A stretch of 64,000 bases of DNA from Halogeometricum rufum. GTDB lineage: Archaea; Halobacteriota; Halobacteria; Halobacteriales; Haloferacaceae. The first letter of the stretch is position 1, and every line of letters begins with the position of its first letter. The notes under the pieces were generated by a model that was given only the letters and a program-made list of their open reading frames with translations, was not told the origin of the DNA and ran no database searches. Where the stretch lies: NCBI RefSeq assembly GCF_900112175.1, contig NZ_FOYT01000002.1, positions 558,001 to 622,000 of the forward strand, in the 5' to 3' direction. Positions 1 through 64,000 of this stretch are shown here, piece after piece. A program made the position numbers and the translations under genes.

Positions 1-97
1 GAAACGCGGCGGACGACGGATTTCGAGAGTCGTGCTTAGGGAGTCCCGTTCGGTCGGAGCGGACGAACGGGAACAGAACTCGGACGGAGCGACGTAC

Positions 98-988
98 TCA
101 CTTTCTGTAGCCGGCCAGTACCCGGACGTCCGGTTCCCGATTGACGGTTCCGACGAGGCGGAGGCCGTGTTTGTAGCCGAGGTAGATCAGGTTGTACGCG
201 AACGTACCGTTGTTGTACGCGCCACGGGGTTCGAAGTGGACCCTGGCCGTGATGTCCTCGTCGAGGGGGACGCGGAAGTTGATCCACTCGATTCGGCCCT
301 TCCCCTCGGCGGCCTCTTCGAGGACCTCGACGGCTTCCTCCGGGGAGAAGTTCTGGATGTAGGGCGCCCACGAATCGCCCCGTCGTTTCGCTCCCAGTTT
401 GTCGTAGAGGGTCTCGATCGTGCCGTCGGCGAACTCGACGGCCATCGGGATGAGCTTCGTCTTGGGAGTGTTCTTCGCTTTCGCCCTCTCTTCGGAGGGG
501 AGGTCGAGGAACACGACCTCCCGAGGCACCCGTTCGATCTCGGCGGGGTCGAACCAGTCTCGGTCCTGCTTCGCGTCGTCGACGAAGAATATCCGGTCGG
601 AGTGGTTCACCAGATACTGCGTCGTCAACTGGATCAACTGCCGTTGCGGCGTCTCGATCGGTTGCAGATCGATCGTCTTCGTCTCGGTCTGGCTACTGTC
701 TCGACTGAACCCGAACCCCCCGCTCGCCTTGACGTTGAACGGACCGAGTACGTTGGCCAGGCTCCCAGCGAGCGCCAGGGGATTGACGTCGATGTCCAGG
801 TTCGCACCCAGGTTCCGCGCCGTCTCCTCCGTAATCTCGATGTGTATCGACTCTTCTCTCGACACCTGGGGCTGGAGGACCGCATCGTAGAATGCGTTGA
901 GTTGCGTGTCGTCGATGAAGAACGGTGCGTCGAGCATCCATTGCAACTTCTCGTCTAAGGCCGAGTGGGTGGAACCGAGAGTACTCAT
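98..988 (-). CDS. Hypothetical protein in lower-GC accessory pair
   Basis: Function unknown. The 296-residue product has no convincing membrane segment or signal peptide. Near its N-terminus (residues 23-38) the FFIDDTQLNAFYDAVL stretch recalls the start of DUF6414-type proteins, but this is only a pattern resemblance. A Gly-rich stretch follows around residue 88, then an alpha/beta C-terminal half. A longer in-frame start at 1048 would add a hydrophobic stretch imitating a signal peptide. I reject it because a TATA-like box (1012-1019) lies 27 nt upstream of the ATG at 988, which fits a leaderless transcript. It is read divergently from the His/Cys-dyad repeat protein at 1219. Both genes are less GC-rich than the surrounding core and look acquired. 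Confidence 0.7.
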   Translation of the reverse strand: MSTLGSTHSALDEKLQWMLDAPFFIDDTQLNAFYDAVLQPQVSREESIHIEITEETARNLGANLDIDVNPLALAGSLANVLGPFNVKASGGFGFSRDSSQTETKTIDLQPIETPQRQLIQLTTQYLVNHSDRIFFVDDAKQDRDWFDPAEIERVPREVVFLDLPSEERAKAKNTPKTKLIPMAVEFADGTIETLYDKLGAKRRGDSWAPYIQNFSPEEAVEVLEEAAEGKGRIEWINFRVPLDEDITARVHFEPRGAYNNGTFAYNLIYLGYKHGLRLVGTVNREPDVRVLAGYRK

Positions 989-1011
989 AAGAAGTGACAA
1001 CAATAGAACAA

Positions 1012-1019
1012 ATATTAAA
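1012..1019 (-). promoter_or_regulatory. TATA-like box for the hypothetical gene starting at 988
   Basis: On the minus strand the AT-rich TTTAATAT is centred about 27 nt before the ATG at 988, the usual archaeal TATA-to-start distance for leaderless mRNA. It lies inside the would-be N-terminal extension, which argues against the 1048 start. Confidence 0.55.
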
Positions 1020-1218
1020 CTTTGCCTCGGCTGCGAGTCGAGTGACACATCATCGCACGTACCGGTGTCTGTGTCGACATCTCAGCCGCGAACCACTCTC
1101 GGATCCTGTCGCGGTACTATATATCGCTTCTGTGGTCGTTCCGATACCAGGAGAACGAGCGACGCGTACATACTCTCAGCTGTATTACATCTACACGTCG
1201 TTTCGACGAGTGAACATC

Positions 1219-2658
1219 ATGACCTCAGCAAAGCAGCGGTTCTACGTACTCGACAGCTCGATCGAGGGGACGCTTCGACAGGCCGCGAAGAAAGCAATCG
1301 CGAACGCCGCGCCTCTGGGTTCTCGATTCCTCCCCACCGAGAAGACCGGTGGGTTCGACGACCTCCGTGAGAAGCTTCGGGAGCTGTCGGAACCGGACCA
1401 GATTCGAGAGAACGGAAAGATATCCGATATGACGATCGTGGCACACGGCTACGCCGGTGGCGTATTCTCCCTCGGCGACGACTTCGTCACCGAAGGAAAG
1501 CTCGACGAGATCGACGGGCCGTTCGACGTGTTCGCCGACCACGCCCGAATCGACATCGTCAGGTGTGCATCGAGTACCCTCCCGATCGAAGAGGCGGACC
1601 GTCGATCGCTCTATCGCAAAGTGGGCCAAAAGCTCCTGCCACGCGGCGGTCGCGTCTGTGGGACGAAGAACGATGTCGAATTCTCCTGGGGAGGGGGCGT
1701 TCGGCTGACTAAACCGGGGTCCGGTGGAAACGTCCCTCTCGGTGGGTCCTATCCTACGACGTTCCACTCGTTGGAATATCTAAAATACAACCCGCAGGAG
1801 TGCGAGGAGATTCCGGGACCGAACGAGTCGTCCCGAGTGTATCGAACGCTTCGGTACGGGGACCGTGGAGAGGACGTCGAGCAACTCCAGAAGTTCCTCC
1901 GCGTGAAGCCGGATGGGAAGTACGGACCCTTCACGAAGTCTTCGGTGAAGCGTTTCCAGCGACAGCAGGGCTTAGCCGCGACCGGAATCGTAGACGCCGG
2001 GACGCATCGAGCGATTCGCCGGCACGACCGTGAGCCTCCGAAAGTCCACCGGACACTTCGAGTCGGGAGTCAGGGAGCCGACGTTCGCCGATTACAGCGA
2101 TTCCTCGGTGTCCAGCGAGACGGTCGGTTTGGCCCTCAGACCAGTGCTGCGCTGAAATCCTGGCAGCAGGGAATGGGGCTCCACCCCGACGGGGTCGCGG
2201 GCCCGAACACGATCCGCGCGATCAACAGACTCCGTGGTGGTAATCCGAGCATCTATCGACGCCTCGAGACCGGGAGCGAGGGCGCGGACGTCCGTCGGCT
2301 TCAGGGCGTAATCGGAGCGCGACAGGACGGGCTGTTCGGGCCGGAGACCGAGCGGAAGCTACGGGGGTGGCAACGAAACCACGGGTTGGCCGCCGACGGC
2401 ATCGCCGGCCCACAGACGCACCGGAAGATGCAGTCGACCCTCTCCGCTAACGCAATCATCAACCGGACGCTCCGGTCGGGGAGTCGGGGAGACGACGTGC
2501 GCAGGCTTCAGGGCGTAATCGGAGCGCGGCAGGACGGGGTGTTCGGGCCGGAGACCGAGCGAAAGCTACGGGCGTGGCAACGAAACCACGGGCTGGCCGC
2601 CGACGGCCTCGCCGGCCAGCACACGTTCCGAAAGATGCACACGCTCCTCCAGCCCTGA
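1219..2658 (+). CDS. Predicted caspase-like/DUF4347-like protein with four peptidoglycan-binding-type repeats
   Basis: The 479-residue product has two parts. Residues 1-200 hold a strand ending AHGYAGG (His76) and a second strand ending DIVRCASS (Cys116). That order and spacing resemble the His/Cys dyad of caspase-fold (CHAT, DUF4347-like) proteins; this is inference. Four PF01471-type peptidoglycan-binding repeats follow, starting near residues 208, 277, 345 and 414, each with the G-x-x-G-x-D-V-x-x-L-Q core and a DG-x-x-G-P-x-T signature. Repeats 3 and 4 are almost identical. No signal peptide or membrane segment is seen, so the protein is probably cytoplasmic or exported without Sec or Tat. 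Haloarchaea lack murein, so the repeats must bind something else. ATG 1219 was chosen; GTG 1210 in the same frame is possible. Confidence 0.75.
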   Translation: MTSAKQRFYVLDSSIEGTLRQAAKKAIANAAPLGSRFLPTEKTGGFDDLREKLRELSEPDQIRENGKISDMTIVAHGYAGGVFSLGDDFVTEGKLDEIDGPFDVFADHARIDIVRCASSTLPIEEADRRSLYRKVGQKLLPRGGRVCGTKNDVEFSWGGGVRLTKPGSGGNVPLGGSYPTTFHSLEYLKYNPQECEEIPGPNESSRVYRTLRYGDRGEDVEQLQKFLRVKPDGKYGPFTKSSVKRFQRQQGLAATGIVDAGTHRAIRRHDREPPKVHRTLRVGSQGADVRRLQRFLGVQRDGRFGPQTSAALKSWQQGMGLHPDGVAGPNTIRAINRLRGGNPSIYRRLETGSEGADVRRLQGVIGARQDGLFGPETERKLRGWQRNHGLAADGIAGPQTHRKMQSTLSANAIINRTLRSGSRGDDVRRLQGVIGARQDGVFGPETERKLRAWQRNHGLAADGLAGQHTFRKMHTLLQP

Positions 2659-2771
2659 CCTCCGGCTGTCGGTAGCGCACCAACCGTACGGCGCGACCGG
2701 CCCGACTCCGAAGACGAGGGAGAGCGGCTTTCACCCCGAACCGAGGTTCCGACAGACACGTCGGGGTGCAG

Positions 2772-2951
2772 TCATTCTTCGGTCACGTACGCGACGGCGT
2801 GCGGCGGCAGGTAGGTGTCGGCGTCGTGCAGTTCCACGAACCCGCTCGGGAGGATGCAGATGCCGCCGGTGTACGGTGAGTCGACGCCGTCGACGTCTGC
2901 GGTGAGGTGTACCTCCGCGTCGTCCAGGTGGATACGGCTGTCGTCGGACAT
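2772..2951 (-). CDS. Small conserved-looking hypothetical protein
   Basis: A 59-residue acidic protein beginning MSDDSRIHLDD. It has no cysteine pair and no membrane segment, and reads as a small beta-rich domain. The ATG at 2951 was preferred over the in-frame start at 3008, because a TATA-like TAGCTATATC lies about 30 nt upstream and the longer start would overlap the acetyltransferase gene behind it. It follows that gene on the same strand. Function not recognised. Confidence 0.6.
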   Translation of the reverse strand: MSDDSRIHLDDAEVHLTADVDGVDSPYTGGICILPSGFVELHDADTYLPPHAVAYVTEE

Positions 2952-3004
2952 ACCCGTGGTGTGGGACGCCGGCCCGATATAGCTACGGTCCCGCCGCCCG
3001 CGCG

Positions 3005-3463
3005 TCACGGCGCGTCGCCGTCGAACCGCCGGTACATCCCCACCGACTCGGGCGCCGTGTCCGCGAACCCCCAGCGCTCGTAGAAGCCGTCCACGTCGGC
3101 GAAGAGGTTCACGTAGGCGTGTTCGGGGGCCTCCCGGTCGAGGTAGGCGACGAGTTCGTCCATCATCGCGCTCCCCAGCCCTCGGCCCTGGTGGTCGGGG
3201 TGGACCGCCATGTCGGTTATCTGGTAGACGGTGCCCCCGTCGCCGACGACGCGGGCCATCCCCACCACCTCGCGGGGTCCGTCCCTCGCGTCCGGGTCCG
3301 TCTCGGCCCCGCCCTCGTACTCGACGCGCACGCCGAACAGCGTGTTCGGCAGGCCGCGGCGGGCGCCGTCGAGGCTTCGGGGCGACATCCCGGCCGCCTC
3401 GCGGAGGGCGCAGAACGTCTCCGCGTCGGGGACCGACCGGACGAGTTCGTAGTCGTCGTCCAT
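3005..3463 (-). CDS. GNAT family N-acetyltransferase
   Basis: A 152-residue single-domain GNAT protein that would transfer an acetyl group from acetyl-CoA to an amine of unknown identity. The acetyl-CoA pyrophosphate loop is visible as HPDHQGRGLGSAMM (Q-x-x-G-x-G motif), preceded by the ITDMAVHPD strand. A C-terminal FYERWGF signature, typical of GNAT domains, closes the fold. The start at 3463 (MDDDYELV) gives a normal GNAT length; the longer open frame upstream has non-protein-like composition and lies over the divergent signal peptidase gene. Its start is 82 nt from that gene's start, so the two share a short divergent promoter region. Confidence 0.88.
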   Translation of the reverse strand: MDDDYELVRSVPDAETFCALREAAGMSPRSLDGARRGLPNTLFGVRVEYEGGAETDPDARDGPREVVGMARVVGDGGTVYQITDMAVHPDHQGRGLGSAMMDELVAYLDREAPEHAYVNLFADVDGFYERWGFADTAPESVGMYRRFDGDAP

Positions 3464-3545
3464 GCGCGGGCCGACGCGGCCGCGGGGCAAGACCGTTGGC
3501 ATCCCGACCGCCGACCTTTTGTCGGTGCTTCGCTCACAGTCGGTG

Positions 3546-4139
3546 ATGGCCGACGACTCCGGTCCCCGCCTCCCCCTGTACGTCCGCGACGTCCTCCAGA
3601 CCGTCGCCGCCGTCGCCCTCGTCGGCGCGATTCTGTTCGCGGTGACGGGCATCTGGCCCCCGATGGTCGCCGTCGAGAGCGGTAGCATGGAACCGCACAT
3701 CGACACCGGCGACATGGTGCTCGTCTCCGACACGAACCGCTACGCCGGCGGGGCGGCGGACGAACACGGCATCGTCACCCGCGCGGCGGCGGAGGGGTAC
3801 ACCCGCTTCTCCGACGGGGGCGACGTCGTCGTCTACATGCCGCCCGGCAGGACGGGGTCGCCGATAATCCACCGCGCGCAGTTCCGCGTCGATGCCGGCG
3901 AGAACTGGTACGACAGGGCCGACCCCGACGCCATCGGTGCGGGCGTCGATAGCTGTGCGGAACTGACGAACTGCCCGGCGCCGAACGCGGGCTACATCAC
4001 GAAGGGCGACGACGTGGCGCGGTACGACCAGGCGACCGGACTCGCGCCGCCCGTCGCGCCCGAGTGGGTCCGCGCGAAGGCGCAGGTCCGCGTCCCCTTC
4101 CTCGGGTGGGTGCGACTCGCCATCGCCGGGAAACTGTAG
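3546..4139 (+). CDS. Signal peptidase I, archaeal S26B (Sec11-like) type
   Basis: A 197-residue membrane-anchored serine protease that removes Sec signal peptides on the outer membrane face. One N-terminal transmembrane segment (about residues 16-38) is followed by the catalytic Ser47 in ESGSMEPH and by His109 in SPIIHRA, the Ser/His pair of the archaeal/ER-type enzyme. The C-terminal YITKGDD box supplies the conserved aspartates. An insertion between Ser and His (residues 65-95) is acidic, as is common in haloarchaea. MADDSGPRL at 3546 is chosen because the upstream extension has no protein-like content. Its stop abuts the convergent CDF transporter gene. Confidence 0.92.
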   Translation: MADDSGPRLPLYVRDVLQTVAAVALVGAILFAVTGIWPPMVAVESGSMEPHIDTGDMVLVSDTNRYAGGAADEHGIVTRAAAEGYTRFSDGGDVVVYMPPGRTGSPIIHRAQFRVDAGENWYDRADPDAIGAGVDSCAELTNCPAPNAGYITKGDDVARYDQATGLAPPVAPEWVRAKAQVRVPFLGWVRLAIAGKL

Positions 4140-5072
4140 CTACTTCTCGCGGGCGCGTCGCTCGAACAGGCGGGTCGTCCGGTCGTCCTCCTTCCACTCG
4201 CCGAGTTCCTTCGGGTCGACGTGGACGAACACGTCGTCCACCTCGGGCAAGTCGCGTATCGACTCGACCACCGCCGACTCGATGTCGTGCGCCTCGAACA
4301 GCGTCATGTCGCCCTCCACCTCGATGTGGAGGCTCACGTCTATCTCCGGGCCGACGTAGTGGGCGACCACGTCGTGCGCGCCCCGCACCTCGGGGTGTTC
4401 GAGTGCGCGTTCGAGAATCTCCGCCGTCAGGTCGTCCGGCGGCGCCGCGCCGACGAGGTAGTTCACGTTGTCGCGGACGATTTCGTAGCCCGTGTAGACG
4501 ATGCCCAAGGAGACGACGCCCGCGGCGATGGGGTCGAGGATGGGGACGCCGTAACTCGCGCCGAGGACGCCGACGAGGGCCGCGCCGGCGGTGAGGATGT
4601 CGTTGCGGTTGTCGAGGGCGGTGGCGACGATGGCGGGCGAGTGGGTTCGCTCGCCGATGCGGAGGCAGTAGCGGTAGAGGCCGTACTTCACGACGGCGGA
4701 GACGACGAGGACGGCGACGCCCGCCGTCCCGGCGGTGCGCCCGTACGTCCCGTTCAGGACGGAGGTGGTCGCGTTCCACAGGACGCCCGCGCCGGCCGCG
4801 AAGACGCCGACGGCGACGAACAGGGAGACGAACGGTTCGATTCGCTCGTGGCCGTGCGGGTGTTCGAAGTCGGGCGGTTGCGTCGTCAGGTACAGGCCCG
4901 CGAGGACGATGATGCTGTAGACGGCGTCGGCGGCGCTGTTGACGGCTTCGGACCCGACGGCGAGGCTCCCCGTCGACCACCAGACGCCGGCCTTCGCGAG
5001 GGCGAGTCCGACGTTCACCGCGAGGATGACGAACCCCACCCGGCGCATCACCCTGCTTCGGTCGCCGCTCAT
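4140..5072 (-). CDS. Cation diffusion facilitator (CDF) family metal transporter
   Basis: A 310-residue membrane antiporter predicted to export Zn2+, Mn2+, Fe2+ or Co2+ in exchange for protons. The N-terminal part holds about six transmembrane segments. The metal-site helices are visible in SEAVNSAADAVYS, in HPHGHERIEPF (the family HPxGHxRxE loop) and in ALDNRNDILTA. A C-terminal cytoplasmic dimerisation domain follows, with DVSLHIEVEGDMTLFEAHDIE (residue positions about 240-260) and a conserved VHVDP near the end. The start MSGDRSRVMRR at 5072 gives the usual family length; the upstream in-frame extension is rejected for its composition. It converges on the signal peptidase gene with no gap. 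Confidence 0.92.
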   Translation of the reverse strand: MSGDRSRVMRRVGFVILAVNVGLALAKAGVWWSTGSLAVGSEAVNSAADAVYSIIVLAGLYLTTQPPDFEHPHGHERIEPFVSLFVAVGVFAAGAGVLWNATTSVLNGTYGRTAGTAGVAVLVVSAVVKYGLYRYCLRIGERTHSPAIVATALDNRNDILTAGAALVGVLGASYGVPILDPIAAGVVSLGIVYTGYEIVRDNVNYLVGAAPPDDLTAEILERALEHPEVRGAHDVVAHYVGPEIDVSLHIEVEGDMTLFEAHDIESAVVESIRDLPEVDDVFVHVDPKELGEWKEDDRTTRLFERRAREK

Positions 5073-5148
5073 CACCGGACATTGCCGAGGGACACGCATT
5101 ACGTTTGCTATGACGGCGACGCCGCCGTCGGGCGTCCGGGCCGGGCGC

Positions 5149-5703
5149 TCAGTCGTCGCCCGCCCCGAAGTCGAACGCGACGGCGTCGTCGTCGCCGTCC
5201 GCGTGGGCACCGTCCTGCGCCGCGAACGCCTCGTGGAGGCGGTCGTACGTGTCGTCCAACGCCTCGACGATGACCTTCGTGTCGCCGACGACGGGCATGA
5301 AGTTCGTGTCGCCGTTCCACCGCGGGACGACGTGCGTGTGCAGGTGGTCGTCGATGGACCCGCCGGCGGCGCCGCCGCCGAGGTTCTCGCCCGCGTTGGC
5401 CCCGTCCGGGCCGAGGGCGGTGTCGAGGGCCTCCAGCGTCCGCGCCTTCAGTTTCGCGTGGTCGAGCAGTTCCGCGTCGGTCAGGTCGCCCCACGACCCG
5501 GCGTGGCGGTAGGGGATGACCATCGCGTGGCCGGGGTTGTACGGGTAGTTGTTGAGGAGGACGAACGAGCGGTCGCTCCGCGCGACGATTCGGTTCGCCC
5601 TGTCGTCGTCGGCGTCGGGGAGCGCGCAGAACGGACAGTCGCCGTCGCCGTCGCCGTCGCGTTCGACCCACTCGATGCGCCACGGGGCGAATATCTGGTC
5701 CAT
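5149..5703 (-). CDS. HIT family protein
   Basis: A 184-residue histidine-triad protein, probably a nucleotide hydrolase or AP4A-type adenylyltransferase acting on a dinucleoside polyphosphate or AMP conjugate. The catalytic HLHTHVVPRW triad is present, and a CPFC pair near the N-terminus suggests a zinc site as in bacterial and mycobacterial HIT adenylyltransferases. The N-terminal segment DQIFAPWRIEW is typical of that subgroup. The tail is rich in Asp and Gly. ATG 5703 was preferred over ATG 5712 because a TATA-like GTCTATAAC centred at about 5731 lies 28 nt upstream, fitting a leaderless start. Confidence 0.9.
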   Translation of the reverse strand: MDQIFAPWRIEWVERDGDGDGDCPFCALPDADDDRANRIVARSDRSFVLLNNYPYNPGHAMVIPYRHAGSWGDLTDAELLDHAKLKARTLEALDTALGPDGANAGENLGGGAAGGSIDDHLHTHVVPRWNGDTNFMPVVGDTKVIVEALDDTYDRLHEAFAAQDGAHADGDDDAVAFDFGAGDD

Positions 5704-5831
5704 GTCTCTCATCCGGGAGTGCCGGCGTTATAGACCCGGCTATCCGGACCCGGCGGGCGACCCGAAGCGTTCGAAGACCGTTCGCGTCGCTGTCGAATAC
5801 GTTCATACCAGATTGCGACGTAGAGGTGTCG

Positions 5832-6029
5832 ATGAGTACGAAACCCGACCCCTCCGAGTTCGTCGAACCGTGCCGCGACTGCGGGCGCGACACGCCGCAC
5901 CGCGTCGGCGTCGAACTCGTGACGGAGAGCGGAGACCCGACCACCGCGCCGTTCTCTCGGGAACCCTACCGCGTCTCCGTCTGCACCGTCTGCGGGGCCG
6001 AGGAGTCGGTTCGGATGAACGGCGGGTGA
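5832..6029 (+). CDS. Small zinc-ribbon protein (two CxxC pairs)
   Basis: A 65-residue protein with CRDC and CTVC pairs about 30 residues apart, forming a probable single zinc beta-ribbon. It resembles a group of haloarchaeal small zinc-ribbon proteins (DUF7835-like, from memory), whose role is unknown. ATG 5832 is preceded by GAGGTG, a weak Shine-Dalgarno-like stretch; a GTG two codons earlier (5826) is also possible. It is divergent from the HIT gene and convergent with the methionine aminopeptidase gene. Confidence 0.75.
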   Translation: MSTKPDPSEFVEPCRDCGRDTPHRVGVELVTESGDPTTAPFSREPYRVSVCTVCGAEESVRMNGG

Positions 6030-6041
6030 GGACCGGCCGCC

Positions 6042-6932
6042 CTACTCGGTGAGTATCTCGCAGCCGTCCTCGGTGACGACGACGGTGTGTTCGGCCTGAC
6101 TCACGAGTTCGCCGTCGTCCTCCTTCAGGACGGGGTAGCCGTGCAGGACGCCCTGCTGTTTCAGTCGCTGGACGGCGATGTCCGCGCGCGAGGAGTCCAG
6201 CCACCGGGCGGCGAACGGGAGCGTCCGGTACTCCTCGGTGACCTGTTCGAGGACCTCTCGCGCCGCGCGGTTGCGCACCGACCGGTCGCGTTCGAGGCTG
6301 TAAATCTCCTCTTTGGACCCCTCGGTGACCTTCCCCGACCCCGTCGTCGCGAACGGTTCGATGGCCACCACGTCGCCGACTTCGAACTCGACGCCGCGTT
6401 CGGTGCCGCGGTTCGGGACGTTCGGGCCCGTGTGGGCGTCCCACTGCTCGACGCCGTGTCCCGAGAGGTTGAGGACCGGCGTATAGCCGTAGCCTCGAAT
6501 CACGTCCTCTATCTCCGCGCCGACGGCGCCCGTCTGGACGCCGGGGGCGACGGCGTCGAGGGCGGCGTCGAGTGCCTCCTCGGCCGCCTCCTTCAGTTCG
6601 GCGTTGCCCGAGAGGTCCACCGTCACCGCGGCGTCGGCGATGTAGCCGTCGACGTGGACGCCGCAGTCCAGACAGACCATGTCCTCGCCGAACTCCGTGT
6701 CGTCGTCGCGGCCCGGGGTGGCGTGGGACGCCTCCTCGTTCACGCTGATGTTGGTCGGGAAGGCACAGCCGTCGGCGAGTTCGTAGATTCGCTCTTCGGC
6801 GTACTCGGCGACTTCGAGGTGCGTCACGCCCGGTTCCACCATCTCGGCCGTCTCGTCGAGAACCTGCCGGAGGACCTGCCCGGCCTCTCGGTAGTTCTCG
6901 ACCGTCTCCTCGTCGAGGGGTCCGATGCTCAT
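6042..6932 (-). CDS. map: Type II methionine aminopeptidase
   Basis: A 296-residue cytosolic metalloprotease that removes the initiator methionine from nascent proteins. The pita-bread fold ligands can be seen: His70 in EEASHATPG (substrate site), metal aspartates Asp89 and Asp100 in LDCGVHVDGYIAD, His in LSGHGVEQWDAH, Glu in IEPFATTG and the final Glu in QAEHTVVV. Length and the helical insertion after GHGVEQW match the archaeal type II enzyme, which is the only one expected in these organisms. MSIGPLDEET at 6932 starts it; the in-frame extension to 7055 is rejected for its Arg-rich, non-protein-like composition. Only 12 nt separate its stop from that of the convergent zinc-ribbon gene. Confidence 0.95.
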   Translation of the reverse strand: MSIGPLDEETVENYREAGQVLRQVLDETAEMVEPGVTHLEVAEYAEERIYELADGCAFPTNISVNEEASHATPGRDDDTEFGEDMVCLDCGVHVDGYIADAAVTVDLSGNAELKEAAEEALDAALDAVAPGVQTGAVGAEIEDVIRGYGYTPVLNLSGHGVEQWDAHTGPNVPNRGTERGVEFEVGDVVAIEPFATTGSGKVTEGSKEEIYSLERDRSVRNRAAREVLEQVTEEYRTLPFAARWLDSSRADIAVQRLKQQGVLHGYPVLKEDDGELVSQAEHTVVVTEDGCEILTE

Positions 6933-7109
6933 GGCCCGTCGTTGGCGCGAGCGAATGAAAGAGGTTGCGGACCCCGTCTCCGTCCGCCGAACGCGGCGCT
7001 CTCGGCGGGCCGTCGGACCGGTCGTGCATCTCCCTCTCGTGACTATATAGAGCACACAGCACCTCCTAGCAACGGTTTATTGACTCCGTACCCTCGCGTC
7101 AGAGGAACG

Positions 7110-7799
7110 ATGAGTGAGCCAGGGTTCGACGCGGACGTACCACACCGGCGACTCGACGTGGACGACTGGGACGACGTCTACGTCGTCGGCGACGTGCACG
7201 GCTGCCGGTCCGAACTGGAGCGCATGCTCGAGAAACTCGGCGTCAGCGACGACGACTTGGTCGTCTTCGTCGGCGACCTGGTCCGCAAGGGACCCGACAG
7301 CGCGGGCGTGGTGTCGCTGGTCCGCGAGGCCGAGAACATGTTCACCGTCCGCGGCAACAACGAGGAGAAACTCATCCGCGGGACGAAGGAACTCGACGAA
7401 CTCACCGACGACCAGATGGCGTGGATTCGGGACCTCCCCGTCGCCATCTCGTGGGCGGATACCCTCGTCGTCCACGGCGGCGTGGACCCGCGGAAACCGC
7501 TGGCCGACCACTCCGTCGACGAGTTAGAGAACTGCCGCGAACTCGACGGCGCGGACGGCGAGCCCTACTGGTGGGAGGTTCACGAGGGACCCCACCGCGT
7601 CTTCTTCGGCCACACGCCGCTGGCCGCGCCCGTCTACCGCCGCCACGCCGTCGGCCTCGACACCGGCTGTGTCTACGGCAACGAACTCACCGCCTACGAC
7701 TGGCACGACGACGAGTTCGTCACCGTGTCGCCCGAGGAGACGGTGCAGGAGCGGGCGGCGTCGAAGTGGGTCCGCCCCGCCGTCGCCCCGATGCAGTGA
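7110..7799 (+). CDS. PPP-type metallophosphoesterase (serine/threonine phosphatase or Ap4A hydrolase-like)
   Basis: A 229-residue calcineurin-like phosphoesterase. All PPP-family metal motifs are visible in order: GDVHG, VGDLVRKGP (the family GDxxDRG place), GNNEEK (GNHE place) and LVVHGGVDP, with a later FFGHTPL. Substrate could be a phosphoprotein or a dinucleoside tetraphosphate; the sequence does not decide. The open frame extends more than 1 kb upstream over the antisense of map, but MSEPGFDADVP at 7110 is the protein-like start. It lies 59 nt ahead of ppk1 on the same strand, so co-transcription with polyphosphate metabolism is possible. Confidence 0.88.
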   Translation: MSEPGFDADVPHRRLDVDDWDDVYVVGDVHGCRSELERMLEKLGVSDDDLVVFVGDLVRKGPDSAGVVSLVREAENMFTVRGNNEEKLIRGTKELDELTDDQMAWIRDLPVAISWADTLVVHGGVDPRKPLADHSVDELENCRELDGADGEPYWWEVHEGPHRVFFGHTPLAAPVYRRHAVGLDTGCVYGNELTAYDWHDDEFVTVSPEETVQERAASKWVRPAVAPMQ

Positions 7800-7858
7800 C
7801 GGCGAACCGCTGAGCGGGCGGCGAACCCGTAAAGTCACTCGGCGAACACTCTCCGTCC

Positions 7859-10183
7859 ATGGATTCGGAGGAACCGGCGTCGGGAGACGCCGCCGCAAGG
7901 ACGCCGGCTATCGCGCCCGACGCCCCGGCGTCGTTCGAGGACGCGCACGTGAGCGACGCCGCGTGGTATCTCAACCGCGAACTGAGCGAACTCTCTTTTC
8001 ACCACCGCGTCCTCCACGAAGCGCTCGACGAGGAGAACCCGCCGCTCGAACGCGCGAAGTTCCTCGCCATCCTCACCGGCAACCTCGACGAGTTCTTCAT
8101 GAAGCGCGTCGGCGGCCTCAAACAGCAGATCGCCGCCGGCGTGACGGAGCCCTCGCCTGACGGGCGGACGCCGCGGGCGCAGTGGTCGGCCGTCCTCTCG
8201 CGGGCGGACGACCTGTTCGCCGAACAGGAGCGCTGCTACCGCGAAGCCGTCCGCCCCGCCCTCGCCGACGCGGGCGTCCGCATCCTCGACTACGACGACC
8301 TGACGGCGGCCGAACGCGACCGCCTCCGGTCGTACTTCGAGGCGTCCGTCCTCCCGACGCTGACGCCGCTGACGTTCGACCCGACGGCGTCGTTCCCGTT
8401 CGTCTCGAACCTCAGCCTCTCGGTGGCCGTCCTCACGCGCGAGGAGGAGGACGACGACCTGCGATTCTCCCGGGTGAAGGTGCCGCCGAACCGACCCCGA
8501 CTCGTCGACGTCGGCGGCGTGGCCGGGGAGGGACCCACCGGCGAGGCGGGCGAGCGGTTCGTCCTCCTCGAAGACGTCGTCCGCGCGAACCTCGACCTCG
8601 TGTTCCCGAACGTGGAGGTGGTCGGCACGTCGCTGTTTCGGGTGACGCGCAACGCCGAGGTGCGGCGCAACGAGGAGGTGGCCGAGGGCCTCATCGAGGC
8701 CATCGAGGACGTCCTCAGACAGCGACGGTTCGCCACCGTCGTCCGCCTCGAACTCGACGCCGACACGCCGGCGTTCGTCCGCGACCTGTTGGTCGAACAC
8801 CTCGGCGTCGACGAGGCGGAGGTGTACGAACGCGACGGGCCGATAGACTACCGCTTCTGCTTCCGCCTCGCGGACCTCGACAGGCCGGACCTGCGACTGC
8901 CGTCGTGGACGCCGCAACCGCACCCCCGACTGGCCGACCACGCGGCCGACGACCCGGCGTCGCTGTTCGCGGAGATTCGGGCCGGCGACGTCCTCGTCCA
9001 CCACCCGTACCACTCCTTTTCGGGCACCGTGCAGACGTTCCTCTCCGCGGCGGCCCGGGACCCGGACGTCCTCGCCATCAAGATGACCATCTACCGCACT
9101 GCACCCGACTCCAGCGTCGTCCGGACGCTCATCGACGCCGCCGCCCGCGGCAAGCAGGTGGCGGTGATGGTCGAGTTGAAGGCGCGGTTCGACGAGGAGA
9201 ACAACCTCCGGTGGGTCCGCCGACTGGAGGAGGAGGGCATCCACGTCGCCTACGGCACCGTCGGGCTGAAGACGCACGCGAAGACGGCGCTGGTCGTCCG
9301 CGAGGAGGACGACGGGGTCCGCCTCTACTCGCACGTCGCAACCGGCAACTACCACTCCGAGACGGCGAAGACGTACACCGACCTCGGACTGCTCACCGCC
9401 GACCGGAGCGTCGGGCGCGACCTGGTGAACCTGTTCAACTTCTTCACCGGGCACGCCCGCCACACCGACTACCGGACGCTGCTCGTCGCGCCGGAGAACC
9501 TCCGAAACGAGCTCGTGCGCCTGATTCGCCGCGAGGCGACGAACGCCCGCGCGGGGGCAGACGCCCGCATCGTCGCCAAGATGAACTCGCTGGAGGACCC
9601 CGAGATAGTCCGCGAACTGTACGAGGCGTCGCGAGCGGGCGTCGAAATCGACCTCGTGGTGCGCGGCATCTGCCGCCTCCGACCCGGCGTCGAGGGACTC
9701 TCCGAGACGGTCACCGTCTCCAGCGTCGTCGGTCGCTTCCTCGAACACTCGCGCGTCTTCTACTTCGAGAACGCGCGGGGTGCAGCCTCGACGGGCGACG
9801 CCGCCGCCGGTGGCGGGAACGGAACCGGCGACGAGAGCGGAGACGGTGACGGGAACGGAGACGGCGACGAGAGCGGGGCCGGGGGCGCACCGGAGTACTA
9901 CATCGGCTCCGCGGACTGGATGACGCGCAACCTCGACCGGCGGGTGGAGGCCGTCGTCCCCGTCGAGAGCCCGGAACTCCAGCACGAACTCGACGTGGTG
10001 CTGCAGACGCTTCTGGCCGACAACCGCAAGCGGTGGCGGATGACCGCCGACGGCGCGTACGAGCGGTGCCGCCCCGGCGACGACGCGGAACTCGTCGCGC
10101 AGGAGGTGTTGATGTCGCTGGCGCGGACCGACGCGCGACACGAGTCGATACGGCGAGAGGGGTTCGCCGGCGACGACTGGTGA
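7859..10183 (+). CDS. ppk1: Polyphosphate kinase 1
   Basis: A 774-residue enzyme that reversibly polymerises the gamma-phosphate of ATP into polyphosphate. The N-terminal PPK domain begins NRELSELSFHHRVLHEA and contains NLDEFFMKRVGGL. The catalytic C-terminal phospholipase-D-like domains contain KARFDEENN and GLKTHAKTALVVR, whose His is the expected phosphohistidine, and a second half with VVRGICRLRPG and IGSADWMTRNLDRRVE. A low-complexity insertion rich in Gly, Asp, Glu and Asn (about residues 640-678) interrupts the C-terminal domain. It looks like a haloarchaeal surface loop and does not disturb the motifs. The ATG at 7859 begins an acidic 20-residue leader. A converging sensor-domain gene ends 8 nt past its stop. 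Confidence 0.96.
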   Translation: MDSEEPASGDAAARTPAIAPDAPASFEDAHVSDAAWYLNRELSELSFHHRVLHEALDEENPPLERAKFLAILTGNLDEFFMKRVGGLKQQIAAGVTEPSPDGRTPRAQWSAVLSRADDLFAEQERCYREAVRPALADAGVRILDYDDLTAAERDRLRSYFEASVLPTLTPLTFDPTASFPFVSNLSLSVAVLTREEEDDDLRFSRVKVPPNRPRLVDVGGVAGEGPTGEAGERFVLLEDVVRANLDLVFPNVEVVGTSLFRVTRNAEVRRNEEVAEGLIEAIEDVLRQRRFATVVRLELDADTPAFVRDLLVEHLGVDEAEVYERDGPIDYRFCFRLADLDRPDLRLPSWTPQPHPRLADHAADDPASLFAEIRAGDVLVHHPYHSFSGTVQTFLSAAARDPDVLAIKMTIYRTAPDSSVVRTLIDAAARGKQVAVMVELKARFDEENNLRWVRRLEEEGIHVAYGTVGLKTHAKTALVVREEDDGVRLYSHVATGNYHSETAKTYTDLGLLTADRSVGRDLVNLFNFFTGHARHTDYRTLLVAPENLRNELVRLIRREATNARAGADARIVAKMNSLEDPEIVRELYEASRAGVEIDLVVRGICRLRPGVEGLSETVTVSSVVGRFLEHSRVFYFENARGAASTGDAAAGGGNGTGDESGDGDGNGDGDESGAGGAPEYYIGSADWMTRNLDRRVEAVVPVESPELQHELDVVLQTLLADNRKRWRMTADGAYERCRPGDDAELVAQEVLMSLARTDARHESIRREGFAGDDW

Positions 10184-10190
10184 CGGCCGC

Positions 10191-10955
10191 TCAGGCGGCG
10201 GCCGCGTCCGACGCGTCGTCGCGTTCGCCGCCGAGGAGCCACACCGTGTACCGGCCCGAGAGCCACGCGAGGCCGTTCAGGAGGTTCAGCGTGACGACGG
10301 CGAGGACGACGCCGAAGCCCGCGACGGCCGTCGCCTCCGCGAGCGTCGTCACCTGCCACGAGGTGAGGCTGAAGGCGGCGCGGACGCCGACGAGGGCGCC
10401 GTCCCAGCCGAGGAACATCTCGGGGCGGAAGACGGCCGGTTCGGAGGCGAGTAGTCCGACGTAGACGCCCGGTCGGTCGTAGACGAACGGGACGGCGAGC
10501 AGCGAGACGGCCGTCACGAGCAGCGACGTGATGGCGGTGAAGGAGACGACGCCGAAGACGAGTTTGCTGGCGAGGTAGGCGACGGCCTTCCACGTCCGCA
10601 GGCCGACGACGAGTCGCTTCGTTCGCTCGACGAGCGAGTCGGAGTCGGGCGTCGCCGGCGGGGTGACGGAGACGCCGAGCAGCAGCGTCGCCAGCTTCCG
10701 TTCGACCGACGCCAGACCGAGGGCGACGGCGAGGACGGCGACGAGGAGGGGAATCCCGACGACGACGAACGCGAGGCTCACGCCGACGCCGAACCCGACG
10801 GCGAGGAAGACGAAGTAGGTCAGCCCGAGCGGAAACGCGAGCGAGAGGTACAGCAGGTTGCGATACGTCTGCGGGCGGAGCGGTGCGGCGGCGGCCGACC
10901 GGAGGGAGCCTGTCGGCCAGGGGGAGGGCGTTGGGAGTCGAGCGTCACTCGACAT
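10191..10955 (-). CDS. Sensor-domain membrane protein
   Basis: A 254-residue integral membrane protein resembling the 'putative sensor' domain (PF13796). There is a hydrophobic pair at about residues 33-80 and further pairs at about 130-165 and 210-235. They are joined by the ERKLATLLLG and LRTWKAVAYLASKLVFGVVSF segments characteristic of that domain. In other proteins the domain is followed by a histidine kinase or regulator; here it stands alone and no kinase is adjacent. The ligand is unknown. The ATG at 10955 is the only convincing start. It converges on ppk1 (stops 7 nt apart). Confidence 0.78.
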   Translation of the reverse strand: MSSDARLPTPSPWPTGSLRSAAAAPLRPQTYRNLLYLSLAFPLGLTYFVFLAVGFGVGVSLAFVVVGIPLLVAVLAVALGLASVERKLATLLLGVSVTPPATPDSDSLVERTKRLVVGLRTWKAVAYLASKLVFGVVSFTAITSLLVTAVSLLAVPFVYDRPGVYVGLLASEPAVFRPEMFLGWDGALVGVRAAFSLTSWQVTTLAEATAVAGFGVVLAVVTLNLLNGLAWLSGRYTVWLLGGERDDASDAAAA

Positions 10956-11157
10956 GATTCACCGGTGACACTCGTGCGCGGCGGCATAAGCGTTCGGTAG
11001 AGTCGCCGCCTCGGAAAGTCCTCGAACGGTATTACGCCGGGTCCGGCGGAAGCGTCGTTCGGAACGTGGAGCCGTGTGGACCGCCAGTCACCGACCGCGC
11101 CCGACGCTCGCGCCCCCCGACGAGCCGCCGTGCTCGATGCGCAGTATTTTTTGTCGA

Positions 11158-11541
11158 ATGACAGGAAAGCTCGAAGCGATGGTCGAGGGAGACGGCGACG
11201 CCGAGGAGGAACTCGTGAGCCTCCTCGACGACCGGTACGCGCGGGAGATACTGGTCGAGACGTGCGAGGAGCCTCGCTCGGCCGACGCGCTCAGCGAGGC
11301 GTGCGACGCCTCCCCCTCGACGATATACCGCCGCATCGAACGCCTCCGGGAACGAGACCTGCTGGAGGGCCAGCAGCGACTCGACCCCGACGGACACCAC
11401 TACGAGGTGTACGCCGCCCGCCTCCACCGCGTCACGGTCGAACTCACTCCCGACGGGTTCGTCGTGGACGTCGAACGCGAGACGGGCGAGACGGCCGCCG
11501 ACCGCTTTACGAGTCTGTACGAGGAGTTGTCCGGACGATGA
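11158..11541 (+). CDS. Winged helix-turn-helix transcriptional regulator (ArsR-like)
   Basis: A 127-residue single-domain DNA-binding protein. The helix-turn-helix is SADALSEACDASPSTIYRRIERLRERDLLEG, located at about residues 40-70, followed by a beta wing (HYEVYAARLHRVTVEL). It is the first gene of a three-gene cluster: its TGA overlaps the start of the next gene, which overlaps the third. A TATA-like AGTATTTTTT at 11143-11152 would place transcription start near 11173, which would favour the internal ATG at 11179 (MVEGDGD). The start is therefore uncertain by seven codons. It probably regulates its own operon of small membrane proteins. Confidence 0.85.
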   Translation: MTGKLEAMVEGDGDAEEELVSLLDDRYAREILVETCEEPRSADALSEACDASPSTIYRRIERLRERDLLEGQQRLDPDGHHYEVYAARLHRVTVELTPDGFVVDVERETGETAADRFTSLYEELSGR

Positions 11542-11855
11542 TGGGGACGACGACCGGACAGGTGTCCGTCACGGGCGGGTCGGCGCCGATGGTGTTCGCC
11601 GCCTTCGCCCTGTTCGCGGCGTCGCTGGTCCTCTCCGGACTGGTGACCTACCGGTTCGCGCGGGGCTACCTCCGCACGGGCACCCGTCCGCTGTTGCAAC
11701 TGGCCGTCGGGATGTGCCTGCTCACGGCCGTCCCGATGCTCCTCCGCGTCGGTCTCACCACCGCCGGCGTCGACTCCGCGGTGCGCATCATCGCCGCGAG
11801 CGTCAGCGAACTGCTCGGCCTCCTCGCCGTCCTCTACACCGTCTACGAACGATGA
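11538..11855 (+). CDS. Three-helix membrane protein (DUF7521-like), first of tandem pair
   Basis: A 105-residue protein with three predicted transmembrane helices at about residues 17-38, 50-70 and 78-100. It resembles the haloarchaeal DUF7521 family (named from memory), which commonly sits behind an ArsR-like regulator. The start codons ATGATG overlap the regulator's stop, and its own stop overlaps the next start (ATGA), so the three are translationally coupled. The C-terminal SELLGLLAVLYTVYER is echoed by HTLGLLAVYRSLD in the next gene, indicating tandem duplication and divergence. Confidence 0.75.
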   Translation: MMGTTTGQVSVTGGSAPMVFAAFALFAASLVLSGLVTYRFARGYLRTGTRPLLQLAVGMCLLTAVPMLLRVGLTTAGVDSAVRIIAASVSELLGLLAVLYTVYER

Positions 11856-12118
11856 ACCTCTCCACTATCGCCTTCGCCACGACAGTCGTCACCGCCGCCG
11901 TCGGCGCGTTCGTCGCGTCGCTCGCCTACCGGGGCTACCGCCGCCACGAGAGCGAGACGATGCGCGCGCTCGCCGTCGGCGTCGCGCTCATCGCCGTCGT
12001 CCCCGTCTTCGTGACGGGGCTGTCGGACGTCGCGGAACTCTCCGACGCGTCGGTGCTGGTCGCCGTCCTCCTGTCGCACACGCTCGGTCTCCTCGCGGTC
12101 TACCGGTCGCTCGACTAG
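11852..12118 (+). CDS. Three-helix membrane protein (DUF7521-like), second of tandem pair
   Basis: An 88-residue integral membrane protein with three hydrophobic helices at about residues 5-25, 38-58 and 65-83. The short basic loop RGYRRHESE after helix 1 and the LGLLAVYRSLD end match the layout of the preceding gene (ARGYLRTGTR; LGLLAVLYTVYER), so the two are paralogues that may form a heteromeric membrane complex. It starts inside the stop codon of its neighbour. Role unknown; control by the upstream winged-helix protein is inferred from operon structure. Confidence 0.72.
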   Translation: MNLSTIAFATTVVTAAVGAFVASLAYRGYRRHESETMRALAVGVALIAVVPVFVTGLSDVAELSDASVLVAVLLSHTLGLLAVYRSLD

Positions 12119-12517
12119 ACCGACTTATATCTTGGGCAGAGTCGCCCGCTCGGCGAGTTGCCGGGCGTCTATACGTCGCTCCCGTCGCTCCTCCAGAGTG
12201 CCGGCAGACGACCGACACGCCCCCTCCCACGCCGCGGGACCGAGGCGCCGATTCGTCGTCGCCTCGTCCGTGGTCGAGACGCCGCTCTCCCCCAGTCGGT
12301 CCCGCCGCTGTCGGCCCCCCTGACGTTCGACGCCCTCACCCACGTATCGTCCGCCACCCGCTCGACGCCCTCGCGCCCGCTTTCGCTCCGGTCACCTCGA
12401 CCCCCCACGAACGGAGCCGAACGGCCGAGGCGCGTCGCTCGCGTCGTCCAGGTCCCTCGCCGGCGCAGTCGCTTCTCGTGCGTCGCCGCGAATCCGCCGA
12501 AGGAGACCAGCGGCCGC
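12119..12517. other. Intergenic stretch with no supported gene
   Basis: Open frames here have arginine-rich compositions typical of antisense frames in GC-rich DNA, and none carries a recognisable motif. An AT-rich CTTATATCTTG near 12124-12134 could be a TATA box or a terminator of the operon to its left. Nothing else is apparent. Confidence 0.5.
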
Positions 12518-13363
12518 CTACGTGACCGACACGTCGCCGGTTTCCGAAGATACCCGGAGCGTCGGCCCGCCGTCGCCGACGGTGCCGGCGACGCGCCGGT
12601 CTGACCGTCGCGCGTCGTCCAGCGTCGCCGAGACGGTCAGGTCGCCGTGCGTCGTCTCCGCGACGACGCGGGCGCCGAGCGACGCGCCGAGTGACGCGCG
12701 GACATCGCCGTTCGTCGCCCCCACGTCGGCGTCCGAGCGCAGGGCGCGGACCGTCGCCTCCGCGTCGCCGTTCTTCGAGACGACGCCGCGGACGCCGTCG
12801 CAGGAGTGCGCGCGGACGTCGCCGTTCACGCTCTGCACGCGGACGAACCCGTCGACGTCCGTCGCCGTCGCGTCGCCGTTGGTCGTGCGAACGACGGCGT
12901 CGCCGCCCGTCCCGTGAGCGGTCACGTCGCCGTCCGACGACCGGGCGGCCGCGACGACGACGGACGGGTGCGCCTCGATGCGGAGTCGGACGTTCGGCGT
13001 CGGCCCGAGTCTGACGACGCCGTCCTCGGTCCGGACGCGCGCCTCGGCCCGGCCGTCCGTCGTCGTCAGCGAGAACGTCGCCGACGAGAGCGAACGCAGG
13101 AGCGACGAGGAGCGCTTCGTGACGTGCGCGCGGACCGCGCCGGCCGACAGGTCGGCGTTCGGCGTGACCGTCACGTCGCCGACGTCGGCCGCGACGACCA
13201 GCGACTGCACGCCCGTCGCGGCGTCCGTCGTCGTCTCGCGCTTCCCGACGAACGGCCGGACCGTTCCCGTACACCCCGCCAGTCCGGCGAGACCGGTGAC
13301 GGCGGCGGACGCGAACGCGCGGCGTCGGAGGGCGTCGTCGTGGAGGCTGTCTGTGTCGTCCAT
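12518..13363 (-). CDS. Tat-exported lipoprotein with DUF4097-like beta-repeat domain
   Basis: A 281-residue predicted surface lipoprotein. The N-terminus has a twin arginine (LRRRAF), a short hydrophobic stretch and a lipobox LAGC, so it should be exported by Tat and anchored through the cysteine. The mature part is built of short repeating beta units of the type 'NGDV-A--' (TTNGDATATDVDG, VNGDVRAHSCDG, KNGDAEATVRA, TNGDVRAS, THGDLTVSA, ETGDVSVT), the pattern of DUF4097 beta-helix/propeller proteins. MDDTDSL at 13363 is chosen; MTHRRHTDE at 13390 would only lengthen the n-region. Function unknown, probably structural or adhesive on the cell surface. Confidence 0.82.
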   Translation of the reverse strand: MDDTDSLHDDALRRRAFASAAVTGLAGLAGCTGTVRPFVGKRETTTDAATGVQSLVVAADVGDVTVTPNADLSAGAVRAHVTKRSSSLLRSLSSATFSLTTTDGRAEARVRTEDGVVRLGPTPNVRLRIEAHPSVVVAAARSSDGDVTAHGTGGDAVVRTTNGDATATDVDGFVRVQSVNGDVRAHSCDGVRGVVSKNGDAEATVRALRSDADVGATNGDVRASLGASLGARVVAETTHGDLTVSATLDDARRSDRRVAGTVGDGGPTLRVSSETGDVSVT

Positions 13364-13469
13364 CTCGTCCGTGTGTCGTCGGTGCGTCACTTCAACCTCC
13401 GCCGCCCGTCGCCGACCGGACGACTGGCCCCCGACGTTTATGTGGGAGAGCGCCGCCAGACCCTCCGCC

Positions 13470-14285
13470 TCAGAGGACGACGTCGCCGTCGAGGAGCAGT
13501 TCCGCCTCGGTCCGTTCGGCCTCCGGTCCCTCCGCGACCAGCGTCGGTTCGCCGACCCGGTCGTCGAAGCGCTCCGGGTCGGGTTCGACGCGCGTCAGCA
13601 TCGCCGAGAAGCGCGTTCCCTGTCTCCCCTCGGCGGAGACGATACCGCCGTACCGTCGCTCCTCGAACGGCGTCTCGTCGGGGTCGGGGAACTCCTCGCG
13701 GATGATCTGTGCCGTCTCGCGGACGTATTCGGCCGCTCGCCGCTGGCTGTACTGGCTCTCCGCGTGGTACGCCTCGGCGTGTTCGGGGTCGAGGTCCGTG
13801 GCGTCGTGTTCCGGCGACTCGTAGCGGACCGACTCCGTCGTCCGGTATCCGCTCGCGAAGCGAGCGTTCACCGTGAAGCTGTCGGGGTACCGGAGGATGA
13901 TGGGAAAGAACAGCACGTCGGTGACGGTGGTGCGCTGCTGTATCCGCCAGAGCCCCTCGAAGTAGTAGGCGGCGAGCGCGCCGATTCGGTCGTCCCGCTC
14001 ACCGCGGCTGTAGGCGACGGCGACGGACTCGTAGTCGTCGCCCGCGAACTGCCGGAGTCGCCGGCGGAAGCTCTCGGCGACCCGGTCGAACTCCGCCTCG
14101 TAGGCCGCCAGCAACGGGACGTCGGGGTCCGCGAGCAGGTCCGCCTTCCGCTCTCTGGCGTCCGCGACGCGCATCATGTTCTCGTGGAACAGGCGTTCGG
14201 CGTCCTCGTCCGGGAGCGGTGTCCGGACGGCGGTCCGGTGTAGCACCTCCGCATCCCCGTTGAACCGTTGGCCCGTTATCGTCAT
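13470..14285 (-). CDS. Hypothetical protein
   Basis: A 271-residue soluble acidic protein, largely helical by composition, with no recognised motif. The first part (residues 25-110) contains paired helices (ERLFHENMMRVADARERKADLL, FDRVAESFRRRLRQF) and the tail is beta-rich with RFSAMLTRVEPDPERF. A TATA-like GGAATTATC lies about 30 nt upstream of the ATG at 14285, supporting that start and leaderless transcription. The promoter-side sequence lies only 55 nt from the left end of the transposon-like element at 14349, so that insertion may have altered its upstream control. Confidence 0.72.
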   Translation of the reverse strand: MTITGQRFNGDAEVLHRTAVRTPLPDEDAERLFHENMMRVADARERKADLLADPDVPLLAAYEAEFDRVAESFRRRLRQFAGDDYESVAVAYSRGERDDRIGALAAYYFEGLWRIQQRTTVTDVLFFPIILRYPDSFTVNARFASGYRTTESVRYESPEHDATDLDPEHAEAYHAESQYSQRRAAEYVRETAQIIREEFPDPDETPFEERRYGGIVSAEGRQGTRFSAMLTRVEPDPERFDDRVGEPTLVAEGPEAERTEAELLLDGDVVL

Positions 14286-14340
14286 CGACCACACAACTAT
14301 TTCGAGTGTTGATAATTCCTCGGTCGACGGTCGGAACGGG

Positions 14341-14361
14341 AGGAAAGCGGCTCTGTTGAAA
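14341..14361 (+). repeat. Left target duplication and terminal inverted repeat of the MBL element
   Basis: AGGAAAGC (14341-14348) is followed directly by GGCTCTGTTGAAA (14349-14361). The 8-mer recurs in the same orientation at 15385-15392, and the 13-mer recurs inverted at 15372-15384. This is the arrangement left by a transposition event with an 8-bp target duplication. Confidence 0.9.
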
Positions 14362-15384
14362 TCCTCTGCCGACGATAGTTTGTCGAGGCCGTGCTGAATA
14401 CAGAGCGCATATCGGGCAGAATGCCGTCGTTGAATCGCTAAGTGTAGGGCGCGAATCCGTCAAAGAGATGGCGTTTAAGCTCGCTCGACGAGCAAGTGAG
14501 AACGGGCGTTAGCGAGCGAGAGCGAGCGCCGTGTCGATATCTCCGTACCAGGGGTTCCCGTGTCCGGGCAGTAGAGTCACTGATCCCAACCCTTCGAGGC
14601 GAGCGAGCGACGCTTCGGCCTCCTCGGGGTCTTCATCGGCGGCACCGAGTAGTTGCGGATCTCCCTCCTTTTGGGTGAAGATGTCCCGCGTGGCGAGCAC
14701 GTCGCCACAGAAGAGAATTTCGCGGTCCTCGACGAATAATACACACGACCCCGGCGTGTGACCGGGCGCAAAGATCACACGCGGTTCGCCTGGCACAGAG
14801 AGCACATCCCCCTCGGAGAGCAGATCAACATCGGCAAGCGGTTCGACGGACCTGACGCCATCGCGGAACATCTCAAGAACGTAGGCGAAGAACCGTGGCC
14901 GCCAAAGGTTCCGTAGGTACCATCTCGGAGGACTCTGTGGATGGCTGCGAAGGAGGGGTAAGTCGTCTGGATGACAGTAGACAGAAACGTTCTGGCTGGC
15001 CAACGTCTTGGCGAAGCCGACGTGGTCTACGTCTGCATGTGTCAGCACGAGCGCGGCAACGTCGTCAAGTTCGTAGCCGTTTTCATCGAGCCAGGCAACT
15101 AGCTGCGGCCAGTGGGCGGGGAGCCCCGCGTCGATGATCGTCACCTCCTCGTCCCCTTCGAGGATATACCAGTTGATCCGACGCGTTCCGAACCGGTAGA
15201 CGCCCTCGGCCACCTTGCGATCTGGGACGTGAATACGGTTACTAGTTGAGGACATGCTATGCTAGCACTTCGCATCCAACGTAGATAGGTGTCTCGTCTG
15301 TGGTAGGTTCCAGTAGGTTTGCTGTAGACACCCTCTACAGTCGACACGCGATACTTGTCAGTATCTGTAGGTTTCAACAGAGCC
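14349..15384 (-). mobile_element. Transposase-less transposon-like element carrying an MBL-fold gene
   Basis: This is a 1,036-bp unit bounded by perfect 13-bp inverted repeats (GGCTCTGTTGAAA) and an exact 8-bp direct duplication (AGGAAAGC). The terminal sequence resembles IS6-family ends (GGTTCTGTTGCAAA in IS257), and that family makes 8-bp duplications; the family assignment is inference. The only gene inside is a metallo-beta-lactamase-fold protein. I see no DDE transposase or remnant. The interior is less GC-rich than its flanks. It would need a transposase in trans. Removing it rejoins the sequence upstream of the gene at 14285 to the 3' side of the hydrolase gene ending at 15411. Confidence 0.85.
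14509..15255 (-). CDS. MBL-fold metallo-hydrolase carried by the mobile element
   Basis: A 248-residue metallo-beta-lactamase-fold enzyme, cytoplasmic. The metal motif is THADVDHVG (His73, Asp75, Asp77, His78), where the second histidine of the usual HxHxDH is an aspartate. Later ligands are His in APGHTPGS, Asp in FCGDVLA and His in LPGHGNPW. The N-terminal VAEGVYRFGTRRINWYILEG strands and the IIDAGLP turn are typical of glyoxalase II/lactonase-like members. The substrate is unknown. A TATA-like CCTATCTACG lies about 30 nt ahead of ATG 15255. Its codon use is visibly less GC-biased than its neighbours, agreeing with recent acquisition. Confidence 0.9.
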   Translation of the reverse strand: MSSTSNRIHVPDRKVAEGVYRFGTRRINWYILEGDEEVTIIDAGLPAHWPQLVAWLDENGYELDDVAALVLTHADVDHVGFAKTLASQNVSVYCHPDDLPLLRSHPQSPPRWYLRNLWRPRFFAYVLEMFRDGVRSVEPLADVDLLSEGDVLSVPGEPRVIFAPGHTPGSCVLFVEDREILFCGDVLATRDIFTQKEGDPQLLGAADEDPEEAEASLARLEGLGSVTLLPGHGNPWYGDIDTALALAR

Positions 15385-15392
15385 AGGAAAGC
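15372..15392 (+). repeat. Right terminal inverted repeat and target duplication of the MBL element
   Basis: TTTCAACAGAGCC (15372-15384), the exact inverse of the left end, is followed by AGGAAAGC (15385-15392), the exact direct copy of the 8 bp before the left end. The hydrolase gene's stop codon lies only 19 nt further right, so the insertion just missed that gene. Confidence 0.9.
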
Positions 15393-15410
15393 GGGTCTGA
15401 ACGCCGCGAA

Positions 15411-16061
15411 TTACTCGCCGAGCAGGCGGCCGACGAGGGTTCGCAGGAACTCCACTTCCTCGGGGAAGATGCCGTGGCCGCGGCCCTCGTACACGTCGAA
15501 CCGAACGTCGGCACCCATCCGTTCGAACTCATCCACCGTCTCCTCGGCGCGCGAGACGGGGATGTGCGGGTCGTCGTCGCTGACGCCGAGCATGACGGGC
15601 GTGCCGTCGAGCGACCCCTCGAAGTGGAACGTCTCCCCCTCGGGGCCGACGAACCCGCCGGAGAGGAGGACGACGCCGCCGTAGCGGCGGGGGTTCAGCG
15701 CCGCGTACGACGAGAGGAGACACGCCCCCTGCGAGAACCCCGTCAGCAGGAGTTTCTCTGCCGGCAGACCGGTCGTCTCGCGGGCGCGTTCGACGGCGCG
15801 GGCGAGGTGCGCCAGCGCCGACTCGTAGAACGGGGCGTTCGACTCCCGGGGGGCCATGAACGAGTTCGGGTACCACGTGCCGCGCGCCGCCTGCGGGGCG
15901 ACGTAGTGGACGCCCTCGCGGCCGAACTCGTCGGCGAACTGGAGCATCCCGCGGGCAGTCGCGCCGCGGCCGTGGACGAGGACGACGGCGGCGTCGGCCT
16001 CCTCGGGGTCGGCGCCGGCGGTCAGAATCGGCTGGTCGGCGTGCGGGTCGGCGTCGGCCAT
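15411..16061 (-). CDS. Alpha/beta hydrolase, MhqD-like phospholipase/carboxylesterase
   Basis: A 216-residue alpha/beta hydrolase. The nucleophile elbow is GFSQG, the oxyanion region LVHGRGATARGM, and the catalytic Asp and His are seen in GVSDDDPHIP and GRGHGIFPEE. It resembles MhqD, which in Firmicutes is made with the MhqO dioxygenase during quinone or catechol stress. Its ATG overlaps the stop of the upstream VOC dioxygenase (position 16061), so the two are translationally coupled. The 562-residue open frame reading through from 17099 is a frame overlap, not a fusion. Its end lies 19 nt from the mobile element's duplication. Confidence 0.9.
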   Translation of the reverse strand: MADADPHADQPILTAGADPEEADAAVVLVHGRGATARGMLQFADEFGREGVHYVAPQAARGTWYPNSFMAPRESNAPFYESALAHLARAVERARETTGLPAEKLLLTGFSQGACLLSSYAALNPRRYGGVVLLSGGFVGPEGETFHFEGSLDGTPVMLGVSDDDPHIPVSRAEETVDEFERMGADVRFDVYEGRGHGIFPEEVEFLRTLVGRLLGE

Positions 16062-16999
16062 CAGTCGGCGGCCTCCTCCGTGACGGCGTCGAGTGGGGGC
16101 AGGTGCGCCCGAATCTCCTCGCGGTCGTCTTCCAGCCACGACGGGAGTTTGAGCTCCGACCCGAGCGACTCGACGGACTCGTCGGCGGTGAATCCGGGAC
16201 CGTCGGTGGCTATCTCGAACAGGACGCCGCCGGGTTCGCGGAAGTAGATGGACTGGAAGTACTGGCGGTCCTTCTGCGGCGTGACGTGCTGACCGGCCTC
16301 CGAGAGCGTCTCGCGCCACGCCATCTGCGTCTCCGCGTCGGGCACGCGGAACGCGACGTGGTGGACGGTGCCGACGCCGGGGCGGCCGCGCGGCGACTCG
16401 CGGGTCAGGAGGTCCACGACCGTCGCCCGGTCGCCGGGGGCGACGTAGCGCACGCGGTCGGCCGTCTCCGCGGTCCGTTCGAGGCCGAGGAGTTCGAGGA
16501 CGCGACCGGTCGCGTCGGGGCGGGCCGACTGGAGCGTCACGCCGTGGAAGCCGCGAACCGCGGCGTCGACGGGGACGGGGCCGTCCGCCCACGGGTCGAC
16601 GGCGGACTCGCTCTCGACCAGTTCGAGGGGTTGGCCGTCGCCGTCCGCGAACGGGAGGACGTCCGCGCCGAACCGCGTCTCGACGTCGTCGACGGTCACG
16701 CCGTGCGATTCGAGTCGCTCCCGCCAGTAGTCGAGACTCCCCTCGGGGACGGCGAACGCCGTCGCGACGGCCTGTCCGCGGCCGGACCGGCCGGGGCGGC
16801 CCTCGCCGAACGGGAAGAACGTCAGCGCCGTGCCGGGCGACCCCGTCTCGTCGCCGTAGTAGAGGTGGTAGGTGTGCGTGTCGTCGAAGTTGACCGTTCG
16901 CTTGACGAGGCGGAGTCCGAGCACGTCGGTGTAGAACCGGACGTTCTCGCTCGGGTCGCCCGCGACGGCCGTCACGTGGTGGATGCCTTCGGTGTTCAT
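16061..16999 (-). CDS. VOC-family ring-cleaving dioxygenase, MhqO-like
   Basis: A 312-residue two-module vicinal-oxygen-chelate protein. Metal ligands expected for the extradiol dioxygenase type are visible: His in GIHHVTAVAG, His in GTVHHVAFRVP and Glu in GGVLFEIATDGPGF. Module 1 covers about residues 4-130 and module 2 about 150-285. The likely role is opening hydroquinone or catechol rings, by analogy with MhqO. It leads a two-gene unit with the MhqD-like hydrolase (overlap of one base) and is divergent from an HxlR-type regulator across a 99-bp spacer holding an operator candidate. Confidence 0.9.
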   Translation of the reverse strand: MNTEGIHHVTAVAGDPSENVRFYTDVLGLRLVKRTVNFDDTHTYHLYYGDETGSPGTALTFFPFGEGRPGRSGRGQAVATAFAVPEGSLDYWRERLESHGVTVDDVETRFGADVLPFADGDGQPLELVESESAVDPWADGPVPVDAAVRGFHGVTLQSARPDATGRVLELLGLERTAETADRVRYVAPGDRATVVDLLTRESPRGRPGVGTVHHVAFRVPDAETQMAWRETLSEAGQHVTPQKDRQYFQSIYFREPGGVLFEIATDGPGFTADESVESLGSELKLPSWLEDDREEIRAHLPPLDAVTEEAAD

Positions 17000-17035
17000 G
17001 GGTGTCGAGGCCGGCTCTCGCCGGTTTCACTCTGA

Positions 17036-17044
17036 TACTTAGTA
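17036..17044. promoter_or_regulatory. Candidate HxlR operator overlapping the dioxygenase promoter
   Basis: TACTTAGTA is a near-perfect inverted repeat in the divergent spacer. Read on the minus strand it forms part of the AT-rich box (CTAAGTATC) about 39 nt ahead of the dioxygenase start. It resembles the TACT-n-AGTA half-sites bound by the HxlR-family regulator YodB. A TATA-like AAACCATATG for the regulator gene lies just to the right (17053-17062). Confidence 0.45.
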
Positions 17045-17098
17045 CGGAACCGAAACCATATGTAGGTTCCCGGACGTACGAGTCACCACGTGACATCA

Positions 17099-17506
17099 AT
17101 GTCCCCGGACGACGACGACGAGAGATACAGCGAGGAAGCGTGCGGCGTCATCGACTCCATCCAGCAGATCGGCTCCCAGTGGCGACTCATCGTCCTCCAC
17201 GACCTGCAGGACGGCGAGAAGCGCTTCAACGAACTCAAGCGTTCGACGGGGTCGAGTTCGCGGACGCTCTCGCGCGTCCTCGACGACCTGCAGGAACTCG
17301 GGTTCGTCTCCCGGCGACTGGAGGAGGACGCGCCCGTGGCGACGTACTACTCGCTCACGTCGAAGGGGGAGTCGCTGGCCCCGGTGTTCGAGGAGATAAA
17401 CTGCTGGGCCGACCAGTGGCTCGGCGCGACGCCGACGGGCGAGGACCCCGCGGCGGTCGAAGACGAGGGCGACGGGGCCGGCGCGGCGACGGCCGAGGGC
17501 GAGTAG
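17099..17506 (+). CDS. HxlR-family winged-helix transcriptional regulator
   Basis: A 135-residue regulator with the HxlR signature: CGVIDSIQQIGSQWRLIVLHDL, then RFNELKRSTGSSSRTLSRVLDDLQELGFVSR (helix-turn-helix and wing), then YYSLTSKGESLAPVFEEI. A single N-terminal Cys sits ahead of the first helix, as in redox-sensing relatives (YodB-type), which are de-repressed by quinones; a sensing role here is inference. It is read divergently from the dioxygenase/hydrolase pair, its most likely target. ATG 17099 is chosen over an in-frame GTG at 17090. The C-terminus is an acidic, Ala/Gly-rich tail. Confidence 0.88.
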   Translation: MSPDDDDERYSEEACGVIDSIQQIGSQWRLIVLHDLQDGEKRFNELKRSTGSSSRTLSRVLDDLQELGFVSRRLEEDAPVATYYSLTSKGESLAPVFEEINCWADQWLGATPTGEDPAAVEDEGDGAGAATAEGE

Positions 17507-19339
17507 TCAGTCGCCGTCTTCGCCGCCGGGGGCCTCTCCGCGGCGGGCGCGGAGTCCCTGTCTCGTGAACTGCGGGTCGCCGCGGACGCGCACGCCGCGT
17601 TTGCGGCGGAACGTCCGGTAGAGGAGGAACGCCAACGGGACGACGCCGAGGGCGACGACGCCCGCGGTCAGCTGATTCTCCAGCGCGTACAGCAGGGCGA
17701 CGGCGAGGAGGTTCCCGCCGAGGAGGATGCCCGAGACGACCTTGCGGCCGAACGCCGAGAGCGCGTCCGAGTCGTCGAGGACGACGTTCACCCGGACGTT
17801 CTCGCGTTCGACCAGCCCGAGCACCGAGTTCAGTTTCGGCGGCACCGACAGGAGCGTCCGCGCCGTCTCCTGCACCTGTTCGCCCGCCTCTTCGACCGTC
17901 TCGCGGGCGAACCGCTCGCCCATCGAGGGTTCGCCCTCCTCGCCGCCCATCCCGCGCTCTCTCACGTAGTCGGTCACCTCGTCCACGAAGTCGAACTCGG
18001 GGACGAGCGTCCGGCAGACGCCCTCCAGCACCGTCGAGACGCGGACGACGAGCGCGAGGTCCTGCGGCAGTCTGAGCGGGAAGTCGTACAGCGTCTCCTC
18101 GAACTGCGACACCAACTGCTGGACGCGGTACTGGTCGACGTCCTGCCCGCGGAGCGTCTCGATGGCGACGGCGAACGTCTCGCGCATCAGTTCCCGGTCG
18201 GCCGCGGGGTCCAGCGCCTCCATGGCGACGAAGGCGTCTATCACCCGGTCGATGTCGTCGCGCGCGACGCCGACGTAGAAGTCGTACATGTGGTCCCGCG
18301 TCGCGGCGTCCACGCGACCGGTCATGCCGAAGTCGTAGAAGACGAGCGTGCCGTCCGACTGGACGGCGAGGTTACCGGGGTGGGGGTCGGCGTGGAACGC
18401 GCCGTCTTCGAGAATCATCTGGATGTACGTCCGTTCGAGGCGGCGGGCGAGTGCCTCGCGGTCGATTCCGAGTCGGTCTAACTCCCGCACGCGGTCTATC
18501 TTGACGCCCTCGACGTACTCCATCGTGAGGACGTTCCGCGTCGAGTAGGCGTCGACGGGGTCGGGGACGCGAATCTTCGGGTCGTCCGCGAAGTTGGCCC
18601 CGATTTCGCGGAGCATCCGCGCCTCGTGGTCGTAGTCCATCTCCTCGTGGATGGTGTCGGCGAACTCGTCGGCGAGGTTCTCGAACGTGAATCGCTGGCC
18701 GGGGTGGGCGAAGAACAGGAGGACGGGCATCAGCGTCTCGACGACGCGCAGGTCCGCCGCCACGACGCGGCGGATGTCGGGGCGGAGCACCTTGACGGCC
18801 ACCTCCTCGCCGTCGGCGACGGCGGTGTACACCTGCCCGAGACTCGCCCCGCTTATCGGTTCGCGGTCGAAGCGGTCGAACACCTCGTCGACGGGGCCGA
18901 GTTCCGCCTCGACGCGGGGACGGACCGTCTCCCAGTCGTCCGGCGGCACCTCGTCCTGCAACGACGAGAGGACGTCGACGTACTCGCCGGGGAGGGCGTC
19001 CGGCCGCGTCGAGAGAATCTGCCCCAGTTTGATGAACGTCGGGCCGAGGGAGACGAGGCTGTCGCGGAGGGACGTCGCCCGCCGCCGCCGCGTCGTCGAG
19101 TCGGGGCGGCGGCGACGGCCGAACAGGAGGAACCGGCGCCTGTCGCGCGCCATCCCCACGAACAGGGGGAGGAACGCGCGGACGACGACGAGGAGTCGCC
19201 ACAGCGACCGGAGCCTGACGCGGAGGCCCGACGGTCGGTCCGCGTCGGCGTCGGGGCCGGCGGCGTCGGAATCGGCGGCACCGGGTTCGGCGTCCGCGGG
19301 GTCGGTCGCATCGGCGGGTTCGGAGGCGGGGGCCGACAT
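17507..19339 (-). CDS. ABC1/UbiB-family atypical kinase
   Basis: A 610-residue membrane-associated protein kinase-like ATPase linked in other organisms to quinone biosynthesis and lipid homeostasis. Family marks are the KxGQ motif in GPTFIKLGQILSTRPDALP, the Ala-rich nucleotide loop in ISGASLGQVY, the lysine of VAVKVLRPDI, HADPHPGNLAV and the DFGMTG metal loop. Two hydrophobic segments lie near the C-terminus (about residues 545-590). A low-complexity acidic N-terminal tail (residues 1-35) precedes the domain. ATG 19339 has a TATA-like TTTTTACG about 33 nt upstream. A longer frame running to 19723 is rejected because it overlays the separate small gene at 19396-19659. Confidence 0.92.
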   Translation of the reverse strand: MSAPASEPADATDPADAEPGAADSDAAGPDADADRPSGLRVRLRSLWRLLVVVRAFLPLFVGMARDRRRFLLFGRRRRPDSTTRRRRATSLRDSLVSLGPTFIKLGQILSTRPDALPGEYVDVLSSLQDEVPPDDWETVRPRVEAELGPVDEVFDRFDREPISGASLGQVYTAVADGEEVAVKVLRPDIRRVVAADLRVVETLMPVLLFFAHPGQRFTFENLADEFADTIHEEMDYDHEARMLREIGANFADDPKIRVPDPVDAYSTRNVLTMEYVEGVKIDRVRELDRLGIDREALARRLERTYIQMILEDGAFHADPHPGNLAVQSDGTLVFYDFGMTGRVDAATRDHMYDFYVGVARDDIDRVIDAFVAMEALDPAADRELMRETFAVAIETLRGQDVDQYRVQQLVSQFEETLYDFPLRLPQDLALVVRVSTVLEGVCRTLVPEFDFVDEVTDYVRERGMGGEEGEPSMGERFARETVEEAGEQVQETARTLLSVPPKLNSVLGLVERENVRVNVVLDDSDALSAFGRKVVSGILLGGNLLAVALLYALENQLTAGVVALGVVPLAFLLYRTFRRKRGVRVRGDPQFTRQGLRARRGEAPGGEDGD

Positions 19340-19395
19340 TCGGAGTGGTTCACTCTCGGGACCGCGAGCGTAAAAAGGGGACGCGTCGTCGACCT

Positions 19396-19659
19396 TCAGA
19401 TTTCGTCGTCGGGGTCGTGGTCGCTCGCGACTCGGTCGGCCTCGGCCGCGTAGCGGTCGCGCGTCTCCGGGTCCGCGACCGGTTCGAGATTCCCGGGGTC
19501 GACGTCCTTCGCGGCGGTGACCGTCTTCGTGTCGATGACCTGCGCGGCCAACTCGTTCCTGAACACCCGGTCGCCCTCGGGCGTCGCGTACGTCAGGATG
19601 ACCAGGTCGCGGTCGTTGTAGCCCCGTTCGACCAGCCAACATCGGACGGTGTCGCTCAT
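19396..19659 (-). CDS. Small conserved-looking hypothetical protein
   Basis: An 87-residue acidic protein beginning MSDTVRCWLVERGYNDRDLVILTYATPEGDRVF, with a helical second half (ETRDRYAAEADRVASDH). The compact beta-alpha start and single domain length suggest a genuine small haloarchaeal protein. It lies 56 nt upstream of the ABC1 kinase gene on the same strand and may be co-transcribed with it. Function not recognised. Confidence 0.75.
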   Translation of the reverse strand: MSDTVRCWLVERGYNDRDLVILTYATPEGDRVFRNELAAQVIDTKTVTAAKDVDPGNLEPVADPETRDRYAAEADRVASDHDPDDEI

Positions 19660-19797
19660 ACCGGTCGTTGGTGCCGGAGCGGTTTCTACGCTGGGGCGGA
19701 CGCCCGCCGGCGGCGCGGGTCACCCGTTATTTCCCTCCGATAGATTCAGCCAATCATAAGGGAAGATTATGTTCGTCACGGCTGTCGGTCGACCCGT

Positions 19798-21462
19798 ATG
19801 TCGAACGGCCACAACCTGACCGACTACGACGCGACGCGGGAGTCGTTCTCGTGGGACGACGTGTACGCCGAGGCTGACTGGGACGCACCCGAGCGACTGA
19901 ACGTCGCGCACGAGACGGTCGACCGGCACGCCGAGGACCGCGAGAAGGTCGCCCTCTACCAGGTCGGCACCGACGGCGAACTGACGAAGACGACGTTCTG
20001 GGAGTTGGCCGACCGGTCGAGCCAGTTCGCCAACGTTCTGGCGGAACTCGGCGTCGAACGCGGCGACCGCGTCTTCTCGTACATGCCGCGCATCCCCGAA
20101 CACTACGTCGCCCTCGTCGGGACGCTCAAACACGGCGCGGTCTGGGGGAGCGTCAACGAGCGGTTCGGTCCCGACGGCATCTCCTACCGCCTCGACGACT
20201 GCGACGCCAGCGTCGTCGTCACCACGACCGACAACCGCGACACGGTGGCCGAGGCGCTGACGGACGCGCCGTCGGTCGAACACGTCGTCACCGTGGACCG
20301 CGGCGGCGGCGCGCCCGTCGACGACATCGCGTTCGGCCCCGCGCTCGACGACGCGAGCACGACGCACGAGGCCGCCGACACCGGCGGCGAGGACGACGCG
20401 CTCCTCTACTACACTTCGGGGACGACGGGGTTGGCGAAGGGCGTCCTCCACAAGCAGCGCTGGATAGCCGGCGTCGCGGCGACGCAGCAGTACGCCGTGG
20501 ACCTGCAACCCGGCGACCTCTACTGGAGCACCGGCGACCTGGGCTGGCTGACCGGCGCGATAAACACGCTGGGCGCGTGGTTCTGGGGCGCGTCGCTGTT
20601 CACCTACGAGGGCGAGTTCGACCCCGAGGCGTGGGTCGAACTGCTCGACGAGTACCCCGTCGACGTCCTGTTCTCGGTCCCGACGGCGTACCGGATGCTC
20701 AGGGAGCGAGACGAACTGCTGGCCGACGCCGACGTGGACCTGCGGCACGCGCTCTCCATCGGCGAACCGCTCAGCGCCGGCGTCGTCGAGTGGGGTCGCG
20801 AGACGCTCGGCGTCACCATCCTCGACACGTACGGGCAGACGGAGACGGGGAACATGATAATCAACAACTACCCGACGATGGACCTCAAGCCGGGGTCGAT
20901 GGGGAAGCCGCTCCCCGGCATCGAAGCCGACATCGTCGACCCCGACACCGGCGAGGTGCTCGACCCGGGCGAGACCGGCGAGATAGCCGAACGCGGCGAC
21001 TACCCGTGCTTCTTCGCGGAGTACTGGAACAAGCCCGAGCAGACGGCCGACTGTTTCGTGGACGGTCCCAGCGGCGAGTGGTATCTCTCCGGTGACCTCG
21101 CGTACAAGGACGAGGACGGCTACTTCTGGTTCGAGGGCCGCGCCGACGACGTCATCCTCTCGTCGGGCTACCGCATCGGCCCGTTCGAGGTGGAGAGCGC
21201 GCTCGGCGAACACGAGGCCGTCGCGGAGTCGGCCGTCGTCCCCAAACCCCACCGCGAACGCGGCAACATCGTCAAGGCGTACGTCGTCCTCAGCGAGGGG
21301 ACCGAACCGTCCGAGGAGTTGAAGGAGGACATCAAGAACCACGTGAAGACCGAACTCTCGGCCCACGAGTACCCGCGAGAGATCGAGTTCCGCGACGAAC
21401 TGCCGAAGACGGTCACGGGCAAGATTCGTCGCACCGAACTGAGAGACGAGACCGAGGGCTGA
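19798..21462 (+). CDS. Acetyl/acyl-CoA synthetase, AMP-forming
   Basis: A 554-residue adenylate-forming enzyme that activates a short- or medium-chain carboxylate with ATP and CoA. Core motifs are YYTSGTTGLAKGVLHKQ (P-loop-like, near residue 203), DTYGQTETG (A5), YLSGDLAYKDEDGYFWFEGRADDVILSSGYRIGP (A7/A8 hinge, read in short parts) and the C-terminal catalytic lysine in KTVTGKIRR. Its length and the WSTGDLGWLTG segment fit acyl-CoA synthetases of the MACS/acetyl type, rather than the longer AcsA. The substrate is not determined by sequence. A TATA-like AAGATTATG lies about 35 nt upstream of ATG 19798. Confidence 0.92.
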   Translation: MSNGHNLTDYDATRESFSWDDVYAEADWDAPERLNVAHETVDRHAEDREKVALYQVGTDGELTKTTFWELADRSSQFANVLAELGVERGDRVFSYMPRIPEHYVALVGTLKHGAVWGSVNERFGPDGISYRLDDCDASVVVTTTDNRDTVAEALTDAPSVEHVVTVDRGGGAPVDDIAFGPALDDASTTHEAADTGGEDDALLYYTSGTTGLAKGVLHKQRWIAGVAATQQYAVDLQPGDLYWSTGDLGWLTGAINTLGAWFWGASLFTYEGEFDPEAWVELLDEYPVDVLFSVPTAYRMLRERDELLADADVDLRHALSIGEPLSAGVVEWGRETLGVTILDTYGQTETGNMIINNYPTMDLKPGSMGKPLPGIEADIVDPDTGEVLDPGETGEIAERGDYPCFFAEYWNKPEQTADCFVDGPSGEWYLSGDLAYKDEDGYFWFEGRADDVILSSGYRIGPFEVESALGEHEAVAESAVVPKPHRERGNIVKAYVVLSEGTEPSEELKEDIKNHVKTELSAHEYPREIEFRDELPKTVTGKIRRTELRDETEG

Positions 21463-21487
21463 ACCGCAGGCGAGACGCCGGCGCGTG

Positions 21488-22123
21488 CTACGTCCCTTCG
21501 ACTAACCGCTTCAGATGCTCGGGCGGCACCGCGCCGCGGGCGCCGTACCCGTCGTAGGCGAACGTCGGCACGCCGGTCACGCCCTGCTGTCTCGCCTCGC
21601 CGAACGTCCGCCGGACCTCCTCGCGGAGGGCCTCGTCCGAGAGCGCCGACCGGACCTCCTCGCCCGCGACGCCGGCGTCCGCGGCGAGTTCGACGAGTAC
21701 CGCTTCGTCGCCGATATCCGCGCCGTCCTGCCAGAGGGCGTCGAACACCGCCTCGTCGAACGCCAGCCACGTCTCGTAGTCGTAGTGCTCCTTCACGTAG
21801 TACGAGACCACCTGCGCGGGAAGCGAGTCCACGTCGGTGGCGATGTCGAGGTCCATCTCCACGTCGTACTTCTCCTGGAGGCGACGGACGTTCTCCTTGG
21901 CCTGTTCGTAGTAGTCGTCGTCCTTGCCGTCGTCCACCGAGTGGTCGATGGTGCCGTCGGGGTTCCGCTTCTGACTGCGCAGGTCGAACGGGTGCCAGTC
22001 GATTTCGAGTTCGTCCTCGCGGGTCGCCTGATACTGTCGCAGCGACTCGCGCCCGAGATAGCAGAACGGGCAGACGTAGTCGGAGTAGACGGTGATTCGG
22101 TCCGGAGAGTCGGCGTCGCTCAT
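21488..22123 (-). CDS. DsbA-family oxidoreductase, FrnE-like
   Basis: A 211-residue thioredoxin-fold protein with an N-terminal VYSDYVCPFCYLG active site (Cys18, Cys21) and the helical insertion domain of 2-hydroxychromene isomerase/FrnE relatives. The cis-proline is visible in QQGVTGVPTFAYDG. With no signal peptide it should act in the cytoplasm as a dithiol oxidoreductase or isomerase. MSDADSPDRI at 22123 is the start. The in-frame extension into the repeat array at 22155-22319 only gives the repeat's 11-residue periodic translation and is rejected. It converges on the acyl-CoA synthetase gene. Confidence 0.9.
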   Translation of the reverse strand: MSDADSPDRITVYSDYVCPFCYLGRESLRQYQATREDELEIDWHPFDLRSQKRNPDGTIDHSVDDGKDDDYYEQAKENVRRLQEKYDVEMDLDIATDVDSLPAQVVSYYVKEHYDYETWLAFDEAVFDALWQDGADIGDEAVLVELAADAGVAGEEVRSALSDEALREEVRRTFGEARQQGVTGVPTFAYDGYGARGAVPPEHLKRLVEGT

Positions 22124-22154
22124 GCGTCCGGTACGTGGGCGGGCGGGTACAAGA

Positions 22155-22319
22155 CACCACCGCGTCGATGCGTGCGCGGTGTCGTCCCACCACCGCGTCG
22201 ATACGTGCGCGGTGTCGTCCCACCACCGCGTCGATACGTGCGCGGTGTCGTCCCACCACCGCGTCGGTACGTGCGCGGTGTCGTCCCACCACCGCGTCGA
22301 TACGTGCGCGGTGTCGTAC
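22155..22319. repeat. Five tandem 33-bp repeats with an internal hairpin
   Basis: Five head-to-tail copies start at 22155, 22188, 22221, 22254 and 22287. They are identical except for single-base changes (for example A/G before TACG in copy 4, C/A near the end of copy 5). Each copy contains CACCGCG and CGCGGTG separated by 10 nt, so every unit can form a 7-bp stem. There are no unique spacers, so this is not a CRISPR. It lies between the SDR stop (22448) and the FrnE start (22123), both on the minus strand. Confidence 0.95.
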
Positions 22320-22447
22320 ACGCGTCCGGGGTGTGCCCCGCCGGGACACGACCGCGGCGGGCCGTCGCCGTCTCGCGTCGTGACCCCGCAGTCCTCCCCC
22401 TTCCGCGTCGCACCGGGCCGCACGGACTCGAACCGGGCCGCGCCGAC

Positions 22448-23383
22448 TCAGATGCCGTACGTCACGCCGGTCAGGTGCTCCGACAGTTCCCACAGTCGGT
22501 GGGCGTCGTCCTCGTCGCGCGACGCCTCGCTGGACTCGTTCTCGCCGGGGTGCCCGCGCATGTTCTGGAAGCCGGTCGGGCCGACGTACGTCCCGCCGCG
22601 GGCGTCGTCGGCGGTGGCGGCGTACAGGAGGGGGAGCGCGCCCATCTCGGCGCTCTGCGCGAACGCGCGGTTCGCGAGCCCCATCCCCAGTTTCCGGACG
22701 AACGACCCCTCCATCTCCGGCCCGCGACGCTGGAGGTTCGTGTCGGCGTAACCGGGGTGACAGCCGAGGCTCACCACGTCGTCGACGCCCGCCAGTTCCA
22801 GTCGTCGCTGGAGTTCGTACGCGAACAGGAGGTTCGCCAGTTTGCTCTGGGCGTAGGCGTCCCACTTGTCGTACGACTCCTCGCCCATGGGGTCCGAAAA
22901 GTCCATCTCACCGTTCTCGTGCAGGCCGCTGGACTGGGCGACGACGCGCGTCTCGCCCTCGGTGTCGCGGAGGGTGTCGAGGAGGAGGCCGGTGAGGGCG
23001 AAGTGGCCGAGGTGGTTGACGCCGAACTGCATCTCGAAGCCCTGTTCGGTCTCCCGGCGCGGAATCGCCATCAGGCCCGCGTTGTTCGCGAGGACGTGGC
23101 AGTCGTCGAACTCCGCTCGGAACCAGTCGGCGAACCGGCGGACGGAGTCGAGGTCCGCGAGGTCGAGTCTGGCCAGCGTGAGGTCGGCGTCGGGCACCGC
23201 TTCGCGGACGTCTCGGGCGGCCTCGCGCCCGCGTTCGGGACTCCGGACCGCCATCACGACGTGAGCGCCCTTCGCCGCCAGCGCTCGCGTCGCCTCGTAG
23301 CCGAGTCCGCTGTTCGCGCCGGTCACGACCATCGTCTTCCCCGAGCAGTCGGGGACGTCGTCGGCAGTCCACTTGGAGGTCAT
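22448..23383 (-). CDS. Short-chain dehydrogenase/reductase
   Basis: A 311-residue NAD(P)-dependent oxidoreductase of the retinol-dehydrogenase-like classical SDR group. It shows TGANSGLG (Rossmann dinucleotide loop) with an Arg-rich MAVRSPERG after beta2, suggesting NADPH preference. Further motifs are NNAG, the catalytic Ser in VAQSSGLHE and YAQSKLAN (Tyr/Lys), then HPGYADTNLQ. The C-terminal part includes YVGPTGFQNMRG, a substrate lid. The substrate is unknown. It lies upstream of the FrnE-like gene, separated from it by the 33-bp repeat array, so read-through transcription would include those hairpins. Confidence 0.9.
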   Translation of the reverse strand: MTSKWTADDVPDCSGKTMVVTGANSGLGYEATRALAAKGAHVVMAVRSPERGREAARDVREAVPDADLTLARLDLADLDSVRRFADWFRAEFDDCHVLANNAGLMAIPRRETEQGFEMQFGVNHLGHFALTGLLLDTLRDTEGETRVVAQSSGLHENGEMDFSDPMGEESYDKWDAYAQSKLANLLFAYELQRRLELAGVDDVVSLGCHPGYADTNLQRRGPEMEGSFVRKLGMGLANRAFAQSAEMGALPLLYAATADDARGGTYVGPTGFQNMRGHPGENESSEASRDEDDAHRLWELSEHLTGVTYGI

Positions 23384-23440
23384 CGGCCGACGCTACGGCG
23401 CGACGACGGGTAAGTTCGTGGCCCGCGGCAGTCGGTCGAC

Positions 23441-24328
23441 CTACCGTTCGGCGACGCCCGTCTGCATGCCGTCGGTGTTGAACGCGCTCCCGACGCCCTC
23501 GCGACCGGCGACGATGACGCCCGCGCCGGAGCCCGTGAGTTCTCCGAACTCCTCGATGGCCAGGTCGGCGGCCGACTGGGCGTCCTCGCCGCGTTCGAGG
23601 TGGCGGACCGCGCGGCGGGTGAGCGTGGTCTTGGCGATGTCCTCGCCCGCGCCCGTCGCGGAGGCGGCCCCCGCGGGCGCGGCGTAGAACCCGGACCCGA
23701 CCTGCGGCACGTCACCGACGCGGCCGGCGAGGGCGAACCACCGCCCGCCGGTGGAGGTGGCGGCGGCGAACGCCTCCCCGTCGAAGGCGACGGCCCCGAC
23801 GGTGTCGTGGTCCGAGAGGTCCGCGTCGTTCGAGGCGGTTGCGCTCGACTGCCCGAACTTGTCGTCGAGCCACGACAGGTGGTCGCGCGGCGACCCCGCC
23901 GGCGGGTCCGCCTCGTCCCAGCGCTGCCTCGTCTCGTCGGTGAAGAGGTCCACTCCGGTCTCGACGCCGAAGTCGGCGGCCACGTCCACCGCCGGTTCGC
24001 CCGCGACGAAGACGTGCGGCGTCTCCTCCATCACGGCGCGGGCGGCGGAGACGGCGTGCTCGACGCCCGGCATGCCCGCGACGGCACCCGTCTCGCGGGC
24101 ACTCGTCATCACGCCCGCGTCCGTCCGCACCCGTCCGTCGGACTGGACCGCCCCGCCGACGCCGGCGTTGAACGCCGGGTCCGACTCCATGACGCGGATG
24201 GCCGCTTCGACGGCGTCGACCGGGTCAGCCCGAGACGCGCCAGTCGCCGCCGCGTGGTCCACCGTCTCCTGTCTGGGTTCCGGGTCGTCCGGGACGCCGC
24301 CCGCCCCGCCGTGAACGATGACTCGCAT
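23441..24328 (-). CDS. Isoaspartyl peptidase/L-asparaginase (plant-type, Ntn hydrolase)
   Basis: A 295-residue autoprocessing hydrolase. It begins MRVIVHGGAGGV and has FNAGVGGAVQSDG, both typical of the family. The cleavage site is LSDHDTVGAVAFDG, where Thr would become the N-terminal nucleophile of the beta subunit. The following TSTGGRW and GSGFYA stretches form the substrate pocket, and GAGEDIAKT and AFNTDGM complete the domain. It hydrolyses L-asparagine and/or beta-aspartyl peptides, a repair role for isoaspartate damage. Start 24328 gives the family's usual N-terminus; nine additional in-frame residues upstream are not needed. Confidence 0.93.
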   Translation of the reverse strand: MRVIVHGGAGGVPDDPEPRQETVDHAAATGASRADPVDAVEAAIRVMESDPAFNAGVGGAVQSDGRVRTDAGVMTSARETGAVAGMPGVEHAVSAARAVMEETPHVFVAGEPAVDVAADFGVETGVDLFTDETRQRWDEADPPAGSPRDHLSWLDDKFGQSSATASNDADLSDHDTVGAVAFDGEAFAAATSTGGRWFALAGRVGDVPQVGSGFYAAPAGAASATGAGEDIAKTTLTRRAVRHLERGEDAQSAADLAIEEFGELTGSGAGVIVAGREGVGSAFNTDGMQTGVAER

Positions 24329-24533
24329 GTCGTCGGCGACGAACGGGGAGCGCAAAACGGCACCGACACCCGCCGTCGCCTGCCGCGAGTCGGCGGCCGT
24401 ATCGGCGGAAGTCGCGTTCGCCCGAACGGCCGCGAGGGGACGAAGCGGCCACGTTCGCCGGGAAATCCAAGACTTGCCGTCCTGAACGATAACGGCAATA
24501 CTTTACCGCCGGTCCGGGAACACCCGTCTGTTC

Positions 24534-25796
24534 ATGAGCTACGACCAGATCGAAGTTCCCGAGAACGGGGAGAAGATCACGCTCGCCGACGAGGAGACGG
24601 GCGAGCTGTCGGTTCCCGACAACCCGATTATCCCCATCATCCACGGCGACGGCATCGGCACGGACGTCGGTCCGGCCGCCCAGAAGGTACTCGACGCCGC
24701 CGCGGATGCGACCGGTCGCTCCATCGAGTGGCTCCGCGTGTACGCGGGCGAGTCCGCCCGCGAGAAGTACGACGAGAACCTGCCCGAGGACACGGTGCAG
24801 GCAATCAGGGACCACCGCGTCGCCATCAAAGGTCCGCTCACCACGCCCGTCGGCGCGGGCTTCCGCTCGCTCAACGTCGCGCTCCGAAAGAAGCTCGACC
24901 TCTACGCGAACGTCCGCCCGACGTACCACCTCGACGGCGTCCCGTCGCCCGTGAAGAACCCCTCGGCGATGGACATGGTCACGTTCCGGGAGAACACCGA
25001 GGACGTGTACGCCGGCATCGAGTGGGAGGCCGGCACCGACGAGGTTCAGCAGGTCAAGGAGTTCGTCGAGGACGAGATGGGCGAGGACGACGTGATGCAC
25101 GACGGCCCCATCGGCATCGGCATCAAGCCCATCACCGAGTTCGGGACGAAGCGGCTGGTCCGCGAGGCCATCGAGTACGCCCTCGAGAACGACCGCGACT
25201 CGGTCACCCTCGTCCACAAGGGTAACATCATGAAGTTCACCGAGGGCGCGTTCCGTGACTGGGGCTACGAACTCGCAGAGGAGGAGTTCGCCGAGGAGAC
25301 CATCACCGAGGACGAACTCTGGGAGGAGTACGACGGCGAGCAGCCCGACGACAAGGTCGTCGTCAAGGACCGCATCGCCGACAACATGCTCCAGCAGCTC
25401 CTGACGCGGACCGACCAGTACGGCGTCATCGCGACGATGAACCTGAACGGCGACTACATGTCCGACGCCGCCGGCGCGCAGATCGGCGGACTCGGCATCG
25501 CCCCCGGCGCGAACTTCGGCGAGGGCCTCTGCCTCGCGGAACCCGTCCACGGGTCCGCGCCCAAGTACGCGGGCGAGGACAAGGTGAACCCGACGGCGAT
25601 GATCCTCTCCGGCCGCCTCATGTTCGAGTACATGGGCTGGAAGGACGCCGGGAAGCTCATCCGCGACGCCGTCGAGAAGACCATCTCCGAGGGCGACGTG
25701 ACGTACGACCTCGAACGGCAGATCGAGGGCGGCAACAAACTCGCCACGAGCGAGTTCGCCGAGGCCGTCGTCGAGAACATCGAAACGCTCTCGTAG
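24534..25796 (+). CDS. icd: Isocitrate dehydrogenase (NADP+)
   Basis: A 420-residue TCA-cycle enzyme converting isocitrate to 2-oxoglutarate with CO2 and NADPH. It begins with IPIIHGDGIGTDV. The substrate loop GAGFRSLNVALRKKLDLYANVRP is located at about residues 106-128. Then come ENTEDVYAGIEWE, the LVHKGNIMKFTEG segment, the metal aspartates in MNLNGDYMSDAAGAQIGGLGIAPG and the cofactor region HGSAPKYAGEDKVNPTA. Length and motifs match the archaeal/E. coli-type homodimeric enzyme. A TATA-like CAATACTTTA is centred near 24500, giving a leader of a few bases before ATG 24534. Confidence 0.96.
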   Translation: MSYDQIEVPENGEKITLADEETGELSVPDNPIIPIIHGDGIGTDVGPAAQKVLDAAADATGRSIEWLRVYAGESAREKYDENLPEDTVQAIRDHRVAIKGPLTTPVGAGFRSLNVALRKKLDLYANVRPTYHLDGVPSPVKNPSAMDMVTFRENTEDVYAGIEWEAGTDEVQQVKEFVEDEMGEDDVMHDGPIGIGIKPITEFGTKRLVREAIEYALENDRDSVTLVHKGNIMKFTEGAFRDWGYELAEEEFAEETITEDELWEEYDGEQPDDKVVVKDRIADNMLQQLLTRTDQYGVIATMNLNGDYMSDAAGAQIGGLGIAPGANFGEGLCLAEPVHGSAPKYAGEDKVNPTAMILSGRLMFEYMGWKDAGKLIRDAVEKTISEGDVTYDLERQIEGGNKLATSEFAEAVVENIETLS

Positions 25797-25834
25797 AGAG
25801 CGTTTCGTGCGCTCGGAAATCGTAGATTTCCGAG
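25782..25834 (+). terminator. Two consecutive perfect hairpins at the 3' end of icd
   Basis: GAAACGCTCTC/GAGAGCGTTTC (25782-25792 and 25796-25806; the GTA loop overlaps the stop) and CTCGGAAATC/GATTTCCGAG (25812-25821 and 25825-25834, loop GTA) are both perfect inverted repeats. A pyrimidine run CCTCTCTTTTC follows at about 25914-25923. They could terminate or stabilise the icd transcript. Between and after them the sequence repeats the last codons of icd. Confidence 0.6.
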
Positions 25835-25939
25835 AACATCGAAGAACTCGCATAAGCGATTTGTTCGAGCAGCCAGAACTCGCGTAACGAGCGCTTCTCG
25901 CGCCCGAAATTCTCCTCTCTTTTCGCCGCGCGAGCGACG

Positions 25940-26290
25940 CTACTCGCCCTCGCCCCAGTCGGCCATCCGCCGCGGCGGGCTGAAGACGTCGAGGCCCTCG
26001 ACTGGGACGTCGCCGCGGTTCTCGGCACCGTGCAGTTCGTCGGCGTCGAGTGCGTACGAGTCGCCCGGGCCGACGACGACTTCTCGCTCGTCCTCGCCGA
26101 CGACGAAGGTGAGTTCGCCGCTGACGACGTAGCCGACCTGCTCCTGATCGTGGCTGTGCGCGGGCACCGTCGCCCCCGGTTCGATGCGGAAGTGCTGGAC
26201 GTTCACCCGGTCGCTCCCGGCGAGGACCGAGAGGTGGACGTCCGGGACGGCTTCGACCGCTTCGACCGAGTCGGTGGAGACGCGTTCCAT
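25940..26290 (-). CDS. Single-domain cupin protein
   Basis: A 116-residue beta-barrel protein. Cupin motif 1 is PAHSHDQEQVGYVVSGELTF (metal ligands His, His, Glu) and motif 2 ends in ALDADELHGAENRG (His). It is a small metal-binding cupin; its substrate, if it is an enzyme, is unknown. The ATG at 26290 follows an AT-poor promoter region shared with the divergent DUF5817-like gene 77 nt away. It converges on icd across the hairpin region. Confidence 0.88.
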   Translation of the reverse strand: MERVSTDSVEAVEAVPDVHLSVLAGSDRVNVQHFRIEPGATVPAHSHDQEQVGYVVSGELTFVVGEDEREVVVGPGDSYALDADELHGAENRGDVPVEGLDVFSPPRRMADWGEGE

Positions 26291-26367
26291 GCAGAGTTGG
26301 ACGCCCGACCCGGTATAAACGTACGCCCGGTGCCAAGGTTCAAATCCGACGACGCGGAAGCGAGCGT

Positions 26368-26898
26368 ATGTACGCGGTGGTCGGGTGTACCGAGTGCGGC
26401 AGCATGTGGCTGCTCACCGACCCGAGACAGTCGAAGACGGCCAACTGTCCGCGGTGCGGGCGGACGCACCAGACGAAGAAACTGCGGACGTTCATCGAGA
26501 CGGAGGACCGCGAAGCGGCCAGACAGGCCCGCGCCGCCCTCCTCGCGAAGAAGCACGGCGACAGCGAGGCGTTCGCCGAGACGGCGCACGTCTCTGAGAT
26601 GGAGGAGTCGGTCGCCGAGTCCGGCGTCGACGACGAGGAGTACCTCGAAGCGTCGGGTCTCGACGCCGACGAAGTCGCGTCGGCGGGCGAACGGGCGATG
26701 GGCGGGGCGTCGTCGTCGCCGAATCGCGTCGACGTGGTTCGCGAGGCGATTCGGGCGACGGACCGGCCGACGGAGGACGAGGTGGCCGCCTACGCCGCAG
26801 AGCGCGGCGTCCCCGACGCGGCGGCGCGTGACCTCCTCGAAAAACTGACCAGACGCGGCGAGGTGTCGGAGTCGCGCGGTCGGTACCGACTGCTCTGA
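26368..26898 (+). CDS. DUF5817-like zinc-ribbon protein
   Basis: A 176-residue haloarchaeal protein. The N-terminal zinc ribbon has CTEC and CPRC pairs (residues 7-10 and 27-30), starting MYAVVGCTECGSMWLL. A helical acidic middle (residues 45-110) follows, and a C-terminal winged-helix-like segment has VDVVREAIRATDRPTEDEVAAYAAERGVPDAAARDLLEKL and a terminal GRYRLL. The arrangement suggests a nucleic-acid-associated factor of the DUF5817 type. The role is unknown. Start 26368 is the only plausible one; a TATA-like box is not clear. Confidence 0.85.
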   Translation: MYAVVGCTECGSMWLLTDPRQSKTANCPRCGRTHQTKKLRTFIETEDREAARQARAALLAKKHGDSEAFAETAHVSEMEESVAESGVDDEEYLEASGLDADEVASAGERAMGGASSSPNRVDVVREAIRATDRPTEDEVAAYAAERGVPDAAARDLLEKLTRRGEVSESRGRYRLL

Positions 26899-26931
26899 AT
26901 CGCCGCCCTGCTCTGATACTCCCGCGGAGCC

Positions 26932-27150
26932 TCAGAGGAGGCCGAGCAGTTTCAGCGCGGTCAGGAGCGACACGACGGTGCCCAAGAGGAGTTTCACGAG
27001 GCGCAACAGACGCGTCGCCGTCCGGAGGTCGGCGGAGCCGTCTCCGGAGTCGCCGGCGGCGTCGCTCTCGGCGTCGCGCGCATCGGCCGGCGCGTCCGGC
27101 GGACCGGTGCCAGCGGGGGGCGTCGCTGGCGCGTTCGTTCGTGGGGACAT
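26932..27150 (-). CDS. Small C-terminally anchored hypothetical protein
   Basis: A 72-residue protein with a Pro/Ala/Asp-rich N-terminal half and one hydrophobic helix at the C-terminus (LVKLLLGTVVSLLTALKLLGLL), preceded by basic TATRLLRL. This is the layout of a tail-anchored small membrane protein. Start 27150 is uncertain; a longer in-frame start exists at 27234. No known family recognised. It is weakly supported, mainly by its hydrophobic tail and the lack of an opposing gene. Confidence 0.5.
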   Translation of the reverse strand: MSPRTNAPATPPAGTGPPDAPADARDAESDAAGDSGDGSADLRTATRLLRLVKLLLGTVVSLLTALKLLGLL

Positions 27151-27364
27151 GACGCGGAGCGTCCGCGGCGGGACGGGGAGCCCGCCGCGAACGTATCCGG
27201 AGAGAGGGCCGAGAGACGGGTAAAACCGAGCCATGGGTGCGCGGCGAAAGTGACCGCTCCGGCGGAAGTGGTGCGGCGGTGGCGACGGGCGCGCGGGCAG
27301 AGTGACGGCGAACGCCGGCGACGGAAAACGAAACGCTTTGTCGGTCGCCGCGCGGAGAGGAGGT

Positions 27365-27730
27365 ATGAGCGACTCGCTGCCCGCGCCCGTCGGCGTCGCC
27401 GTCCGTGCCATCGTCGGGGCGTGCTTCGTCGCCGGCGGTGTCCTCGCCCTCCTCGGCCAGCGACTCGTCCTCGCCGGGTTCGCGTTCCTCGTCGGCTACA
27501 CCGCGCTGGCGGCGGCGGCCGTCGTCCGGGGGCAACGCCGTCGCGGGGCGGGCCTGTCGCTGTCGGGTCTCGGGTGGGTGTCGGTGGCCGTCGGCATCGC
27601 CCTCGGGTTCGCGACGGACCCCGGCCTCGCCCTCGTCGTCGCCGGCGTCGTCCTCCTCGTCGTCGGGACGGCCGTCGTCGCCCGGCCGTGGCGCCTGCTG
27701 ACGGGCGATTCGAGGAGAGCGGCCGAGTGA
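27365..27730 (+). CDS. Four-helix hypothetical membrane protein
   Basis: A 121-residue integral membrane protein with hydrophobic helices at about residues 10-30, 31-52, 63-83 and 86-106, separated by a basic loop VVRGQRRRGAG. The ATG at 27365 is preceded by GGAGAGGAGGT, an unusually good Shine-Dalgarno match for this window, which fixes the start. No conserved catalytic residues are seen; function unknown. It converges on the HMG-CoA reductase gene 22 nt downstream. Confidence 0.75.
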   Translation: MSDSLPAPVGVAVRAIVGACFVAGGVLALLGQRLVLAGFAFLVGYTALAAAAVVRGQRRRGAGLSLSGLGWVSVAVGIALGFATDPGLALVVAGVVLLVVGTAVVARPWRLLTGDSRRAAE

Positions 27731-27752
27731 GGAACGCGGGCGACGGGGCGCG

Positions 27753-28973
27753 CTACCGCCCGAGTTCGGCGTGCGCGCTGGAGAGGTGCCGCGACGCGAG
27801 TGCGGAGAGTAAGTTGAGTTCACCCGCGAGAGCGCCGACGGCGATGGCCTCCGCGAGGGCGTCGGCGTTCGACCCCGCGGGGTCACCGCCCCCCCGGACG
27901 CCGAGGACGTCGAGTCCCTCGGCCTGCGTCGGTAGTTTCGTCCCGCCGCCGACGGTGCCGACTTCGAGACTGGCGACGGAGACGGAGACGTACAGGTCGC
28001 CGTCCCGCACGTCCGCGGTGGTGATGGCGTTGGACCCCTCCACCACCTGCGCGGCGTCCTGTCCGGTGGCGAGGAACATCGCGGCGACGACGTTGGCGAC
28101 GTGGGCGTTGAACCCCAGACTGGCCGCCTTCGCCGACCCGACGAGGTTCTTGCGGGTGTTCAACTCGGCCACCGCCTCGGGCGTCGTGTGCAGTCGGTCT
28201 TCGACCACCTCGCGCGGGATGGTCACGTCGGCGGTGACGGAGCGTCCCCGTCCTTCGACGGCGTTTATCGCCGCGGGTTTCTTGTCGGTGCAGAGGTTGC
28301 CCGAGACGGCCACGAGGGAGGCGTCCGTCTCCGCTTCGACCACGTCGCAGGCCGCCCGCGTGGCGATGGTGACCATGTTCATCCCCATCGCGTCCTTCGT
28401 GTCGTAGCGGAAGCGTAGGTAGACGGAGTCACCGACGACGTACGGCGTCACGTCCAGTAGTTCGCCGTGACTGGTCGTCTCCTCGGCCGCCTCCGCGAGG
28501 GTGTCCTCGTTGTCGCGGACCCACTCGACCAGCGCTTCGGCCGCCACCACGTCGGCGACGCGGAAGACGGGGGCGCGGGTCATCCCGGACTTCAGGACGC
28601 GCGCGTTCGCGCCGCCGGCCTCGTTCAGGACCGAACAGCCGCGGTTGACGCTCGCGAGGAGGGCCCCCTCAGTCGTCGCCAGGGGGAGGTAGCGCTCGCC
28701 GTCGAGACTGCCGCCGCGTATCTCGACAGGGCCGGCGACGCCCATCGGCACCTGCACGGTCCCGACCATGTTCTCGATGTTGGGGTCGGCGCGTTCGGCC
28801 GGGAAGCCGTAGTCGCCGACGGCGTCCAGCGACGCCCCCGACTGCGCTTCGACGAGGAGGCGGCGGGCCGCCGTCGCCGTGTCGGCGTCCGCGTGGTCTT
28901 CGAGTTCGTGGAGTCGCAACTCGCCCTCCCGGACGCGTTCGGCGAGTGCTTCGGCCGTCGTAGCGTCGGTCAT
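27753..28973 (-). CDS. hmgA: Hydroxymethylglutaryl-CoA reductase (NADPH)
   Basis: A 406-residue class I HMG-CoA reductase making mevalonate, the first committed precursor of isoprenoid (archaeal lipid and carotenoid) synthesis. Signature stretches are ENMVGTVQVPMGVAGPV, TTEGALLASVNRG (catalytic Glu), KDAMGMNMV (dimer/HMG site), GQDAAQVVEGSN (catalytic Asp region) and the C-terminal LASRHLSSAHAELGR, whose His is the proton donor to CoA. It lacks the membrane domain of eukaryotic enzymes. The ATG at 28973 follows the acidic N-terminus expected in haloarchaea. It is divergent from the amidohydrolase gene. Confidence 0.96.
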   Translation of the reverse strand: MTDATTAEALAERVREGELRLHELEDHADADTATAARRLLVEAQSGASLDAVGDYGFPAERADPNIENMVGTVQVPMGVAGPVEIRGGSLDGERYLPLATTEGALLASVNRGCSVLNEAGGANARVLKSGMTRAPVFRVADVVAAEALVEWVRDNEDTLAEAAEETTSHGELLDVTPYVVGDSVYLRFRYDTKDAMGMNMVTIATRAACDVVEAETDASLVAVSGNLCTDKKPAAINAVEGRGRSVTADVTIPREVVEDRLHTTPEAVAELNTRKNLVGSAKAASLGFNAHVANVVAAMFLATGQDAAQVVEGSNAITTADVRDGDLYVSVSVASLEVGTVGGGTKLPTQAEGLDVLGVRGGGDPAGSNADALAEAIAVGALAGELNLLSALASRHLSSAHAELGR

Positions 28974-29102
28974 GTGCGGGAGTTTTTCGCGACTTCCCTA
29001 ACCGTTACCGGTTCCCGGCCTCTACGCGTCTTCCCGCGGGACCGACGCCGTCGGATGACCGCCACCCCAACCGTTTTGCCCTCCCCCGCCACCTCCCCAC
29101 AC

Positions 29103-30647
29103 ATGACAGACGCCGCGGACCTCGTCCTCCTCGACGGCGAGGTGCACACGCTCTGCGACCCCGACGAGACGCACGAGGCGATCGCCGTCCGCGACGGCCG
29201 AATCGTCCGCCTCGGCAAGTCCTACGACGTGCAGTTCCTCGTCGGCACCGAGACGGAGACAGTCGACCTCGGGGGCGACGTGGTCCTCCCGGGGTTCGTC
29301 GACGCGCACACCCACCTCGACATGGTCGGGCGGTCCCTCGTCCACGCGGACCTCGCGGACGCCGCGGGCCCCGACGACTGCGTGAATCGACTCCGCGAAC
29401 GGGCGGCCGAACTCGGCGGCGACGACGCCGACGAGTGGGTCCTCGGATACGGCTACGACGAGAGCGCGTGGGCCGAGTCGCGGTACCTCACGCGCGATGA
29501 CCTCGACGCCGTCTCGACGGACCGGCCCGTCGCCGCGTTCCGCGAGGACATGCACGTCGCCTCGCTGAACTCGGTCGCGTTGGACCGCCACCTGCCCGAG
29601 ATGCCGGACGGAGACGTGCGATACGACGGCGACGACCCCACCGGCGTCGTCGTGGAGGAGGCCGTCGACGCGGTGTACGAGGCGGTGGAACCGGACCGGG
29701 CGGAGACGGAGGAACTCCTCCGTGCGGCGCAGGCGGCGGCGAACGAACGCGGCGTCACCGGCGTCCACGACATGACGCGCAACTCGGCGAAACCGGGCGT
29801 CTACCGCGACTTGGACCGGCGGGGCGACCTGACGCTCCGCGTCCGCATCAACTACTGGGCCGACCACCTCGACAGCGTGGTAGACGCCGGTCTGCGGACG
29901 AACCACGGGAGCGAGATGGTCCGCACCGGGGCGATAAAGACGTTCACCGACGGGTCGTTCGGCGGGCGGACGGCGAAACTCTCCGAACCGTACAGCGACG
30001 ACCCGTCGGAGACGGGGTCGTGGGTCGTCGACCCCGACGAGTTGTCGGACGTCGTCTCGCGGGCCGACGCGCACGGCCTCCAACTGTCCGCGCACGCCAT
30101 CGGAGACGAGGCGGTGCGTGCGGTCCTCGACGCGTACGAGGACTGCGACAGTCCGGGCGAGAGCCGACACCGCGTCGAACACGCGGAACTCGCGGACGAC
30201 GAGGCGATTCGGCGGTTCGCCGAGTCGGGCGTCGTCGCCTCGGTCCAGCCGAACTTCCTCAAGTGGGCCGGCGAGGGCGGCCTGTACGACTCGCGCCTCG
30301 GCGACCGGCGGACGGAGACGAACCGCTACGCCGCCTTCGCCGACGCGGGCGTCCCCCTCGCGTTCGGGAGCGACTGCATGCCGCTGGACCCCCTCCTCGG
30401 CGTCCACCACGCGGTGAACGCCCCCGAAGCGGAGCAACGACTCGGCGTGACGGAGGCCCTCCGCGCGTACACCGCCGGCGCGGCGTACGCCGGGTTCGAC
30501 GAGGACCGACTCGGAACCATCGAGGCGGGGAAGGCGGCCGACCTGACGGTGCTGGCCGAGTCGCCGTGGGAGGCCGACTCGATACGCGACATCGACGTCT
30601 CGGCCACCGTCGTCGCCGGCGACGTGGTGTACGAACGCGACGCGTAG
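29103..30647 (+). CDS. YtcJ-like amidohydrolase
   Basis: A 514-residue metal-dependent hydrolase of the amidohydrolase superfamily (PF07969 type). The first metal site is VDAHTHLDMVG. Later ligands are His in LSAHAIGDEAV, His in HRVEHAELA and Asp in FGSDCMPLDP. The C-terminal strand LGTIEAGKAADLTVL belongs to the small beta-sandwich domain. Substrate unknown; members hydrolyse amides or cyclic ureas. An AT-containing AACCGTTTTGCC about 35 nt upstream of ATG 29103 may be its promoter. The longer open frame from 28467 overlays hmgA and is not coding. Confidence 0.88.
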   Translation: MTDAADLVLLDGEVHTLCDPDETHEAIAVRDGRIVRLGKSYDVQFLVGTETETVDLGGDVVLPGFVDAHTHLDMVGRSLVHADLADAAGPDDCVNRLRERAAELGGDDADEWVLGYGYDESAWAESRYLTRDDLDAVSTDRPVAAFREDMHVASLNSVALDRHLPEMPDGDVRYDGDDPTGVVVEEAVDAVYEAVEPDRAETEELLRAAQAAANERGVTGVHDMTRNSAKPGVYRDLDRRGDLTLRVRINYWADHLDSVVDAGLRTNHGSEMVRTGAIKTFTDGSFGGRTAKLSEPYSDDPSETGSWVVDPDELSDVVSRADAHGLQLSAHAIGDEAVRAVLDAYEDCDSPGESRHRVEHAELADDEAIRRFAESGVVASVQPNFLKWAGEGGLYDSRLGDRRTETNRYAAFADAGVPLAFGSDCMPLDPLLGVHHAVNAPEAEQRLGVTEALRAYTAGAAYAGFDEDRLGTIEAGKAADLTVLAESPWEADSIRDIDVSATVVAGDVVYERDA

Positions 30648-30799
30648 GGCGTCGAACCCCTCCCCGACGGCGTCCTCGCGGGGGAGCGGCGGTGACCATC
30701 TCGCTCGCGCCCGCCGTCGCCGGCGGAAACACGGAAGTCGCCGCCGCCCGTCCGGGTCCGTGTGTACCGAGTGAACCGTCGGCCCGTCCGGGCGAACTG

Positions 30800-31441
30800 A
30801 TGCCGGAGAGCCGATTCGACCCCGACGACGCGCTGGTCCCGGAGACGCCCGCGGGGTACGCCGAGCCGACGGCGTTCGAGTACTCGCTCCCGGTCCTGAT
30901 GGTGCTGTCCGTCGCCCTCGTCGCCGTCGGGATACTGCTGTTCGGCTCGGTTCTGTGGGCCGTGCAGGGCCCCGCCGTCTTCGAGACGGTGTTCGACGTG
31001 CAGCAGACGGAGACCGGATTCACCCTCTCGCTCCGACTCGGACTCGCCGCGGGCGTCTTCGTCGGCACCGTCCTCGCCACCGTCGTGGTTCACGAACTCG
31101 TCCACGGACTCGCCTACCGGCGGTACGGCTACCGCGTCAGTTACGGCGTCGCGCCGTTCCTCGGCGCGGCGTACGCCTGCGCATTCCACCAGTTTCAGCG
31201 GCGCGAGGACGTCCTCGTCGTCACCGCGGCGCCGTTGCTCCTCCTCGACGCCCTCCTGCTCCCCCTCCTGTTCGTGCCCGTCCCCCTCCTCGCGTTCGCG
31301 GCGTTCGTCGCTCTCGTGTTCAACACCGCCGGCGCCGCGGGCGACCTGTACGCCATCGCGTCACTCCTCCGACGGCCCGAGGGGACGCTCTACTACGACA
31401 GCGACGTCCGCCACTCGTACGTCTTCGAACCGGCGTCGTGA
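30800..31441 (+). CDS. DUF3267-type membrane zinc metalloprotease
   Basis: A 213-residue integral membrane protein with the zinc motif HELVHG (HExxH) in the second hydrophobic segment and later FNTAGAAGDLYAIASLLRRPEGT, in which Asn/Asp could complete the site. Four hydrophobic segments are seen, at about residues 30-55, 75-100, 140-165 and 165-185. The layout matches DUF3267/site-2-protease-like proteins that cut substrates in the membrane. The substrate is unknown. The ATG at 30800 follows a 152-nt spacer after the amidohydrolase. It converges on the histidine kinase gene. Confidence 0.88.
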   Translation: MPESRFDPDDALVPETPAGYAEPTAFEYSLPVLMVLSVALVAVGILLFGSVLWAVQGPAVFETVFDVQQTETGFTLSLRLGLAAGVFVGTVLATVVVHELVHGLAYRRYGYRVSYGVAPFLGAAYACAFHQFQRREDVLVVTAAPLLLLDALLLPLLFVPVPLLAFAAFVALVFNTAGAAGDLYAIASLLRRPEGTLYYDSDVRHSYVFEPAS

Positions 31442-31488
31442 CGGTCCGGTCCCGGTCGTCGACGGGCGCCGCGACCACCTGCACCCGG

Positions 31489-33042
31489 TCAGCGGCCGAC
31501 GTCCTCGGAACGGGCCGCGGACCCGTAGCGACCGGCACGGGGGTCGCCGGCGTCCTCGAACGGGCCGTTCGAGTGCGACTCCGCGCGGAACTCGAAGCGC
31601 GCGCCGCCCGACACCGCTTCGGTGACCGAGGCGGTCCAACCGTGCGCTTCGGCGATTCGCCGCACGATAGCGAGTCCGAACCCGGTGCCGTCGGGGTCCG
31701 TGGAGTACCCCGTCTCGAACACGGTGTCGCGGTCCTCGGCGGGGATGCCCGGGCCGTCGTCCTCGACGAAGAAGCCGTCCTCGAGTGCGCCGACGCGGAC
31801 GGTGACGTCGTCGCCGACGTGTTCGACGGCGTTCGCGAACAGGTTCCCGAACAGGTCGTAGAGGCGCCCGACGTCCGCCTCGACGGTCAGGTCGCCCGTC
31901 TCCACCCGAAGCGTCGCGCGACTCCCGGTCACCGCCGTCTGCCAGGCGTGCGTCGCCGCGTCGCCGACGTGCGTCGAGTCGGGCGAGTCGACTATCGTGC
32001 CCTGTCGGGCCAACGAGAGTACGTCCTCGATGAGGCGGGCCATGCGACGGTGCGCCTGTTCCACCCGTTCGAGGTTGGCCCGCGCGTCGGCGTCGTCGAC
32101 GGACTCCGCGAGGAGTTCGAGGTAGCCCTGCGCCACGTTCAGCGGCGAGCGAAGGTCGTGGCTGACGATGCCGGCGAACTCCTCTAACCGTTCGTTCTGC
32201 CGTTCGAGCCGTTTTCGCTGCGCCTTCTGCTCGGAGATGTCGACGGTGAACCCGACAAGGCCCACCACCGTGCCGTCCTCGTCGCGCCACGGTACCTTCG
32301 AGGTGAGGACCCAGTTGCCCGTCGCCGTCTCCACGTCGCCGTGTTCCTCGAGGAGGTGTCGCAGCGAGAACTTGTGCGTGTCCGAGGAGATTATCGGCTC
32401 CTCCTGGTCGAACAGGGGGTCGCCCGTCTCCATGATGCGCACGTCGTCCTCGTACGTCTCTCTGGACGACTCGTGGGGGAACACCTCGTAGTCGGTCTTG
32501 CCCAGGAACCGCTCGGTGTCGTCCACGTACGCCTCGCTCACGCGGACGTGCCGCCCCTCGCGGTCCTTCACGTACAGGTGCGCCGGCACCGTCTCGAAGA
32601 TGGCGTCGAGGAGGCTTCGCTCGCGCGCCAGGTCGGCTTCGAGGAGGGCGTTCGTCGCGCGGGCGACGACGCCGCGGACGCGGGCGTCGAGGACCGTCGG
32701 GTCGGCGGCGTTTGCGGCCGGGACGAACTCGTCGGCACCCGCCTCGAACGCCGCCGCGGCGTCCGTCTCGCCGGCGGCGACGAACACGACGGGGACGGCG
32801 GAGTGGACCGAATCGAGGTCCGAGAGGGCGGCGGCACTGTCGGCGACGACGACGAGGCAGTCGAACTCCGTCGTCGCCTCGGTCTCGGCGGCGACGGGCG
32901 TGACGGCGAACCCCGACTCACGGAGTGCGGCGGCCGTCTCGTCGGCGTCGCCGACGAGGAGGACGGCCGGGTCGGCATCCGAGGGCGAGAGCGACCCGTC
33001 GTCGTCCTCGGCGCGTGCGGACCGCTCTCGGTCGGGTGCCAT
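31489..33042 (-). CDS. PAS-domain sensor histidine kinase with degenerate receiver
   Basis: A 517-residue soluble sensor kinase. Residues about 26-120 form a receiver-like alpha/beta domain (VLLVGDADETAAALRESGF...GADEFVPA) that lacks a clear full acidic pocket. A PAS domain follows (about 145-275; FETVPAHLYVKDREGRHV, WRDEDGTVVGLVGFTVDISEQK). The HisKA helix has the phosphoaccepting His in GIVSHDLRSPLN. The HATPase has the N box NLFANAVEHVG, the G1 box DDGPGIP and the G2 box GTGFGLAI. No membrane segment is seen, so it should sense a cytoplasmic or redox signal. No response regulator is adjacent. Confidence 0.92.
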   Translation of the reverse strand: MAPDRERSARAEDDDGSLSPSDADPAVLLVGDADETAAALRESGFAVTPVAAETEATTEFDCLVVVADSAAALSDLDSVHSAVPVVFVAAGETDAAAAFEAGADEFVPAANAADPTVLDARVRGVVARATNALLEADLARERSLLDAIFETVPAHLYVKDREGRHVRVSEAYVDDTERFLGKTDYEVFPHESSRETYEDDVRIMETGDPLFDQEEPIISSDTHKFSLRHLLEEHGDVETATGNWVLTSKVPWRDEDGTVVGLVGFTVDISEQKAQRKRLERQNERLEEFAGIVSHDLRSPLNVAQGYLELLAESVDDADARANLERVEQAHRRMARLIEDVLSLARQGTIVDSPDSTHVGDAATHAWQTAVTGSRATLRVETGDLTVEADVGRLYDLFGNLFANAVEHVGDDVTVRVGALEDGFFVEDDGPGIPAEDRDTVFETGYSTDPDGTGFGLAIVRRIAEAHGWTASVTEAVSGGARFEFRAESHSNGPFEDAGDPRAGRYGSAARSEDVGR

Positions 33043-33129
33043 TCGTTCGGGAGAAGTATCACGAACGTCTACATCAATCTACCGGTGCGAAGGGCAATCT
33101 TCTCGTCGGCGGAGCGTGCACCTCCGGCG

Positions 33130-33942
33130 ATGACACGAGCGTTCTTCGACCGTCTGGCCGACCGCATCGACAGCGTCGACAGCGTCGTCTCCGTCGGCCT
33201 CGACGCCGACCGGTCGCGCATCCCCGACCACCTCGCGGACAAGGACCTGCCGCAGTGGGCGTTCAACCGCCGCATCATCGACGCGACGCACGAACACGCG
33301 GCGTGTTACAAGCCGAACGCGGCGTTCTACGAGGACGGCGACGGCTGGCGGTCGCTCCGGGAGACCGTCGCGTACGCCCACGGGAAGGACGTGCCCGTCC
33401 TCCTCGACGCCAAGCGGGCCGACATCGGCAACACGACCCGACAGTACGCGAAACTGCTGGACGAGGTGGACGCCATCACCGTCAACCCGTACATGGGCAG
33501 AGACTCCCTGCAACCGTTCCTCGACCGGTCGGAGAAGGGCGTGTTCGTCCTCTGTCGCACCTCGAACCCGGGCGGCGAGGACCTGCAGGACCTCGAACTC
33601 GCCTCGGGCGAACGCGTGTACGAACGCGTCGCCGCCCTCGCGGACCTGTGGAACCAGCACGGGAACGTCGGCCTCGTCGTCGGCGCGACGGCCCCCGAGG
33701 AGTTGGAGTCGATTCGCGAACAGGTGCCGGACCTGCCGTTCCTCGTTCCCGGCATCGGGGCGCAGGGCGGCGACGCCGAGGCGGCCGTGGAGTTCGGCCT
33801 CGCCGACGGCGTCGGCCTCGTGAACTCCTCGCGCGGCATCATCTTCGCCGGCGAGGACCGCGGAGAGGCGTTCGCGGGGGCCGCCGGCGACGCGGCGCGT
33901 CGGCTCAAGCGCCGACTCAACCGGTACCGCGACGCTCAGTAG
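33130..33942 (+). CDS. pyrF: Orotidine 5'-phosphate decarboxylase
   Basis: A 270-residue TIM-barrel enzyme that decarboxylates OMP to UMP, the last step of pyrimidine synthesis. It shows SVGLDADRSRIP (substrate-binding Asp), KPNAAFYE, the catalytic array LLDAKRADIGNT (Asp-Lys-Asp), VNPYMGRDSLQPFL and the C-terminal phosphate loop region GIGAQGGDAE followed by NSSRGIIFA. The long form and the DAKRADIGNTT motif match the type 2 subfamily. ATG 33130 was chosen; upstream in-frame sequence is antisense to the kinase gene. Its last 7 bases overlap the stop of a convergent zinc-finger gene. Confidence 0.96.
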   Translation: MTRAFFDRLADRIDSVDSVVSVGLDADRSRIPDHLADKDLPQWAFNRRIIDATHEHAACYKPNAAFYEDGDGWRSLRETVAYAHGKDVPVLLDAKRADIGNTTRQYAKLLDEVDAITVNPYMGRDSLQPFLDRSEKGVFVLCRTSNPGGEDLQDLELASGERVYERVAALADLWNQHGNVGLVVGATAPEELESIREQVPDLPFLVPGIGAQGGDAEAAVEFGLADGVGLVNSSRGIIFAGEDRGEAFAGAAGDAARRLKRRLNRYRDAQ

Positions 33943-34100
33943 ACCAGTCCGACGCTGTACAGGTGGTCTCGAAGGACGTCTTCGTCCGGGAACCGCCGGT
34001 CGCAGGCGGGACAGTCGTGACCGTCCGCCGCATGGTCGCCTGTCGCGTGGTCACCCGTCGCGTGGCCGTCCGCGTCGTGACCGTCCGTCGTCTCGTTCAC
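33936..34100 (-). CDS. Small C2H2-like zinc-finger protein
   Basis: A 54-residue protein from a GTG start at 34100. The N-terminal half is His/Asp/Gly-rich (short HATGD repeats). The second half is CPACDRRFPDEDVLRDHLYSVGLVY, a C-x2-C ... H zinc-finger-like segment of the type common in small haloarchaeal proteins. It sits 40 nt downstream of another small zinc-binding gene on the same strand, so the two probably form one transcript. An in-frame longer reading to 34259 overlaps that gene and is rejected. The start is uncertain; function unknown. Confidence 0.65.
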   Translation of the reverse strand: MNETTDGHDADGHATGDHATGDHAADGHDCPACDRRFPDEDVLRDHLYSVGLVY

Positions 34101-34140
34101 GTCGGAGAGACGGCGCCGAGCGGGGTAGCCGTTCCGCCCG

Positions 34141-34338
34141 TCAGATGCGGTGAAAGTCGTCCTCGTCCACTTCGTCCGTGGTGGGCGAGACGTCCCGCTT
34201 GCCCGACGTGTCCGCACACCGGACGCAGAGACCGCTGGTCCGGTCGAAGTGCTCGTCACAGACCGCCGTCCCGCACTGCGTACAGGTGTGTTTCGCCTCG
34301 CGCGACTCGCACACCTGACAGAGTCCTGAGAGGCTCAT
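34141..34338 (-). CDS. Small HIT-/B-box-like zinc-binding protein
   Basis: A 65-residue protein packed with cysteines: CQVC, CTQC, the CDEHF pair and CVRC, spaced as a treble- or cross-braced zinc finger (C-x2-C, C-x2-C, C-x2-H, C-x2-C). The beginning MSLSGLCQVCESREAKHTCTQ fits eukaryotic HIT/B-box-like and haloarchaeal small zinc-finger proteins. It probably mediates protein or RNA contacts; its role is unknown. It leads a two-gene unit with the C2H2-like gene downstream. The divergent DnaJ-like gene starts 94 nt away. Confidence 0.78.
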   Translation of the reverse strand: MSLSGLCQVCESREAKHTCTQCGTAVCDEHFDRTSGLCVRCADTSGKRDVSPTTDEVDEDDFHRI

Positions 34339-34432
34339 ACCGGGAGTTGGCGCGGCGGGTATCTACCTCTTGGGGGCGGCGGTTCGTCTCCCGCGGCGAG
34401 ACGCTTACGGTGTTCCGAACCTAACTCCGACC

Positions 34433-34954
34433 GTGGACCGGGATACTCTGGTGTTGGGCCTCGCCGCGGTGTTCGCGGGCATCTCCATGCTGCTCGTCGT
34501 GCTCGGCTTCGCCTACCAGCTGTTCCTCCTCGTCGTCGCCGTCCCGTTCGTCGTCGCCACCTACCTGATGTGGGACCACGCCAGCGGGCGGTTCGAGGCG
34601 CGGATTCGAGAGGGGCGGACCCGACGACGGGCGCGTACGGGGCCGAACGACGCCTCGCGCGGCCCGAACGACTTCCGGGGGTTCGGTCCGGGCCGCCGGG
34701 CGGCCGCCGGCGACACCGGGGGCGCGGGCGGACGCCGAACCGACCGGCGTTCGCGCCGGGCCGACCCCTCGACGACGAACCGGCCGTCGGTGCGGGACGC
34801 GTATCGGACGCTGGGGCTGGACCCCTCCGCGACGGCGTCGGACGTGAAGGACGCCTACCGTCGCAAGGTCAAGGAGGTACACCCCGACACCGATTCCGGC
34901 AGCGAGGAGGCGTTCAAGCGGGTGAACCGCGCGTACGAACGACTCTCCGACTGA
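34433..34954 (+). CDS. Membrane-anchored J-domain protein
   Basis: A 173-residue protein with two hydrophobic helices at the N-terminus (about residues 6-25 and 27-46) and an Arg/Gly-rich linker (55-108). A C-terminal J domain (about 115-173) reads VRDAYRTLGLDPSATASDVKDAYRRKVKEVHPDTDSGSEEAFKRVNRAYERLS and includes the HPD tripeptide needed to stimulate Hsp70/DnaK ATPase. It would recruit DnaK to the membrane. The start is a GTG at 34433, supported by TTACGG about 28 nt upstream (leaderless). No zinc or substrate-binding domain of classical DnaJ is present. Confidence 0.88.
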   Translation: MDRDTLVLGLAAVFAGISMLLVVLGFAYQLFLLVVAVPFVVATYLMWDHASGRFEARIREGRTRRRARTGPNDASRGPNDFRGFGPGRRAAAGDTGGAGGRRTDRRSRRADPSTTNRPSVRDAYRTLGLDPSATASDVKDAYRRKVKEVHPDTDSGSEEAFKRVNRAYERLSD

Positions 34955-35124
34955 GCGCCGCCCGACGCGCGCGGACCGGTCGTCCTCTCCAGCGAGAGTC
35001 GTGGCTGTCTCTCTCACGCCACCGCGAATTTCGAACGCTCGACTCTATACGCGGGGTATCTCTACTGTGATAACGAAACTCATGCACGGAAAGGGTTTTA
35101 GTCGGTCCTCTCATATCCGCGCCC

Positions 35125-36738
35125 ATGAGCGCTGACCGGGCCGCTCTGCACGAGGCCCTCGAGCGCGGCGAAGAGGAAGGCGGAAACATCGAGTTCAAAG
35201 AGCGACTCTCCCGCGCCGTCCACCTGGCGGACGGCCGCCTCGAGAGTCTGGCCGCTCAACTCCGACACCGGGTGCTCTCCGGCGACGGCACGGCGACGTA
35301 CGTCGTCGGCGTCACCGACGACGGCGGCATCGCGGGCATCTCTCCCGACGCGTTCTCCGAGTCCATGGACGTGCTCTCCATCCTCGCAGACGAGGCCGGC
35401 GCGCACATCGAGGACGTGGAGACGTGGGGCGTCGGCGAGTCGCCGTCCCGCGGCCTCGTCGGCGTCGCGACGGTGACAGAGGGCACCGCCCTCGACGCAG
35501 ACGACGACCACATCGTCGTCGGCACGGCGGGTCACGTCGACCACGGCAAGTCCACGCTCGTCGGCTCTCTGGTCACCGGACAGGCCGACAACGGCGAGGG
35601 GAGCACGCGCGGCTTCCTCGACGTGCAACCGCACGAGGTCGAACGCGGCCTCTCGGCGGACCTCTCGTACGCCGTCTACGGCTTCGGCGACGACGGCCCG
35701 GTCCACCTCCGCAACCCCCACCGCAAGTCCGACCGCGCCCGCGTCGTCCAGGAGTCCGACCGCCTCGTCTCCTTCGTCGACACCGTCGGTCACGAACCGT
35801 GGCTCAGAACGACGATTCGCGGCCTCGTCGGCCAGCGACTCGACTACGGCCTCCTCGTCGTCGCGGCGGACGACGGCCCGACGAAGACGACGCGCGAACA
35901 CCTCGGCATCCTCCTGGCGATGGAACTGCCCACCGTCGTCGCCATCACGAAGGTGGACGCCGTGAGCGAGGACCGGGTGCAGGAGGTCGAACGCGAGGTC
36001 GAACGCCTCCTGCGCGACGTCGAACGCACCCCCCTCCGCGTCGAACGCCACGGCGTCGAGGCGGCCGTCGAGGAGATAAGCCCCTCGGTGGTCCCCGTCC
36101 TCCGGACCAGTGCGGTGACGATGGAGGGCCTCGACCAGTTGGACGCGTTCTTCCAGCGCCTGCCGAAGACCACCGCCGACGCCCGCGAGGACTTCCGGAT
36201 GTACATCGACCGGACGTACTCGGTCACCGGCGTCGGCGCCGTCGCCTCCGGAACCGTCAACTCCGGCAGCGTCGAGGCGGGCGACGAACTCCTCGTCGGC
36301 CCGATGGCCGACGGGTCGTTCCGCGAGGTGGAGGTGCGCTCCATCGAGATGCACTACCACCGCGTGGACCGGGCGAAGACGGGCCGCATCGTCGGCATCG
36401 CCCTGAAAGGCGTCAAGGAGTCGGAGATAGAGCGCGGGATGGTGCTGCTCCCCGCCGACGCCGACCCCACGCCCGTGCGGTCGTTCGAGGCGGACGTGAT
36501 GGTGCTGAACCACCCGACCCGCATCCGGGACGGCTACGAACCGGTCGTCCACCTCGAAACCGTGAGCGAGGCGGTGGTCTTCCACCCCGACGGCGGCCAA
36601 CTCCTCCCCGGCGACACGGGGGAGGCGACGGTGGAGTTCAAGTTCCGCCCGTACCTCGTCGAGGAGGGCCAGCGGTTCGTCTTCCGCGAGGGGAGTTCGA
36701 AGGGCGTCGGCACCGTCACGGCGATTCACGAGGACTGA
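35125..36738 (+). CDS. GTPBP1-like translational GTPase (EF-1A superfamily)
   Basis: A 537-residue GTP-binding protein. Residues 1-120 are an N-terminal extension rich in short beta/alpha elements. The G domain has G1 at GHVDHGKS (136-143), G3 in FVDTVGHEPW and G4 as ITKVD (Thr replaces the usual Asn). EF-Tu-like domains II (YIDRTYSVTGVGAVASGTV) and III (HPTRIRDGYEPVVHLETV ... VEFKFRPYLVEEGQRFVFREG) follow. This domain order matches GTPBP1/2-type elongation-factor homologues found in archaea and eukaryotes, whose role in translation or ribosome surveillance is not settled. TATA-like GGGTTTTA centred at 35097 makes the transcript essentially leaderless. Confidence 0.92.
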   Translation: MSADRAALHEALERGEEEGGNIEFKERLSRAVHLADGRLESLAAQLRHRVLSGDGTATYVVGVTDDGGIAGISPDAFSESMDVLSILADEAGAHIEDVETWGVGESPSRGLVGVATVTEGTALDADDDHIVVGTAGHVDHGKSTLVGSLVTGQADNGEGSTRGFLDVQPHEVERGLSADLSYAVYGFGDDGPVHLRNPHRKSDRARVVQESDRLVSFVDTVGHEPWLRTTIRGLVGQRLDYGLLVVAADDGPTKTTREHLGILLAMELPTVVAITKVDAVSEDRVQEVEREVERLLRDVERTPLRVERHGVEAAVEEISPSVVPVLRTSAVTMEGLDQLDAFFQRLPKTTADAREDFRMYIDRTYSVTGVGAVASGTVNSGSVEAGDELLVGPMADGSFREVEVRSIEMHYHRVDRAKTGRIVGIALKGVKESEIERGMVLLPADADPTPVRSFEADVMVLNHPTRIRDGYEPVVHLETVSEAVVFHPDGGQLLPGDTGEATVEFKFRPYLVEEGQRFVFREGSSKGVGTVTAIHED

Positions 36739-36848
36739 CGCGGCGTCGCCGCCGCGGACCGACGCCGAGCCGTCCGCACATCTCGTTCGGTTATCAGAGA
36801 CTGTAATCTGTTCTGAAAGCTTTTGTCGCTCCCGCCGAGAGGCCACCC

Positions 36849-38027
36849 ATGGAACTGAGTGGGTACGCGTTCGGTCGGGTCTGCGACGTCGAACCCGACC
36901 GGACCGACAGGGGAGTCGTCGACGTGCACGTCCCGCAGTCCGACTACGACAGGCGCGACGAGAAGGCCGTCCACGACTACGGCTGGGGGCCGTTCTGCTC
37001 GTTCGGCGTCCCCGACGACGGGACGCACTGCCCCGGCGTCTACGCCATCGCCGTCGAGGACGACGTCGTCTACGTCGGCGAGACGAAGGACCTCTACGAG
37101 CAGTTCGCCAACGGCTACGGCCGCATCTCCCCGGCGAACTGCTTCGCGGGCGGCCAGCAGACCAACTGCCGACTGAACACGGCCATCTTCCACGCCGCCC
37201 GCGCGGGCGACCGTGTGTCGCTGCACCTGCACGCGACGGACGACTTCGGCGGCACCGAAGAGGAGAACCGGGCGCTCCGCCGCATCATCAAAGACGACCT
37301 GGTGACGGCGCTCGACCCCGCCTGGAACAAGGGGAACGGAACCGCCGAGACCGGGGCGTCCGAGGCCGAGACGCCAGCCGAGGGGGCCGAACGCCCGGCG
37401 GCCGAGACGGAGGCGCGAACGACCGAGAGAGAGGCGCGGCCGACCGACGCCGGGTCACCGACGACCGACGCCGACCCGTCGACGCCCCGTCCGTCCGTCG
37501 ACGGGACGGAGTCGGAGTTCGTCCCCGCCGCGCCCGAAGCGGAACGGACGGGGTCGGCCCGGTCGACGACGGAGCGTCCGGAGGCGAGCGAGCGTGCCGA
37601 GACGACCGAGCCCTCGACGCCGCTGGAGCGACCGGAACCGACCGAGTGCGGGACTGCGGACCGCGCTGAACGCTCGGAGCGGCCGGTGGACGCCCCGGCC
37701 GACGACGCCGAGGCCGACGAGTTCGCCGAACTGCGCGCCTACCTCGCGGACCACGAACACGACCGAATCGAGCGGACGTTCGCGGACCTGGAAGTCGTCC
37801 TCGACGGCCACCTCCCGACCGAGGCGCGGCGGTGGCAGCGCTGGTGGACGAACGACGAGTCGTCGCACCCGCACTCGCGAGCGTGGCTTCGAGCGGGATA
37901 CGAGGTGGCCGAGGTGTCGCTGCCCGAGGGCCGCGTCGTCTTCGAGCGTCGCGAACGCGACGGGACGGGTTCGGCGTCGGTCGAACGGCCGCCGGTCGGC
38001 CGCGTCTCACCACGGCGGCGGGAGTAG
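36849..38027 (+). CDS. GIY-YIG-type domain fused to a DUF7662-like domain
   Basis: A 392-residue protein. Residues about 60-155 show a GIY-YIG-like fold (CPGVYAIAVEDDVVYVGETKDL, then GGQQTNCRLNTAIF). The arginine that usually follows YVG by about ten residues is not evident, so nuclease activity is uncertain. A disordered acidic linker of about 130 residues, rich in Glu, Thr, Pro and Arg, is next. The C-terminal domain (about 289-371) reads FAELRAYLADHEHDRIERTF, RRWQRWWTNDESSHPHSRAWL and VAEVSLPEGRVVFERR, the pattern of DUF7662. AGCTTTTG about 30 nt upstream of ATG 36849 may be the TATA box. Its last 21 bases overlap the convergent HAD gene. Confidence 0.8.
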   Translation: MELSGYAFGRVCDVEPDRTDRGVVDVHVPQSDYDRRDEKAVHDYGWGPFCSFGVPDDGTHCPGVYAIAVEDDVVYVGETKDLYEQFANGYGRISPANCFAGGQQTNCRLNTAIFHAARAGDRVSLHLHATDDFGGTEEENRALRRIIKDDLVTALDPAWNKGNGTAETGASEAETPAEGAERPAAETEARTTEREARPTDAGSPTTDADPSTPRPSVDGTESEFVPAAPEAERTGSARSTTERPEASERAETTEPSTPLERPEPTECGTADRAERSERPVDAPADDAEADEFAELRAYLADHEHDRIERTFADLEVVLDGHLPTEARRWQRWWTNDESSHPHSRAWLRAGYEVAEVSLPEGRVVFERRERDGTGSASVERPPVGRVSPRRRE

Positions 38028-38690
38028 TCCCGCCAACCCGTCGAGTCGGTGGTCGGCGCTCGCCGTCGCCGCGTCGGCGTCCGGGGGCGACGCCGGAATC
38101 CACACCGAGCGCAGACCCGCGGCGGCGGCCCCGCGCACGTCGGACTCGACGGAGTTCCCGACGTGGACGGCGCGTTCGGGCGCGGTGTCGAGTCGGTCGA
38201 GCGCGACGCGGAACGGTTCCGGGTCCGGTTTCGGCGCCGTCTCGTGCGCCGCGTACACCACCGTCTCGACGATGTCACCGACGCCGCTGGCGTCGACTTT
38301 CTTCGACTGCGCGTCCTTCGGGCCGTTGGTGACGACGCCGACGCGGTAGCGGTCCGCGAGCGTTCGGAGGACGCGTTCGGCCTCCGGGAGCAGTTCGACG
38401 TTCCGGTGGTCACGCGACGCCGCGAAGGCGTCGGCGACCCGTCGCCCCACGTCGGGGTCGTGACCGCGCGCCTCGCAGATGGCGGCGAAGCAGTTCCGGC
38501 GGAGTTCGGCCATCGGCGTGTCCCAGTCGGCGAACTCGTCGAACCGGTCGTAGTAGGCGTCGACGGGGAACAGCGGTCCCACCCCGCACGCCTCGAACGC
38601 CTCGGACAGCACCGTCGCCGTCGACCGGCGGTACCGGACGAGCGTGTCGTCGAGGTCGAACAGGACGGCTTCGACGGACGAATCTGTCAC
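38007..38690 (-). CDS. HAD-superfamily hydrolase
   Basis: A 227-residue phosphohydrolase. Motif I is LFDLDDTLV (nucleophile Asp and acid/base Asp), motif II is the Thr in VVTNGP, motif III the Lys in APKPDPEPF, and motif IV is VHVGNSVESDVRGA. A helical cap domain lies between motifs I and II (about residues 20-95), as in subfamily I phosphatases such as phosphoglycolate phosphatase-like enzymes. Substrate unknown. The start is GTG at 38690. It is convergent with the GIY-YIG/DUF7662 gene, overlapping it by 21 bases, and divergent from the M48 protease gene. Confidence 0.88.
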   Translation of the reverse strand: MTDSSVEAVLFDLDDTLVRYRRSTATVLSEAFEACGVGPLFPVDAYYDRFDEFADWDTPMAELRRNCFAAICEARGHDPDVGRRVADAFAASRDHRNVELLPEAERVLRTLADRYRVGVVTNGPKDAQSKKVDASGVGDIVETVVYAAHETAPKPDPEPFRVALDRLDTAPERAVHVGNSVESDVRGAAAAGLRSVWIPASPPDADAATASADHRLDGLAGLLPPPW

Positions 38691-38832
38691 ACGACCACGT
38701 CGGACTCCCGTCGGACGAACGTTTCGGTCGGGTCGCGCGGTCGGACGACCGCCGGCGGTGCAGGGCGTCGGCGGTGCCCGACCACGCCACGGCGGCGCGG
38801 CGTTTAACCGGTACGACGCCTATCCCCCCGAC

Positions 38833-40128
38833 ATGGTGTCGCTCGCCGCACTCTCGCTGGTCGTCCTCCTGGCGGGGACGGAGCTCCTCTTCAGCGGACT
38901 GGACGCGTTGAACCTCAGACACGGCGCTCGCGCGGTCCGCGAGTCGGAGGCGTGGGTTCGCGAGCAGTTGGGGGTCGACTCGCCCGACCGGATGCTGGCG
39001 TACCAGCGTGCGAAGACGGTGCTGTCGCGCGCGCAGTCGTGGCTCGGCGTCCTCGCCGTCCTCGCCGTCGTCCTCTCGGGCCTGTTCGGCGACGTCGTCG
39101 GACTGCTGGTCGAGACGGGCCTGCCGACGGTGCTGCAGGGCGTCGTCCTCCTCGTCGGCGCGGTGGTGCTCGTCCGTCTCCTCGGCGCGCCGTTCGACCT
39201 CTACGAGACGTTCGTCGTCGAGGAGCGGTTCGGCTTCAACAACCAGACGCCCGGACTCTGGCTCCGGGACTTCGTCGTCGGACTCCTCGTCACCGTCGTC
39301 CTCTCGGGCGTCGTGGGCGGCGTCGTCCTCGCCGTCGTCGACGCCCTCCCGACGCTGTGGCCCGTCGCCGGGTGGGTCGTCGTCGTCGGGTTCTCGCTCC
39401 TGATGATGGTCGTCTATCCGCGCTTCGTCGCGCCCCTGTTCAACGACTTCGACCCCGTCGAGTCGGGACCGCTCCGTGAGGCCGTCGAGGACGTGTTCGA
39501 CCGCGCGGGGTTCGAGTGCGAACAGGTGTACGAGATGGACGCGAGTCGGCGCTCCTCGCACTCGAACGCCTACTTCGTCGGCTTCGGCGAGACGAAGCGC
39601 GTCGTCCTGTTCGACACGCTGGTCGAGCAGATGGACCGCGAGTCGGTGCAGGCGGTGCTGGCGCACGAACTCGCCCACTGGAAGCGCGGTCACATCTGGA
39701 AGCAACTCGGCGCGTCGGCGGTCCAGATGGGCGTCGTGTTCGCCTTCCTCTGGTGGGTCACCGCCTCGCAGTGGGTGTACGCGGCGTTCGGACTCCCGAC
39801 GGTGACGTACGCCGCCCTCGCCGTCGGACTGCTCTACGCCGGCCCGGTGCTGTCGCTACTCGCCCCCCTCACCAACCGCCTCTCGCTGGCGCACGAACGC
39901 GAGGCGGACGACTTCGCCGCGCGGACGATGGGCGAGTCCGAGTCGATGACGCGAGCCCTGACGACGCTAGCCGGAGAGAACCTGAGCAACCCGTTCCCGC
40001 ACCCGTGGTACGCCGCGTTCCACTACTCGCACCCGCCGATTCCCGAGCGCATCCGGCGGCTGCGTGACCGCTCCAGCGAGCAGAGTCGCGACGCCGACGA
40101 CCCAGTCGGTCCGACGAGCAGCACCTGA
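38833..40128 (+). CDS. M48-family membrane metalloprotease (Ste24/HtpX-like)
   Basis: A 431-residue membrane protease. The zinc site is HELAHW (His278, Glu279, His282) with the third ligand Glu in LAHEREADDFA. The N-terminal ETFVVEERFGFNNQTPGLWLRDFVVG stretch is the hallmark of the Ste24 (CAAX protease 1) branch. Six to seven hydrophobic segments surround the site. Predicted role: cleavage of membrane or misfolded proteins; a prenylated CAAX substrate is not established in archaea. A TATA-like GCGTTTAACC lies about 30 nt before ATG 38833. Confidence 0.92.
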   Translation: MVSLAALSLVVLLAGTELLFSGLDALNLRHGARAVRESEAWVREQLGVDSPDRMLAYQRAKTVLSRAQSWLGVLAVLAVVLSGLFGDVVGLLVETGLPTVLQGVVLLVGAVVLVRLLGAPFDLYETFVVEERFGFNNQTPGLWLRDFVVGLLVTVVLSGVVGGVVLAVVDALPTLWPVAGWVVVVGFSLLMMVVYPRFVAPLFNDFDPVESGPLREAVEDVFDRAGFECEQVYEMDASRRSSHSNAYFVGFGETKRVVLFDTLVEQMDRESVQAVLAHELAHWKRGHIWKQLGASAVQMGVVFAFLWWVTASQWVYAAFGLPTVTYAALAVGLLYAGPVLSLLAPLTNRLSLAHEREADDFAARTMGESESMTRALTTLAGENLSNPFPHPWYAAFHYSHPPIPERIRRLRDRSSEQSRDADDPVGPTSST

Positions 40129-40143
40129 CGCCGGCGCTGCGAG

Positions 40144-40641
40144 TCAGCCGTCGTCGTCGACCGCGACGTACCCGTTCGCTCGCTCCTCGGCGAACCCGAG
40201 CAACACGGCCCAGTCGAGGAGCCGCCCCACGCGTTCGGTCCACACGTCGCGCCAGTTCTCCGCGGCGCGGTGGTGTTCCCAGACGGGCACCCGGTCCTCG
40301 AACCCCTCGAACACCTCGGCGACCGTCTTGGGGTCGTCGTCGAGGAGCGCCACCACGTCCGAGGCGCCGTAGACGCGGCGGTGGAAGGCGTCCCGCAGGT
40401 GCGCTTCGGTGGGGTCGGTCCGCCGGCGAACGAAACTCCCGTCGTCCGTCTCGTCGGCCAACTCCAGCGCGCGCAGGAACGTGAGCCACGTGCGGGCCAC
40501 GTCCCGGCTCTCGAAGTCGAGTCGGCGCATCAGGCGGGCGCAACAGTCGTCTTCGGACCCCGGGACGAGCGGAACCGCGCGCTGTGCGTCCGCGACGAAG
40601 TCGAGCGTCGACGGCGGTTCCGGGACGAGTTTGAACTTCAT
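40144..40641 (-). CDS. Hypothetical protein downstream of mch
   Basis: A 165-residue protein beginning MKFKLVPEPPSTLDFVADAQRAVPLVPG. It is mostly helical, with an acidic C-terminus and no catalytic motif recognised. The central part (LDFESRDVARTWLTFLRALELADE ... RRVYGASDVVALLD) has the helical alternation of a winged-helix-like protein, but no assignment is justified. Its ATG lies 4 nt after the mch stop, so it is almost certainly translated from the same mRNA. Its conserved position next to a C1-folate enzyme would be the best clue to function. Confidence 0.8.
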   Translation of the reverse strand: MKFKLVPEPPSTLDFVADAQRAVPLVPGSEDDCCARLMRRLDFESRDVARTWLTFLRALELADETDDGSFVRRRTDPTEAHLRDAFHRRVYGASDVVALLDDDPKTVAEVFEGFEDRVPVWEHHRAAENWRDVWTERVGRLLDWAVLLGFAEERANGYVAVDDDG

Positions 40642-40645
40642 CCGC

Positions 40646-41587
40646 TCACGACTCGACGCCGAACGACTCCGCGAGGAGGTCCTCGTTCGTCTCGCCGAAG
40701 ACGCGCGTCGGTCCGTCCACCACGTCGACGGTGACCTTCGCGGGCGCGAACACCGTCTCGGGGATGTCGTAGAAGTCCCAGTCGGCGTCCTCGAATATCT
40801 GCTCGAACGGCGTGCCGTACTCGTCGGCGGCCGTCGATGGCACGTCGGCGAAGTGCTCGGAGTCCTCCGTGACCGTGAGGTGGACTTCGCCGCCGTACGC
40901 GAGGGCGTCGTTCGTCCGACCCATCGCCACGCCCTCGTCGTAACTGACGGGCGCGACGGGGGCCGAGCCGATGGCCGACAGTATCTTCCGGGGGTCGTAG
41001 CCGAGTTCGAAGAGGCGGAAGACGGCGAGTTCGGGCGCGCGCGCCGCCGTCGAGACGCTCCCGGCCATCGACCCGGTGGCGTACGTCGGCAGGAAGACAC
41101 CGCTGGGTTCGACGCCCGCCTTCTCGGCGACGTGTTCGGCCACCTCGTCGCCCGGCAGTTCGATGCTCTCGATTCCGAGGACGGTCAGGTCGAACTCGTC
41201 GAAGTACTCGACCTGGTGGAACTCGTCCTCCTCGGCGACGAGGGCGCGGGCGGGTCCGGAGCCGAGGCCCTCGAAGCCGGACTCGAAGGCGAGTTCCCAC
41301 CCGGCCTTCTGCGAGCACAGGAGGGCGAGTGCGGGGTGGTCGGTCTGGAGTTCGACGCGCGGGCGGGGCGCACCCGCCACCTCGTCCATCTCGGCCTGAA
41401 CCGTCGCGAGGCCGGCCGTCTCTATCTCCGCGAGGAGCAGTCCGGCCTCGATGCCGCCCTCGGCGTTCACGCCGAAGTCGAGGGCCGTCGCCCCCGAGTC
41501 GAGTTCGTACACGTCTATCCGGAGTTCGTCGGCGAAGTCGATGGCCTCGTCCACGAGTTCGATGGCCATGCGATTGATGGAGTCCAT
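40646..41587 (-). CDS. mch: Methenyltetrahydromethanopterin cyclohydrolase family enzyme
   Basis: A 313-residue enzyme that interconverts methenyl and formyl groups on a pterin C1 carrier. In haloarchaea the carrier is folate and the role is probably C1 supply for biosynthesis. It reads MDSINRMAIELVDEAIDFADELRI..., with DFGVNAEGGIEAGLLLAEI, PRVELQTDHPALALLCSQKAGW and the PTYATGSMAGSVSTAARAPE segment typical of Mch. The length matches the family. MDSINRM at 41587 is chosen; the in-frame extension to 41686 is rejected as non-conserved. The following 165-residue gene is coupled by a 4-nt spacer. A second lower-GC island begins upstream, at about 41700. Confidence 0.93.
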   Translation of the reverse strand: MDSINRMAIELVDEAIDFADELRIDVYELDSGATALDFGVNAEGGIEAGLLLAEIETAGLATVQAEMDEVAGAPRPRVELQTDHPALALLCSQKAGWELAFESGFEGLGSGPARALVAEEDEFHQVEYFDEFDLTVLGIESIELPGDEVAEHVAEKAGVEPSGVFLPTYATGSMAGSVSTAARAPELAVFRLFELGYDPRKILSAIGSAPVAPVSYDEGVAMGRTNDALAYGGEVHLTVTEDSEHFADVPSTAADEYGTPFEQIFEDADWDFYDIPETVFAPAKVTVDVVDGPTRVFGETNEDLLAESFGVES

Positions 41588-41755
41588 GGACGCGGGTTGG
41601 TCGTCGTCTCGTAAAGACGTTGGTAGTCTCGGGACGGCGTGCGGCGGCGTCTCGGTCGTTTTCCGACCTGTCGGCAAGAACGACACGATATCCAGAATGG
41701 CTCTGCAGCACTTGTCCGCACTCGTGCGTCCGTCTCAGAGGTTTTGTGATTTCTC

Positions 41756-42874
41756 TTAACAGAGATTCATCGCCTTCTCTGTCAGTCGATAGCGGTAGGC
41801 TTGGTTGAGAAAGACGATTCGACCGTACTCTTCGGACTTTGTGACCTCAGCAGACGACTCGATTGCATCGACGGCCGCGTTGAGGCGATCGACAGGGTCC
41901 CCCGAGTAGAGAAATTCAACGACTCGCTCTGGTGCGACGTCGAACTCTGCGGCCAATATACTCCGGATCGTCCGTCCTGCCCCGTCGGCAAGTGCGACTG
42001 ACGGCGCTGACACTGCTGTCTGTGGACCACTGAGTTCGGCTGCTTCGTCGCCGAGTTCGACCGATTGAAGCTCGTCGTCGATATGTGCCACGAGCGCGTC
42101 GAGGTTTTCGTCCGCCTCTTCGGTCACACGGCCGTTGACGATTTCGTCGATTCGTTCGCTAATTGCGAATACGTTCGGCCCGGGAGGTGTGGTGGCCTCG
42201 AGAATACCGAGGTCGACGAGGTGATCGAGAACCGTCTTGGGCTGATACTCGAGCTCAAGCTCCAACTCGTCGAGTAACTCGGCTCGTTTGATTCCTTCGT
42301 GGTCCGGATCGATTCCGGCCTGATGGAACGCTTTTGCGGTTTCAACCTGATCGTCTGTGCTGTGAGTTCCACCCTTCCGGTCCTCGATATACTGCTCTAA
42401 GCGGCTGTAATTCGCACGTTCGTCCGACGGTCCGATAGTCAGGGCGTCGGCGACGTTCGACGGGAGTTCCGGACGCGGTGCATCGAGGTGACGCTGGGAT
42501 TTTTCGGAGAGGCGCGTATTGTCGTACAACGCACGAGCAATCGGGAGACCTCTCAAATAGTTGTATTCCGTGAGTATCTCAACCCCGTATTCGGTCAGAC
42601 CATAGAACTGCGACGGAAGCTCCCGCGAGTCCTCGTTCGGTGGATGCTCGTAGCGTTCGATGATATCTGCCTCCCGGAGAACCTGCAACTGGTCCCGAAT
42701 CGCCGCTTTGTTTTTCGGGATCATGTGTGCCAGTTCATCGAGCGACGGCAGGTGTGCCGGATGACCGAGGATATACTGTAACACCAGATGGCGGGTCTCC
42801 TGAGATAACAACTGGTATATCTGCCGCTGCTCCTCGAACGGATCACGCTTGTCTGCGGCAGGCGCGTCGCTCAT
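41756..42874 (-). CDS. Winged-helix regulator in lower-GC cassette
   Basis: A 372-residue predicted DNA-binding protein. Residues about 12-85 hold a winged helix (FEEQRQIYQLLSQETRHLVLQYIL, LPSLDELAHMIPKNKAAIRDQLQVLREADIIERYE) and SQFYGLTEYGVEIL for the wing. A second winged-helix-like part appears at about 190-240 (IKRAELLDELELELEYQPKTVLDHLVDLGILEATTPPG). The C-terminal region includes GRIVFLNQAYRYRLTEKAMN. The gene is read divergently from the TIR-like gene, with an operator-like palindrome between them. Codon use is much less GC-biased than that of adjacent mch, indicating horizontal transfer. MSDAPAADKRD at 42874 is preferred to 42904 on composition. Confidence 0.82.
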   Translation of the reverse strand: MSDAPAADKRDPFEEQRQIYQLLSQETRHLVLQYILGHPAHLPSLDELAHMIPKNKAAIRDQLQVLREADIIERYEHPPNEDSRELPSQFYGLTEYGVEILTEYNYLRGLPIARALYDNTRLSEKSQRHLDAPRPELPSNVADALTIGPSDERANYSRLEQYIEDRKGGTHSTDDQVETAKAFHQAGIDPDHEGIKRAELLDELELELEYQPKTVLDHLVDLGILEATTPPGPNVFAISERIDEIVNGRVTEEADENLDALVAHIDDELQSVELGDEAAELSGPQTAVSAPSVALADGAGRTIRSILAAEFDVAPERVVEFLYSGDPVDRLNAAVDAIESSAEVTKSEEYGRIVFLNQAYRYRLTEKAMNLC

Positions 42875-42942
42875 CCTTGTATAGGAGTTCCCGGGAGAGT
42901 GCAAAACAGTTTGGGTCGACCAATGTGGTTATACAGAGAAAA

Positions 42943-42966
42943 ACCAAATTGGTCAGTAATATATTT
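42943..42966 (+). promoter_or_regulatory. Operator-like palindrome and TATA box of the TIR-like gene
   Basis: ACCAAATTGGT (42943-42953) is a perfect odd-length palindrome directly ahead of the TATA-like TAATATATTT (42957-42966), which is centred about 30 nt before ATG 42992. The outer bases GACCAAT (42918-42924) and ATTGGTC (42948-42954) also form a 7-bp inverted pair. Binding there would cover the BRE/TATA region; the divergent winged-helix protein is the obvious candidate. Confidence 0.5.
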
Positions 42967-42991
42967 GAGGCGGCGGAGTGCAGAGAGGACC

Positions 42992-43750
42992 ATGACTGAC
43001 TCGGGGCCTCCGGCCGACCCTCGTGAGATCTTCGAGAACGTGGACGAAGCGCTACAAGGACTCGAACTCGAACCTCACGAGACGTCTCAGATACTGAGCT
43101 TCGCCAACGACGAGGTCCCCCACCTCCAGACGCCCGAAACATCGTATTTCATCCTCGGGAGCTACCGAGATCCGTATATTCGGCGGTTGCGAATCGTCGA
43201 AAACGAGCTGAACAAACGACTTGGAACGTATCCGTTCCTCATGGGTGACCTCCGCGAAATCGATCTCGACCGCCTTCCCGTGTTTCGGATTCGATTCACA
43301 CTGTTAGCCGCGTACACAGACTACATCGTCGCAGTATACGAACAGGGAGCAGGTGGAGAGGTCACCGAGCTCGGCAAGATCAGCACGACACCGTACTTCG
43401 AAAAGTCGTTCGTTCTTCCGCGCGACTACACGTGGATGACCGACAAACAACTCGAGAGCCCAGCTGACGTCCTCACAGCTGCGATAAATATCCGATTCAA
43501 CGACGATCTCGACGAGGTATCTGTCGAAGAGGAGTTAGAGTCGCTACTTACACAGGCACAACAGAACGGGATCGAGATATCCCGACAGGATATCGACGAG
43601 CGGCTCCAGACGAGAGAGCAGGCCGAGGAAGAGGCCGTCTCGTATAGCTGGGTTCACCTGAACGAGTTTCGACTGTTCGAACTCCACAATCAGTGTCTAC
43701 CGTGGTCCGACCCGGACGAACTGCGGGAGATTACCCAAGAAGTCCCGTAA
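42992..43750 (+). CDS. Predicted TIR/nucleoside-deoxyribosyltransferase-like protein
   Basis: A 252-residue acidic protein. Residues 50-145 alternate strand and helix in the manner of TIR or nucleoside 2-deoxyribosyltransferase folds: SYFILGSYRDPY (52-61), then YPFLMGDLREI, FRIRFTLLAAYTDYIVAVYE and AGGEVTELGKI (120-130), with Glu123/Glu126 in the place where such enzymes keep a catalytic glutamate. The C-terminal third is helical. An NAD- or nucleotide-cleaving activity is inferred, not shown. A haloarchaeal DUF7509 relation is possible but was recalled, not checked. ATG 42992 lies about 30 nt after a strong TATA. It pairs divergently with the regulator at 42874. Confidence 0.72.
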   Translation: MTDSGPPADPREIFENVDEALQGLELEPHETSQILSFANDEVPHLQTPETSYFILGSYRDPYIRRLRIVENELNKRLGTYPFLMGDLREIDLDRLPVFRIRFTLLAAYTDYIVAVYEQGAGGEVTELGKISTTPYFEKSFVLPRDYTWMTDKQLESPADVLTAAINIRFNDDLDEVSVEEELESLLTQAQQNGIEISRQDIDERLQTREQAEEEAVSYSWVHLNEFRLFELHNQCLPWSDPDELREITQEVP

Positions 43751-43784
43751 AACAACTCCCACTCTCGAACAAGAGCGACGACGC

Positions 43785-44102
43785 CTATCCGCTTCGTTCC
43801 TTCTTTGCTTCCCGGCCGAGGTGTTCCTCCACGGCGTCTACTTTGTCCCGCGCGCGTTGGTCCGACGCCCGCTTGTCGTCTATCTTCAGGAACGTGCTCA
43901 CCCTGTCGCCCTCGACGGCCTTGTGCGCGGCGGCGACGGCGTCGAGCAGCGTGTCGACGTCGTCCGCCTCTATCACCGTCCCCATCGGGTTCGTCTCGTA
44001 GGAGACGTCGAAGTCGTCCAGCGCGGCGACGGCCTTCGCAACTTCGCCCGACATGCTGTCCTCGACGACCGGTGCGACGCTCAGCATCGCGATGACTGTC
44101 AT
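43785..44102 (-). CDS. MTH1187-family thiamine-binding protein (UPF0045)
   Basis: A 105-residue ferredoxin-like-fold protein of the MTH1187/YkoF family, which binds hydroxymethylpyrimidine/thiamine. It begins VIAMLSVAPVVEDSMSGEVAKAVAALDDFDVSYETNPMGTVIEADDVDTLLDAVAAAHKAV, a layout characteristic of this family, and ends in a basic helix. MTVIAMLSV at 44102 is the start; the in-frame extension to 44351 is not protein-like and lies over the upstream membrane-protein region. It probably acts in thiamine salvage or homeostasis. It converges on the TIR-like gene. Confidence 0.85.
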   Translation of the reverse strand: MTVIAMLSVAPVVEDSMSGEVAKAVAALDDFDVSYETNPMGTVIEADDVDTLLDAVAAAHKAVEGDRVSTFLKIDDKRASDQRARDKVDAVEEHLGREAKKERSG

Positions 44103-44238
44103 ACGAGTCCCCTCGCACGCCGGCGAAATAGTCGTACCGTCGGTGCGCGCCGACTGCCGCCACCGTCGGCGGGCGTCGCCGACCCACGCCACGTCCCCGC
44201 CGGTGCTGCTTTTCGTGCTCCCCGTCGTACCGTTCTCT

Positions 44239-45306
44239 ATGTCTCTCCCCTCGCTAACTGCGGTGCCGCGCGTCGAACGGAGCGTCTCCCTCCTCCGAGC
44301 GCTGGTGCACGAGGTCCGAACCGAGAAGCTCACGTTCATGGCCGGCAGCATCGCCTACCACGCGTTCGTCTCGTTGCTCCCGCTGTTCTTGCTGCTCCTC
44401 GCCGTCGCCGCCACGCTCGGTAACCAGACGCTGGACGACAGCGTCCGGACGCTGGCGGGCGTCGTCCTCACCGAGGGGACCCGCGACGAGTTCTTCGCCG
44501 AGGCGACGGCCGCCAGCCAGTCGGCGGGCGTGTCCCTGTTCGGCGGCGTGGTCCTCCTGTGGGGGACGCTCCGCATCTTCCGCGGCCTCGACACGGCGTT
44601 CTCCGACATCTACGAGTCGGAGGCGTCGAACACGTTCGGCGACCAACTCGGCGACGGCGTCCTCGTCCTCGTCACGTTCGCCGCCGTCCTCGTCGTCGGC
44701 TCCGTCGTCGACGACGCCGTCGCCCGCCTCGTCGCCGGGAACGTCGGGTGGGCGGTGAGTCGCCTGTTCCTGATTCTCGGGTTGGCGTTCGCGCTCTATC
44801 CCATGTACTACGTCTTCCCCGACACCGACGTCGGCTTCCTCGAAGTGGTCCCGGGCACGCTCACCGCCGCCGTCGGACTCACCGTCTTCGAGTCGCTGTT
44901 CGGCGTCTACACCACCTACTCCAGCGCGTCGCCCGAACGGAGCGTCGTCGCCGGCATCCTCGTCCTCCTGACGTGGCTCTACTTCAGCGGTCTCGTCGTC
45001 CTCCTCGGTGCCGCCGTCAACGCCGTCCTCTCGAACCGGAGTCGAGACGTGAACGTCGAACCGGTGTTCGGCGGCATCCCGCCCGAGGAGAAGCGCCACA
45101 ACGGGGTCGAACGGGACGAACTCGTCGCGGCCGTCGAGACGCTCGAACGGCACCTCCGCGACGCCGAGGACGTCGCCGTCACCGTGGACGGCGAGGAGAT
45201 TCCGATTCCGGTCCCGGACCGCGTCGTCACCGACACCGAGTCGCTCCGCTTCCTCCCGGGCGGAGCCGTCAGCGTCGAACTGCGGTGGTCGCCTCGCGAC
45301 GAGTGA
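44239..45306 (+). CDS. YihY/BrkB-family membrane protein
   Basis: A 355-residue inner-membrane protein of the YihY/virulence factor BrkB family (formerly called RNase BN). Six hydrophobic segments lie in residues 25-265, with the N-terminal signature EKLTFMAGSIAYHAFVSLLPLFLLLL and a later LTWLYFSGLVVLLGAAVNAVL. The acidic cytosolic tail (270-355) is a haloarchaeal extension containing PPEEKRHNGVERDELV. The transported or bound substrate is unknown. MSLPSLTAVP at 44239 is chosen; upstream in-frame sequence overlaps the thiamine-binding gene. Confidence 0.9.
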   Translation: MSLPSLTAVPRVERSVSLLRALVHEVRTEKLTFMAGSIAYHAFVSLLPLFLLLLAVAATLGNQTLDDSVRTLAGVVLTEGTRDEFFAEATAASQSAGVSLFGGVVLLWGTLRIFRGLDTAFSDIYESEASNTFGDQLGDGVLVLVTFAAVLVVGSVVDDAVARLVAGNVGWAVSRLFLILGLAFALYPMYYVFPDTDVGFLEVVPGTLTAAVGLTVFESLFGVYTTYSSASPERSVVAGILVLLTWLYFSGLVVLLGAAVNAVLSNRSRDVNVEPVFGGIPPEEKRHNGVERDELVAAVETLERHLRDAEDVAVTVDGEEIPIPVPDRVVTDTESLRFLPGGAVSVELRWSPRDE

Positions 45307-45387
45307 CCCACGTGGCGGGGAGTGTGCGGTGACGACGGGCGAGAGCGGAGCGACTACGCTTAAGCCCTCAGCGAGCGTCTCTCCGTC

Positions 45388-45696
45388 ATGGCAACGAACT
45401 CCCGAGCGACGGCGACGACCGAGACTGCGAGAACCGACCGACCGACCCGTCCCGCCACGATAGACCGCGTGCCGGCGGTCACCGACCCCGCGACGAGTGC
45501 GACGACGGCGTCCCGCGCCGTCCCCCAACTCACGGAGGTCCGAAACCGCCGACTGGCCGACGGCTACTTCGGCGAGTCGTTCCTCGTCTGGCGCTGCCTC
45601 GACTGCGGCGAGACGGGGTCGCTGGACGCGTTCCCGACGTACTGCCCGGACTGCCGCGCCGACCGCGAGTCGCTGTTCTACTGGGTCGAAGACTGA
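45388..45696 (+). CDS. Small rubredoxin-like/zinc-ribbon protein (DUF7130-like)
   Basis: A 102-residue protein with a Thr/Ala-rich N-terminal half and a C-terminal metal ribbon: CLDC and CPDC (C-x2-C ... C-x2-C) in RCLDCGETGSLDAFPTYCPDCRADRESLFYWVED. It resembles haloarchaeal DUF7130 rubredoxin-like proteins (recalled). Function unknown; metal binding is very likely. A TATA-like GCTTAAGCC lies about 30 nt upstream of ATG 45388, so the mRNA is probably leaderless. Confidence 0.78.
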   Translation: MATNSRATATTETARTDRPTRPATIDRVPAVTDPATSATTASRAVPQLTEVRNRRLADGYFGESFLVWRCLDCGETGSLDAFPTYCPDCRADRESLFYWVED

Positions 45697-45729
45697 CCGC
45701 CGACGGCCGGCCGAGCGCCCGTGTTTCTC

Positions 45730-46920
45730 TTATCCCCCGCCCTCTCCCGGTGTCCGCTCCTCGGCGCGCCACGACGCGAGCGTCTCGTGGACGCCGAGGA
45801 CGAGTGCGGGGACGACGACCATGAACAGGTGCTCTTCGAGAGGGATGCCGAACAGTTCGGCGCCGGTTCGGAGCGGGATGGCGAAGACGCCGACTTCGAG
45901 CGTGTACCAGTCCCAGAGGTAGGCGACGGGGTAGACGGCCGCGACGGTCACGGCGGCGCGTCGGAGGGCGTTCGCGCGGGCCAGCAGGCCGAACGCGACG
46001 GCGCCGAACACCACCTCGGTCGCGAGGTAGGTGTAGCCGCCGAGGACGCCGATGTCCGGGAGCGGAACGGCGGCCAGCGGTCTGAACCAGACCGCAATCA
46101 GCAGTAGCGCGAGGAAGACGTACGTTCCGCGGACGAGGAGCATCGTCGCCAGCCTCGGCGACGCGCCGCGGGCGGCGACGGCGACCAGTCCGAAGGCGAC
46201 GGCGGCGACAAGCGCGAACGGCGGGAACAGGCCGTCGCCCGTCAGGAGGAGGACGGCGACCATCCCGGCGCCGAGGAGGGCGTGGGCGAACCGGCGGGCG
46301 CGCCGCGGTCCGAGGACGACGGCGACGGTGCGCTTGTCGATGCTCGCGTCGTAGTCGTGGTCCTTCGCGTCGTCTATCACCTTCACGCCGGTGAGGAGGA
46401 CGAAGAAGACGAACGCGTACGCCAGCGGTTCGGGCGCGAGCGCCGCCGTCTGGACGTAGTAGCCGCCGACGATGGCGAGGGCGATGCCGAACGGGTAGCC
46501 GGCGGTGGCGGTGACGGGGTTCGTGTCCAACTGCGGCGCGTGGAGGTAGCCGACGAACCACGTCGGCAGGGTGACGAGGACGGCACCGACGCCGACCATC
46601 TGCCAGAGGGCCACGAGACACAGGAGGAAGCCGACGCCCGCGGCGACGAGTCCGACCCGGCATCCGCGTCTCGTCATCGGGTGGTCGTCGTCCTCGCCGC
46701 GGACGTAGAAGTCCACCAACCCGTCCTTCACGTGCGCGGTGTAGACGGCGCAGAACATCGCCGCCACGTGGACGAACGCCGGGCCGAACGCGACGCGTCC
46801 GGCCACGACGGCGCCGAACAGCGAGGACGCGAGTGGCGGCAGCATGAACACTGGATGCACCTGCGACGCCAGCGCCCTCGCGGCGTGTCCCGGTCCCGCC
46901 CCCCGGCGAGAGAGAGCCAT
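45730..46920 (-). CDS. UbiA-family prenyltransferase fused to a lycopene cyclase domain
   Basis: A 396-residue polytopic membrane protein. Residues 1-285 are a UbiA-type prenyltransferase/lycopene elongase-like unit; the second Asp-rich motif is DDAKDHDYDASID (183-195), and the first site shows KDGLVD...GEDDD. Residues about 294-382 form a CarR-type lycopene cyclase domain (YTYLATEVVFG, YLWDWYTLEVG, FGIPLEEHLF at 358-366). It probably acts in C40/C50 carotenoid formation (bacterioruberin or beta-carotene/retinal routes). The TATA-like TTAACTATC lies about 30 nt before ATG 46920. The fusion of these two activities in one chain is notable. Confidence 0.88.
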   Translation of the reverse strand: MALSRRGAGPGHAARALASQVHPVFMLPPLASSLFGAVVAGRVAFGPAFVHVAAMFCAVYTAHVKDGLVDFYVRGEDDDHPMTRRGCRVGLVAAGVGFLLCLVALWQMVGVGAVLVTLPTWFVGYLHAPQLDTNPVTATAGYPFGIALAIVGGYYVQTAALAPEPLAYAFVFFVLLTGVKVIDDAKDHDYDASIDKRTVAVVLGPRRARRFAHALLGAGMVAVLLLTGDGLFPPFALVAAVAFGLVAVAARGASPRLATMLLVRGTYVFLALLLIAVWFRPLAAVPLPDIGVLGGYTYLATEVVFGAVAFGLLARANALRRAAVTVAAVYPVAYLWDWYTLEVGVFAIPLRTGAELFGIPLEEHLFMVVVPALVLGVHETLASWRAEERTPGEGGG

Positions 46921-47094
46921 ACGTTCGCATGGGATGCCCGATAGTTAAGTTACGTTGCGTTACGAAATAATATGTTCTACGAGTGAATTTCCCGTTAGAC
47001 GACTTGATGGGCGCACGTTCGGGACACTAGCTGGACTCACCGCCCGGCCGCGCGAACGCGAACGGCTTTTTCGGACCGGTGCCGAACGCTCGGT

Positions 47095-47364
47095 ATGTAC
47101 CTCTCACATCCGGTGCGGCGGATGCGCGACGACCCGTTCGCCGACCAGACGGCGACGCTCGTGGTCGAACTCGACGCGGCCGACCGGTCGGACCTGGACG
47201 CGACGCTGGACGAGGTGGACGGCGCCTTCGAACGCGAACTGCAACTGGGCTCGTACCTGGTCTCGATGCCCGAGACGCAGGTGGACGCGTTCTGCGAGAT
47301 GGACGGGCTCGCGCGCGTCGAGACGGCGAACACGCTCGGGTTGGCCATCGACGACGGCGAGTAG
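47095..47364 (+). CDS. Small conserved-looking hypothetical protein
   Basis: An 89-residue acidic protein with a ferredoxin-like alternation: ATLVVELDAADRSDLDATLDEVDGAFERELQLGSYLVSMPETQVDAFCEMDGLARVETANTLGLAID. The strand-helix-strand-strand-helix-strand order suggests a small regulatory or metal-independent domain. A TATA-like GGCTTTTTCGG about 30 nt before ATG 47095 supports leaderless transcription. No family recognised. It converges on the frameshifted gene at 47382-47634. Confidence 0.7.
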   Translation: MYLSHPVRRMRDDPFADQTATLVVELDAADRSDLDATLDEVDGAFERELQLGSYLVSMPETQVDAFCEMDGLARVETANTLGLAIDDGE

Positions 47365-47381
47365 ACGCCCCCGGCGTGCCG

Positions 47382-47634
47382 TCACAGGACTACGCCGGCG
47401 ACGAGGAGAGGGAGTCCGAGGGCGATAGCGCCGCCCACGAGGCGGGCGTAGCGTTCCTGCTTCCGCCTCGCGCCCCGCGGGTCGTCCTGCCACTCCCGCG
47501 ACGAGACGTAGTTGCGCGCGGTGCGGGAACAACGTCGGATACGCGCCGACGAGGAGGAGGAACAGCCCGCCGAAGACGAACGCCGGTTCCACGGCCGGTC
47601 GAACGCGGACGTCGCCGAAAAAGTTGGAGACCAC
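47382..47634 (-). pseudogene. Small two-helix membrane protein interrupted by a frameshift
   Basis: Reading from GTG 47634 gives a hydrophobic helix (FVFGGLFLLLVGAYPTLFPHRA). The frame then needs to lose one nucleotide near 47515-47520 (a GCGCGC run) to continue as NYVSSREWQDDPRGARRKQERYARLVGGAIALGLPLLVAGVVL and stop at 47382. Both parts look like real protein, with two transmembrane helices flanking a charged loop, so a single-base insertion (mutation or assembly error) is the simplest explanation. A TATA-like GCATATCG lies about 25 nt ahead of the GTG. Function unknown. Confidence 0.6.
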
Positions 47635-47680
47635 GGTCCGACGGCGCGACGATATGCACCGCTCGCAGTGTGAGCGTCAG

Positions 47681-47935
47681 AGAAGTGCGCTGGCTAGGAG
47701 TTCACCGAGCGAAGCGAGGTGAACGTCGGCGAGGCTCCGCCTCACCGGGATTCGAACCACGGTCGCTCCACTCCCTGATTCAAATCCCAGGGGCTTACAC
47801 ACCGAAACTCACGAGTACCGCGGCGCGACGAGACGCGCCGCTCACAGTGTGAGTTTCGGAGAAGTGCGCTGGCTGGGATTTGAACCCAGGTTGTGACCAT
47901 GGCAAGGTCACGTGATACCACTACACTACCAGCGC
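47681..47935. repeat. Copy A of a 255-bp duplicated segment ending in tRNA-Gly
   Basis: This segment is about 96% identical to 48384-48639. It begins with a short copy of the tRNA 3' end (AGAAGTGCGCTGGCT), holds tRNA-T-arm-like fragments (GGGATTCGAACC; ATTCAAATCCCAG) and a long imperfect hairpin (CGAAACTCAC ... GTGAGTTTCG around an inner GC-rich stem), and ends in the intact tRNA-Gly gene. Confidence 0.9.
47865..47935 (-). tRNA. tRNA-Gly(GCC)
   Basis: The minus strand reads GCGCTGGTAGTG... with a complete cloverleaf of 71 nt without the encoded CCA: acceptor GCGCTGG pairs with CCAGCGC plus discriminator A, the anticodon loop TTGCCAT contains GCC, and the T arm is GGGTTCAAATCCC. It is identical to the second copy at 48569-48639. 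Confidence 0.95.
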
Positions 47936-48028
47936 GCGTCGCCGACGCGTCCGAATCGCGTCACTCGATTCGATGCGACGACGGTACAAATAACACACGA
48001 ATTCGAGCCTCGCGTGCGCGCGAAGGAC

Positions 48029-48241
48029 TCAATTGCGGACCCACTTCACGACGGCGGCGGCGACGGCGCCGACGAGCATGAGGAACGACCCGACGATGAA
48101 CAGCCAGACGCCGAGTCGTTTCAGCGCCTCGTACAGGAACATGATGCTCCCGACGAAGAAGAGGACGTTGCCGAGGATGCCCAGCGTCGTGTGAATCCAC
48201 TCGTACTCCTCGAAGAAGGCTCTCAAGACGTCTTCGTACAT
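48029..48241 (-). CDS. YrhK-like small membrane protein
   Basis: A 70-residue protein with two transmembrane helices (about residues 17-38 and 45-66) and the YrhK-domain pattern W-x3-T...GNVLFFVGSIMFL...LGVWLFIVGSFLML. YrhK proteins are small membrane proteins of unknown role. The gene lies between the two 255-bp direct repeats carrying tRNA-Gly, so homologous recombination between them could delete it. ATG 48241 was chosen; no longer protein-like frame exists. Confidence 0.85.
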   Translation of the reverse strand: MYEDVLRAFFEEYEWIHTTLGILGNVLFFVGSIMFLYEALKRLGVWLFIVGSFLMLVGAVAAAVVKWVRN

Positions 48242-48383
48242 GCCGTGTTCGCACCCTCCGTGTCACCGTCGGTCCGGCGGTTTGAACTGCGTTGTGGCAG
48301 TTTCGGGGCGTCGGGGTCGCCGGCGAAGTCGGAGCGACGTTCGCACCGGACGGAGACGCACCGCTCGACGGGAGGAGGTTCGG

Positions 48384-48639
48384 AGAAGTGCGCTGGCTGG
48401 GAGTTCACCGAGCGAAGCGAGGTGAACGTCGGTGAGGCTCCGCCTCACCGGGATTTGAACCACGGTCGCTCCACTCCCTGATTCAAATCTCAGGGGCTTA
48501 CACATCGAAACTCACGAGTACCGCGGCGCGACGAGACGCGCCGCTCACAGTGTGAGTTTCGAGAGAAGTGCGCTGGCTGGGATTTGAACCCAGGTTGTGA
48601 CCATGGCAAGGTCACGTGATACCACTACACTACCAGCGC
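48384..48639. repeat. Copy B of the 255-bp duplicated segment ending in tRNA-Gly
   Basis: It differs from copy A by a handful of substitutions and one insertion. As in copy A, the partial tRNA 3' end lies about 185 bp to the left of the 3' end of the intact tRNA. The pair of duplications brackets the YrhK-like gene. Confidence 0.9.
48569..48639 (-). tRNA. tRNA-Gly(GCC), second copy
   Basis: The 71-nt sequence and structure are the same as at 47865-47935, with anticodon GCC in the loop TTGCCAT, acceptor GCGCTGG/CCAGCGC and T arm GGGTTCAAATCCC. Immediately after its 3' end the minus strand runs into the GTGAGTTTCG hairpin region shared with copy A. Confidence 0.95.
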
Positions 48640-48842
48640 GTGTCGCGGTCTGTAACTGCATTACTTCGTAACGCGAGGTCGATTGATAAGACTTGCGAAT
48701 CGGAGCAAATCGGGAGATGGCGTGGGGACGAACCCCACGGCCGACGACGGAAACCGGTCGGTGAACGAGAACGACGGACGGCGGCGTGGACCCTAATCAC
48801 GACGGGGCAATCGCTATCCAGACGTGTCCTCTACGGGAGCGT

Positions 48843-49217
48843 ATGAATCTGGAAACCCGCGTCCGCGAACTGGTCGGAGACGGTGACGCCGAGGCGGCGA
48901 ACCAACTGATTCGGGCGGCCATCAGTTGCGGCACCGACGCCGACTACCGGTTCGAGGACGGGCGGATTCGCGTCTCCCACCCGGCGTACGTGGGGACGCA
49001 CGAGGTACACCGGCGACCCATCGGCGGCGTTCGTATCGTCTCCCGCGGCGAGTATCGGTTCGTGGGCGAGTCCGGCAGCGTGGCCGTCGAACTGGAGGCG
49101 GTGAACTCGCAGGCGGTGCAGTTCGGTCGCGAGCACGTCTCCGAGTCGGCGCTGGCGGACGCGGAGGGGCCGTCGACGACGACGGACGGCCGGGGCGAAC
49201 TCGTCCCCTCTCGGTAA
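48843..49217 (+). CDS. Hypothetical protein upstream of the ribosomal operon
   Basis: A 124-residue soluble protein with no recognised motif. The N-terminal LETRVRELVGDGDAEAANQLIRAAISCGTDADYRFEDGRIRVSHPAYVG is helix then strands, followed by VRIVSRGEYRFVGESGSVAVELEAV and an acidic tail ending GELVPSR. ATG 48843 is chosen because upstream in-frame residues are not protein-like. A promoter is not obvious; the 203-bp gap after tRNA-Gly copy B may contain it. Function unknown. Confidence 0.65.
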   Translation: MNLETRVRELVGDGDAEAANQLIRAAISCGTDADYRFEDGRIRVSHPAYVGTHEVHRRPIGGVRIVSRGEYRFVGESGSVAVELEAVNSQAVQFGREHVSESALADAEGPSTTTDGRGELVPSR

Positions 49218-49395
49218 CGCGCCGAGCGTCCGACCGGGCGACGAATCGTGGTGACGAACCACACGGTTGCGCGAGCGCGAATCTCCCGTTCGCGAGGGTG
49301 TTACGCTCTCACAACGCCAGCTATCATTCGCTACCCTTTTAGGGAGGCATCCGGTACAAGCGATACAGTCTAGACGCGACGATGAAGGGACCGGT

Positions 49396-50232
49396 ATGAC
49401 ACTCAGCGTACTCGTACCGTCCTCCCTCGTCCGGGAAGCCGAGGACAAACGCGAGGCGACTCGCAAACTCGGCTACGTCGCCCGCGCGGCGACGGTGTTT
49501 CGGGCGGACCGACTCGTCGTCTTCCCCGACCGGGAAGGCGAACGTCGGCTGGGAGGAACGTTCGTCGAGACGGTGTTGCGATACGCCGCCACGCCACCCT
49601 ACCTCCGAAAGGAGGTGTGGGGGCACCGCGACGAACTGGAGTACGTGGGCGTCCTTCCGCCCCTCCTCGTCTCGTCTACGACCGGCTCCGAACCGGACGG
49701 TTCGGGGTCGTTACAACAGGGAATCGTGACCGAGGTCGGACCTGACGGCCGCGTTCGGGTCAATTGCGGACTGCAACACCCGATCTCCCTCTACACCCCA
49801 TCGGATATGGCGGTGTCGGAGGGGGAGCGCGTCGCCATCAGGATCTCTTCGCGAGAACCGGTCCGTGCGCGGATCGTCGACGAGCCCGTTCCGGGCTTCG
49901 ACGTGTCCCGTTCGGACCTCGAGGAAGCGCTCGACCGCGCCGACGCGGGCGTCACCATCGCGACGTCTCGCTTCGGCGAGTCGCTGACGGTGCCGAAACT
50001 GGCGGATCTCTCCCCCCGTCTCGAACGGGACGGAGCGACCGTCGTCTTCGGCTCGCCCGGTCGTGGGCTTCCGGACATCCTCGGCGTCGACGCCGAGGAA
50101 GTCACAGTCGAACCCTCCGACGGTCCGGGGTTCGACCTCTGGCTCAATACGATTCCGCGACAGGGCAGCGAGGTGGTGCGAACCGAGGAAGCGATGTTCG
50201 CCTCCCTCGCGTCCCTGACACTCACGGAGTGA
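49396..50232 (+). CDS. SPOUT-type putative RNA methyltransferase (PF02598 family)
   Basis: A 278-residue predicted RNA methyltransferase of the family that often precedes rpl3 in archaeal S10 operons. The N-terminal LSVLVPSSLVREAEDKREATRKLGYVARAATVFRADRLVVFPDREGERR and RYAATPPYLRK(E), and the C-terminal FGSPGRGLPDILG and WLNTIPRQGSEVVRTEEAMFASL, form the split SPOUT knot around an inserted OB-like domain. The likely target is rRNA; the specific site is not known from sequence. ATG 49396 has a CTTTTAGG TATA-like box near 49340. It begins the ribosomal superoperon; rpl3 follows after 4 nt. Confidence 0.88.
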   Translation: MTLSVLVPSSLVREAEDKREATRKLGYVARAATVFRADRLVVFPDREGERRLGGTFVETVLRYAATPPYLRKEVWGHRDELEYVGVLPPLLVSSTTGSEPDGSGSLQQGIVTEVGPDGRVRVNCGLQHPISLYTPSDMAVSEGERVAIRISSREPVRARIVDEPVPGFDVSRSDLEEALDRADAGVTIATSRFGESLTVPKLADLSPRLERDGATVVFGSPGRGLPDILGVDAEEVTVEPSDGPGFDLWLNTIPRQGSEVVRTEEAMFASLASLTLTE

Positions 50233-50236
50233 ACAC

Positions 50237-51253
50237 ATGCCACAACCAAGCAGACCACGTAAGGGTTCGATGGCCTACAGCCCGCGCCAGCGCGCGGCAA
50301 AAGAGGTCCCCCGCATCCGGTCGTGGCCCGACGACGACGGGTCCCCCGGACTGCAGGGGTTCGCTGGCTACAAGGCAGGGATGACCCAAGTGATGATGGT
50401 CAACGACGAAGCCAACTCCCCCCAGGAAGGGATGGAGGAGGCCGTTCCGGTGACCGTCGTCGAGACCCCGCCGATGCGAGCTGTAGCCGTTCGAGCCTAC
50501 GAAGATACGCCGTACGGTGCGAAGCCGCTGACGGAAGTGTGGACGTCGGAGTTCGTCGAGAACCTCGACCGAACGCTCGACCTTCCGTCCGAGGACACGT
50601 TCGATGACGACGCAGACGACCTCCGTGCCGCCGTCGAGGCGGGCGAGGTCGACGACGTGCGCGTCATCACGCACACGGTCCCGGCTTCGATGAAGAACAT
50701 CCCCAAGAAGAAGCCCGACGTGATGGAGACTCGCGTCGGCGGTGGCTCCCTGCAGGAGCGCTCGGACTTCGCCCTCGACCTCGTCGAAGAGGGGGGCGAA
50801 CACTCGATGTCCGACGTGTTCCGCGCGGGCGAGTACCTCGACGCCGCGGGCGTCACGAAGGGGAAAGGAACGCAGGGCCCCGTCAAGCGGTGGGGCGTCC
50901 AGAAGCGGAAGGGCAAGCACGCCCGTCAGGGCTGGCGGCGCCGCATCGGTAACCTCGGCCCGTGGAACCCCTCCCGCGTCCGTTCGACCGTCCCGCAACT
51001 CGGTCAGACCGGCTACCACCAGCGGACCGAACTCAACAAGCGCCTCATCGACATCGGCGACGGCGACGACGCCTCCGTCGACGGCGGCTTCGTCGGCTAC
51101 GGCGAGGTCGACGGCCCGTACGCGCTCCTGAAGGGTTCGCTCCCGGGGCCGGACAAGCGGCTGCTGCGGTTCCGCCCGGCCATCCGGCCGAACGACCAAC
51201 CGCGCCTCGACCCCGAGGTGCGCTTCGTCTCTACCGCATCGAACCAAGGATAA
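50237..51253 (+). CDS. rpl3: 50S ribosomal protein L3 (uL3)
   Basis: A 338-residue large-subunit protein near the peptidyl-transferase centre. It begins with PSRPRKGSMAYSPRQRA and has GFAGYKAGMTQV, the basic loop RWGVQKRKGKHARQGWRRRIGNLGPWNPSRV, and HQRTELNKRLIDIGDGD, all archaeal/eukaryotic L3 features (longer than bacterial L3). Its start lies 4 nt after the methyltransferase stop and its stop is 3 nt before rpl4, placing it in the S10-spc transcript. The many acidic residues in peripheral segments are typical of halophiles. Confidence 0.97.
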   Translation: MPQPSRPRKGSMAYSPRQRAAKEVPRIRSWPDDDGSPGLQGFAGYKAGMTQVMMVNDEANSPQEGMEEAVPVTVVETPPMRAVAVRAYEDTPYGAKPLTEVWTSEFVENLDRTLDLPSEDTFDDDADDLRAAVEAGEVDDVRVITHTVPASMKNIPKKKPDVMETRVGGGSLQERSDFALDLVEEGGEHSMSDVFRAGEYLDAAGVTKGKGTQGPVKRWGVQKRKGKHARQGWRRRIGNLGPWNPSRVRSTVPQLGQTGYHQRTELNKRLIDIGDGDDASVDGGFVGYGEVDGPYALLKGSLPGPDKRLLRFRPAIRPNDQPRLDPEVRFVSTASNQG

Positions 51254-51256
51254 ACC

Positions 51257-52003
51257 ATGCAGGCAACAATCCGAGACCTGAACGGCGACGACGCCGGTAC
51301 GCTCGACCTCCCCGAGGTGTTCGAGACGACGTACCGTCCGGACCTCATCAAGCGTGCCGTCCTCGCCGCGCAGGCAAACCGAAAACAGGCGTACGGAGCC
51401 GACCCCTACGCGGGGATGCGAACCCCGGCAGAGTCGCTGGGGAGCGGTCGCGGCATGTCTCACGACCCGCGTGAGAACGGTCGCGCCCGCCGCGTTCCCC
51501 ACGCCGTCAGCGGCCGGAAGGCGCACCCGCCGAAGGCCGAGAAGGACCTGGGGAAGGAGATAAACGACAAGGAGCGCAAACTCGCCGTCCGCTCGGCGCT
51601 CGCCGCCACGACGGACGTCGACCTGGTCGCCGAACGCGGCCACCGCTTCGACGAGGACCTCGAACTCCCCCTCGTCGTCTCCGACGACTTCGAGGACCTC
51701 GTGAAGACGAAGGAGGTCGTCGACCTCCTGCAGTCGCTCGGCGTCTACGACGACATCGAGCGATCCGAGGACAACAAGAAGGTTCGCGCCGGACAGGGCA
51801 AGGCGCGCGGACGCAAGTACAAGCGTCCCAAGTCCATCCTGTTCGTGACGAGTTCGGAGCCGTCGAAGGCGGCTCGGAACCTCGCGGGCGTCGACGTCGC
51901 CACCGCGGCGAACGTCAACGCCGAGGACCTCGCGCCCGGCACGCACGCCGGTCGCCTCACCGTCTTCACCGAGAGCGCCATAGAGGAGGTGGCCGACCGA
52001 TGA
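51257..52003 (+). CDS. rpl4: 50S ribosomal protein L4 (uL4)
   Basis: A 248-residue protein whose extended loop reaches into the exit tunnel. It starts MQATIRDLNGDDAGTLDLPEVF and holds RTPAESLGSGRGMSHDPRENGRARRVPHAVSGRKAHPPK, the archaeal loop corresponding to the tunnel extension, then VVSDDFEDLVKTKEVVDLLQSLGVYDDIERSEDN. The last codons (GVDVATAANVNAEDLAPGTHAGRLTVFTESAIEEV) complete the globular domain. Its stop overlaps the rpl23 start (ATGA), so translation is coupled. Confidence 0.97.
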   Translation: MQATIRDLNGDDAGTLDLPEVFETTYRPDLIKRAVLAAQANRKQAYGADPYAGMRTPAESLGSGRGMSHDPRENGRARRVPHAVSGRKAHPPKAEKDLGKEINDKERKLAVRSALAATTDVDLVAERGHRFDEDLELPLVVSDDFEDLVKTKEVVDLLQSLGVYDDIERSEDNKKVRAGQGKARGRKYKRPKSILFVTSSEPSKAARNLAGVDVATAANVNAEDLAPGTHAGRLTVFTESAIEEVADR

Positions 52004-52251
52004 GCGTCGTACACCACCCCCTCGTCACGGAGAAGGCGATGAACCAGATGGACTTCGACAACAAGCTCCAGTTCATCGTCGACCTCGACGCCACGAAACC
52101 CGAAATCGTCGAGGAACTCCAGTCGCGCTACGAGGTGTCCATCGAGAAGGTGAACACGCAGGTCACCCCGAAGGGCACCAAGAAAGCAACCGTCCGTCTG
52201 AGCGAGGACGACGACGCGCAGGAAGTCGCCTCGCGCATCGGGGTGTTCTAA
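52000..52251 (+). CDS. rpl23: 50S ribosomal protein L23 (uL23)
   Basis: An 83-residue protein at the tunnel exit that contacts SRP and the translocon. It reads VHHPLVTEKAMNQMDFDNKLQFIVDLDATKPEIVEELQSRYEVSIEKVNTQVTPKGTKKATVRL, the compact archaeal form without the bacterial loop. Start ATG 52000 overlaps the rpl4 stop by 4 nt; the rpl2 start follows its stop after 2 nt. Its acidic end (SEDDDAQEVASRIGVF) is typical. Confidence 0.97.
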   Translation: MSVVHHPLVTEKAMNQMDFDNKLQFIVDLDATKPEIVEELQSRYEVSIEKVNTQVTPKGTKKATVRLSEDDDAQEVASRIGVF

Positions 52252-52253
52252 CA

Positions 52254-52982
52254 ATGGGACGACGAATTCAGGGCCAGCGTCGTGGTCGCGGCTCGCCCAC
52301 GTTCCGGGCGCCGTCGCACCGCTACAAGGCCGAACTCTCGCACAAGAAGGCTGAATCGGAAGACACGGTCTCCGGGACGGTCGTCGACATCGAACACGAC
52401 CCCGCCCGCAGCGCGCCGGTGGCCGCCGTCGAGTTCGACGACGGCGACCAGCGTCTCGTCCTCGCACCCGAGGGCATCGCGGTCGGCGACCAGATTCAGG
52501 TCGGCGTCTCCGCGGAGATCAAACCCGGGAACACGCTCCCGCTCGCCGAAATCCCCGAGGGGGTTCCGGTGTGTAACGTCGAACGGCAGGTCGGTGACGG
52601 CGGCAAGTTCGCTCGCGCGTCGGGCACGAGCGCGCAGCTGCTCACCCACGACCGGCACGTCGCCGTCGTGAAGCTCCCGTCCGGCGAGGTCAAGCGCCTC
52701 AACCCGCAGTGCCGCGCCACCATCGGCGTCGTCGCCGGCGGTGGCCGAACGGAGAAGCCGTTCGTCAAGGCAGGGAAGAAGCACCACAAGATGCGCGCAC
52801 GCGGTATCAAGTGGCCGCGAGTTCGCGGCGTCGCCATGAACGCGGTGGACCACCCGTTCGGTGGCGGCGGCCGCCAACACCCCGGCCGCCCGAAGTCCGT
52901 CTCGCGCAACGCACCGCCGGGCCGCAAGGTCGGCGACATCGCCTCGAAGCGCACCGGTCGCGGTGGCAAAGGAGGTAACTGA
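52254..52982 (+). CDS. rpl2: 50S ribosomal protein L2 (uL2)
   Basis: A 242-residue large-subunit protein needed for subunit association and peptidyl transfer. It shows [28 protein letters not shown], then the beta-barrel with [27 protein letters not shown] and the conserved C-terminal stretch [36 protein letters not shown], where the H of VDHPFGGG is the invariant functional histidine. This is the archaeal-size form. It starts 2 nt after rpl23; rps19 starts 2 nt after its stop. Confidence 0.97.
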
Positions 52983-52984
52983 AC

Positions 52985-53410
52985 ATGAGCTCGGAATACC
53001 GAACCGGCCGTGAAGGTGAGGAGTTCACCTACCGCGGTCACACGCTCGACGAGTTGCAGGAGATGGAGCTCGACGAGGTCGTAGAACTGTTGCCCGCACG
53101 ACAGCGGCGAAGCATCAACCGAGGGCTGACGCTCCAGAAGGAGAAGCTCCTCGAGACGGTCCGCGAGGCGGACCCCGAGGAGACGGCCAACTCGCCCATC
53201 CGGACGCACCTCCGCGACATGCCCATCCTGCCGTCGTTCGTCGACAAGACGTTCGCCGTCTACAACGGGCAGTCGTTCGAGCGCGTCCGCGTCCAACCCG
53301 AGATGATCGGACACTATCTCGGCGAGTTCCAGTTGACCCGTAACTCGGTCGAACACGGGCAGGCCGGTATCGGTGCGACCCGGTCCTCGAAGTTCGTACC
53401 GCTCAAGTAA
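52985..53410 (+). CDS. rps19: 30S ribosomal protein S19 (uS19)
   Basis: A 141-residue small-subunit head protein. Archaeal marks are [34 protein letters not shown] near the N-terminus, then [65 protein letters not shown]. The archaeal N-terminal helix before the bacterial-type core accounts for its greater length. Spacing to rpl2 is 2 nt and to rpl22 3 nt, so it belongs to the same transcript. Confidence 0.97.
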
Positions 53411-53413
53411 ATC

Positions 53414-53875
53414 ATGGGAATCAACTACAGCGTCGAGGCCGACCCGGACACCACCGCCAAGGGGATGCTCCGTGACCGGCCCATCAGCCTGAAGCACAGC
53501 AAGGCCATCTCGCGCGAGATAAAGGGCATGACCGTCGAGGACGCCGAAGACTACCTCGACGCCGTCATCGAGGGCGAGCGCTCCGTTCCGTTCCGCCAGC
53601 ACAACACCGGCGTCGGACACCGGTCCGACATCGACGGCTGGGACGCGGGTCGCTACCCCGAGAAGGCGTCGAAAGCGTTCCTCGAACTCCTGCAGAACGT
53701 CGCGTCCAACGCCGACGAGGACGGATTCGACGGTCGCTCGATGGAGATCATGCACGTCGCCGCGCACAAGGTCGGAGAACGACCCGGTCGTAAACCCCGA
53801 GCGTTCGGGAGTGCAGACCCCTTCAACACCACGCTCTGTGACGTCGAACTCATCATCGAGGAGGTCGAGGAGTAA
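53414..53875 (+). CDS. rpl22: 50S ribosomal protein L22 (uL22)
   Basis: A 153-residue protein with a long beta hairpin in the exit tunnel. It begins MGINYSVEADPDTTAKGMLRDRPISLKHSKAISREIKGMTVEDAEDYLDAVIEGERSVPFRQHNTGVGHRSD and contains MHVAAHKVGERPGRKPRAFGSADPFNTTLCDVELIIEEVE, the hairpin plus the C-terminal strand. The rps3 start codon overlaps its stop by one base (TAATG). It is slightly longer than bacterial L22, as expected for archaea. Confidence 0.97.
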   Translation: MGINYSVEADPDTTAKGMLRDRPISLKHSKAISREIKGMTVEDAEDYLDAVIEGERSVPFRQHNTGVGHRSDIDGWDAGRYPEKASKAFLELLQNVASNADEDGFDGRSMEIMHVAAHKVGERPGRKPRAFGSADPFNTTLCDVELIIEEVEE

Positions 53876-54870
53876 TGGCTGACGAACACCAGTTCATCGA
53901 GAACGGGCTGCAGCGCTCGCAGATCGACGAGTTCTTCGCGGACGAACTCGGTCGCGCGGGCTACGGCGGCATGGACGTCGCCAAGACGCCGATGGGCACG
54001 CAGATAGTGCTCAAGGCGGAGAAGCCCGGGATGGTCATCGGCAAGGGTGGGAAGAACATCCGCAAGGTGACCAAGGAACTCGAAGAGCGCTTCGACCTCG
54101 ACGACCCGCAGATCGACGTGCAGGAGGTCGACGAACCCGACCTCAACGCGCGCATCGTCGCGGACCGTCTGGCGAACGCCTTGGAACGCGGCTGGTACTT
54201 CCGCAAGGCGGGCCACACGACCATCGACCGCATCATGGACGCCGGCGCCCTCGGCGCCGAAATCGTCCTCGCGGGGAAGGTCACCGGCGCCCGCTCGCGC
54301 GTCGAGAAGTTCAACCGCGGCTACATCAAGCACAACGGCGAACCCGCCCAGGAAGTCGTCGACGAGGGGCAGGGCGTCGCCGTGATGAAGCTCGGCACCA
54401 TCGGCGTGAACGTGAAGATCATCCCGCCGGGAGCCAAGCTTCCCGACGACTTCGAGATCGAGGAAGACGCCGAGGTCGAACCGGTCGAGCAGGCCGTCGA
54501 GAGCGAGGGCGTCGAGGAACTCCTCGAGGACGAACCCGAGGAGGTTCCGGACGTCTCGAAGGACGCCGACGACGTCGAAGTTCCCGACGAGGAACCCTCC
54601 GAGGTCATCGACGAGGAGATCGTCGAGGAAGTCGTCGAGGAGTCGGGCGACGTGGCGTCGCGCTCCGAGAGCGCCGAGCCCGCACCGGAAGAAGAGCCCG
54701 TCGAGACGGGCGACGTCGAAGACGACGACGCTCAGCCCGACGAGTTCGAGGAGGAGGCCGACGAACCCGAACTCGACGAAGAGGTCGAGGCCGAAGCCGA
54801 GGACCTCGTCGCCGAGATGGAGGCGGCCGACGAAGAAGACGACGAAGCCGACGAGGAAACGGAGGAGTAA
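53875..54870 (+). CDS. rps3: 30S ribosomal protein S3 (uS3) with long acidic tail
   Basis: A 331-residue small-subunit protein at the mRNA entry. The KH domain has VLKAEKPGMVIGKGGKNIRKVTKELEERF; the C-terminal domain has RAGHTTIDRIMDAGALGAEIVLAGKVTGARSRVEKFNRGYIKHNGEPAQEVVDEGQGVAVMKLGTIGVNVKIIPPG. From about residue 200 to the end the protein is a tail of Glu/Asp/Val/Ala, absent from shorter S3 proteins and typical of haloarchaea. It overlaps rpl22 by one base and precedes rpl29 by 3 nt. Confidence 0.97.
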   Translation: MADEHQFIENGLQRSQIDEFFADELGRAGYGGMDVAKTPMGTQIVLKAEKPGMVIGKGGKNIRKVTKELEERFDLDDPQIDVQEVDEPDLNARIVADRLANALERGWYFRKAGHTTIDRIMDAGALGAEIVLAGKVTGARSRVEKFNRGYIKHNGEPAQEVVDEGQGVAVMKLGTIGVNVKIIPPGAKLPDDFEIEEDAEVEPVEQAVESEGVEELLEDEPEEVPDVSKDADDVEVPDEEPSEVIDEEIVEEVVEESGDVASRSESAEPAPEEEPVETGDVEDDDAQPDEFEEEADEPELDEEVEAEAEDLVAEMEAADEEDDEADEETEE

Positions 54871-54873
54871 TAC

Positions 54874-55086
54874 ATGGCAATCCTCTACGCCGAAGAGATT
54901 CGCGACATGACGCCCGCAGAGCGCGAGGCGGAAGTCGAGGAACTGGAGACCGAACTCCTCAACGCGAAGGCCGTCCAGGCCGCCGGTGGCGCGCCGGACA
55001 ACCCCGGCCGCGTCAGCGAACTGAGGCGAACCATCGCTCGGATCAAGACGATCCAGCAAGAAGAAGGCGACTTCGACGAGCAGTAG
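54874..55086 (+). CDS. rpl29: 50S ribosomal protein L29 (uL29)
   Basis: A 70-residue two-helix protein near the tunnel exit that helps bind SRP. It reads [64 protein letters not shown], the classic L29 helical hairpin. It is 3 nt after rps3. A 56-nt spacer with a small inverted repeat CGAAGTC/GACTTCG (55104-55121) separates it from the RNase P component gene and could be a weak processing or attenuation site. Confidence 0.95.
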
Positions 55087-55142
55087 CTCGTCGGGCCGTC
55101 TGACGAAGTCCAACGACTTCGACGACGAACACCGAACCAACG

Positions 55143-55571
55143 ATGGCACTGACACCCGAGACCCTGACGCGACACGAACTCAACGGCCTCCGCGTGGAGG
55201 TCGTCGACGCCGCGAACCCCGACCTGGTCGGGATAGCCGGCCGTGTCGTCGTCGAGACGATGCAGACGCTCCACGTGGACGTGAGCGACACGTCCGAGGG
55301 GACACGGGTGCGTCAGGTGCCGAAGCAGGGCTCGACCCTGCAGTTCGAGATTCCGTCGCGGGACGACCGTCCCGCACGCACAGATGAAGCCGCCGACGCC
55401 GAGAAGGCGTCGGGGACCGCGTCCAAACTTCGGTCGGAAACTGCTGGCGGATTGGAAGCCAGTCAGTCGGGCCGTTGCCAGGGCGTGGCCTACGTTACGG
55501 TGGATGGCACACGTCTGCTCTCACGACCCGCCTTGCGAACAGAGAAGGCAGGTGACACAACATGGCGATAG
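55143..55571 (+). CDS. rnp1: Ribonuclease P protein component 1 (Rpp29/Rnp1)
   Basis: A 142-residue subunit of archaeal RNase P, which matures tRNA 5' ends. It begins [46 protein letters not shown], the Sm-like beta-barrel of Rpp29, followed by [20 protein letters not shown] Ser/Ala/Glu-rich insertion sits between residues 85 and 115, and [23 protein letters not shown] closes the domain. It sits in the conserved archaeal position between rpl29 and rps17 and overlaps rps17 by 10 nt. Confidence 0.92.
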
Positions 55572-55888
55572 GACTGAACGTAGAAGAACCGGAGGAGACC
55601 TGCTCCGACGAGAACTGTCCGTTCCACGGCTCACTCGGAGTCCGCGGACAGACGCTCGAAGGCACAGTCGCCTCCACAGACATGGACAAAACCGTCGTTG
55701 TGGAACGCGAATACGACGTTCGCGTCCCCAAGTACGACCGCTACATGAAGCGGCGTAGTCGCATCCCGGCCCACGCACCCCCGTGCATGGACCTCGAGGA
55801 AGGCGACACGGTACGTATCGCAGAGACCCGACCGCTGTCGAAGACGAAGGCACACGTCGTCGTCGAGACGCTCGGAGGTGAGGAGTGA
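55562..55888 (+). CDS. rps17: 30S ribosomal protein S17 (uS17)
   Basis: A 108-residue OB-fold small-subunit protein. It has an archaeal N-terminal extension with [89 protein letters not shown]. The cysteine pair at the N-terminus and the basic loop are typical. It overlaps the 3' end of rnp1 by 10 nt, and its stop overlaps the rpl14 start by one base. Confidence 0.96.
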
Positions 55889-56286
55889 TGGAGGCGCTGA
55901 AGGCCGACGTCACGAAGGGCCTCGCACGAGGCTCGCTCATCACGTGCGCCGACAACACCGGCGCGCGCCAGCTGAAAGTCATCAGCGTGAAGGGCTACTC
56001 AGGAACCAAGAACCGACACCCCAAGGCGGGCATCGGCGACCAGGTCACCGTCTCGGTGACCAAAGGGACGCCCGAGATGCGCCGCCAGGTGCTCCAGGCA
56101 GTCATCGTCCGACAGCGGAAGTCGATCCGCCGACCGGACGGGACGCGCGTGAAGTTCGAGGACAACGCCGCCGTCATCATCGACGAGATGGAAGAGCCTC
56201 GCGGGACCGAGATCAAGGGCCCCATCGCACGCGAAGTCGCGGAGCGCTTCGGGAGCATCGCCTCGACGGCGACGATGATCGTATAG
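55888..56286 (+). CDS. rpl14: 50S ribosomal protein L14 (uL14)
   Basis: A 132-residue protein beside the subunit interface. It reads [121 protein letters not shown], all standard L14. I start it at ATG 55888, inside the rps17 stop (TGATG); an in-frame GTG at 55885 would add one residue. Confidence 0.96.
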
Positions 56287-56289
56287 ACC

Positions 56290-56649
56290 ATGACGAAGCA
56301 ACCACGCAAACAGCGAAACGAGACGCAGAACGCGCCGCTTCACGAGCGACAGAAGCAGGTTCGCGCGACGCTGGCCGGTGACCTCCGCGAGGAGTACGGT
56401 CAGCGCAACGTCCGCGTCAACGCAGGCGACACGGTGGAGATTCTCCGCGGCGACCACGCCGGCACGGAGGCCGAAGTCGCCGAAGTCGACCTGAAGGACG
56501 CGGTCGTCTACGTCGAGGACGTCACGGTCGCGAAGGCCGACGGCGAGGAAGTGCCTCGTCCCCTCGACACGAGCAACATTCGCGTGACCGAACTGGACCT
56601 CGAAGACGAGCGTCGTGAAGAGCGTCTCCAAGCGGAGGACAACGAATGA
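56290..56649 (+). CDS. rpl24: 50S ribosomal protein L24 (uL24)
   Basis: A 119-residue KOW-domain protein that starts large-subunit assembly. It reads [104 protein letters not shown]. It lies 3 nt after rpl14 and overlaps rps4e by 4 nt. The acidic tail is haloarchaeal. Confidence 0.96.
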
Positions 56650-57371
56650 CGCGACATCAGAAGCGACTCTCGGCACCGAACTCGTGGCCGATCGAACGTA
56701 AAGAAGGGACGTTCACGGTGAAGGCCAGCGCCGGCCCGCACGGTGAGGCAGGGGTTCCCCTCCTCATCCTGCTCCGGGACGTGCTCGGCTACGTGGACAA
56801 CAAGAAGGAAGCGCGCTACGCGCTCAACGAGGGCAACGTCCTCGTCAACGGGGACGCCGTCTCCGACGAGCAGCGCCCCATCGGGATGTTCGACATCCTG
56901 GCGTTCACGGAGCGCGGCGAGTACTTCCGCGTCTTCCCCGACGAGGGCGGACGCCTCGCGCTCACGACCATCGACGCCGAGTCGGCGGACAGCCGACTCG
57001 GGAAGGTCGTCGGCAAGCAGAGCGTGAAAGGCGGCGCGACGCAGCTCACGCTGCACGACGGCTCGAACGTCCGCGTCGAGGAAGACGACGACCCCGACCA
57101 GTACCACTCGAAGGACTCGCTGGTCGTCGACAACGAGACGAAGGAGATCGTCGCGCACTTCCCCTACGAGGAGGGTGCGCTGGTCACCGCCGTCGACGGC
57201 ACGCACGCGGGCGAAGTCGGCGAGATCACCGAGATCACCGTCACGCCCGGTAGCGGGAACAACTCCGTCGCCGTCGAGACCGACGCGTACACGTTCGAGA
57301 CCGTCGAGCAGTACGTCGTCGTCATCGACGAGAACTTCACCGGTGACGCCGAGGACGGTGAGGACGAATGA
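56646..57371 (+). CDS. rps4e: 30S ribosomal protein S4e (eS4)
   Basis: A 241-residue protein present only in archaea and eukaryotes, confirming domain affiliation. It begins [86 protein letters not shown], an S4-like RNA-binding region, and ends with a KOW-like [20 protein letters not shown]. It overlaps rpl24 and rpl5 by 4 nt each. Confidence 0.96.
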
Positions 57372-57895
57372 GCGAGAGCGAGAGCGAGTTCCACGAGATG
57401 CGCGAACCGCGCATCGAGAAAGTCGTCGTCCACATGGGCGTCGGCGAAGGTGGTCGCGAACTGGCCAACGCCGAGGACATCCTCGAAGAGATCACCGGCC
57501 AGGAGTCGGTTCAGACCATCGCCACGCGCGCCGCGACGCAGTTCGGCGCCCGGAAGGGTGACCCCATCGGTGCGAAGGTCACGCTCCGCGGCGACCAGGC
57601 CGTCGAGTTCCTCGAGACGGCGCTGCCGCTCGCCGACATCTCGGCGAAGCAGTTCGACGAGACGGGCAACTTCAGCTTCGGCGTCGAGGAGCACACGGAG
57701 TTCCCGTCGCAGGAGTACGACCCGCAGATCGGTATCTACGGGCTGGACGTGACGGTCAACCTCGTCCGCCCCGGCTACCGCGTGAAGAAGCGCGACAAGG
57801 CGTCGCGCAGCATCCCCTCGGCGCACCGCATGAGCGCCGAGGACGCCATCCCCTTCCTCGAAGCGAACTTCGACGTGGAGGTCACAGAAGAATGA
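57368..57895 (+). CDS. rpl5: 50S ribosomal protein L5 (uL5)
   Basis: A 175-residue central-protuberance protein binding 5S rRNA. It reads [155 protein letters not shown]. It overlaps rps4e by 4 nt upstream and rps14 by 4 nt downstream. Confidence 0.96.
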
Positions 57896-58068
57896 GCGAA
57901 TCAGAGACAGAACAGACGGGCGAGCACGCGTCCCGGCGCACCGGCCAGGAGAACGAGTGCCGTCGCTGCGGTCGCAAGCAAGGACTCGTCGGGAAGTACG
58001 ACATCAATCTGTGCCGTCAGTGCTTCCGCGAGGTCGCCCGCGACATGGGATTCAAGAAGTATCGATAG
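57892..58068 (+). CDS. rps14: 30S ribosomal protein S14 (uS14), zinc-binding form
   Basis: A 58-residue zinc-binding S14: the acidic N-terminus [19 protein letters not shown] is followed by [38 protein letters not shown], with C-x2-C ... C-x2-C. The ATG at 57892 lies inside the rpl5 stop region (ATGA). This gene is easily missed because it is short, but its position between rpl5 and rps8 and its motifs make it certain. Confidence 0.95.
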
Positions 58069-58070
58069 CT

Positions 58071-58463
58071 ATGGCAGGAAATGACCCCCTCGCCAACGCG
58101 CTCGCCGGCGTGAACAACGCCGAGAGCGTGGGGCATCTGTCGCACGAGATACAGCCCGCCTCCAACGTCATCGGCTCCGTGCTCGAGGTCTTCTACGACC
58201 GCGAGTACATCGACGGCTTCGAGTTCGTCGAAGACGGCAAGGCCGGAACGTTCGAGGTCGAACTGAATGGCGCTATCAACGAATGTGGCGTCGTCAAGCC
58301 CCGCTACTCCGCGGGCGCAGACGAGTTCGAAAAGTGGGAGAAGCGATTCCTCCCGGCCCGTGACTACGGGACGCTCATCGTCACGACGAGTCACGGCGTC
58401 ATGAGCCACTACGACGCCCGCGAACAGGGCATCGGTGGCCAAGTAATCGCCTACGTGTACTGA
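58071..58463 (+). CDS. rps8: 30S ribosomal protein S8 (uS8)
   Basis: A 130-residue central-domain small-subunit protein. It reads MAGNDPLANALAGVNNAESVGHLSHEIQPASNVIGSVLEVFYDREYIDGFEFVEDGKAGTFEVELNGAINECGVVKPRYSAGADEFEKWEKRFLPARDYGTLIVTTSHGVMSHYDAREQGIGGQVIAYVY, ending in the conserved TSHGVMSH and GQVIAYVY. It begins 2 nt after rps14 and is followed by rpl6 after 4 nt. Confidence 0.97.
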   Translation: MAGNDPLANALAGVNNAESVGHLSHEIQPASNVIGSVLEVFYDREYIDGFEFVEDGKAGTFEVELNGAINECGVVKPRYSAGADEFEKWEKRFLPARDYGTLIVTTSHGVMSHYDAREQGIGGQVIAYVY

Positions 58464-58467
58464 GACA

Positions 58468-59004
58468 ATGAACCGAGTAGAAATCGACATACCGGACGAC
58501 GTCTCTGCCGAGGTCAAGAATCTCGACCTGACCGTCGAAGGGTCGAACGGGAGCGTCACGAAGACGCTCTGGTACCCCGACATCGGCGTCTCCGTCGAAG
58601 ACGGACAGGTCGTCATCGAGTCCGAGGAGACGGACGCGAAGACGAACGCGACCATCGGCACCTTCGAGAGCCACGTGGAGAACATGCTCTACGGCGTCAC
58701 CGAGGGATGGGAGTACAAGATGGAAGTCTACTACGCCCACTTCCCGATGCAGGTGAACGTGCAGGGTGACGAGGTCGTTATCGAGAACTTCCTCGGCGAG
58801 AAGTCGCCGCGCCACGCGAAGATCCGCGGCGACACGGACGTACAGATCGACGGCGAAGAACTGGTCCTGACCGGCCCCAACAAAGAGGACGTCGGGCAGA
58901 CCGCAGCCGACATCGAACAACTCACTCGCGTGAAGGACAAGGACACGCGCGTCTTCCAAGACGGCGTCTACATCACGCAGAAGCCGCAGACTGGAGGTGC
59001 CTAA
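58468..59004 (+). CDS. rpl6: 50S ribosomal protein L6 (uL6)
   Basis: A 178-residue protein near the factor-binding site. It reads RVEIDIPDDVSAEVKNLDLTVEGSNGSVTKTLWYPDIGVSVEDGQVVIESEETDAKTNATIGTFESHVENMLYGVTEGWEYKMEVYYAHFPMQVNVQGDEVVIENFLGEKSPRHAKIRGDTDVQIDGEELVLTGPNKEDVGQTAADIEQLTRVKDKDTRVFQDGVYITQK. The next gene, rpl32e, begins immediately after its stop. Confidence 0.97.
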   Translation: MNRVEIDIPDDVSAEVKNLDLTVEGSNGSVTKTLWYPDIGVSVEDGQVVIESEETDAKTNATIGTFESHVENMLYGVTEGWEYKMEVYYAHFPMQVNVQGDEVVIENFLGEKSPRHAKIRGDTDVQIDGEELVLTGPNKEDVGQTAADIEQLTRVKDKDTRVFQDGVYITQKPQTGGA

Positions 59005-59712
59005 ATGTCCGACGAAGAGATTCAGGAACTGGAAGACATCAGCGGTGTCGGCCCCTCGAAGGGCGACGCACTCCGCGAGGCGGGCTACGAGTCGGTCGAA
59101 GACGTGAAGGCCGCGAGTCAATCGGAACTCGCGGACGTCTCCGGCATCGGGAACGCCCTCGCGGCACGCATCAAAGCCGACGTCGGTGGCCTCGAAGTCT
59201 CCGAGGAGACCGAGGCCGAAGTCGAAGACGAGACCGAGGACGAGGAGGCGGCCGAGGAGGACGTCGAGACGGAACTCCGTCCCCGCGGCCACGCCGACAA
59301 GACCCCGGAACTCGACGACGAGACGGCGAGCGCCCTCACGCAGAAACTCCGCGAGGGCAAGCCGCAGTTCAACCGACAGGACTACCACAAGAAGAAGCGG
59401 ACGCCCACCTCGTGGCGCAAGCCGCGCGGGAACCTCTCGAAGCAGCGACGAGGCATCAAGGGCAAGGGGCCGAAAGTCGAAGCCGGCTTCCGGTCGCCCG
59501 AGGCCGCCCGCGGCCTGCACCCGTCCGGCTTCGAGGAAGTCCACGTCCACAACGTGGACGACCTCGAAGGCGTCGACGGCGACAGCGAGGCCGTCCGCAT
59601 CGCCTCTTCGGTCGGCGCACGCAAGCGCGAGCGCATCGAGGAAGAGGCCGAGGACCGTGAGATTCGCGTCCTCAACCCCACCTACGTCGAAGTGGAGGTG
59701 GACGACGAATGA
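59005..59712 (+). CDS. rpl32e: 50S ribosomal protein L32e (eL32) with N-terminal HhH extension
   Basis: A 235-residue protein; the ribosomal eL32 part is residues about 105-235 ([76 protein letters not shown]). Residues 1-60 are a helix-hairpin-helix domain ([52 protein letters not shown]), separated by an acidic linker. Such an extension is seen in haloarchaeal L32e. It follows rpl6 with no spacer and overlaps rpl19e by 4 nt. Confidence 0.95.
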
Positions 59713-60164
59713 CCGACCTGAAAGCACAGCGACGCATGGCCGCCGACGTCCTCGACGTCGGTAAGAGCCGCGTCTGGTTCGACCCCGAGGCACAGGCCGA
59801 CATCGCGGAAGCCATCACGCGCGAAGACATCCGCGAACTCGTGGACGACGGTACGATTCGTACCAAAGACGCCAAGAGTAACTCGAAGGGCCGCGCCCGC
59901 GAACGCGCCGAGAAGCGTTCCTACGGGCACCGGAAGGGTCCCGGCTCCCGCAAAGGGAAGTCCGGCGGTCGGAAGAGCTCGAAGGACGAATGGATCAGCC
60001 GAATCCGCGCGCAGCGTCGTCGCCTGAAGGAGCTTCGCGACGACGGGCCGCTGACGCCGACGCAGTACCGCGAACTGTACAACAAGGCGTCCGGTGGCGA
60101 GTTCGACAGCGTGGACCGGCTCGAAGCGTACATCGACAACAACTACGACGTGGAGATAGAATAA
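59709..60164 (+). CDS. rpl19e: 50S ribosomal protein L19e (eL19)
   Basis: A 151-residue archaeal/eukaryotic ribosomal protein that bridges the subunits. It reads [139 protein letters not shown]. It overlaps rpl32e by 4 nt and rpl18 by one base (TAATG). Confidence 0.96.
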
Positions 60165-60718
60165 TGGCGACAGGACCACGCTACAAGGTGCCGATGCGGC
60201 GTCGCCGCGAGGTTCGGACGGATTACCACCAGAGGTTGCGCCTGCTGAAATCGGGCAAACCCCGGCTCGTTGCTCGCGTGAGCAACCAGCACGTCAGGGC
60301 GCAGCTGATATCCCCCGGACCGAACGGAGACACCACTCACGCGGCCGCCTCCTCCGAGGACCTCGCAGACTACGGCTGGGAAGCCCCCACGGGCAACCTC
60401 CCCAGCGCGTACCTGACGGGCTACCTCGCGGGGAAGCGCGCCGTCGAAGCCGGCCTCGACGAGGCCGTCCTCGACATCGGCCTGAACACGGCGACGCCCG
60501 GCAACAAGGTGTTCGCGGTTCAGGAAGGAGCGATAGACGCTGGCCTCGAAATCCCGCACAACGAAGACGTACTGGCCGACTGGTCGCGTAACCGCGGCGA
60601 GCACATCGCCGAGTACGCCGAGCAGCTCGACGAGCCGCTCTACAGCGGCGATTTCGACGCCACGAACCTGCCTGAGCACTTCGACGAAGTGCTCGAGCGA
60701 CTTCAGGAGGACGCATGA
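60164..60718 (+). CDS. rpl18: 50S ribosomal protein L18 (uL18)
   Basis: A 184-residue 5S rRNA-binding protein. It reads [147 protein letters not shown]. The ATG at 60164 overlaps the rpl19e stop by one base; the stop overlaps rps5 by 4 nt. It has the archaeal length, longer than bacterial L18. Confidence 0.96.
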
Positions 60719-61362
60719 GCCAACGCAACAGCAACGGCTGGGAACCGCGAACGCGGCTCGGCCGAATGGTACAGGACGGCGACGTCACCTCGATGGAGCA
60801 GGCGCTGGAGACGGGTCTCCCGCTCAAGGAAGCGGAGATCGTCGACCAGCTGCTGCCCGGACTCGAAGACGAGGTGCTCGACATCAACATGGTGCAGCGC
60901 ATGACCGACTCCGGTCGGCGTGTGAAGTTCCGCTGCGTCGTCGCCATCGGGAACCGCGACGGGTTCCTCGGCTACGCCGAGGCCCGAGACGACCAGGTCG
61001 GCTCGGCCATCCAGAAGGCCATCGACGTGGCGAAGCTGAACATCATCAAGGTGGACCGCGGCTCCGGGTCGTGGGAAGACTCCGCCGGCGGGCTGAACTC
61101 CCTGACGCGCAAGGCCGAAGGGAAGGCCGGCTCCGTGACGGTCGAGATCATGCCCGCACCGCAGGGCCTCGGACTCGCGGCGGCAGAGACCGTCCGCAAC
61201 ATCCTCGAACTGGCCGGCGTGCAGGACGCGTGGACCCGCTCGAACGGGAACACGCGAACGACGGTCAACCTCGCGAAGGCGACGTACAACGCGCTGAAGA
61301 ACGCGTCCCAGTCGCGGACGCCGCGACGCGCCCGCGAGAAACAGCGGGAGGCGGGTAACTGA
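60715..61362 (+). CDS. rps5: 30S ribosomal protein S5 (uS5)
   Basis: A 215-residue small-subunit protein of the decoding and translational-fidelity region. It reads [115 protein letters not shown] and the following [30 protein letters not shown]. It overlaps rpl18 by 4 nt; rpl30 starts in its stop. Confidence 0.96.
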
Positions 61363-61826
61363 TGCAGGCAGTCGTTCAGCTCCGCGGCGACGTGAACATG
61401 AGTCAGACGACGCACGACACGCTGAAGATGCTCAACATCCACAGCGTGAACCACTGTGCGTTCGTCCCCGAGACGGACACCTACCGCGGGATGCTCACGA
61501 AGGTCAACGACTACGTCGCGCACGGCGAACCGAGCGTCGACGTGGTCGAGACGCTCCTTCGGTCCCGCGCGGAGCCCGCCGAGGGCTCCGAGACGGTCGA
61601 CGACGACTGGCTCGCGGAGAACACCGACTACGACGACGTGACCGCGCTCGCGGAGGCACTCGTCGACGAGGAGACGACGCTGCGCGAGCAGGGTCTCTCG
61701 CCGGTGCTTCGCCTGCACCCGCCGCGCGGCGGTCACAAGGGCCAGAAGCACGTCACCAAAGAGGGCGGTCAGCTCGGGAAGCACTCGACCGGCCAGATAG
61801 ACGAACTCCTGGAGGACATGCGATGA
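61362..61826 (+). CDS. rpl30: 50S ribosomal protein L30 (uL30)
   Basis: A 154-residue protein (archaeal/eukaryotic long form). It reads [154 protein letters not shown]. One base overlaps rps5, and 4 nt overlap rpl15. Confidence 0.96.
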   Translation: MQAVVQLRGDVNMSQTTHDTLKMLNIHSVNHCAFVPETDTYRGMLTKVNDYVAHGEPSVDVVETLLRSRAEPAEGSETVDDDWLAENTDYDDVTALAEALVDEETTLREQGLSPVLRLHPPRGGHKGQKHVTKEGGQLGKHSTGQIDELLEDMR

Positions 61827-62326
61827 CCTCGAAGAAACGACGACAGCGCGGGTCCCGAACCCACGGCGGCGGCACGCACAAGAACCGGCGCGGTGCCGGT
61901 CACCGCGGCGGCCGCGGCCGTGCGGGACGCGACAAACACGAGTTCCACAACTACGAACCGCTCGGCAAACACGGCTTCAAGCGTCCCGAAGCGGCGCAGG
62001 ACACCGTCGTCGAAGTGAAGGTGCAGAAGCTCGACGAGGACGCCGCGCTCCTCGCGGCCGACGACGTGGCCGAGAAGGACGGCGACGCCTACCACATCGA
62101 CGCGCGCGACGTGGCCGAGGACGGCTACGACGCCGACGTGGTGAAGGTGCTCGGCGGCGGGCAGGTCCGTCAGGAACTGCACGTCGTCGCCGACGCGTTC
62201 ACCGCCGGGGCCGTCGAACTTCTCGAAGAGGCGGACGGCAGCGCCGAACTCTCCGAGCGCGGAGAAGAGGCGCAGGCCGAAGCCGAAGAAGATAACACGG
62301 ACGACGAGGAAGGCTCCGAAGAGTAA
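61823..62326 (+). CDS. rpl15: 50S ribosomal protein L15 (uL15)
   Basis: A 167-residue protein joining the large-subunit core. It starts TSKKRRQRGSRTHGGGTHKNRRGAGHRGGRGRAGRDKHEFHNYEPLGKHGFKRPEAAQD and continues VVEVKVQKLDEDAALLAADDVAEKDGDAYHIDARDVAEDGYDADVVKVLGGGQVRQELHVVADAFTAGAVELLEEADG. The Glu-rich end is haloarchaeal. It ends 3 nt before secY, the archaeal spc-operon order. Confidence 0.96.
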   Translation: MTSKKRRQRGSRTHGGGTHKNRRGAGHRGGRGRAGRDKHEFHNYEPLGKHGFKRPEAAQDTVVEVKVQKLDEDAALLAADDVAEKDGDAYHIDARDVAEDGYDADVVKVLGGGQVRQELHVVADAFTAGAVELLEEADGSAELSERGEEAQAEAEEDNTDDEEGSEE

Positions 62327-62329
62327 CCT

Positions 62330-63796
62330 ATGGGATGGAAGGAGGCCGCTGAACCGGTGCTGACGCGGATGCCATCAGTCGCCCGTCCGGAGGGACACGT
62401 CCCGTTCCGCCGGAAGCTGGGCTGGACCGCTGGCATCCTCGTGATGTATTTCTTCTTGACGAACGTGACGATGTTCGGGCTGCAGACGCAGACCGCGAGC
62501 GGGGACTTCTACGGACAGTTCCGCAGCATCCTCGCCGGACAGCAGGGGTCGATACTCCAGCTGGGCATCGGGCCCATCGTCACGGCGAGCATCGTCCTGC
62601 AACTGCTCGGCGGGGCCGACCTGCTCGGTCTCGACACCGACGACCCGCGTGACCAGATCCTCTACCAGGGGCTGCAGAAGCTTCTGGTGGTCGTGATGAT
62701 CTGTCTCACCGGGCTCCCGATGGTGTTCGCCGGGGGGTACCTCCCCGCCGACCAGCAGGTCGCGCAGTCGCTCGGCGTCGGCGTCGGTGGCGTGAAGACC
62801 ATCATCTTCGCGCAGATGTTCGTCGGCGGCGTCCTCATCCTGTTCATGGACGAGATCGTGAGCAAGTGGGGTGTCGGGTCCGGTGTGGGCCTGTTCATCA
62901 TCGCCGGCGTCAGCCAGCAGCTCGTCGCCGGGCTGTTCAGCTGGCAGGGTCTCGGCGGCACGTCCGGGTTCTTCCCGACGTGGTTCGGCATCCTGACCGG
63001 GGCGACCGAGATCGGGTCGCCGCTCTCGCCGGGCGGCCTGTCCGACATCTTCCTCGGGCAGGGCCAACTGCTCGCGCTGTTCACGACGCTGCTCATCTTC
63101 GGCATCGTCGTCTACGCGGAGAGCGTCCGGGTCGAGATTCCGCTGTCGCACGCCCGCGTGAAGGGCGCCCGCGGCCGCTTCCCCGTGAAGCTCATCTACG
63201 CGAGCGTCCTGCCGATGATCCTCGTCCGCGCCCTGCAGGCCAACATCCAGTTCCTCGGACGCATCCTGAACAACTGGACCGGCCTCCCGGGGTGGCTGGG
63301 GTCGTACAGCAACGGGCAGGTCACCGGTGGCCTGTTCTACTACCTCGCACCCATCCAGTCGCGCGGCGACTGGATGTGGTTCCTCGGACTCACCTCGCAG
63401 GACCCCGCGCAGATTCTGCTGCGCGTCCTCATCGACCTCGTGTTCATGGTCGTCGGTGGCGCGATATTCGCCATCTTCTGGGTGGAGACGACGGGGATGG
63501 GCCCCGAGTCCACCGCCAAGCAGATTCAGAACTCCGGGATGCAGATCCCCGGCTTCCGACGGAACCCGCAGGTCATCGAGAAGGTGATGGAACGGTACAT
63601 CCCGCAGGTGACGGTCATCGGCGGCGCACTCGTCGGACTGCTCGCCGTCATGGCGAACATGCTCGGCACCATCGGCTCCGTCTCCGGAACCGGACTGCTG
63701 CTGACGGTCTCCATCACGTACAAGCTGTACGAGGAGATCGCAGAAGAGCAGTTGATGGAGATGCATCCGATGATGCGCCAGATGTTCGGCAACTGA
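62330..63796 (+). CDS. secY: Preprotein translocase subunit SecY
   Basis: A 488-residue membrane channel subunit of the Sec translocon. The ten transmembrane helices are present from about residue 30. Conserved parts include GSILQLGIGPIVTASIVLQLLGG (plug/helix 2 region), VVVMICLTGLPMVFAGGYLPA, IVSKWGVGSGVGLFIIAGVSQQLV, ESVRVEIPLSHARVKGARGRFPVKLIYASVLPMILVRALQANIQFLGRIL and the cytosolic loop and final VTVIGGALVGLLAVMANMLGT, ITYKLYEEIAEEQLMEMHPMMRQMFG. It follows rpl15 by 3 nt and ends the recognisable ribosomal cluster in this window. Confidence 0.97.
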   Translation: MGWKEAAEPVLTRMPSVARPEGHVPFRRKLGWTAGILVMYFFLTNVTMFGLQTQTASGDFYGQFRSILAGQQGSILQLGIGPIVTASIVLQLLGGADLLGLDTDDPRDQILYQGLQKLLVVVMICLTGLPMVFAGGYLPADQQVAQSLGVGVGGVKTIIFAQMFVGGVLILFMDEIVSKWGVGSGVGLFIIAGVSQQLVAGLFSWQGLGGTSGFFPTWFGILTGATEIGSPLSPGGLSDIFLGQGQLLALFTTLLIFGIVVYAESVRVEIPLSHARVKGARGRFPVKLIYASVLPMILVRALQANIQFLGRILNNWTGLPGWLGSYSNGQVTGGLFYYLAPIQSRGDWMWFLGLTSQDPAQILLRVLIDLVFMVVGGAIFAIFWVETTGMGPESTAKQIQNSGMQIPGFRRNPQVIEKVMERYIPQVTVIGGALVGLLAVMANMLGTIGSVSGTGLLLTVSITYKLYEEIAEEQLMEMHPMMRQMFGN

Positions 63797-63811
63797 CGAA
63801 CGCGGTTCTCT

Positions 63812-63829
63812 ACCGCCGGTATTTTTTCG
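63812..63829 (+). terminator. T-rich transcription terminator after secY
   Basis: CCGCCGGTATTTTTTCG lies 16-33 nt after the secY stop and ends in six T residues, an archaeal-type intrinsic termination signal. A short inverted repeat CTCTC/GAGAG follows at 63833-63845. The remaining bases to the window end hold no supported gene. Confidence 0.55.
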
Positions 63830-64000
63830 AGTCTCTCACGGAGAGGGCGCCTGCCGTCCGATTCCTCGAACGACGACGGTGAGATGTGCGCTCGTTCGCT
63901 CGAAGCGCCGGCCGACGGCGAACTTCGAACGCGTCACCGTCGTCAAGGCGGTGCCATCTGGTTCGGCGGCTCTCGCGAACGCCTGACCGAGGCGACCGAA

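Follow-up and report, generated by a model that had tools for sequence, protein, structure and literature searches.

The window, a stretch of 64,000 nucleotides from Halogeometricum rufum, carries on its + strand a fusion gene at 36849-38027, which is read as a single open frame from ATG to stop and encodes a protein of 392 amino acids. The preceding gene encodes an EF-Tu-like GTP-binding protein (35125..36738, + strand), present in every family member searched. A likely archaeal core promoter, TGAAAGCTTTTGTC (36814..36827, + strand), consists of a BRE plus a TATA-like element; we infer its function from the sequence and from conservation upstream of seven orthologues. In the upstream comparison, TGAA(A/C)G.TTTT was found approximately 30 bases 5′ of the ATG in all seven chromosomal copies. 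As the promoter-like sequence ends 21 bases 5′ of the fusion-gene ATG, the mRNA is probably leaderless, and the sequence appears to resemble the promoter of a leaderless haloarchaeal gene.

The convergent gene that follows encodes a HAD hydrolase (38007..38690, - strand), and the two genes overlap tail-to-tail by 21 bases (window 38007-38027). The conservation of the C-terminal SPRRRE in the fusion protein probably just reflects that of the LLPPPW end of the HAD protein. The neighbouring genes are of the housekeeping type, and the survey for restriction or antiviral genes that had been suggested from the sequence found none among the neighbours scanned at this locus; thus, the defence-island reading was dropped. 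The window protein matches none of the PADLOC models. Since the frame, the promoter-like sequence and both domains of the protein are conserved, an artefact or pseudogene was ruled out.

The N-terminal domain (aa 1-163; 36849..37337, + strand) is supported by an AF2 model, structure ranking, a profile match and dN/dS, and contains a segment specific to the family, GYG.ISP..CF.GGQ.TNCR.N. Its GIY-YIG Pfam match lies below the Pfam cut-off (E=0.18). PHROG 1111 “endonuclease” matches the window protein at 1.8e-4, and the lone, marginal phmmer match in the PDB is T4 endonuclease II (EndoII; E=0.043). A subfamily profile searched against the PDB recovers EndoII (2wsh) with E=4.5e-7, followed by UvrC. 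The AF2 model, which was built together with three relatives, has a pLDDT of 71 and a pTM of 0.70, residues 81-104 being its weak part. The top twelve Foldseek matches of this model are EndoII, UvrC and Hpy188I, and VIA-align places EndoII at Z 11.0 (123 residues, 3.0 Å), above UvrC (Z 7.5), Hpy188I (5.6) and Eco29kI (4.2). Despite the sub-cut-off Pfam match, the GIY-YIG fold anticipated by the sequence-only reading is therefore supported, as the PHROG match, the subfamily profile and the structural ranking of the model agree, with EndoII as the best structural match. His42, Cys50, Cys98 and Cys107 (codons at 36972, 36996, 37140 and 37167) are invariant in nine aligned fusion proteins; going by this alignment, they might form a metal site.

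The active site is retained in part. Alignment shows that Tyr65 of the GVY motif (37041..37043, + strand), Tyr75 of the YVG motif (37071..37073, +) and the terminal active-site Asn160 within PAWN (37326..37328, +) are kept in the window protein, as they are in all seven chromosomal copies. The position of the catalytic arginine is occupied by Gln85 (37101..37103, +), which in the alignment to 2wsh stands opposite the residue of EndoII that we take to be numbered Arg57. The sequence-only reading had noted that this arginine was not evident, and had overlooked that the catalytic glutamate is missing too. Across the seven chromosomal orthologues, the arginine position reads Q, R, K, K, K, R, Q, so that the residue is lost to Gln or Lys in five and kept in two. 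The glutamate could stand in either of two registers, -15 or -12 relative to the final Asn, and Lys or Arg is found at both in 7/7 orthologues; in the window protein these are Arg145 and Lys148 (codons within 37281..37292, +). Asp150 does not vary within the chromosomal clade and could conceivably act there as a metal ligand. The hallmarks of the superfamily are GIY, YIG, an Arg and a Glu (PMC1564403), and the window protein thus combines a GIY-YIG fold with the loss of two catalytic residues. The domain is predicted to be catalytically degenerate, a reading taken from alignment positions.

A linker rich in Glu, Ser, Thr and Pro (approximately aa 164-290; 37338..37718, + strand), variable in length, separates this domain from the C-terminal one. 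Its presence between the two domains had been predicted, and it is recognizable by its identity of 15-52% and its dN/dS, evolving far faster than either domain. The NCBIfam matches of the window protein are low-complexity noise from this linker. The C-terminal domain (aa 293-365; 37725..37943, +) is DUF7662 (PF24698), as had also been recognized: the Pfam match has E=3.2e-12 and 46.5 bits against a gathering cut-off of 26. At the sequence level, DUF7662 resembles none of the solved structures (E above 1). Its AF2 model (pLDDT 83) follows the order helix, strand, helices, strand, strand, which fits a winged-helix topology. The fold matches of this model are weak singly, with a best Z of 5.5, and many are winged-helix proteins; those listed include RepE, CtsR, RctB, RbkR, CodY and SarA, which we take to be winged-helix domains. 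Because many of the weak matches are of this kind, DUF7662 is called winged-helix-like with moderate confidence. The nucleic-acid binding proposed earlier for the joint protein is likely on the strength of this model. An Anabaena plasmid protein (L020:2170-3669) joins DUF7662 to DUF4268, hinting that DUF7662 may be an exchangeable module.

Among the 99 family genomes sampled, the N-terminal domain was found in 5/5 Halogeometricum, in 2/2 genomes of another genus (g8) and on one Halorubrum plasmid, and every carrier was read as a GIY-YIG/DUF7662 fusion. At the level of the class, DUF7662 occurs in 5 of the 292 genomes sampled, at the loci of these fusion genes. A further fusion lies on a Haloplanus plasmid, so that the survey for the same architecture, also suggested earlier, returned seven chromosomal orthologues besides the Halorubrum and Haloplanus plasmids. 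At the sensitivity of the profile, the genome of the window holds one fusion copy and no second.

The order PyrF, DnaJ, GTPase and fusion gene, followed by M48 and/or MCH, is common to all seven genomes. In several family members that lack the fusion gene, the GTPase directly precedes HAD or MCH, i.e., the site is empty. The shared synteny and the empty sites indicate that the fusion gene behaves as a vertically kept insertion. Within-genus pairwise dN/dS, obtained by a simple counting method, is approximately 0.2-0.5 for the GIY-YIG domain, 0.14-0.35 for DUF7662 and approximately 0.36-1.4 for the linker. Both domains are under purifying selection, and the chromosomal protein is therefore still used. 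The chromosomal copies cluster together in the tree with modest support (83/99); whether genes moved from plasmids to chromosomes or the other way would be judged from parsimony and from this poorly supported tree.

The mobile relatives differ from the chromosomal copies. WP_157746022 (Halorubrum trapanicum plasmid) and WP_157969455 (Haloplanus rubicundus plasmid), both labelled “GIY-YIG nuclease family protein” in RefSeq, share with the window protein the order GIY-YIG then DUF7662 at 33-37% identity. Unlike the chromosomal proteins, they are plasmid-borne, keep the catalytic Arg and Glu, and have neither the insertion before the last helix nor the long linker of the chromosomal clade. In the Haloplanus plasmid (L017:3749-8489), the intact fusion adjoins a phospholipase-D-like protein and an IetA-like ATPase, which could be a defence context. 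WP_134211896 from a plasmid of Paenisporosarcina antarctica belongs to the same GIY-YIG subfamily with its active-site residues intact, but has a C-terminal DUF7669 instead of DUF7662, and thus exchangeable C-terminal modules are suggested. Its surroundings (L018:4971-10417) comprise the GIY-YIG/DUF7669 gene, a small unknown gene, a UvrD-like helicase with GajB similarity and a DUF262 protein, possibly an uncharacterised defence cluster. A phage contig carries a stand-alone version of the GIY-YIG domain. In the four plasmid and phage relatives tabulated, the arginine is kept, and in 4/4 a glutamate precedes the last Asn by 12 residues.

Neither the window protein nor the Haloplanus plasmid protein had a match in the phage collection. 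The DUF7662 pattern retrieved 17 loci from the viral contigs, none with a DUF7662 domain; one distant relative came from another query. A distant archaeal fusion (L027) independently reads GVF and FIE with Lys for both Arg and Glu; active-site decay thus recurs, in parallel to the chromosomal clade. On the methanogen side (family f21 of the phylum), proteins of approximately 450-550 aa (L028-L032, L034, L035) have a degenerate GIY-YIG-like C-terminal domain that keeps G.ISP..C..GG....CRIN without the catalytic motifs; the four scanned among them have no Pfam match, and they may be a further decayed branch.

The explanation that we favour, with slightly better than even confidence, is that the protein is a former GIY-YIG/winged-helix endonuclease, akin to the plasmid forms, that came to be fixed chromosomally and is retained today because it binds DNA, not because it cuts it. 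The ancestor would have been an endonuclease related to the forms on haloarchaeal plasmids, and its gene would have been fixed in the chromosome of an ancestor that Halogeometricum shares with at least one further genus. The catalytic Glu would then have been lost always and the Arg often, with retention of the fold and of the predicted DNA-binding domain. The DUF7662 winged helix would contact DNA, the GIY-YIG fold may add another surface that binds DNA and does not cleave it, and the linker, being flexible, could let both domains bind together. Candidate cellular roles are regulation, the masking of sites, and recognition of a DNA structure or mark. A binder is the simplest role because the nuclease fold is under selection but the cutting residues are not kept. 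The nuclease effector or defence function first considered is weakened for the window copy by the basic residue at the Glu position in 7/7 orthologues, the varying Arg and the housekeeping locus. It fits the plasmid relatives better, as their active site is kept and one of them lies near UvrD-helicase and DUF262 genes.

Several observations run against a non-cutting protein: Tyr65, Tyr75 and Asn160 are invariant, Asp150 is conserved throughout the chromosomal clade, and two of the seven orthologues retain the Arg. These would suit the main rival, a still active endonuclease with an altered metal site, perhaps modification-dependent (type IV-like): its winged helix would recognize a mark on the DNA, and its GIY-YIG domain would cleave close by. 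An active form has a precedent in winged-helix/GIY-YIG fusions that cleave DNA close to methylated GATC (PMC11037411). This rival is rather improbable, given that the glutamate that helps to define the superfamily (PMC1564403) is basic in 7/7 copies in either register, that no defence genes are among the neighbours scanned, and that presence within the genus is fixed and not patchy. Active-looking fusions do circulate on plasmids of the same family, and a catalytically dead homologue might, in principle, give protection from them as a non-cutting competitor, by shielding the same sites or by poisoning the enzyme through mixed oligomers. The absence of a second copy from the same genome and the identity of only approximately 33-37% to the plasmid forms, which makes a shared site doubtful, leave such a competitor quite unlikely. 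The conserved position beside the EF-Tu-like GTPase could point to a function with RNA or with this neighbour instead of DNA; the GTPase occurs throughout the family without the fusion gene, the latter has its own conserved promoter-like sequence, and the relatives of the protein are nucleases, all of which makes this the least probable of the explanations considered.

A broader and more tentative proposal, which we would put below even chances, is that haloarchaeal chromosomes, and independently those of another archaeal group, have domesticated a GIY-YIG pseudonuclease lineage, in which a dead nuclease fold and a DUF7662 winged helix together serve as a reader of DNA or a chromosomal regulator. 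The RefSeq label of the plasmid relatives is already known. In the literature searched, DUF7662 and DUF7669 are unmentioned, and no account of a haloarchaeal clade of decayed GIY-YIG proteins was found. If the proposal holds, a restriction-type nuclease of the mobile pool has become a DNA-binding protein fixed in the chromosome, DUF7662 gains a suggested fold and role, and this domain would serve plasmid nucleases as an interchangeable module for reading DNA. For the chromosomal copies, the database label “GIY-YIG nuclease” may be wrong. As active-looking plasmid copies and decayed chromosomal copies exist in one family, the idea is directly testable.

Two known systems invite comparison. The wH-GIY-YIG type IV enzymes Ahi29725I and Apa233I have been shown biochemically to cut in a methyladenine-dependent manner near methylated GATC (PMC11037411). 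Like the window protein, whose winged helix is predicted, they fuse a GIY-YIG domain to a winged-helix domain, the likeness to DUF7662 being one of predicted domain class. They differ in that the winged helix comes first in the described architecture (PMC11037411), and the intact catalytic site of N6-methyladenine-dependent enzymes of this type is not found in the window protein. The closer counterpart of the N-terminal domain is phage T4 EndoII (PDB 2wsh, solved as the E118A mutant), its best match in both sequence and structure over nearly the full domain length. Both catalytic residues, Arg and Glu, are present in EndoII, which has neither a DUF7662 domain nor a linker, whereas the window protein carries Gln and Lys/Arg at these catalytic positions.

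Follow-up and report, generated by a model that had tools for sequence, protein, structure and literature searches.

A mobile two-gene module of haloarchaea pairing a winged-helix regulator with a protein of predicted NDT/DNPH1/TIR fold

NDT-like effectors are named in the retron literature, where NAD+-hydrolysing filaments are cited for Retron-Eco1 (PMC12548924). A parallel for the regulatory layout described below comes from the GvpD/GvpE region of haloarchaeal gas-vesicle clusters, a similarly sized divergent promoter region in which the activator GvpE binds alongside the BRE; the divergent promoters are about 108 bp apart and regulator sites lie beside each BRE (PMC4390858). That region differs from the cassette studied here in having an unrelated regulator, unrelated genes and a different site sequence. 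The cassette consists of a regulator gene, REG, and a gene for a 252-residue protein, EFF, and was found in a 64,000-nucleotide stretch of the Halogeometricum rufum genome, hereafter the window.

An inserted gene pair and its distribution

REG and EFF are divergent, with 117 bp between them, and lie between mch and a gene for a thiamine-binding protein, beyond which a BrkB-type membrane protein is encoded. The features, in window coordinates, are:

40646..41587, minus strand: mch (methenyl-H4MPT cyclohydrolase; PF02289), flank
41635..43795, no strand: approximate span of the insertion as judged against congeners, with ends uncertain by about +/-20 bp
41756..42874, minus strand: REG, 372 aa, a regulator whose ArsR/HxlR-like N-terminal winged helix ends in a conserved APRP motif and is followed by a second winged helix and a C-terminal extension
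42919..42929, no strand: predicted operator A, palindrome ACCAATGTGGT, at -55 to -45 relative to the REG start
42943..42953, no strand: predicted operator B, palindrome ACCAAATTGGT, at -49 to -39 relative to the EFF start, abutting the BRE/TATA region
42957..42966, plus strand: TATA-like element TAATATATTT, putative EFF promoter read from the sequence, about 30 bp upstream of the ATG
42992..43750, plus strand: EFF, 252 aa, predicted NDT/DNPH1/TIR fold, invariant G56, L73, E117, E126, R144 and W238
43785..44102, minus strand: thiamine-binding protein gene (PF01910), flank

As the first-pass annotation had described, both open reading frames occur at this place in divergent orientation, and the GC content of the cassette is 53-59% compared with 66-72% on both flanks. 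The EFF frame runs from an ATG at 42992 to a stop at 43750 and contains the two motifs that had been picked out, YFILGSYRDP and AGGEVTELG. The end given for REG, 41756, is correct, whereas the start given for it, 42904, is a TTG lying 10 codons upstream of the likelier ATG at 42874. Other lower-GC stretches of the window, at 1-2000 (0.595) and 14001-16000 (0.637), may be further acquired DNA, and two tRNA-Gly(GCC) genes about 0.6 kb apart (47864-47935 and 48568-48639) also lie within a lower-GC stretch.

The proposal that the cassette was acquired is demonstrated by empty sites. In two congeners mch and the thiamine-binding gene are adjacent, separated by a spacer of ~25-35 bp and lacking the cassette, and several genomes of other genera in the family likewise have the two genes side by side without it. 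Because only about 25-35 bp separate the aligned flanks in the congeners, the insertion corresponds roughly to 41635-43795, a size of ~2.16 kb, and it contains only REG, EFF and short non-coding ends. EFF is present as a single copy in its own genome, and its closest homologs (73% identity) are found in other families of the order and in none of the congeners, indicating horizontal transfer.

We identified EFF homologs in 256 of 391 haloarchaeal genomes, representing 75 of the 86 genera of the class, at 0 to 6 copies per genome. Homologs are also found on 93 plasmid records, and the model strain Halobacterium salinarum NRC-1 has a plasmid copy (VNG_RS11975 on pNRC200). None was detected outside the haloarchaea among 295 genomes of the phylum, nor in phage and viral collections, which were searched with patterns that reach close relatives only. 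Given the empty sites in congeners, the patchy distribution and the plasmid records, the REG/EFF pair is a mobile two-gene module. EFF has no family in Pfam, PADLOC, PHROGs or NCBIfam, 30 diverse members of its family gave no match to Pfam either, and a literature search found no paper on it; the family is both uncatalogued and widespread in haloarchaea.

On a Halobaculum gomorrense contig (G063), a cassette with an EFF 66% identical to that of the window adjoins mch at its 5' end and is turned the other way round (EFF 169185-169940, mch 169984-170973; L145, G063:C13:164000-176000), and the region upstream of mch may be an insertion hot spot. Intact cassettes also repeatedly adjoin an apparent HerA/NurA/Rad50/Mre11 cluster and a PLD-like (NgoFVII-type) nuclease gene (L003, L004, L006, L056), and truncated EFF or REG remnants occur at equivalent places elsewhere (L017, L018, L224), which suggests that this neighbourhood is a recurrent insertion site.

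Pairing of REG with EFF and predicted operators

In tblastn searches of 10-17 kb loci, almost every EFF proved to have a REG homolog in divergent orientation, to identities as low as about 30%. This extends to very distant EFF proteins of 180-240 aa, some of which are without the helical insert at 157-212: a divergent REG accompanies 20 of 20. In a sample of 59 genomes, a divergent REG is found at 45 of 49 EFF loci, and the four exceptions comprise one diverged REG scoring just below the cut-off (G020) and three broken EFF copies, namely a two-frame remnant, a fragment and a copy split by an ATPase gene. At one locus (L223:3552-4955) an archaeal ATPase-type gene is apparently inserted within EFF, and the C-terminal part is cut off from REG. 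Within the 59-genome sample REG proteins without EFF are common and no intact EFF without REG was seen, an asymmetry expected if unregulated EFF is costly. The pairwise distances of REG and EFF are strongly correlated (Mantel r 0.91; largest of 2000 permutations, 0.22), and together with the 45 of 49 loci this supports the earlier suggestion of a regulator dedicated to EFF. No other neighbour is conserved, as no non-REG neighbour cluster occurs in more than 15 of 77 loci. The idea that REG serves an alternative effector was rejected, since EFF-less REG proteins share no common divergent partner.

Both winged helices of REG are confidently predicted, in agreement with its initial reading as a two-winged-helix regulator. 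The first has the ArsR/HxlR-like fold, with scores below Pfam cut-offs, and matches to PADLOC profiles are weak and at the winged-helix level only (Csa3, E 3e-5). The ArsR/HxlR-like fold is typical of repressors. REG residues 1-138 are homologous to 3U1D, a winged-helix protein of Halomicrobium mukohataei (E 9e-23; Z 18.8), which is uncharacterised and, unlike REG, is without the second winged helix and the C-terminal extension. The long C-terminal part of REG is limited to the clade closest to the window. A role for the APRP tail in binding a toxin is weakened by the presence of APRP in EFF-less REG proteins.

The 64 kb window contains two copies of the palindrome ACCA-N3-TGGT and no more (chance expectation 0.27); both are in the REG-EFF intergenic region, 24 bp apart. 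In closer clades REG and EFF are usually 110-125 bp apart, and among 61 non-redundant homologous intergenic regions there are 23 exact palindromes against 0.15 expected, most of them at positions -74 and -49/-50 relative to the EFF start; none of the 61 has a palindrome with a gap other than 3 bases. Across the whole genome the motif is not enriched (17 sites, control 18), leading us to reject a REG regulon spanning the genome, and there is no second close pair elsewhere in it. The absence of both genome-wide enrichment and another close pair makes the two palindromes read as a private operator, and we consider it likely that REG binds them to control EFF. The position of the TATA-like element fits a leaderless EFF mRNA. 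REG could be an activator, given that operator B abuts the BRE, a placement like that of the GvpE site in the gas-vesicle region (PMC4390858).

Fold and conserved residues of EFF

The AlphaFold2 model of EFF (pLDDT 85.2, pTM 0.81) has a b-a-b-a-b-a-b core followed by C-terminal helices, with low confidence at loop 120-122. Structural comparison with VIA-align placed DNPH1 first (Z 11.1, 129 aligned residues, rmsd 2.7 A), followed by TIR-STING (10.5), the MAL TIR domain, NDTs, SPARTA TIR-APAZ, the Retron-Eco1 effector (9.5) and SARM1. The best 45 rows, from Z 11.1 to 8.8, are nearly all DNPH1, NDT or TIR proteins, and unrelated response regulators begin at Z 8.7. Foldseek gave weak matches (best E 3.7e-3), the top one being outside the NDT/DNPH1/TIR class. 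By the model and VIA-align, EFF has the flavodoxin-like parallel a/b fold of the NDT/DNPH1/TIR (DRHyd) superfamily; a structure without such a fold, named in advance as counting against the enzyme reading, is therefore not what the model (pLDDT 85) shows.

Six residues (G56, L73, E117, E126, R144 and W238) are invariant in 30 EFF members with identities down to 23%, and E126 is invariant in 43 aligned members as well. This glutamate lies within GxxxELG at the position of the NDT/DNPH1 catalytic glutamate and, by position, starts the helix after strand 3 (GxxxExG). In hhalign comparisons of the EFF profile with haloarchaeal DNPH1-like proteins, the best local match is the catalytic motif, with the glutamates in register. 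The scores against DNPH1-like and TIR proteins fall within the range of 41 decoy families, and we rejected them as independent proof of homology. Neither PF05014 (NDT) nor PF13676 (TIR_2) gave a significant profile match, and a PDB sequence search with EFF profiles returned nothing relevant. The first-pass description of EFF as TIR- or deoxyribosyltransferase-like is supported as regards the fold and the invariant candidate glutamate; the profile comparison with PF05014 and TIR_2 proteins is not above decoys. Since the profile score does not exceed the decoys, EFF is assigned to the superfamily by its fold and its pattern of residues. EFF is probably an enzyme of the NDT/DNPH1/TIR fold class.

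A separate haloarchaeal family of about 203-212 aa (L171-L187) matches TIR_2, and two of its members (at L164/L177 and L165/L178) also give weak matches to NDT (PF05014). By profile comparison the family is linked, with a probability of 93.6% and E 2e-7, to DNPH1-like proteins. Its conserved C-terminal half contains Cys, and the family may be a bridge between TIR and NDT.

Proposed mechanism, alternatives and known systems

The analysis itself yields the gene pair and its mobility, the conserved sites, a predicted fold and a set of residues that never vary. The mechanism that we infer goes further: that EFF is catalytic, what it cleaves, whether REG represses or activates, what the trigger is and that growth stops. 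REG would occupy both ACCA-N3-TGGT palindromes, govern both promoters and silence EFF until a stress or infection signal alters its binding. Once produced, EFF would act as an N-glycosidase, with E126, assisted by E117 and R144, cutting the base off a nucleotide, nucleoside or NAD+, and the depletion of this substrate would lead to growth arrest. We propose this reading of the mobile pair, a REG-switched N-glycosidase that stops growth in the style of toxin-antitoxin or abortive-infection systems, with a probability of roughly 0.45. A role of EFF in growth arrest or defence, taken by itself, is a tentative assignment, a little short of even odds. The weak Foldseek matches, decoy-level profile scores, lack of a PADLOC match and weak neighbour enrichment all speak against the proposed mechanism, as does the presence of APRP in EFF-less REG proteins. 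The genes form a compact adjacent pair that is inherited together and includes a predicted DNA-binding regulator, as in toxin-antitoxin systems, but their divergent arrangement is unlike the usual co-directional operon.

The genomic context of the cassette bears on the defence component. EFF matches no system protein among the anti-phage systems of PADLOC 2.0.0. In some clades the neighbours include genes for AbiE components, PLD, HerA, NurA, Rad50 and Mre11, the last four named by reading their sequences and not by family scan. PADLOC matches near the cassette number 133 families in 146 proteins, compared with 72 in 141 for a matched control, a weak excess with much redundancy, and we treat defence-island enrichment as only suggestive evidence. 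Given this control, a defence role of the cassette is kept as a possibility that we lean against. In a plasmid-borne clade (L064, L066, L067, L069), the cassette adjoins AbiEi-type antitoxin genes as well as another winged-helix gene that is REG-like but shorter.

The main rival to a growth-stopping EFF is a sanitising or metabolic hydrolase under REG control, in which a DNPH1-like EFF, induced through REG, would clear a damaged or unusual nucleotide and have no toxicity or defence role. DNPH1 provides the best structural matches, the motif order of EFF (GSxR / VxE / GxxxELG / xxR) resembles that of DNPH1-like proteins (for example, at L150), and separate DNPH1-like genes are also present in haloarchaea. 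The patchiness of EFF, its 0 to 6 copies, its presence on plasmids, its recurrent decay and its co-mobility with REG fit accessory conflict genes better, and we regard the sanitising role as unlikely. The plasmid records that carry the pair might instead point to an addiction or selfish module of plasmids and islands, in which loss of REG with EFF retained is harmful and any antiviral function is incidental. That the insertion is minimal, that the window has no transposase, and that REG occurs alone whereas no intact EFF was seen without REG would agree with such a module; the divergent gene order would not, and many chromosomal copies are solitary, with no obvious addiction benefit there, so that we think this explanation improbable.

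Strict pairing and co-divergence would also be expected of a sensory regulatory unit, in which the EFF fold is non-catalytic, only binds a nucleotide and modulates REG, and the low confidence of the model at loop 120-122 leaves some room for this. Two acidic residues and an arginine are nevertheless invariant at active-site positions throughout the family, whereas pure binding domains usually lose the catalytic glutamate, and REG proteins occur without EFF. We judge a ligand sensor to be the least probable of these alternatives.

Returning to the REG-switched N-glycosidase, EFF shares with the NDT/DNPH1 (Rcl) family (PF05014) the predicted fold, the GS loop after strand 1, the catalytic-type glutamate in GxxxELG and the arginine after strand 4. 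It differs from that family in giving no Pfam match and no significant profile comparison, and in having the helical insert at 157-212, an invariant VxE, a C-terminal tryptophan and a regulator always beside it. With the TIR domains of TIR-STING, SARM1 and SPARTA TIR-APAZ it has in common the superfamily fold (Z 8.6-10.5) and a candidate catalytic glutamate, but there is no TIR_2 profile match and no attached oligomerising partner domain, cyclase, Argonaute or STING domain. The Retron-Eco1 effector, among the structural matches above, is likewise NDT-like and is kept inactive by partner components; neither a reverse transcriptase nor an msDNA partner is a recurrent neighbour of the cassette, whose control appears to be transcriptional. 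More generally, none of the obligate partners of retrons, Thoeris, CBASS or SPARTA (RT/msr, ThsA, cyclase, pAgo) recurs beside EFF in 77 loci.

The EFF family is found in about two thirds of the sampled haloarchaeal genomes, often in several copies, and is tied to its own regulator. It is conceivable, if doubtful, that it constitutes an uncatalogued system of immunity or suicide spread across the haloarchaea, in which a cleaver of NAD+ or nucleotides with the TIR/NDT fold is freed by a REG switch and not by a second messenger or complex assembly. If EFF does cleave NAD+ or nucleotides, immunity of the TIR/NDT type would extend to a transcriptionally switched archaeal form.
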